Below are positions 1 through 17,677 of a DNA stretch of 17,677 nt, one piece after another. The notes below the pieces were generated by a model, which saw only the letters and a list, made by a program, of their open reading frames with translations, had not been told where the DNA came from and made no database searches. This DNA is from Microcoleaceae cyanobacterium UBA11344 (lineage in GTDB: Bacteria; Cyanobacteriota; Cyanobacteriia; Cyanobacteriales; Microcoleaceae), in assembly GCA_003483675.1 (NCBI GenBank), contig DMYK01000140.1, positions 2,434 through 20,110 on the forward strand, written 5' to 3'. The translations under genes were made by a program, and so were the position numbers. Each line of letters begins with the position of its first letter. Position 1 is the stretch's first letter.

Positions 1-378
1 AATAGTGCCGGGAAAATTAGATTCTTTAACAGTGAAATTATGATGATGCAAGCCACTACTAACCACATCCTAACCGGAACAGAAGAACACCAACTCTTAC
101 AACGCCTTTCTGTTGAGGACACACCAGCGATCGCCTTGGATCGTGACGAGAAAAAGAGGGTGATTCGCGGCGCTATTGATGAGTTACCAACCAAAATGCG
201 CGAGACGTTTATCCTGCATTTTTATGAAGAATTGTCTCATCAAGAGATCAGCGAAAAGCAAAATATTTCTTACCAGAATGTCTGCAAGCGCATCTCCCAG
301 GCGCGGGCAATTCTGGCTCTTGAGTTGCGGGGATATTTTATCGGGGAGGATATGGGACAAAAACGGAATTGGCGGTGA
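1..378 (+). CDS. RNA polymerase sigma-70 family protein, C-terminal part (5' end outside window)
   Basis: The reading frame is open from base 1, so the gene probably starts upstream. The ATG triplet at 40-48 has no convincing RBS. The C-terminal half is a sigma-70 region 4: a helix (ELPTKMRETFILHFYEELS) followed by a helix-turn-helix (HQEISEKQNISYQNVCKRISQAR). In sigma factors this module contacts the -35 element. Only about 50 poorly conserved residues precede it, so region 2 is not in the window. The frame stops at 378, but the frame that overlaps it from 369 reads on smoothly as an acidic tail, which suggests a 1-nt indel near the A-run at 358-363. A second, degraded copy of the same HTH lies at 5316-5438. 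Assignment to region 4 is firm; whether the protein is a functional sigma factor cannot be judged here. Confidence 0.75.
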   Translation, partial: NSAGKIRFFNSEIMMMQATTNHILTGTEEHQLLQRLSVEDTPAIALDRDEKKRVIRGAIDELPTKMRETFILHFYEELSHQEISEKQNISYQNVCKRISQARAILALELRGYFIGEDMGQKRNWR

Positions 379-881
379 CACCGGGGGTAACGGAGTCGGC
401 AATTGAGGAAATGTCTGAGGGGAATGGGGGAGTTGAAGCGATTGTGGAGGAGTCGGTGACTTTATCTGTTGCGATCGCCCAAGTGGAGAGTGTTGTGGGT
501 GAGGAATTGCCTTTTGTAGCGCTATCTAAGCAGCATTCTGAGTCGGATTCTGTTGAGGTGACTTCTGGTGGGAGGTTGGAGGAATTTAATGCGATCGGGA
601 AACAGATAGTAGGGGCATTCCCCCCGTGGCTGTCCAGTTTGGGAGGTTCACTACTGTTTGATCGTCTAAGAAAATTGGTGTTAGAAGTGAGGGGTGAGTG
701 GTGCCGGTGGGGGGGGTTGCGGGGGGATTTGTGCGAGTATCTCGCACTCCTCCTTGGTATGGTTTTCTCTATTTCAAGCCTTGGTTTGATGGGCGGACTT
801 AGTAGCACCCCAAAAATTCAGAAGATGTATCAAGGAAGCGTCTTTAGAATAAGCAAGAAAAAATTTCTTGCCAGCTACTAA
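369..881 (+). CDS. Acidic low-complexity tail, probably a frameshifted C-terminal extension of the sigma-like gene
   Basis: The first possible start is a TTG at 369 without an RBS. The frame is also open further upstream, reading G-T-K-T-E-L-A-V-T-P-G across the end of the sigma ORF. The first 80 residues or so are rich in Glu, Val, Ser and Gly (SAIEEMSEGNGG, VEAIVEESVTLS). This suggests a disordered extension rather than an enzyme. After about residue 85 the DNA becomes very G-rich and repeat-like, and the protein reading is unconvincing there. The most economical view is that it once continued the upstream sigma-like protein and was separated by a single-base indel. An independent hypothetical gene is the alternative. 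Function unknown. Confidence 0.35.
   Translation: MAVTPGVTESAIEEMSEGNGGVEAIVEESVTLSVAIAQVESVVGEELPFVALSKQHSESDSVEVTSGGRLEEFNAIGKQIVGAFPPWLSSLGGSLLFDRLRKLVLEVRGEWCRWGGLRGDLCEYLALLLGMVFSISSLGLMGGLSSTPKIQKMYQGSVFRISKKKFLASY
731..747. repeat. Perfect 7-bp hairpin
   Basis: GTGCGAG and CTCGCAC flank the 3-nt loop TAT. The hairpin follows an extremely G-rich stretch (runs of 8 and 6 G within 709-726). No T-run follows, so it is not a classic terminator. It may be a repeat or an RNA structure that intrudes into the weak 3' part of the reading frame 369-881. Confidence 0.4.
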
Positions 882-886
882 TTTTT

Positions 887-893
887 AAGGAGA
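887..893 (+). promoter_or_regulatory. Ribosome binding site of the small gene at 902
   Basis: AAGGAGA lies 8 nt upstream of the ATG at 902. This near-consensus Shine-Dalgarno sequence fixes the start and is the main argument that the short frame is a real gene. Confidence 0.6.
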
Positions 894-901
894 ACACTGA
901 A

Positions 902-1141
902 ATGCCGTTTTCTATTTACTCAGCGATTCCTGCTCGTGTTGTTTCGGTACAAACAGATATGCAAGGCACATATCAAGTAGTAGGAGATCAACATCATCAG
1001 CTACAAGTCAATTTAAACTTTGCAAAAATCCATGTAAATGGAGATGGAATCACTCAAGCTCCAACATTTACCGGCGCTAATGGCCGTCTTGAAGTGAGGT
1101 TATTAAATAATAATGATGTCAGTATCCTACCCGTGCCGTAG
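902..1141 (+). CDS. Small hypothetical protein, 79 aa
   Basis: The start is ATG at 902, behind a strong AAGGAGA. I do not recognise the family. The product has alternating polar and hydrophobic segments typical of short beta strands (RVVSVQTDMQGTYQVVG, LQVNLNFAKIHVNG, GRLEVRLLNNNDVSILPV). It has no signal peptide, membrane segment or cysteine. The pattern suggests a small soluble all-beta protein. Its RBS style matches that of the genes at 2005 and 3262, which also encode small, soluble, non-core proteins. The nearby 17-nt motif ACCCCAAAAATTCAGAA (807-823) is repeated ahead of the gene at 2005. No function is proposed. Confidence 0.55.
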   Translation: MPFSIYSAIPARVVSVQTDMQGTYQVVGDQHHQLQVNLNFAKIHVNGDGITQAPTFTGANGRLEVRLLNNNDVSILPVP

Positions 1142-1344
1142 CATTAGCTTGGTGACTGGGTAGAAAGGTATCCGTTAGAGGTTAGGCTCCACCTGCGTTA
1201 AACCCCGTCTAAGGCTATAGGAGAATGCAATCTCCCAATCAGGGAAAACAGTAACCGAAAAATCCACGGCGAGAATTTCCTCAAATTACAAACGGCGTGC
1301 GATGAGACGAAAGGGTGCGAGCGCAGTTAGTAGAGTCTGAGTAT
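1142..1344. other. Non-coding segment, possibly structured RNA; nothing recognised
   Basis: No convincing reading frame crosses this stretch. It has moderate GC content and short self-complementary pieces, for example GGAGA/TCTCC around a 6-nt loop at 1220-1235. The overall look (many short GG/CC runs and unpaired A-rich joints) recalls folded RNA such as a group II intron fragment, but no domain V or other diagnostic part could be found. It could equally be plain intergenic DNA. Confidence 0.2.
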
Positions 1345-1660
1345 CAATCAAGAAGCGAGCGCTTTTCTGATTTGTGGAAGGCGAGCGCTTTTTGGTTGAG
1401 TTTCAGGTGGAAGGTTGCGATCGTTTCTCTTTATTATAGAAGGCGAGCGCTTTTTGGTTGAGTTTGAGATGAATGGCGATCGCGGTTGGTAAAATTTGGG
1501 GATGAAGAGGCGATCGCTTCTCTTTTTGTAGAAGGCGAGCGCTTTTTGGTTGAGATGGAGATGAAGGGTGCGATCGCAGTTGGTATAGTTTGGGGATGAG
1601 AGGGCGATTGCTTTCGGGATTTGTGGGCAGGGCAGGCGATCGCTTCGTGAAATGTATCGA
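1345..1660. repeat. HIP1-rich imperfect direct-repeat cluster
   Basis: A block starting GAAGGCGAGCGCTTTTTGGT recurs at 1377, 1439 and 1531, with a weaker version at about 1350. Each is followed by TTGAG, then a purine-rich spacer (GAGATGAA), and then a HIP1 octamer or near-HIP1 (1416-1423, 1476-1483, 1510-1517, 1570-1577, 1636-1643). A second shared piece, TTGGGGATGA, occurs at about 1495 and 1590. The spacing is irregular (62 and 92 nt) and the units vary, so this is a decayed tandem repeat. It is not a CRISPR: there are no constant repeats with unique, equal-length spacers. Confidence 0.6.
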
Positions 1661-1692
1661 GCTAAAAAAGCCTCTAATTCAAAAAATTCAGA

Positions 1693-1884
1693 TCTTCCGT
1701 ACTTAGTGTGCCAAATTATTAGTTTTCTGGTGTCCTACACTATAGCTGGCTAGGATTTCAAGGCAATCGCCCTAACTGAGCAAGTTGCTCAACAGCGCAA
1801 GCAGATGTAAATAATCTCAAAGCTTTATCTAGCAAAGCCTTGAGGATAAATTTAAGTTAACGCGAACACACTAAGTACGGAAGA
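1693..1884. mobile_element. MITE-like element with 18-bp terminal inverted repeats
   Basis: TCTTCCGTACTTAGTGTG at 1693-1710 is the exact reverse complement of 1867-1884. The 192-bp unit encodes nothing. It contains a long imperfect hairpin at 1816-1844 (CTCAA-A-GCTTT pairing with AAAGC-C-TTGAG, loop ATCTAGC) and a short palindrome, TGAGCAA-G-TTGCTCA, near 1776. The left flank ends AAAAATTCAGA and the right flank holds the same letters 6 nt away, so a clean target duplication is not certain. A miniature inverted-repeat element mobilised in trans fits best; the remains of a deleted insertion sequence is the alternative. Confidence 0.5.
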
Positions 1885-1990
1885 ACCCCAAAAATTCAGA
1901 AAATACTCTCTGTAATCGTCTTCAAAATAGAGAGGCGAAAGGAAAGAATAGATCACATTTCGTCTAGCTACCCACCCACAAATTGACACA

Positions 1991-1998
1991 AGGAAGGA
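1991..1998 (+). promoter_or_regulatory. Ribosome binding site of the gene at 2005
   Basis: AGGAAGGA sits 6 nt before the ATG at 2005, which supports that start. Confidence 0.5.
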
Positions 1999-2004
1999 TT
2001 TATC

Positions 2005-2871
2005 ATGGATAACGTGGGTCAATTCGTTGCTGATGCCGCGAAAGAAGTGCTTTCTCCAGGCGCAGACTTAGAGGAGATTGCCAAAGCTTCAGTAGACAAC
2101 TTAGCACGTTTTGCATTAAACGCATTACATCCAACAAAGCCGCCGCATGAAGGCTATAGTCAAGTCTTTATTGAAACCAAACTTGCGGTTGAATTTGGAG
2201 ATGAAGCCTCATTAACAAGTTGGGTCAAAAGCCTGGACGAGGAATTAGCAACGGCATCTTTTTTTGCTATCAAATAAATCAAAGAGAAAAACGCATATGA
2301 CTGGGAGCAAGTGGTCGCAGTATTAAACAATTGCGATGCTTTAGTTCAAATCAAAGACAGTCACAAACGAGAGGTGAAAGAATGGGGTAAATCAACCAAA
2401 GATTTCTTTAAATTTAACGGCAGTCCTGACAGTGAAGACGTGAATAGCCTTGAAAATTGGTTCAAAGGAGTCATTTGTGATTTCGACCCTAAGATCTATG
2501 AGAATTCTACTCTTGTGCGCGAAGGTGTTGTAACAAAGTTAGCTAAAATTGCCACAGAAACTGGCGCCCGTGTGAAGAGCTTTGAAAGTTTCTTTACTGC
2601 AACAGATTCTCATCGCGACCGTGTACTGGAAATCAGTATTATCCGCTTTCCTACCAAAAATGAACCGCACATTTTGCTTTATCGTTTGCAAATAGATGCT
2701 TGGTTCAAATGTAATCGTGTATTGTTTGTAGAAGGAAACCAAGCAGGTTTCGAGGTCGATGTACAAGAAATGAAATTCAAGCTGAATGAGAAAGTTAGCG
2801 GCACTATCGAGAAGGAGCATGTCGAAAAATTTTCAGTTAAACTGTCCGACCCAAAGACATTCGAGTGGTAA
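2005..2871 (+). pseudogene. Unrecognised protein gene interrupted by an in-frame TAA
   Basis: Two open stretches, 2005-2277 (90 aa) and 2278-2871, are in the same frame and separated only by TAA at 2275-2277. The reading around it is K-stop-I-K-E-K, and CAA (Gln) to TAA would explain it. The second part has no credible start: the first candidate is a GTG at 2311 without an RBS. The first part has a strong RBS. Restored, the product is about 288 aa, soluble, acidic-basic mixed and without a signal peptide. It has an N-terminal helical region (AKEVLSPGADLEEIAKASV), then alternating strands with aromatic patches (FESFFTATDSHRDRVLEIS, LYRLQIDAWFKCNRVLF). I do not recognise the family. Its position just upstream of a sphingomyelinase-like toxin gene is suggestive only. 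Confidence 0.6.
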
Positions 2872-2876
2872 TCTTT

Positions 2877-2896
2877 TTAGCACAATGCTAATTTTT
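2877..2896 (+). terminator. Weak rho-independent terminator candidate
   Basis: TTAGC-ACAAT-GCTAA followed by TTTTT begins 6 nt after the stop at 2871. The stem is only 5 bp (it may extend with flanking T/A pairs), so strength is doubtful, but position and T-tract fit termination of the preceding gene. Confidence 0.4.
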
Positions 2897-3250
2897 CAAA
2901 CTTAACGGATACCCGTACGCCATTGCTCATTTAGAAAACGACCCTGGAGAATCGCGAAGGTTTAGGGGATAATCCACACAGATCGCCGACTCTGCGAGAA
3001 TTGCCTGCACTTCAACCTCTACCAATGCTATCGTTAAGACGACTTTGCAGAGGTTAAGGATGCAGGCTCTCTCACTCCATCTGTCACGAAATCGCCAACC
3101 CTGCCAGAAATCGTTGTTCGAGGCTGGCTCGGAAGCGAACTCATCAGCTAACTTATTCGGATATGCTAATATCCGATACCCAAATAAAGGAAAAGCAATG
3201 ATAAATTTGTAAAAAATATCGTGCCGCCAGAATAATTTAAGGAAGAACCC
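2897..3250. other. Intergenic region with one strong hairpin
   Basis: No gene is seen here. The only clear structure is the perfect stem TCGGATAT/ATATCCGA around the loop GCTA at 3157-3176, about 85 nt before the ATG at 3262. Position suggests an operator or 5'-leader element of the sphingomyelinase gene. The rest shows no HIP1 site and no repeat shared with other parts of the window. Confidence 0.4.
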
Positions 3251-3257
3251 AAGGAGA
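3251..3257 (+). promoter_or_regulatory. Ribosome binding site of the sphingomyelinase-like gene
   Basis: AAGGAGA ends 4 nt before the ATG at 3262. It fixes the start of the N-terminal domain and shows that this domain, not the enzyme domain, begins the protein. Confidence 0.6.
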
Positions 3258-3261
3258 AAAT

Positions 3262-4874
3262 ATGTCGAAGTCGCATACTGTCAAACTCACAATCACTAAT
3301 AATACCAATCAGGAAATGAATTACCAGAGTGATTCCTTCGACTCTGGAAGATTAGCAGATGGGGGGTCTTGGCCAGCCACCATTGCCTCTGGTAAAAGTG
3401 AAATTATCGAATGTTGTGAAAAAGATTGGTCTGCTGTAGGATGTTCTGGCTATGTTAACTATAGTCTAGGGGACGGAATAGTTACCCTTGCATTTTCAAA
3501 CCCTACTATTGGTGAAAATAAACTTGGTGTTGGGGTTGGGAATAAACAGGTATGGGACTGTATTGAAGGTCACAAATATGAACCGTTTATAGAAGAATTT
3601 GAAATAGGCTCGCAGAGATATTTTGCCGCCTGTCAATGTACAGGTGGTAAAATTAACAATGCGAGCATAGCTCTTTCTGTACTAGCCATATTGCCATATA
3701 ATCCAAACGCAACTATGGAATTTAATGTTATCCAATATAATGTTTTTGCACGACCAGACAAGCCTAAATTACTAGGTTATGAAGGCAAGGAAGAACACCA
3801 AAAATTCCTGAAGCGCTTGCACAACTCAACGATGGTAAGGTAGATATTATTACTTTAAACGAAGTTTTTTCCCAGGTTGGGACACCGTTATGTGACCAGA
3901 TGTTGAATGAGTTTAAGAAGTACGGGTTTCCCTACCACACACGGGTATTAGATGGTGGAATGCTTGAAAAAGTCGGTGGAGTTATGATTGTGTCCAAATA
4001 GCCACTTCATGCCGATACATACGTCTATAGCGATATGCCCACCATAGACAACGAAGATATCTCAGTTGGACTCGGAGAGAAAATAGTAGCTAAAGGAGTT
4101 GTTTACGCAGCCGTCAAAAAAACGGAGAAGGGATTTACCAAGACTTTTCATATTTTTGCCACTCATATGCGTGCCTGGAACAGTCAAACCGCACGTGAAA
4201 CTCGTCAAAAGCAAGCCAAACAAATGAAGGAATTTGTTGAAGCCAAAAATCTTCCCAATAATGAACCTACTCTCTCTGCTGGCGATTTTAATGTCGATTT
4301 TGTAAGGTGCGCTTCTGAATTGTCAGATTTGGCTCAAATTTTAGATGCGAAGCTACCGGAATTAAAAGGGGAACAAAAGTATACTAGCGACCCCAGCTCA
4401 AACATACTTGTAGGTAAAGATAGTGCCGCGAAGGCTTGTCTAGAAGCTGATAAATCAAGCTGGGGAGAGAAAAAGGAAAATGTATATCATCCCATCCCTC
4501 AAGTAAAAAATCCTACTCCGCCAAACCCACCTATTTCAAAACTTGATTCCTTCTTTGCCGATCCCACAAAAGATAAAGAAACCCTCTATATAGAGGAAGG
4601 TGGATGTTATGCACCATGCTGTCTTCACGAATGGCTAGATTATATTCTGATCTCAAACAGACATCAGCAACCGCTTAACACTCCTACTTTGGAGTCTATC
4701 CGTCTCAAAGCCGCGTCCCCTTTTGCAGCAAGCTGGTTATGGATAGATCCTCCATCAATGATAGAAGTGGTAGGGAAAGAATTCTCTCCATCCACACCAA
4801 AACCCGATCAAATTATAACTTCCGATCTTTCAGATCACTACCCTGTATTCAGTCGCTTTGTATTTTCTACTTGA
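3262..4874 (+). pseudogene. Neutral sphingomyelinase-like phosphodiesterase with an N-terminal beta-sandwich domain, inactivated
   Basis: Three open pieces form one gene: 3262 to about 3800, then to 3998, then 4002-4874. The enzyme part resembles bacterial sphingomyelinase C of the endonuclease/exonuclease/phosphatase fold, which splits sphingomyelin to ceramide and phosphocholine. Its motifs are ITLNEVF (metal Glu, 3861), GGVMIVSK-x-P, IFATHM (4157-4174), KNLPNNE, AGDFNVD (about 4278), EWLDYILIS and SDHYPVF (about 4830). Two lesions break it. One A is missing from the A5 run at 3800-3804; six A would read Q-K-I-P-E-A-L-A-Q-L into the enzyme frame. A TAG at 3999-4001 replaces the conserved Trp of VSKWP. 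Restored length is about 537 aa. Residues 1 to about 135 form a beta-rich domain (LTITNNTNQEMNY, SGYVNYSLGDG, VTLAFSNPTIG) reminiscent of aegerolysins; this link is weak. No signal peptide is visible. Catalytic motifs are all retained, so decay looks recent. Confidence 0.8.
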
Positions 4875-4929
4875 ACCTATTACCTAAGCTACTAATAGTT
4901 CGGTCGAGTAAGTTTCTCTCAATTCCATC

Positions 4930-4954
4930 TTTTAGCTTAGTGTCTAAGCTAAAA
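4930..4954. repeat. Perfect 11-bp inverted repeat
   Basis: TTTTAGCTTAG and CTAAGCTAAAA flank the 3-nt loop TGT, 55 nt after the sphingomyelinase stop. On neither strand does a T-tract follow the 3' arm, so a standard intrinsic terminator is unlikely. An RNA-processing hairpin or a protein-binding palindrome is possible. Confidence 0.5.
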
Positions 4955-4976
4955 AATAGTTTCAGGAGCAGTATCG

Positions 4977-5013
4977 CCCGTCAAGCGCGCGAAGCGTTGG
5001 CGGAGCGTCCGTC
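4977..5013. repeat. GC-rich dispersed-repeat-like segment
   Basis: A short GC-rich patch (core GCGCGCGAAGCGTTGGCGGA) stands out in AT-rich surroundings. It resembles the short palindromic GC-rich repeats scattered through cyanobacterial intergenic DNA. Only one copy is in the window. Confidence 0.3.
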
Positions 5014-5108
5014 CACCGTACCGGAGAAATCGGACTAGCTATCCCGCTTTTTAATCGACTGCATAATTCACAAATTGCCTGACACAACCGTCTAACTAAT
5101 AGCAGGGT

Positions 5109-5299
5109 ACAGCACCGACTATAGCTCCGGCTGTAGCAGGGGCGATCGTTTTGCGATTGTCAAAGCTATTCAGGGGCGCAATGACTTACCGAAAATCACT
5201 ACGGGACACGCTACTACCTGCTCTAGTGTTGTCCTGACGATTAAGAAAATTTTACAGGTTAGCAACCGATCTCTGGAGCGAAAGAAAGTCGCTTTCATC
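5109..5299 (+). pseudogene. Relic of a second NRPS-terminal AAR-like reductase domain
   Basis: Bases 5154-5299 match 14878-15021 in the NRPS at roughly 85% by eye, encoding GRNDLPKITTGHATTCS and the following VVLTIKKILQVS with few changes. The match continues upstream in degraded form to about 5109 with an insertion. It stops abruptly at K-V-A-F-I, just before the Rossmann glycine motif, where it runs into a sigma-factor relic. There is no start and no full domain, so this is a remnant of a duplicated locus, not a gene. Confidence 0.7.
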
Positions 5300-5315
5300 A
5301 CAAAAGGGACTTCAA

Positions 5316-5438
5316 TCTCATCAAGAGATAGGCGAACGGCAAGAGATTTGCTCCCAGAGTGTCTGCAAGCGCATCTCCCAAGCGCGGGAAATTCTGCGAG
5401 AGGAAACGCAGCTAGTTTTCCTCCATTGGCGACTTTGA
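5316..5438 (+). pseudogene. Relic of a sigma-70 region 4 (HTH)
   Basis: The frame reads SHQEIGERQEICSQSVCKRI, then SQAREILREE, and ends at TGA 5436-5438. It parallels SHQEISEKQNISYQNVCKRI of the sigma-like protein at the start of the window, including the near-identical DNA TGTCTGCAAGCGCATCTCCC. Everything upstream of the HTH is gone and is replaced by the reductase relic. A second copy of the sigma-like gene was therefore truncated here. Confidence 0.65.
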
Positions 5439-5527
5439 CCTCAAATATTTAGTCGGAGCTTTGTTTCAAATCTTGGACAATAAATGCGCTAGTCCAAAGT
5501 GAAAACACCCAAACAACCTAAAGTGTT

Positions 5528-6393
5528 ATGACTTTATCTACAAACCCAGAAATATCTTCGGAACAAAATATGCCTATTTTGAATGATAACATCACTCCCA
5601 TGACGCCAGAGACACCGGCATCTTTTCATCCTCTCTCGCTGGGCCAGCAAGCTTTATGGTTTCTCTACCAGATGGCTCCCGAAAGCGTGGCATATAATGC
5701 TTTTAATACAGCGCTAATATACTCAAAAATAGACATTAAATCTTGGCATCTGGCGTGGGAAAATATTGTGAATCGCCACCCGATTCTCCGAACCACTTAT
5801 ACCGCCATCAAAGGAAAAATATTTCAAGTTATTCATCAACAGCTCAAACTTCCTCTACAGGAAATAGATGCTTCTCATTGGACTGAAAATGAATTAAAAG
5901 AGAAAATTTTCTTAGAAGCAGAGCGTCTATTCAATTTAGAAAAAGAGCCAGCATGGCGAGTTACTTTATTTACTCGTTCAGAACGAGAACATATTTTCTT
6001 GCTGACAATGCACCAGATTGCCAGCGACTTATGGTCTAGCGATCAGATCTTTAATGAATTGCGACTTTGGTATGCTGCCGAAACGGAACAAGTTAGCCTT
6101 GAACAGATAGAAGATTCTCTTCCTAAAAATACGCCCTATACCCAGTTTGTACATTGGCAGTCCGAAATGCTATCGAGTCCAAAGGGAGAAAAACTTTGGA
6201 AATACTGGCAAAAACAATTATCGGGTGAGTTGCCAATCGTAAACTTGCCGACAGACAGACCCCGACCACCAGTGCAAAGCTATCGGGGAGAAACGCATAT
6301 TTTTCGGCTAAATGAAGAATTAATTCGGGGACTGGGAGAGGTAGCTAGAGCTACAGATACAACTCTTTATAAGCTGATGCTGACGGCTTTTTT
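5528..6393 (+). pseudogene. NRPS condensation domain, N-terminal half (exon upstream of intron insertion)
   Basis: This encodes the first half of a condensation domain. The C1 motif is LSLGQQALWFLYQMAP, then NRHPILRTTY, then the active-site region LTMHQIASDLWS (about residues 160-171), and LPTDRPRPPVQSYRGE. The fragment ends within LMLTAFF at the intron boundary; beyond 6393 the frame runs into intron DNA and stops at 6448. Joining base 6393 directly to 8821 restores L-T-A-F-F-V-L-L-Y-R-Y-T-N in frame, the normal sequence of this domain. The active-site HHxxxDG is changed to HQIASDL, replacing the second (catalytic) His by Gln. This first C domain may therefore have been non-catalytic even before the insertion. 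ATG 5528 has only a weak upstream purine patch; ATG 5570 is an alternative start. Confidence 0.85.
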
Positions 6394-6430
6394 GTTAGAG
6401 TCGATAGGAGCGTTGCCACTCTTATCTCTC
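6394..6430 (-). ncRNA. Group II intron domain VI with bulged branch-point A
   Basis: The minus-strand hairpin GATAAGAGTGGCAACGCTCC closes with TATC and continues with an AGAG/CTCT pairing. The 3' side carries a GA bulge whose A (opposite base 6401) lies 8 nt from the intron end, as expected for the lariat branch point. Confidence 0.75.
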
Positions 6431-6435
6431 TTTCA

Positions 6436-6469
6436 GAACGGAACGTGAAACTTTCGCTTCATTCCGCTC
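6436..6469 (-). ncRNA. Group II intron domain V
   Basis: This is a 34-nt minus-strand hairpin. GAGCGGAA pairs with TTCCGTTC over 8 bp, with an inner stem closing on a GCGAAAGT tip. It carries the AGC catalytic triad (complement of 6466-6468). It sits between the RT stop codon and domain VI, the canonical position, and looks intact. Confidence 0.85.
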
Positions 6470-6502
6470 CTCGATATCTTCATCCTTTGTTAAGGATACA
6501 AT

Positions 6503-8263
6503 TCAAAACGGGTTATCATCATAGTTCTTTTCTAAGGAGCCATCATTTTCCGTTTTTATGTCGTGACAATGTTTATGCAGAAGTTGTAGGTTTTTATATT
6601 CATCCAACCCACCTAGTGAGGTTGGTTGGATATGGTCAACTTCTACGGTGTCTGTAGGTGTAAAGTACAAACCACAGTGGGTACATTTACCTTTTTGTGT
6701 CTTAAGAATTGTTGCCATTCTTGTTGGTGTTTCCGGGTATTCTCCGCGTCTAGAACTCCAATAAATCCAGTCACCGTTGTAGGGTGTTGAATTGCCTTTA
6801 ACTTTGACGTGCCTTTTGATAGGCGTTTCTTTGTGTTGGGCTAACTCTAAACCTTCTTCTGTGCTGAAGCACCAATTTCTATCGCCTACTGTTCGCCAGT
6901 ATTTGTCTTTGTTGATGCTACCTTTTCCCCGTCTTCTAGCCCATGCTCTTAGCTTGTCATAAATAAGATTATCGACCCGGTTAAAGGTTTCCTTACTTAC
7001 AACTGTTGAGTAATAGTTTGACCATCCCCTAATGATTTGATTTAGCCTAGTAATTAAGGCAATTTGTGGGGCGTTGCTGTGGGTATCTATTACTTCTTCA
7101 ATTTTTGCAAGATGAGCTTTGATTTTGGGTTTGGACGGGGTGATTAATGTTTTGAAACCTAGTGGTATTCCCTGTGTATTTTTGGCACTTCGATAGTTGC
7201 CTACCTTGTGTTGTTGTACATGAAATCCCAAAAACTCAAACCCAACATTTCCTTCGTATTCATTGAGGGTGTGGGTGAGTTTCGTTTTGCTTGGTTTCAA
7301 TTCTAAGCCAAGGTCCTTTAACCATTCTGCAATTATCTTCTGACAGGCTATTACTACTTCAATGTCTTTGTGTATGATCACAAAATCATCGGCGTATCGG
7401 ATTAAACTGATTTCTTTTCGTTGGTTAATGGTATTACCTACGACTTGTTTAACCCGATTTTCCATTCCGTGTAAGGCTATATTTGCCAAAAGTGGGGAAA
7501 TGACCCCTCCTTGTGGAGTACCTTCTTTGGTCGGGAAGATTTCACCTTGGTCTAATACCCCGCTTTTAAGCCACGACTTAATTTGTTTTCGTAGTCCTGG
7601 ATAGGTATTGATTTTGTCAAGTAATGCTTTATGATTTATGCGGTCAAAGCATTTGGTAATATCAGCGTCTAGCACATATTTGGCTTTGTATCTGATACTG
7701 TTAAAGATAGCTTCAATCGCATCGTGACACGACCTACCGGGTCTAAAACCATATGAGTTTGGCTCGAATTTGGCTTCCCATTCTGGTTCAATAGCTGATT
7801 TTACAACTGCTTGTAAGGCGCGGTCATACATTGTGGGTATGCCTAATGGTCTTGACTCATTGGTTCCTGGTTTTGATATCATTACCCGACGTGTCGGTTG
7901 GGATTTACCAGTTACTTTGAGTTGACTTCCTAGCTTTAATCGTTGCTTCGGGGTTAGTAATTTAATACCATCCACACCTGCTGTACGTTTGCCAGTATTG
8001 TCTTGCGTGACCCGTCGTACCGCTAACACCTTATTAGACCATGAATTAATCAAGGTCTTTTGAAGCTTCCGAACTGCTTTAACATCGTCACGTTCACTTG
8101 CTCGATAGATACGTTTTTGCAACTTGAACGTCAATCTTTCGGCTCTTTGCCAATTGATTTGATTCCATTCCACCGTCGAGTTGTCCCGCGTTTTAGACTT
8201 ATTCATTGCTACTAAGTTTTTATCCTTGAAGTTACCGTGTATCTGTCTGCATATCTCTGTCAT
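6503..8263 (-). CDS. ltrA: Group II intron reverse transcriptase/maturase with HNH endonuclease
   Basis: This 586-aa multifunctional protein helps the intron RNA fold and splice and drives retrohoming by target-primed reverse transcription. RT blocks are visible: RRVMISKPG with RPLGIPTMYDRALQ (about 125-150), SYGFRPGRSCHDAI (169-183), LDADITKCFDRINH (198-211), GTPQGGVISPLLANIAL (248-264) and the active site YADD (290-293). FLGFHV and the maturase (X) region follow (RLNQIIRGWSNYYS). An HNH domain comes last: C527xxC530, VDHIQP (542-547), and HKHCHD near 563-568. Length and domain order are those of full cyanobacterial intron proteins, with no stop or frameshift, so it is probably functional. 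Start ATG at 8263; ATG at about 8209 is an alternative. Confidence 0.95.
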   Translation of the reverse strand: MTEICRQIHGNFKDKNLVAMNKSKTRDNSTVEWNQINWQRAERLTFKLQKRIYRASERDDVKAVRKLQKTLINSWSNKVLAVRRVTQDNTGKRTAGVDGIKLLTPKQRLKLGSQLKVTGKSQPTRRVMISKPGTNESRPLGIPTMYDRALQAVVKSAIEPEWEAKFEPNSYGFRPGRSCHDAIEAIFNSIRYKAKYVLDADITKCFDRINHKALLDKINTYPGLRKQIKSWLKSGVLDQGEIFPTKEGTPQGGVISPLLANIALHGMENRVKQVVGNTINQRKEISLIRYADDFVIIHKDIEVVIACQKIIAEWLKDLGLELKPSKTKLTHTLNEYEGNVGFEFLGFHVQQHKVGNYRSAKNTQGIPLGFKTLITPSKPKIKAHLAKIEEVIDTHSNAPQIALITRLNQIIRGWSNYYSTVVSKETFNRVDNLIYDKLRAWARRRGKGSINKDKYWRTVGDRNWCFSTEEGLELAQHKETPIKRHVKVKGNSTPYNGDWIYWSSRRGEYPETPTRMATILKTQKGKCTHCGLYFTPTDTVEVDHIQPTSLGGLDEYKNLQLLHKHCHDIKTENDGSLEKNYDDNPF

Positions 8264-8820
8264 TACAACAGAGCGTTAGCTTCTGATACAATCCCTCTCT
8301 CATATATTATTCGTTAGCTACTTACTGGGGAATCGACATTTCCAGAAATATATGAGAGTTACTTCGTTCCGAATACACATTGTTTGAGTTTTTAGTGCGA
8401 TGCTCTCCACCGGGTTTTTGGGCGGTGCTTATAGGTCGAATTAACAATCGCCTATGCCCTATCCTTGCCTTTTTGGCTTGGTCTTAATCAGTCTTTACCG
8501 TGTTTTACAACGGGTTTATTCTTGATTCAGCCGTTAGACCATTTGTGATAACGATGGTTCAAATACATCTTTGCTTTCGCTACACATGAACTCCTGCTCG
8601 ACAGTTCCCAGTTTCGGCTACCAGTAGTTCTGCCTTTTTATCCCCGCTTTATCTTGTTGGTTGCTACTCAACAAAATAGGGGATATGCTTTTACCGCTGC
8701 ACTTGCGGGCTAGGACTAAGAATAATCTGCACCCAGATGTGTATTTAGTTGTGATGACTTTGTAATCATCCTAGTCATCCCCTAAGTATTGCTACTCAAT
8801 TTCGACTAAACGAATCGCAC

Positions 8821-11800
8821 TGTGTTGCTTTATCGCTACACAAATCAAGAAGACATCCTTGTGGGAAGTCCGATGCTGGGGAGGCCAGGGCGAGAGTTTA
8901 AAGGAGTTGTCGGTTACTTCGTAAACCCGGTTGTTTTGCGGGCTTCTATTTCGGAAAACCTGACATTCCAAGATTTGTTATCTCAGGTAAGCACTCAAGT
9001 CAAAGAAGCCCAAAATCACCAGGATTATCCTTTTCCACTGTTAGTTGAGAAACTACAGCCTCAAGGAGAACCCAGTCTCTCTCCACTGTTTCAAGTCAGC
9101 TTCACTTGGCAAAAGCAACGTTGGTGTGAGTCTCTTAAAAAGTCATCGCGCTTCCAGGAGCCTGGACTTGAGATGGAGCCTTACCCACTCGGCCATCAAC
9201 GGGGGGCAAGCGTTGATCTGGATGTGATGGTGATGGAAATGGGAGATGTTATCCAGGCTGGCTGGCAATATAATACTGATTTGTTTGATGAGGCCACGAT
9301 CGCTCGGATGGCGGGACATTTCCAGACTTTACTGTCAGGAATCGTCGCCAATCCAGAGCAGCCGATTTCAGAATTGCCCCTGTTGACAGAAACAGAACGA
9401 CACCAGCTATTAGTCGAGTGGAATAATACTTCGGCTGAATATCCCGAGGATAAGTGCATCCACCAGCTATTTGAGGAGCAAGTGGAGCGATCGCCCTCTT
9501 CTGTGGCAGTGGTGTTTGAAGGGGAACAACTGACATACCTAGAATTGAATGCAAGAGCCAATCAGTTAGCACACTACCTGCGTGAGCTGGGAGTGGGGCC
9601 AGAAGTGTTGGTCGGTCTATGTGTAGAACGATCGTTTGAGATGATAGTGGGACTGTTGGGTGTCCTCAAAGCTGGTGGTGCTTATGTTCCGCTCGACCCA
9701 GCTTATCCCTTTGAACGGCTGAGTTTCATGCTGGAAGATTCTTCTGTACCAGTATTGCTCACTCAGTCAAAGCTAGTCGAGAAGCTTCCCCCACACTCAG
9801 CGCGTGTTGTCTACTTGGACTCTGACTGGGAAACAATTGCTTTCCACAGCAAGGATAATCCTTCAAGCCCAGTAAAGCCAGAAAACCTGGCTTATGTTAT
9901 CTACACATCAGGGTCTACAGGGAAACCCAAAGGCGTTTTAATCCAACACGGGTCGCTAGTCAATTACATGACGGCTGCGAGTGCTGAATATGAGATAGAC
10001 CAGTGCGATCGCATTTTACAATTCTCCTCTATTAGTTTTGATGTCAGTGCCGAAGAAATCTATACCAGCCTAACTTCTGGTGCGACGCTTGTCTTGCGTA
10101 CTGATTCCATGCTGGACTCCCTTGAGGGATTTTTGCAAAAGTGCAAGAATTGGGAAATAACTGTAATGGCTTTGCCAACAGCCTACTGGCACGAACTGAC
10201 CGCTTTCTTGAGTCAAAAAACGGTGGTGTTACCCCCATCCTTGCGCTTAATAATCATTGGCGGAGAAAAAGCACTGCCCGAACGACTGAAAACTTGGCTT
10301 GAGTGTGTGGAACAGCGAGTTCGTCTGGTGAATAATTACGGCCCGACAGAAACCACTGTGGGAGCAACGATATATGATTTATCGGTAGCGGACACGACAT
10401 TGAAGGAGTTGCCGATCGGTCGTCCCCTTGGTAATGTCCAGACCTACATCTTAGATGGGAACAGACAGCCTGTACCCATTGGTATTCCTGGTGAGTTGCA
10501 CATCGGTGGCGCTGGTTTAGCACGGGGATACCTGAACCGTCCTGAGTTGACCGATGAGCGGTTCATTCGCAATCCCTTTAGCAATGAACCGGGTGAACGT
10601 CTCTACAAAACTGGCGATTGGGCCCGCTATCTGAGCGACGGCAATATCGAATACCTGGGTCGTATTGACAATCAGGTGAAGATTCGTGGCTTCCGCATTG
10701 AATTAGGTGAAATCGAAACCGCTATTTCTCAGCATCCATCAGTCCAACAAACAGTAGTCATTGCCACCGAAAACAAAGCTGGCAACAAACAATTAGTAGC
10801 TTATATTGCCCTCCCAACAGAAGTAACGCCCAACATTAGTGACCTGCGTCATTTCCTCAAACAGAAACTTCCAGACTACGTGATACCAGCAGCATTCGTC
10901 ATTCTGGATAACCTACCCCTAACCCCAACTGGTAAAGTAGACCGTCGCGCCCTACCCTCACCCGAATTACGACCTGAATTGGAACTCACTTTTGTCCCCC
11001 CTCGCACTCCTATCGAGCAGATACTAGCTAGTATCTGGGCTTGTGTCCTGGGTATTGAGCAAGTGGGCGTTCACGATAATTTCTTTGAACTCGGTGGACA
11101 TTCCTTACTAGCGACTCAAGTTATATCGAGGGTGCGCGATACGATGTCCGTCGAATTACCATTACGCAGTTTATTTGAAGCACCCACGATTGCCGAATTC
11201 GCTTTGCGGGTTGAGATAGCGCTCAAAAACGGACAATCTGTAGAAACTTTACCTCTATTACCGATTCCCAAGTCAGAGTCCATCCCATGTTCCTTCGCTC
11301 AAGCGAGGTTGTGGTTCCTCGACCAATTACAGCCAAATAGTTCATTTTACAACATCCCGGTAGCGTTGCGTCTTTTCGGTCAGCTCAATATAGCAGCTTT
11401 AGAGAACAGCATCAACGAAATTATCCAGCGTCACGAAGCCTTACGCACCAACTTCGCGACAGTAGAGGGAGAACCCATTCAGGTTATAGCCTCAACTCAC
11501 AGTTGGGAACTACAAGTAGTCAGCTTGTTGCACCTAGGAGAAAGCGAGCGAGAAATTGAAGCGCAACGATTGGCAAATGAAGAAGCGAATCGACCTTTTC
11601 ACCTAGAGCAAGAGCCTTTATTCCGAGTTACATTGCTACAGCTAGGTGAAACAGAATACGTCTTACTGCTCACCATGCACCACATTATTTCTGATGGGTG
11701 GTCTCTGGGCGTATTCGTGAGGGAACTAACAGAACTTTACCAAGGCTTTTGCACTGGAAAACCTCCAGTTTTGCCCTCGTTGCCAATACAATATGCCGAC

Positions 11801-14800
11801 TTTGCGGTTTGGCAGCGGCAGTGGTTGTCTGGAGAAATACTGGTTCCCCAGCTTGACTACTGGAAGCAACAACTATTAGACGCTCCGGGTTTATTAGAAT
11901 TGCCAACAGACCGACCACGACCGGCTGTTCAAACCTTCCGGGGAGGATATTACTGTGCAGCCCTTTCCCAAGAATTGAGCGCGGAACTGACTACTCTCAG
12001 TAAGCAAGCGGGAGTCACTCTGTTTATGTCCCTTTTGGCGGCGTTTCAGACATTCCTCTACCGCTTTTCAGGGCAAGATGACATCGTAGTGGGTACGCCT
12101 GTAGCTGGTCGCAACCGACGAGAAATTGAAGGGTTAATTGGCTTTTTTGTTAATACTTTAGTGCTGCGAACTAACCTCGGCGGCAACCCCACTTTTGAGG
12201 AGTTACTTAATCGAGTCCGGGAAGTGGCGCTGCAAGCTTACACGCATCAAGACCTGCCTTTCGAGCAGTTGGTAGAGGCATTGCAACCAATCCGAGACTT
12301 AAGCTACACGCCCCTGTTCCAGGTGATGTTTGCCCTTGACGACGATTTGGTTCCTGCTGTGGAACTGCTTGATTTAGCGGTAAGTTCTTATTCCGTGGAA
12401 ATCGGCACAGCCAAATTTGATTTGACCCTATCAACGGAGAATACGGCTGATGGATTGGTAGCAGAATGGGAATACAATGCTGATTTGTTTGATGAGTCTA
12501 CCATCGTTCGGATAGCCAGGAATTTCCAGACCTTGCTCGAAGGTATTGTCGTCAATTCCAAACAAGAGATTTCTGAATTGCCCCTGTTGACAGAAACAGA
12601 ACGACACCAGCTATTAGTCGAGTGGAATAATACTTCGGCTGAATATCCCGAGGATAAGTGCATCCACCAGCTATTTGAGGAACAGGTACAACGGACACCT
12701 GATGCCATAGCGGTCGTTTTTGAAGGTGAGCAACTCACATACCTAGAATTGAATGAAAGAGCAAACCAACTGGCACATTACCTGCGATCGCTGGGTGTAG
12801 GGCCAGAAGTTTTGGTGGGGATTTGTGTAGAGCGCTCAAGAGAAATGATAATCGGTTTGTTGGGAATCCTCAAAGCTGGCGGTGCTTACGTTCCGCTAGA
12901 CCCGAACTATCCGTCTGAGCGCTTAGCTTTCATGCTAGAAGATTCGTCAGTTCCAGTGCTGCTCACTCAAGAGAGGCTAGTCGAGAAACTTCCCCAACAC
13001 TCTGCGTGTGTTGTCTGCTTAGACTCAAACTGGGAAGAAATTGCTGTCCACAGCAAGAATAATCCTTCAAGCCCAGTAAAGCCAAAAAACTTGGCTTATG
13101 TTATCTACACATCAGGGTCTACAGGAAAACCCAAAGGCGTTTTAATTCAACATGAATCGCTAGTCAATTACACAACGGTTGCGAGTGCTGAATATGAAAT
13201 AGATCACTGCGATCGCATTTTACAATTCTCCTCAATTAGTTTTGATGTTAGTGCCGAAGAAATCTATACCAGTTTGACATCGGGTGCGACGCTTGTCTTG
13301 CGTACTGATTCCATGCTGGACTCCATTGAGGGATTTTTGCAAAAGTGCAAGAATTGGGAAATCACTGTAATGGCTTTGCCGACAGCCTACTGGCACGAAC
13401 TGACTACCTTGTTGAGTCAAAAAACTCTTGCAATACCCCCATCATTACGCTTGGTAATCATTGGCGGAGAAAAAGCACTGCCCGAACGACTGAAAACTTG
13501 GCTATTGTGTGTGGGACAGCGAGTTCGTCTGGTGAATAATTACGGCCCGACAGAAGCTACTGTGGGGGCAACGATATATGATTTATCGGTAGCGGACACG
13601 ACATTGAAGGAGTTGCCGATCGGTCGTCCGATCGCCAACACCCAAATCTATATTCTCGATCGCCATCTCCAACCCGTTCCCATCGGTGTTCCCGGAGAAC
13701 TCCACATCGCTGGTGTGGGACTAGCAAAAGGTTATCTTAACCGTCCCGACTTGACTGAAGAGAAATTTATTCCCAATCCTTTCAGCAATGAACCGGGTTC
13801 GCGCCTGTACAAAACTGGAGATTTAGTTCGTTACCTGAGCGACGGTAATATCGAATACCTCGGTCGCATCGACAACCAAGTAAAAATACGCGGCTTCCGT
13901 ATCGAACTAGGCGAAATTGAGGCGGTACTGAGCCAGCATCCTGGTGTAAAAGAGACTGCGGTTATTGCCAGAAAGAACGTTACAGGCGACAAGCAATTAG
14001 TGGCTTACGTTGTCTGCCATCAGCAACCCTCACCCGCAATCAGTGACTTGCGCCGCCTCCTGAAAGAAAAACTGCCCGAATACATGATACCCAGTGCTTT
14101 TGTCGTGCTGGAGGCACTACCACTAACACCCAACGGTAAAGTAGACCGCCGCGCCCTACCCGCCCCCGAAAAGCGTTCCGAACTGGAAGAATCTTTTGTC
14201 GCCCCACGCACTCCCATTGAGGAAATGCTGGCAGAAATCTGGGCAGAAGTGCTGGGATTAAAAAAAGTGGGCATCAATGATAACTTCTTTGAATTAGGTG
14301 GACATTCCCTGAAAGCTGCGTTTCTGGTATCCAAGCTTTCAGTAGAGATGAACCTGAAAATTTCACTCAAGCTTCTGTTTCAGCATCCCACTATAGCTGA
14401 ATTAGCCGAAGCGCTCAATCATTTGCCCGCTCCAGATCCCTCTTTTAATCGAGAAAAACTCCAAGCAAAAGGTGAACAAACTATGACCGCCTCTTTAACT
14501 AAAACCACAGACCTATCTCCATTTTTCAAACTAGAACAGCGCTCCTTGCTATCCTTGTTAGCTGTAGGCAAAATAGCACCAGTTGACTCAGCAGCTCTGG
14601 GTTATATTCCCCTCTCTCTACTAAAAGAAACCAGCTTAACTCGCGATGAAATCCTTCAAGATTTGTTTGACAACCTGCCCATGTGGGATGGTGTTATGGA
14701 GACTGAATGGGGTCGAATAGCGGTCTTAATTCTCCCTATATTCGAGGATGAACTATACAGCGACCCGCAGAAACTCGTGCAAATGGTTGTTGAAGCTTTG

Positions 14801-15232
14801 GAAATGACCCGACGACTAGGTGCTAAAACTGTTTCCTTAACGGGTTTGATTCCCTCAGCAACGGATTACGGTTGTGCCATTGTTAAAGCTGTTGAGGGGC
14901 GCAACGACTTACCGAAAATCACTACAGGCCACGCTACTACCTGCTCTACTGTTGTCCTGACCATTAAGAAAATTTTACAGGTCAGCCAGCGTTCTCTAGA
15001 GAATGAGAAAGTAGCTTTTATTGGTTTGGGTTCGATTGGGATTAGTACCCTTCGTCTGATGTTAAAATGCTTGCCCCATCCTACAGAAATTACACTTTGC
15101 GATGTCTATAGTAAGCTGGAATTTATCGAAAAAATTCAACAAGAATTAATTGATGTTCATGGTTTTAAAGGTCAAATTCAGATTGCCATGTCTGCCTCTG
15201 ATCTCCCACCAGAAATCTACAACGCTACCTGA
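8821..15232 (+). CDS. Non-ribosomal peptide synthetase, two modules, truncated at both ends (intron and in-frame TGA)
   Basis: The frame opens at GTG 8822 directly after the intron and is the 3' part of the gene begun at 5528; it has no start of its own. Domain order (residues from 8822): rest of C1 (1-180), A1 (205-690; YTSGSTGKPKG at 360, NNYGPTE at 503), PCP1 (GGHS, Ser761), C2 (HHIISDGWS at 953, intact), A2 (YTSGSTGKPKG at 1427), PCP2 (Ser1829), and a reductase-like domain from about 1890. By GrsA alignment, both A domains give the same pocket code, D-V-E-A-I-G-N-V-G-K. I do not know its substrate; it shares six positions with a Lys code I recall (DAESIGSVAK), so a basic residue is only a guess. 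There is no epimerase, methyltransferase or thioesterase domain. TGA 15230-15232 ends the frame inside the reductase, and the same frame continues to 15700. Confidence 0.9.
9371..10425 (+). repeat. Intragenic duplication, copy 1 (A-domain core)
   Basis: Aligns without any indel to 12575-13629 at a constant offset of 3204 nt. The first 107 nt (9371-9477) are identical in both copies, as are most of 9890-10425. Similarity drops sharply right after CGGTCGTCC (10417-10425). The middle part (9478-9880) is more diverged. This mosaic indicates gene conversion or recombination between the two modules. Confidence 0.8.
12575..13629 (+). repeat. Intragenic duplication, copy 2 (A-domain core)
   Basis: Partner of 9371-10425. 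It spans the C-A linker (CCCCTGTTGACAGAAACAGA) through the A-domain substrate-binding subdomain, which explains why both modules carry the same specificity residues. Confidence 0.8.
14472..15232 (+). other. NRPS C-terminal AAR-like reductase domain, N-terminal and Rossmann parts
   Basis: After PCP2 and a short linker the protein changes family. It has ALEMTRRLGAKTVSLTGLIP, KITTGHATTCSTVV and the nucleotide-binding motif VAFIGLGSIGISTLRLML (from 15011). These align by eye with cyanobacterial long-chain acyl-ACP reductase (G-GFTS, RFTTGNTHTAY, VAVVGATGDIGSAVCRWL). AAR reduces an acyl thioester on ACP to an aldehyde with NADPH. Fused behind a PCP, the obvious inferred role is reductive release of the peptide. 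AAAGGTGA lies 7 nt before an in-frame ATG at 14483, so in an ancestor this may have been a separate downstream gene, or it may still be translated separately. Confidence 0.65.
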
Positions 15233-15700
15233 ATAATTGGGGCTACCAACGTCCCAGATCTTCTCGACATCAATCGGCTGAAACCCGGTACTTTAATTGT
15301 CGATGATTCTGGCCCACACTGTTTTTCCCCAGAACAGGCGATTAAGCGCTTTGAGAAACACAAAGATATTCTGTTTACCGAAGGTGGAGCGCTTCACGCA
15401 CCTCACCCGATAAAAACGGTCATCTACCTACCACAATCAATGAAGAAAAACATGGATGAAGATTCATGGTCAGACGAGTTTAAGCCTACCAATCCCCACA
15501 ACATAATGGGGTGCGTTTTGTCCAGTCTTCTTTCTTCTCGTTTTGACTATATGGCCCCCACTGTAGGATTAGTTAATGTGGAAACTTGCGTGCAGCATTA
15601 TCAAGGTTTAGAACGGTTGGGCTTTCAAGCAGCCGACTTGCATTGTGAAGGCTATGTGTTGCAAGTCGAGCCGAACCAACCACCAAATAGTAGAAATTAG
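15233..15700 (+). pseudogene. NRPS C-terminal AAR-like domain, catalytic-Cys part, cut off by in-frame TGA
   Basis: Same frame as the NRPS, immediately after the TGA. IIGATNVPDLLDINRLKPGT parallels the AAR segment VWVASMPQ...LKQP, and VDDSGP parallels IDGGYP. NIMGCVLSSLLSSRFDY aligns with the AAR segment MFACFAEAMLLEFEGW, whose Cys is the acyl-accepting nucleophile; here it is TGC at 15512-15514. The end (ERLGFQA) matches AAR RHGFQPL. The first in-frame ATG is at 15440, without an RBS, so the fragment is unlikely to be made alone. TTA to TGA is the simplest origin of the stop. It ends 5 nt before the transporter gene. Confidence 0.75.
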
Positions 15701-15705
15701 CCATT

Positions 15706-17025
15706 ATGCGTAGTCTTAAGAATCTTCGAGCCTTTACAGGTGGAATGGGTGTTTTTTTTCTCGTCTGGTTTGGACAACTGGTATCCCTGATTGGGTCGGG
15801 TTTGACTAACTTTGCATTGGGAGTGTGGGTGTACCAGCGCACGGGTTCAGTCACTCAATTCTCGCTGATTTTGCTATTTGCTCTGCTGCCCAGTATCTTA
15901 ATTTCTCCGGTAGCTGGCGCCTTAGTTGACCGATGGAACCGGCGATGGTGCATGATTCTGTCTGACTCCGGTGCTGGTATAATGACGGTGGCGATCGCCC
16001 TATTACTCGCCACCGGCAACCTTGAAATCTGGCACATTTACGTCGCCGTTGGCTTCAGTTCCGTCTGTAAAGCCTTTCAGTTACCCGCCTACACTGCTTC
16101 GACTTCTTTGCTTGTGCCAAAAGAACACCTACCTCGCGCCAGCGGCATGGTTCAGTCAGGAGAAGCTTGCGCCCAACTAATCTCGCCACTGCTGGCAGGA
16201 GTCTTGCTAGGAATCGTCCAACTTGAAGGTGTCATTTTAATTGACTTTGCCACCTTCCTGTTTGCCCTCATCACCCTATTGCTCGTTCGCTTTCCTGACG
16301 CTAAGACTGCTGCGGTTCCAGTTGCCGGAAAAGCATCTCTTTGGCGCGAGGCGATGGAAGGCTCGACTTATATTTTTGTTCGCCCCGGACTTTTAGCGCT
16401 GCTAATTGTATTCGCCATCAATAATTTTGTTCTGGGAATGATTGAGGTTTTATTCACGCCACTGGTACTTTCCTTCACTTCTATCACCGTTCTCGGAACT
16501 ATTCAGTCCATCGGCGGTGCAGGGATGCTACTGGGTAGCGTATTGATGAGCGTTTGGGGAGGCCCCAGGACTTTAATTCGTGGCGTATTTGGTTTTGTCT
16601 TTCTCAGTCAACTGTGCATTTTTGCATTGGGATTACGCACTTCCGCTACACTTTTTGCTCTAGCTTTCTTCTTGTTTTTCTTCAGTTTGCCGTTCATCAA
16701 TGGATATAGCGATGCCATCTTGCTCCGAAAAGTGGCTCCCGATATTCAAGGCCGGGTTTTTGCCACAATCAACATGATTTGTTGGTCGTGTATTCCCGCC
16801 GCCTATGTTGTTGCTGGCCCTCTAGCCGAACGAATTTTTGAACCTCTAATGGTCGCTGATGGTTTATTGGCAGGAAGCATCGGACAAATCATTGGCGTGG
16901 GGCCTGGTCGCGGCATTGGACTGCTATTTATTACTATGGAAGTGCTGGTTATGCTAATAACTGTTGCCGCTTACCAGTATCCTCGCTTGCGGCTACTAGA
17001 AGATGAGTTGCCGGATGCAACATAG
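15706..17025 (+). CDS. MFS transporter, probable exporter of the NRPS product
   Basis: A 439-aa integral membrane protein of the major facilitator superfamily, of the type grouped with enterobactin/drug exporters (MFS_3-like). Hydrophobic segments are spread along the whole length, consistent with about 12 helices: FFLVWFGQLVSLIGSGLTNF, then FALGVWVY, LILLFALLPSILISPVAGAL, and so on. The loop after TM2, ALVDRWNRRW, is the MFS signature A region (GxLaDRxGRR). There is no stop, frameshift or truncation. ATG 15706 follows the NRPS stop by 5 nt without a clear RBS, suggesting translational coupling and one transcript with the NRPS. Export of the peptide is inferred from this arrangement. With the NRPS broken, continued expression is uncertain. 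Confidence 0.88.
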   Translation: MRSLKNLRAFTGGMGVFFLVWFGQLVSLIGSGLTNFALGVWVYQRTGSVTQFSLILLFALLPSILISPVAGALVDRWNRRWCMILSDSGAGIMTVAIALLLATGNLEIWHIYVAVGFSSVCKAFQLPAYTASTSLLVPKEHLPRASGMVQSGEACAQLISPLLAGVLLGIVQLEGVILIDFATFLFALITLLLVRFPDAKTAAVPVAGKASLWREAMEGSTYIFVRPGLLALLIVFAINNFVLGMIEVLFTPLVLSFTSITVLGTIQSIGGAGMLLGSVLMSVWGGPRTLIRGVFGFVFLSQLCIFALGLRTSATLFALAFFLFFFSLPFINGYSDAILLRKVAPDIQGRVFATINMICWSCIPAAYVVAGPLAERIFEPLMVADGLLAGSIGQIIGVGPGRGIGLLFITMEVLVMLITVAAYQYPRLRLLEDELPDAT

Positions 17026-17139
17026 TATTACCCTGGTTTTTCGGCGTTGCTTGACACGGATAGGCCTGAATGCATGAGGATTCTTAAGACTTTACAATAA
17101 TTGCCGTCGCACTCGATGTAATGAATCATCAACATCTAA
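17026..17139. other. Short intergenic region; nothing recognised
   Basis: No RBS, terminator hairpin or repeat is evident between the transporter stop and the methyltransferase remnant. The missing 5' part of the methyltransferase cannot be recognised here in any frame, so it was deleted rather than shifted. Confidence 0.4.
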
Positions 17140-17613
17140 AAAACTGGTTTAATAAATGCTGCTACTGTCATCTATAAACTGGCAATTTGCTGTAAATTTG
17201 ATTACGTCCTCCTCGCAAATTCCGTGGTTTCCAGCGAAGATAAAACCAACCGCCACATGATTCGGGAATTTGGTAAAGTTCTCAAGCCAGGTGGCAAGAT
17301 ATACGGATATTTTCCAACTACCTTATGCTTCTTAGAAATTGCCTATTTTAGTCGCAAACACGCTCACTGTGTTACAGAGGGATTTATCGATGTCTACGGC
17401 AATAAAGTTTGGGATGCTGAGTGGCAAACTGCCCAAATTTATTACACTCCCTTGCGGTTAAATCGCATCTTTAAAGAAGCAGGATTGCAACAACTCAGTT
17501 TGGAGATGGAGTTTTTGGACTATGAGCCTTTTGTTTCCATGTTTAAAGAGATGATCGACCATGACGACCCGGATATTTTTCTCTGGCATCTTCTAGTCCG
17601 TTATCAAAAATAG
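17140..17613 (+). pseudogene. SAM-dependent methyltransferase, C-terminal half only
   Basis: The frame is open from 17140 (after TAA 17137-17139) and reads FDYVLLANSVVSS, then REFGKVLKPGGKIYGYFPT, a typical class I methyltransferase stretch (motif IV region and the LKPGG post-motif). It continues to QKEAGL-like IFKEAGLQQLSL and ends VRYQK at 17613. The SAM-binding GxGxG motif that should lie about 60-70 residues earlier is missing, and upstream DNA has stops, so the N-terminal half is lost. The first non-ATG start inside the frame is GTG 17224, without an RBS. It may once have tailored the NRPS product; the substrate is not predictable. Confidence 0.7.
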
Positions 17614-17647
17614 GACTTATATCCTGTCCGCTCGATTGACCGTAATT

Positions 17648-17666
17648 CCCGGCCGGGCGGGTTTTT
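17648..17666 (+). terminator. Intrinsic terminator candidate
   Basis: CCCG-GCCGGG-CGGG followed by TTTTT, about 35 nt after the methyltransferase stop. The stem is short but fully GC; alternative pairing within CCCGGCCGGG is possible. Confidence 0.5.
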
Positions 17667-17677
17667 GAGATTGTCAA

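Follow-up and report, generated by a model that had tools for sequence, protein, structure and literature searches.

A Cysteine-Dependent, Probably Amide-Releasing Domain of the TAD Family at the End of an Interrupted Cyanobacterial Peptide Synthetase Gene

Introduction

The question raised by this locus is how a nonribosomal peptide synthetase (NRPS) that has neither a thioesterase nor the usual reductase behind its last carrier protein (PCP) would release its peptide. The gene lies in a stretch of 17,677 nucleotides (the window) from the Microcoleaceae cyanobacterium UBA11344, and all positions given here are those of the window unless a locus is named. A first-pass annotation, made from the letters alone, had likened the last domain to cyanobacterial acyl-ACP reductase (AAR) and proposed release of an aldehyde. 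The analysis reported here identifies 14471–15700 as, probably though not beyond doubt, the C-terminal release domain of a two-module (C-A-PCP)2 NRPS which belongs to the AAR-fold, Cys-dependent TAD family and for which primary-amide release is the most likely chemistry.

Results and Discussion

The Terminal Domain and Its Closest Relatives

The NRPS frame runs past PCP2 into a domain of about 400 residues that ends with a TAG codon (Table 1). Pfam gave no significant match after PCP2, and neither a thioesterase nor NAD_binding_4 (PF07993) was found there, in agreement with the off-loading domain lacking both that the first-pass annotation had placed at this C-terminus. NRPS thioester reductases of the NAD_binding_4 type stand in the terminal position and follow an NAD(P)H logic; they are of the short-chain-dehydrogenase type and work without a covalent Cys intermediate. 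The window domain resembles them in its terminal position and differs in having no match to their Pfam model.

Table 1. Features of the NRPS locus in the window.
Feature	Position	Strand	Remark
Open stretch with decayed second copy of the terminal domain	5096..5452	+	Match 5150-5314, 80% identity over 55 residues
NRPS start and initial part of C1	5528..6448	+	Group II intron breaks C1
Group II intron catalytic RNA core (RF00029)	6394..6471	-	Antisense to NRPS
Group II intron reverse transcriptase/maturase with HNH	6503..8263	-	Antisense to NRPS, inside first C domain
NRPS open frame	8822..15232	+	Rest of C1, A1, PCP1, C2, A2, PCP2 and 253 terminal-domain codons; TGA end
PCP1 (PP-binding)	11021..11203	+	Pfam, frame residues 734-794
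C2 (Condensation)	11276..12616	+	Pfam, frame residues 819-1265
A2 (AMP-binding)	12674..13738	+	Pfam, frame residues 1285-1639
A2 C-terminal subdomain (AMP-binding_C)	13913..14140	+	Pfam, frame residues 1698-1773; without PilZ insert
PCP2 phosphopantetheine Ser codon (LGGHSL)	14306..14308	+	
Terminal AAR-fold release domain (TAD family), part before TGA	14471..15229	+	In-frame ATG at 14483
His of TTGH	14930..14932	+	
GLGSIG dinucleotide-binding motif	15020..15040	+	
In-frame TGA cutting the terminal domain	15230..15232	+	
Terminal domain, part after TGA	15233..15697	+	Open to TAG 15698-15700
Asp-Asp of VDDSGP	15302..15307	+	
Cys of NIMGC, predicted acyl-accepting nucleophile	15512..15514	+	3' of TGA
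MFS transporter, probable exporter	15706..17025	+	Directly 3' of NRPS

Only weak NCBIfam matches, to PigE, SbnB and one other family, were obtained with the window pieces; the PigE model NF053554 scored 24 and 14.9 bits, below its full-length cut-off of 850, and the AAR model TIGR04058 gave no match at E values up to 10. Both pieces matched the TAD of carmabin biosynthesis (PDB 9e4s/9e4x; E 9.6e-85 and 4.8e-49). The match covers the whole length, and the Cys, GLGS[IV]G, TTGH and VDDS are common to the two domains; the window domain differs in being cut by a TGA and in belonging to another cyanobacterial clade, within a common group of 24 rows, in a tree flagged for long branches and for sequence composition. 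The carmabin domain has been solved under the title "TAD from Carmabin Biosynthetic Pathway" (PDB 9e4s, 9e4u, 9e4x, 9e50 and 9e56), the titles naming complexes with NADH and with NAD and a Cys2238-dephospho-CoA disulfide. From the residue ranges, Cys2238 would be the equivalent of the Cys of NIMGC in the window. The PDB titles do not spell out TAD, which we take to stand for terminal amidation domain, and a literature search found no paper evidently devoted to these structures.

An intact homologue of the window domain has the fold of cyanobacterial AAR (PDB 6jzq, 6jzu, 6jzy and 6jzz), and the Cys of the family falls in the same hhalign column as the AAR nucleophile Cys294. The motifs listed earlier for this domain (KITTGHATTCS, the Rossmann motif GLGSIG, VDDSGP and NIMGC) are all present at the places assigned to them, and the AAR-like fold proposed from them is confirmed for this homologue. 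The likeness to AAR, claimed for the entire length, thus holds for the fold, the Cys and the Rossmann glycines, but not for the AAR motifs TTGN and DGG or for the TIGR04058 score. Identity to AAR is 16–17%, the family has TTGH and DD where AAR has TTGN and DG, and the window domain is fused to an NRPS.

Release domains of this kind have also been described for two other synthetases. In PMC10949194, the post-PCP domain of HcaD, from the hectoramide synthetase, is reported to be 83.5% identical to that of VatR, from the vatiamide synthetase; it is believed to off-load by terminal amidation, primary-amide release being proposed in relation to carmabin A and vatiamides E and F. The same text names carmabin A among the terminal-amide peptides and states that neither the mechanism nor the enzymology of terminal amidation had yet been investigated. 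Judging from these published descriptions, the VatR and HcaD domains probably belong to the same family as the window domain, and the reported position after a PCP is that found in the window. The first-pass annotation did not know such a domain as a standard NRPS termination type. With the carmabin TAD solved and the VatR and HcaD domains in print, the window domain is a further member of a recorded family of release domains and not an unrecorded type.

AAR-like domains are also known outside this setting. According to PMC8341465, the N-terminal domain of PigE is an AAR-like thioester reductase that keeps the aligned Cys; PMC9594044 places a PtTamH domain likewise among the AARs, and PMC6498172 assigns COG5322 to KecF. 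The PigE-type enzymes resemble the window domain in the AAR-like, Cys-dependent thioester chemistry proposed for them (PMC8341465, PMC9594044) and in the weak PigE profile match, but they are fused to aminotransferases and not to a terminal PCP, and in the one alignment printed PigE has Asn and Val at the positions of the family His and second Asp. The AAR-type fold therefore serves to form aldehydes in some enzymes, while in the nearest relative it is associated with the release of an amide.

Residues That Set the Family Apart from AAR

Conservation was assessed on 118 family rows (76 loci, the window, 9e4s, P0003, P0050 and 38 further proteins, these being the ones with at least 370 residues out of 115 others); loci L014, L024 and L070, whose frames are short, entered neither this table nor the tree. 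The best 120 of 2645 AARs found served as the control, a narrow one since they are those closest to one Microcoleus-type AAR. The Cys at the nucleophile position is present in 116 of the 118 family rows and in all 120 of these best AARs, as expected from the earlier assignment of this Cys to the nucleophile position; of the two exceptions P0013 is truncated and P0094 appears by eye to be out of frame there. All 118 family rows have the three Gly of GLGSIG. The His of TTGH is found in 116 of 118 family rows and is Asn in 120/120 of the best AARs, the two remaining family rows, L068 and L076, having the AAR-like Asn. Similarly, the second Asp of VDDS occurs in 116 of 118 rows (all but P0006 and P0013) and is replaced by Gly in each of the best 120 of 2645 AARs. 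The window domain has the family letters TTGH and VDDS, not the TTGN and DGG of AAR. Neither of the outcomes named beforehand as contrary to the AAR-like reading, a clearly different family or a Cys that is not conserved, was observed.

Distribution and Fusion to Carrier Proteins

A scan of genome contigs with the single sequence P0003 found no relative, while the same type of scan with alignment A1 gave 244 stretches and 215 relatives, the best 80 of which correspond to 79 distinct loci. These 79 loci carry 16 phylum labels, some of them belonging to metagenome bins that may be mislabelled, and PCP fusions occur under 12 of the 16. Intact homologues fused to a PCP had been suggested as something to look for; with a PCP profile derived from 49 of these rows, a PCP lies directly upstream in frame in 56 of the 79 loci (from the best 80 of 215 relatives). 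The others comprise eight with a short frame (among them L024, with a stop inside the match), two at contig ends and 13 with a long frame and no PCP match, in four of which (L073, L078-L080) an ACP-like DSLMAFE can be made out by eye. The frame ends 330–470 codons past the start of the domain in 75/79 loci, and the A-domain pocket letters, where readable, differ among loci. The domain was found in six of the 98 genomes searched (host included) and in 2/29 within the host genus, which to judge by the names of AAR proteins is probably Microcoleus; related genomes carry intact copies, one of which, L082, is probably from the same genome as L004.

Among 30 family members scanned, no Pfam or NCBIfam model specific to the TAD family was found. 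The PigE model was matched weakly but consistently, by 30/30 members at E values up to 0.01, and TIGR04058 by one homologue of the 30 (E 0.0033). Several source annotations call the family proteins "predicted amino acid dehydrogenase" or hypothetical. The family is little studied, yet its relatives carry 16 phylum labels, and if its members release amides, product prediction shifts for many gene clusters.

Some loci depart from the usual arrangement. In L012 (Okeania hirsuta) the last module seems to lack an A domain, its C domain being followed directly by the PCP and the release domain. In L041 and L042, and perhaps in L038, a standalone copy of the domain is directly downstream of a gene for a luciferase-like monooxygenase; large ORFs near the copies in L041 and L042 look NRPS-like. 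A gene for a glutamine-dependent asparagine synthase (L047:10270-12138, Streptomyces antioxidans) starts right after an NRPS that ends in the domain, and its product is a possible ammonia source for release.

State of the Gene in the Assembly

As read in the assembly, the gene cannot give a whole enzyme, because the TGA lies upstream of the Cys codon and an antisense group II intron interrupts C1. A group II intron in this orientation could not be spliced out of the NRPS transcript. Just upstream of the NRPS start is a decayed fragment of a second release domain (Table 1), which together with the TGA and the intron favours a non-functional relic, the gene being dead in this organism. This we give a little better than an even chance; it is compatible with any family chemistry. 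Against it, dN/dS is 0.19–0.33 in both parts on either side of the TGA (versus five homologues), close to the 0.18–0.28 found between intact homologues, so that any loss of the gene would be recent or partly an artefact of assembly, and in a draft of 643 contigs and 74.7% completeness a base-call error is possible. No AAR match was found in the host assembly, whereas 21 of the 24 genomes in this search, the host being one of the 24, score above the cut-off. The AAR of the host may simply be missing from the assembly, given its completeness.

Proposed Release Chemistry

For the intact enzyme, the peptidyl thioester on PCP2 would enter the domain by way of the pantetheine arm and be passed to the Cys of NIMGC; ammonia would then convert the Cys-bound acyl group to a primary amide, which departs, and the adjoining MFS protein would export the product. 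How the amide forms is a separate matter. The step that we favour, though only tentatively and as somewhat less than an even prospect, is a hidden redox cycle of tightly held NAD(H), in which an aldehyde former of the AAR type has become a redox-neutral amide synthase by gain of the His and Asp. In this catalytic cycle without net redox, a hydride would reduce the Cys thioester to the aldehyde, ammonia would add to give a hemiaminal, and NAD+ would regain the hydride to leave the amide, the family His and second Asp serving the amide half. The cycle would make amide products compatible with a reductase of the AAR type; the NAD(H) binding and the amides themselves are those of relatives, known from PDB titles and the literature. 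The contrast to AAR singles out two residues at which to ask how a fold that forms aldehydes might yield an amide.

A single NAD(P)H reduction of the Cys thioester, freeing a peptide aldehyde as in AAR and in the N-terminal domain of PigE, is an unlikely outcome that nonetheless draws on several observations. The fold and aligned Cys are those of AAR, the Rossmann glycines are invariant in 118/118 rows, the weak PigE match recurs in 30/30 members, PigE itself being reported to reduce a thioester and to keep the aligned Cys (PMC8341465), and the standalone copies of L041 and L042 adjoin a luciferase-like monooxygenase gene. Monooxygenases of this kind can use aldehydes. The aldehyde had been put forward as the end product by the first-pass annotation and is probably wrong as such, because the domain matches the carmabin TAD and amide release has been proposed in print for the vatiamide and hectoramide domains: the closest solved relative comes from a pathway whose product, carmabin A, has a terminal amide. 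In addition, the Asn and Gly of AAR are replaced by His and Asp in 116/118 rows each, and Pfam found no aminotransferase among eight proteins of six loci, a small sample. An aldehyde may still form along the way, or be what certain clades release.

Ammonia might also attack the Cys thioester directly, the NAD(H) site then being structural or a leftover of AAR ancestry. Such ammonolysis is the hypothesis found in PMC10949194, and net amidation requires no redox, but the dinucleotide glycines are invariant (118/118) and, by their PDB titles, both NADH and NAD complexes have been crystallised, which suggests that the cofactor matters and leaves us doubtful of a purely non-redox step. Primary-amide release, by whichever step, has to be weighed against the fold and Cys that it shares with aldehyde-forming relatives (AAR, and PigE by its authors' model), against an ammonia supplier of the asparagine synthase type in one of the 79 loci (L047, by motif scan), against a His/Asp contrast drawn from the best 120 of 2645 AARs and a single printed PigE alignment, and against the AAR-like Asn of L068 and L076.

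Other Features of the Locus and Its Relatives

The pocket letters DVEAIGNVGK are identical in A1 and A2 of the window NRPS, and by eye these domains also share stretches that hardly differ, the pattern that a module duplicated not long ago would leave. Pockets for Lys, Orn and Dab typically have Glu in third position, which makes a basic residue a weak guess for the substrate of both. The motif of a C domain is usually HHxxxDG. The first C domain of the window (5528-6448) reads MHQIASDLWS, with Gln by eye in place of the second His. Farther upstream, two ORFs at 3262-4874 may belong to a single gene; by eye, an endonuclease/exonuclease/phosphatase-like GDFN motif is present in the latter of the two. 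ORFs with an MFS-like start, the similarity being of the start only, also lie 3' of the NRPS in L003-L007 (in L006 with one ORF between).

In seven of the nine loci scanned with Pfam (L003, from Oscillatoria PCC 10802, and L004, L005, L006, L007, L013 and L025), a PilZ domain (PF07238, E 1.5e-7 to 5.6e-12) is inserted in the terminal module's A domain, within its C-terminal subdomain and just before the PCP and release domain; Pfam found no such insert in L012, L017 or the window. Judged by titles and the openings of abstracts, a literature search showed nothing evidently on such control of an NRPS by PilZ. The DISxxG motif is present in 7/7 of the inserts and RxxxR in 0/7, and the insertion suggests a c-di-GMP-like control of these synthetases.
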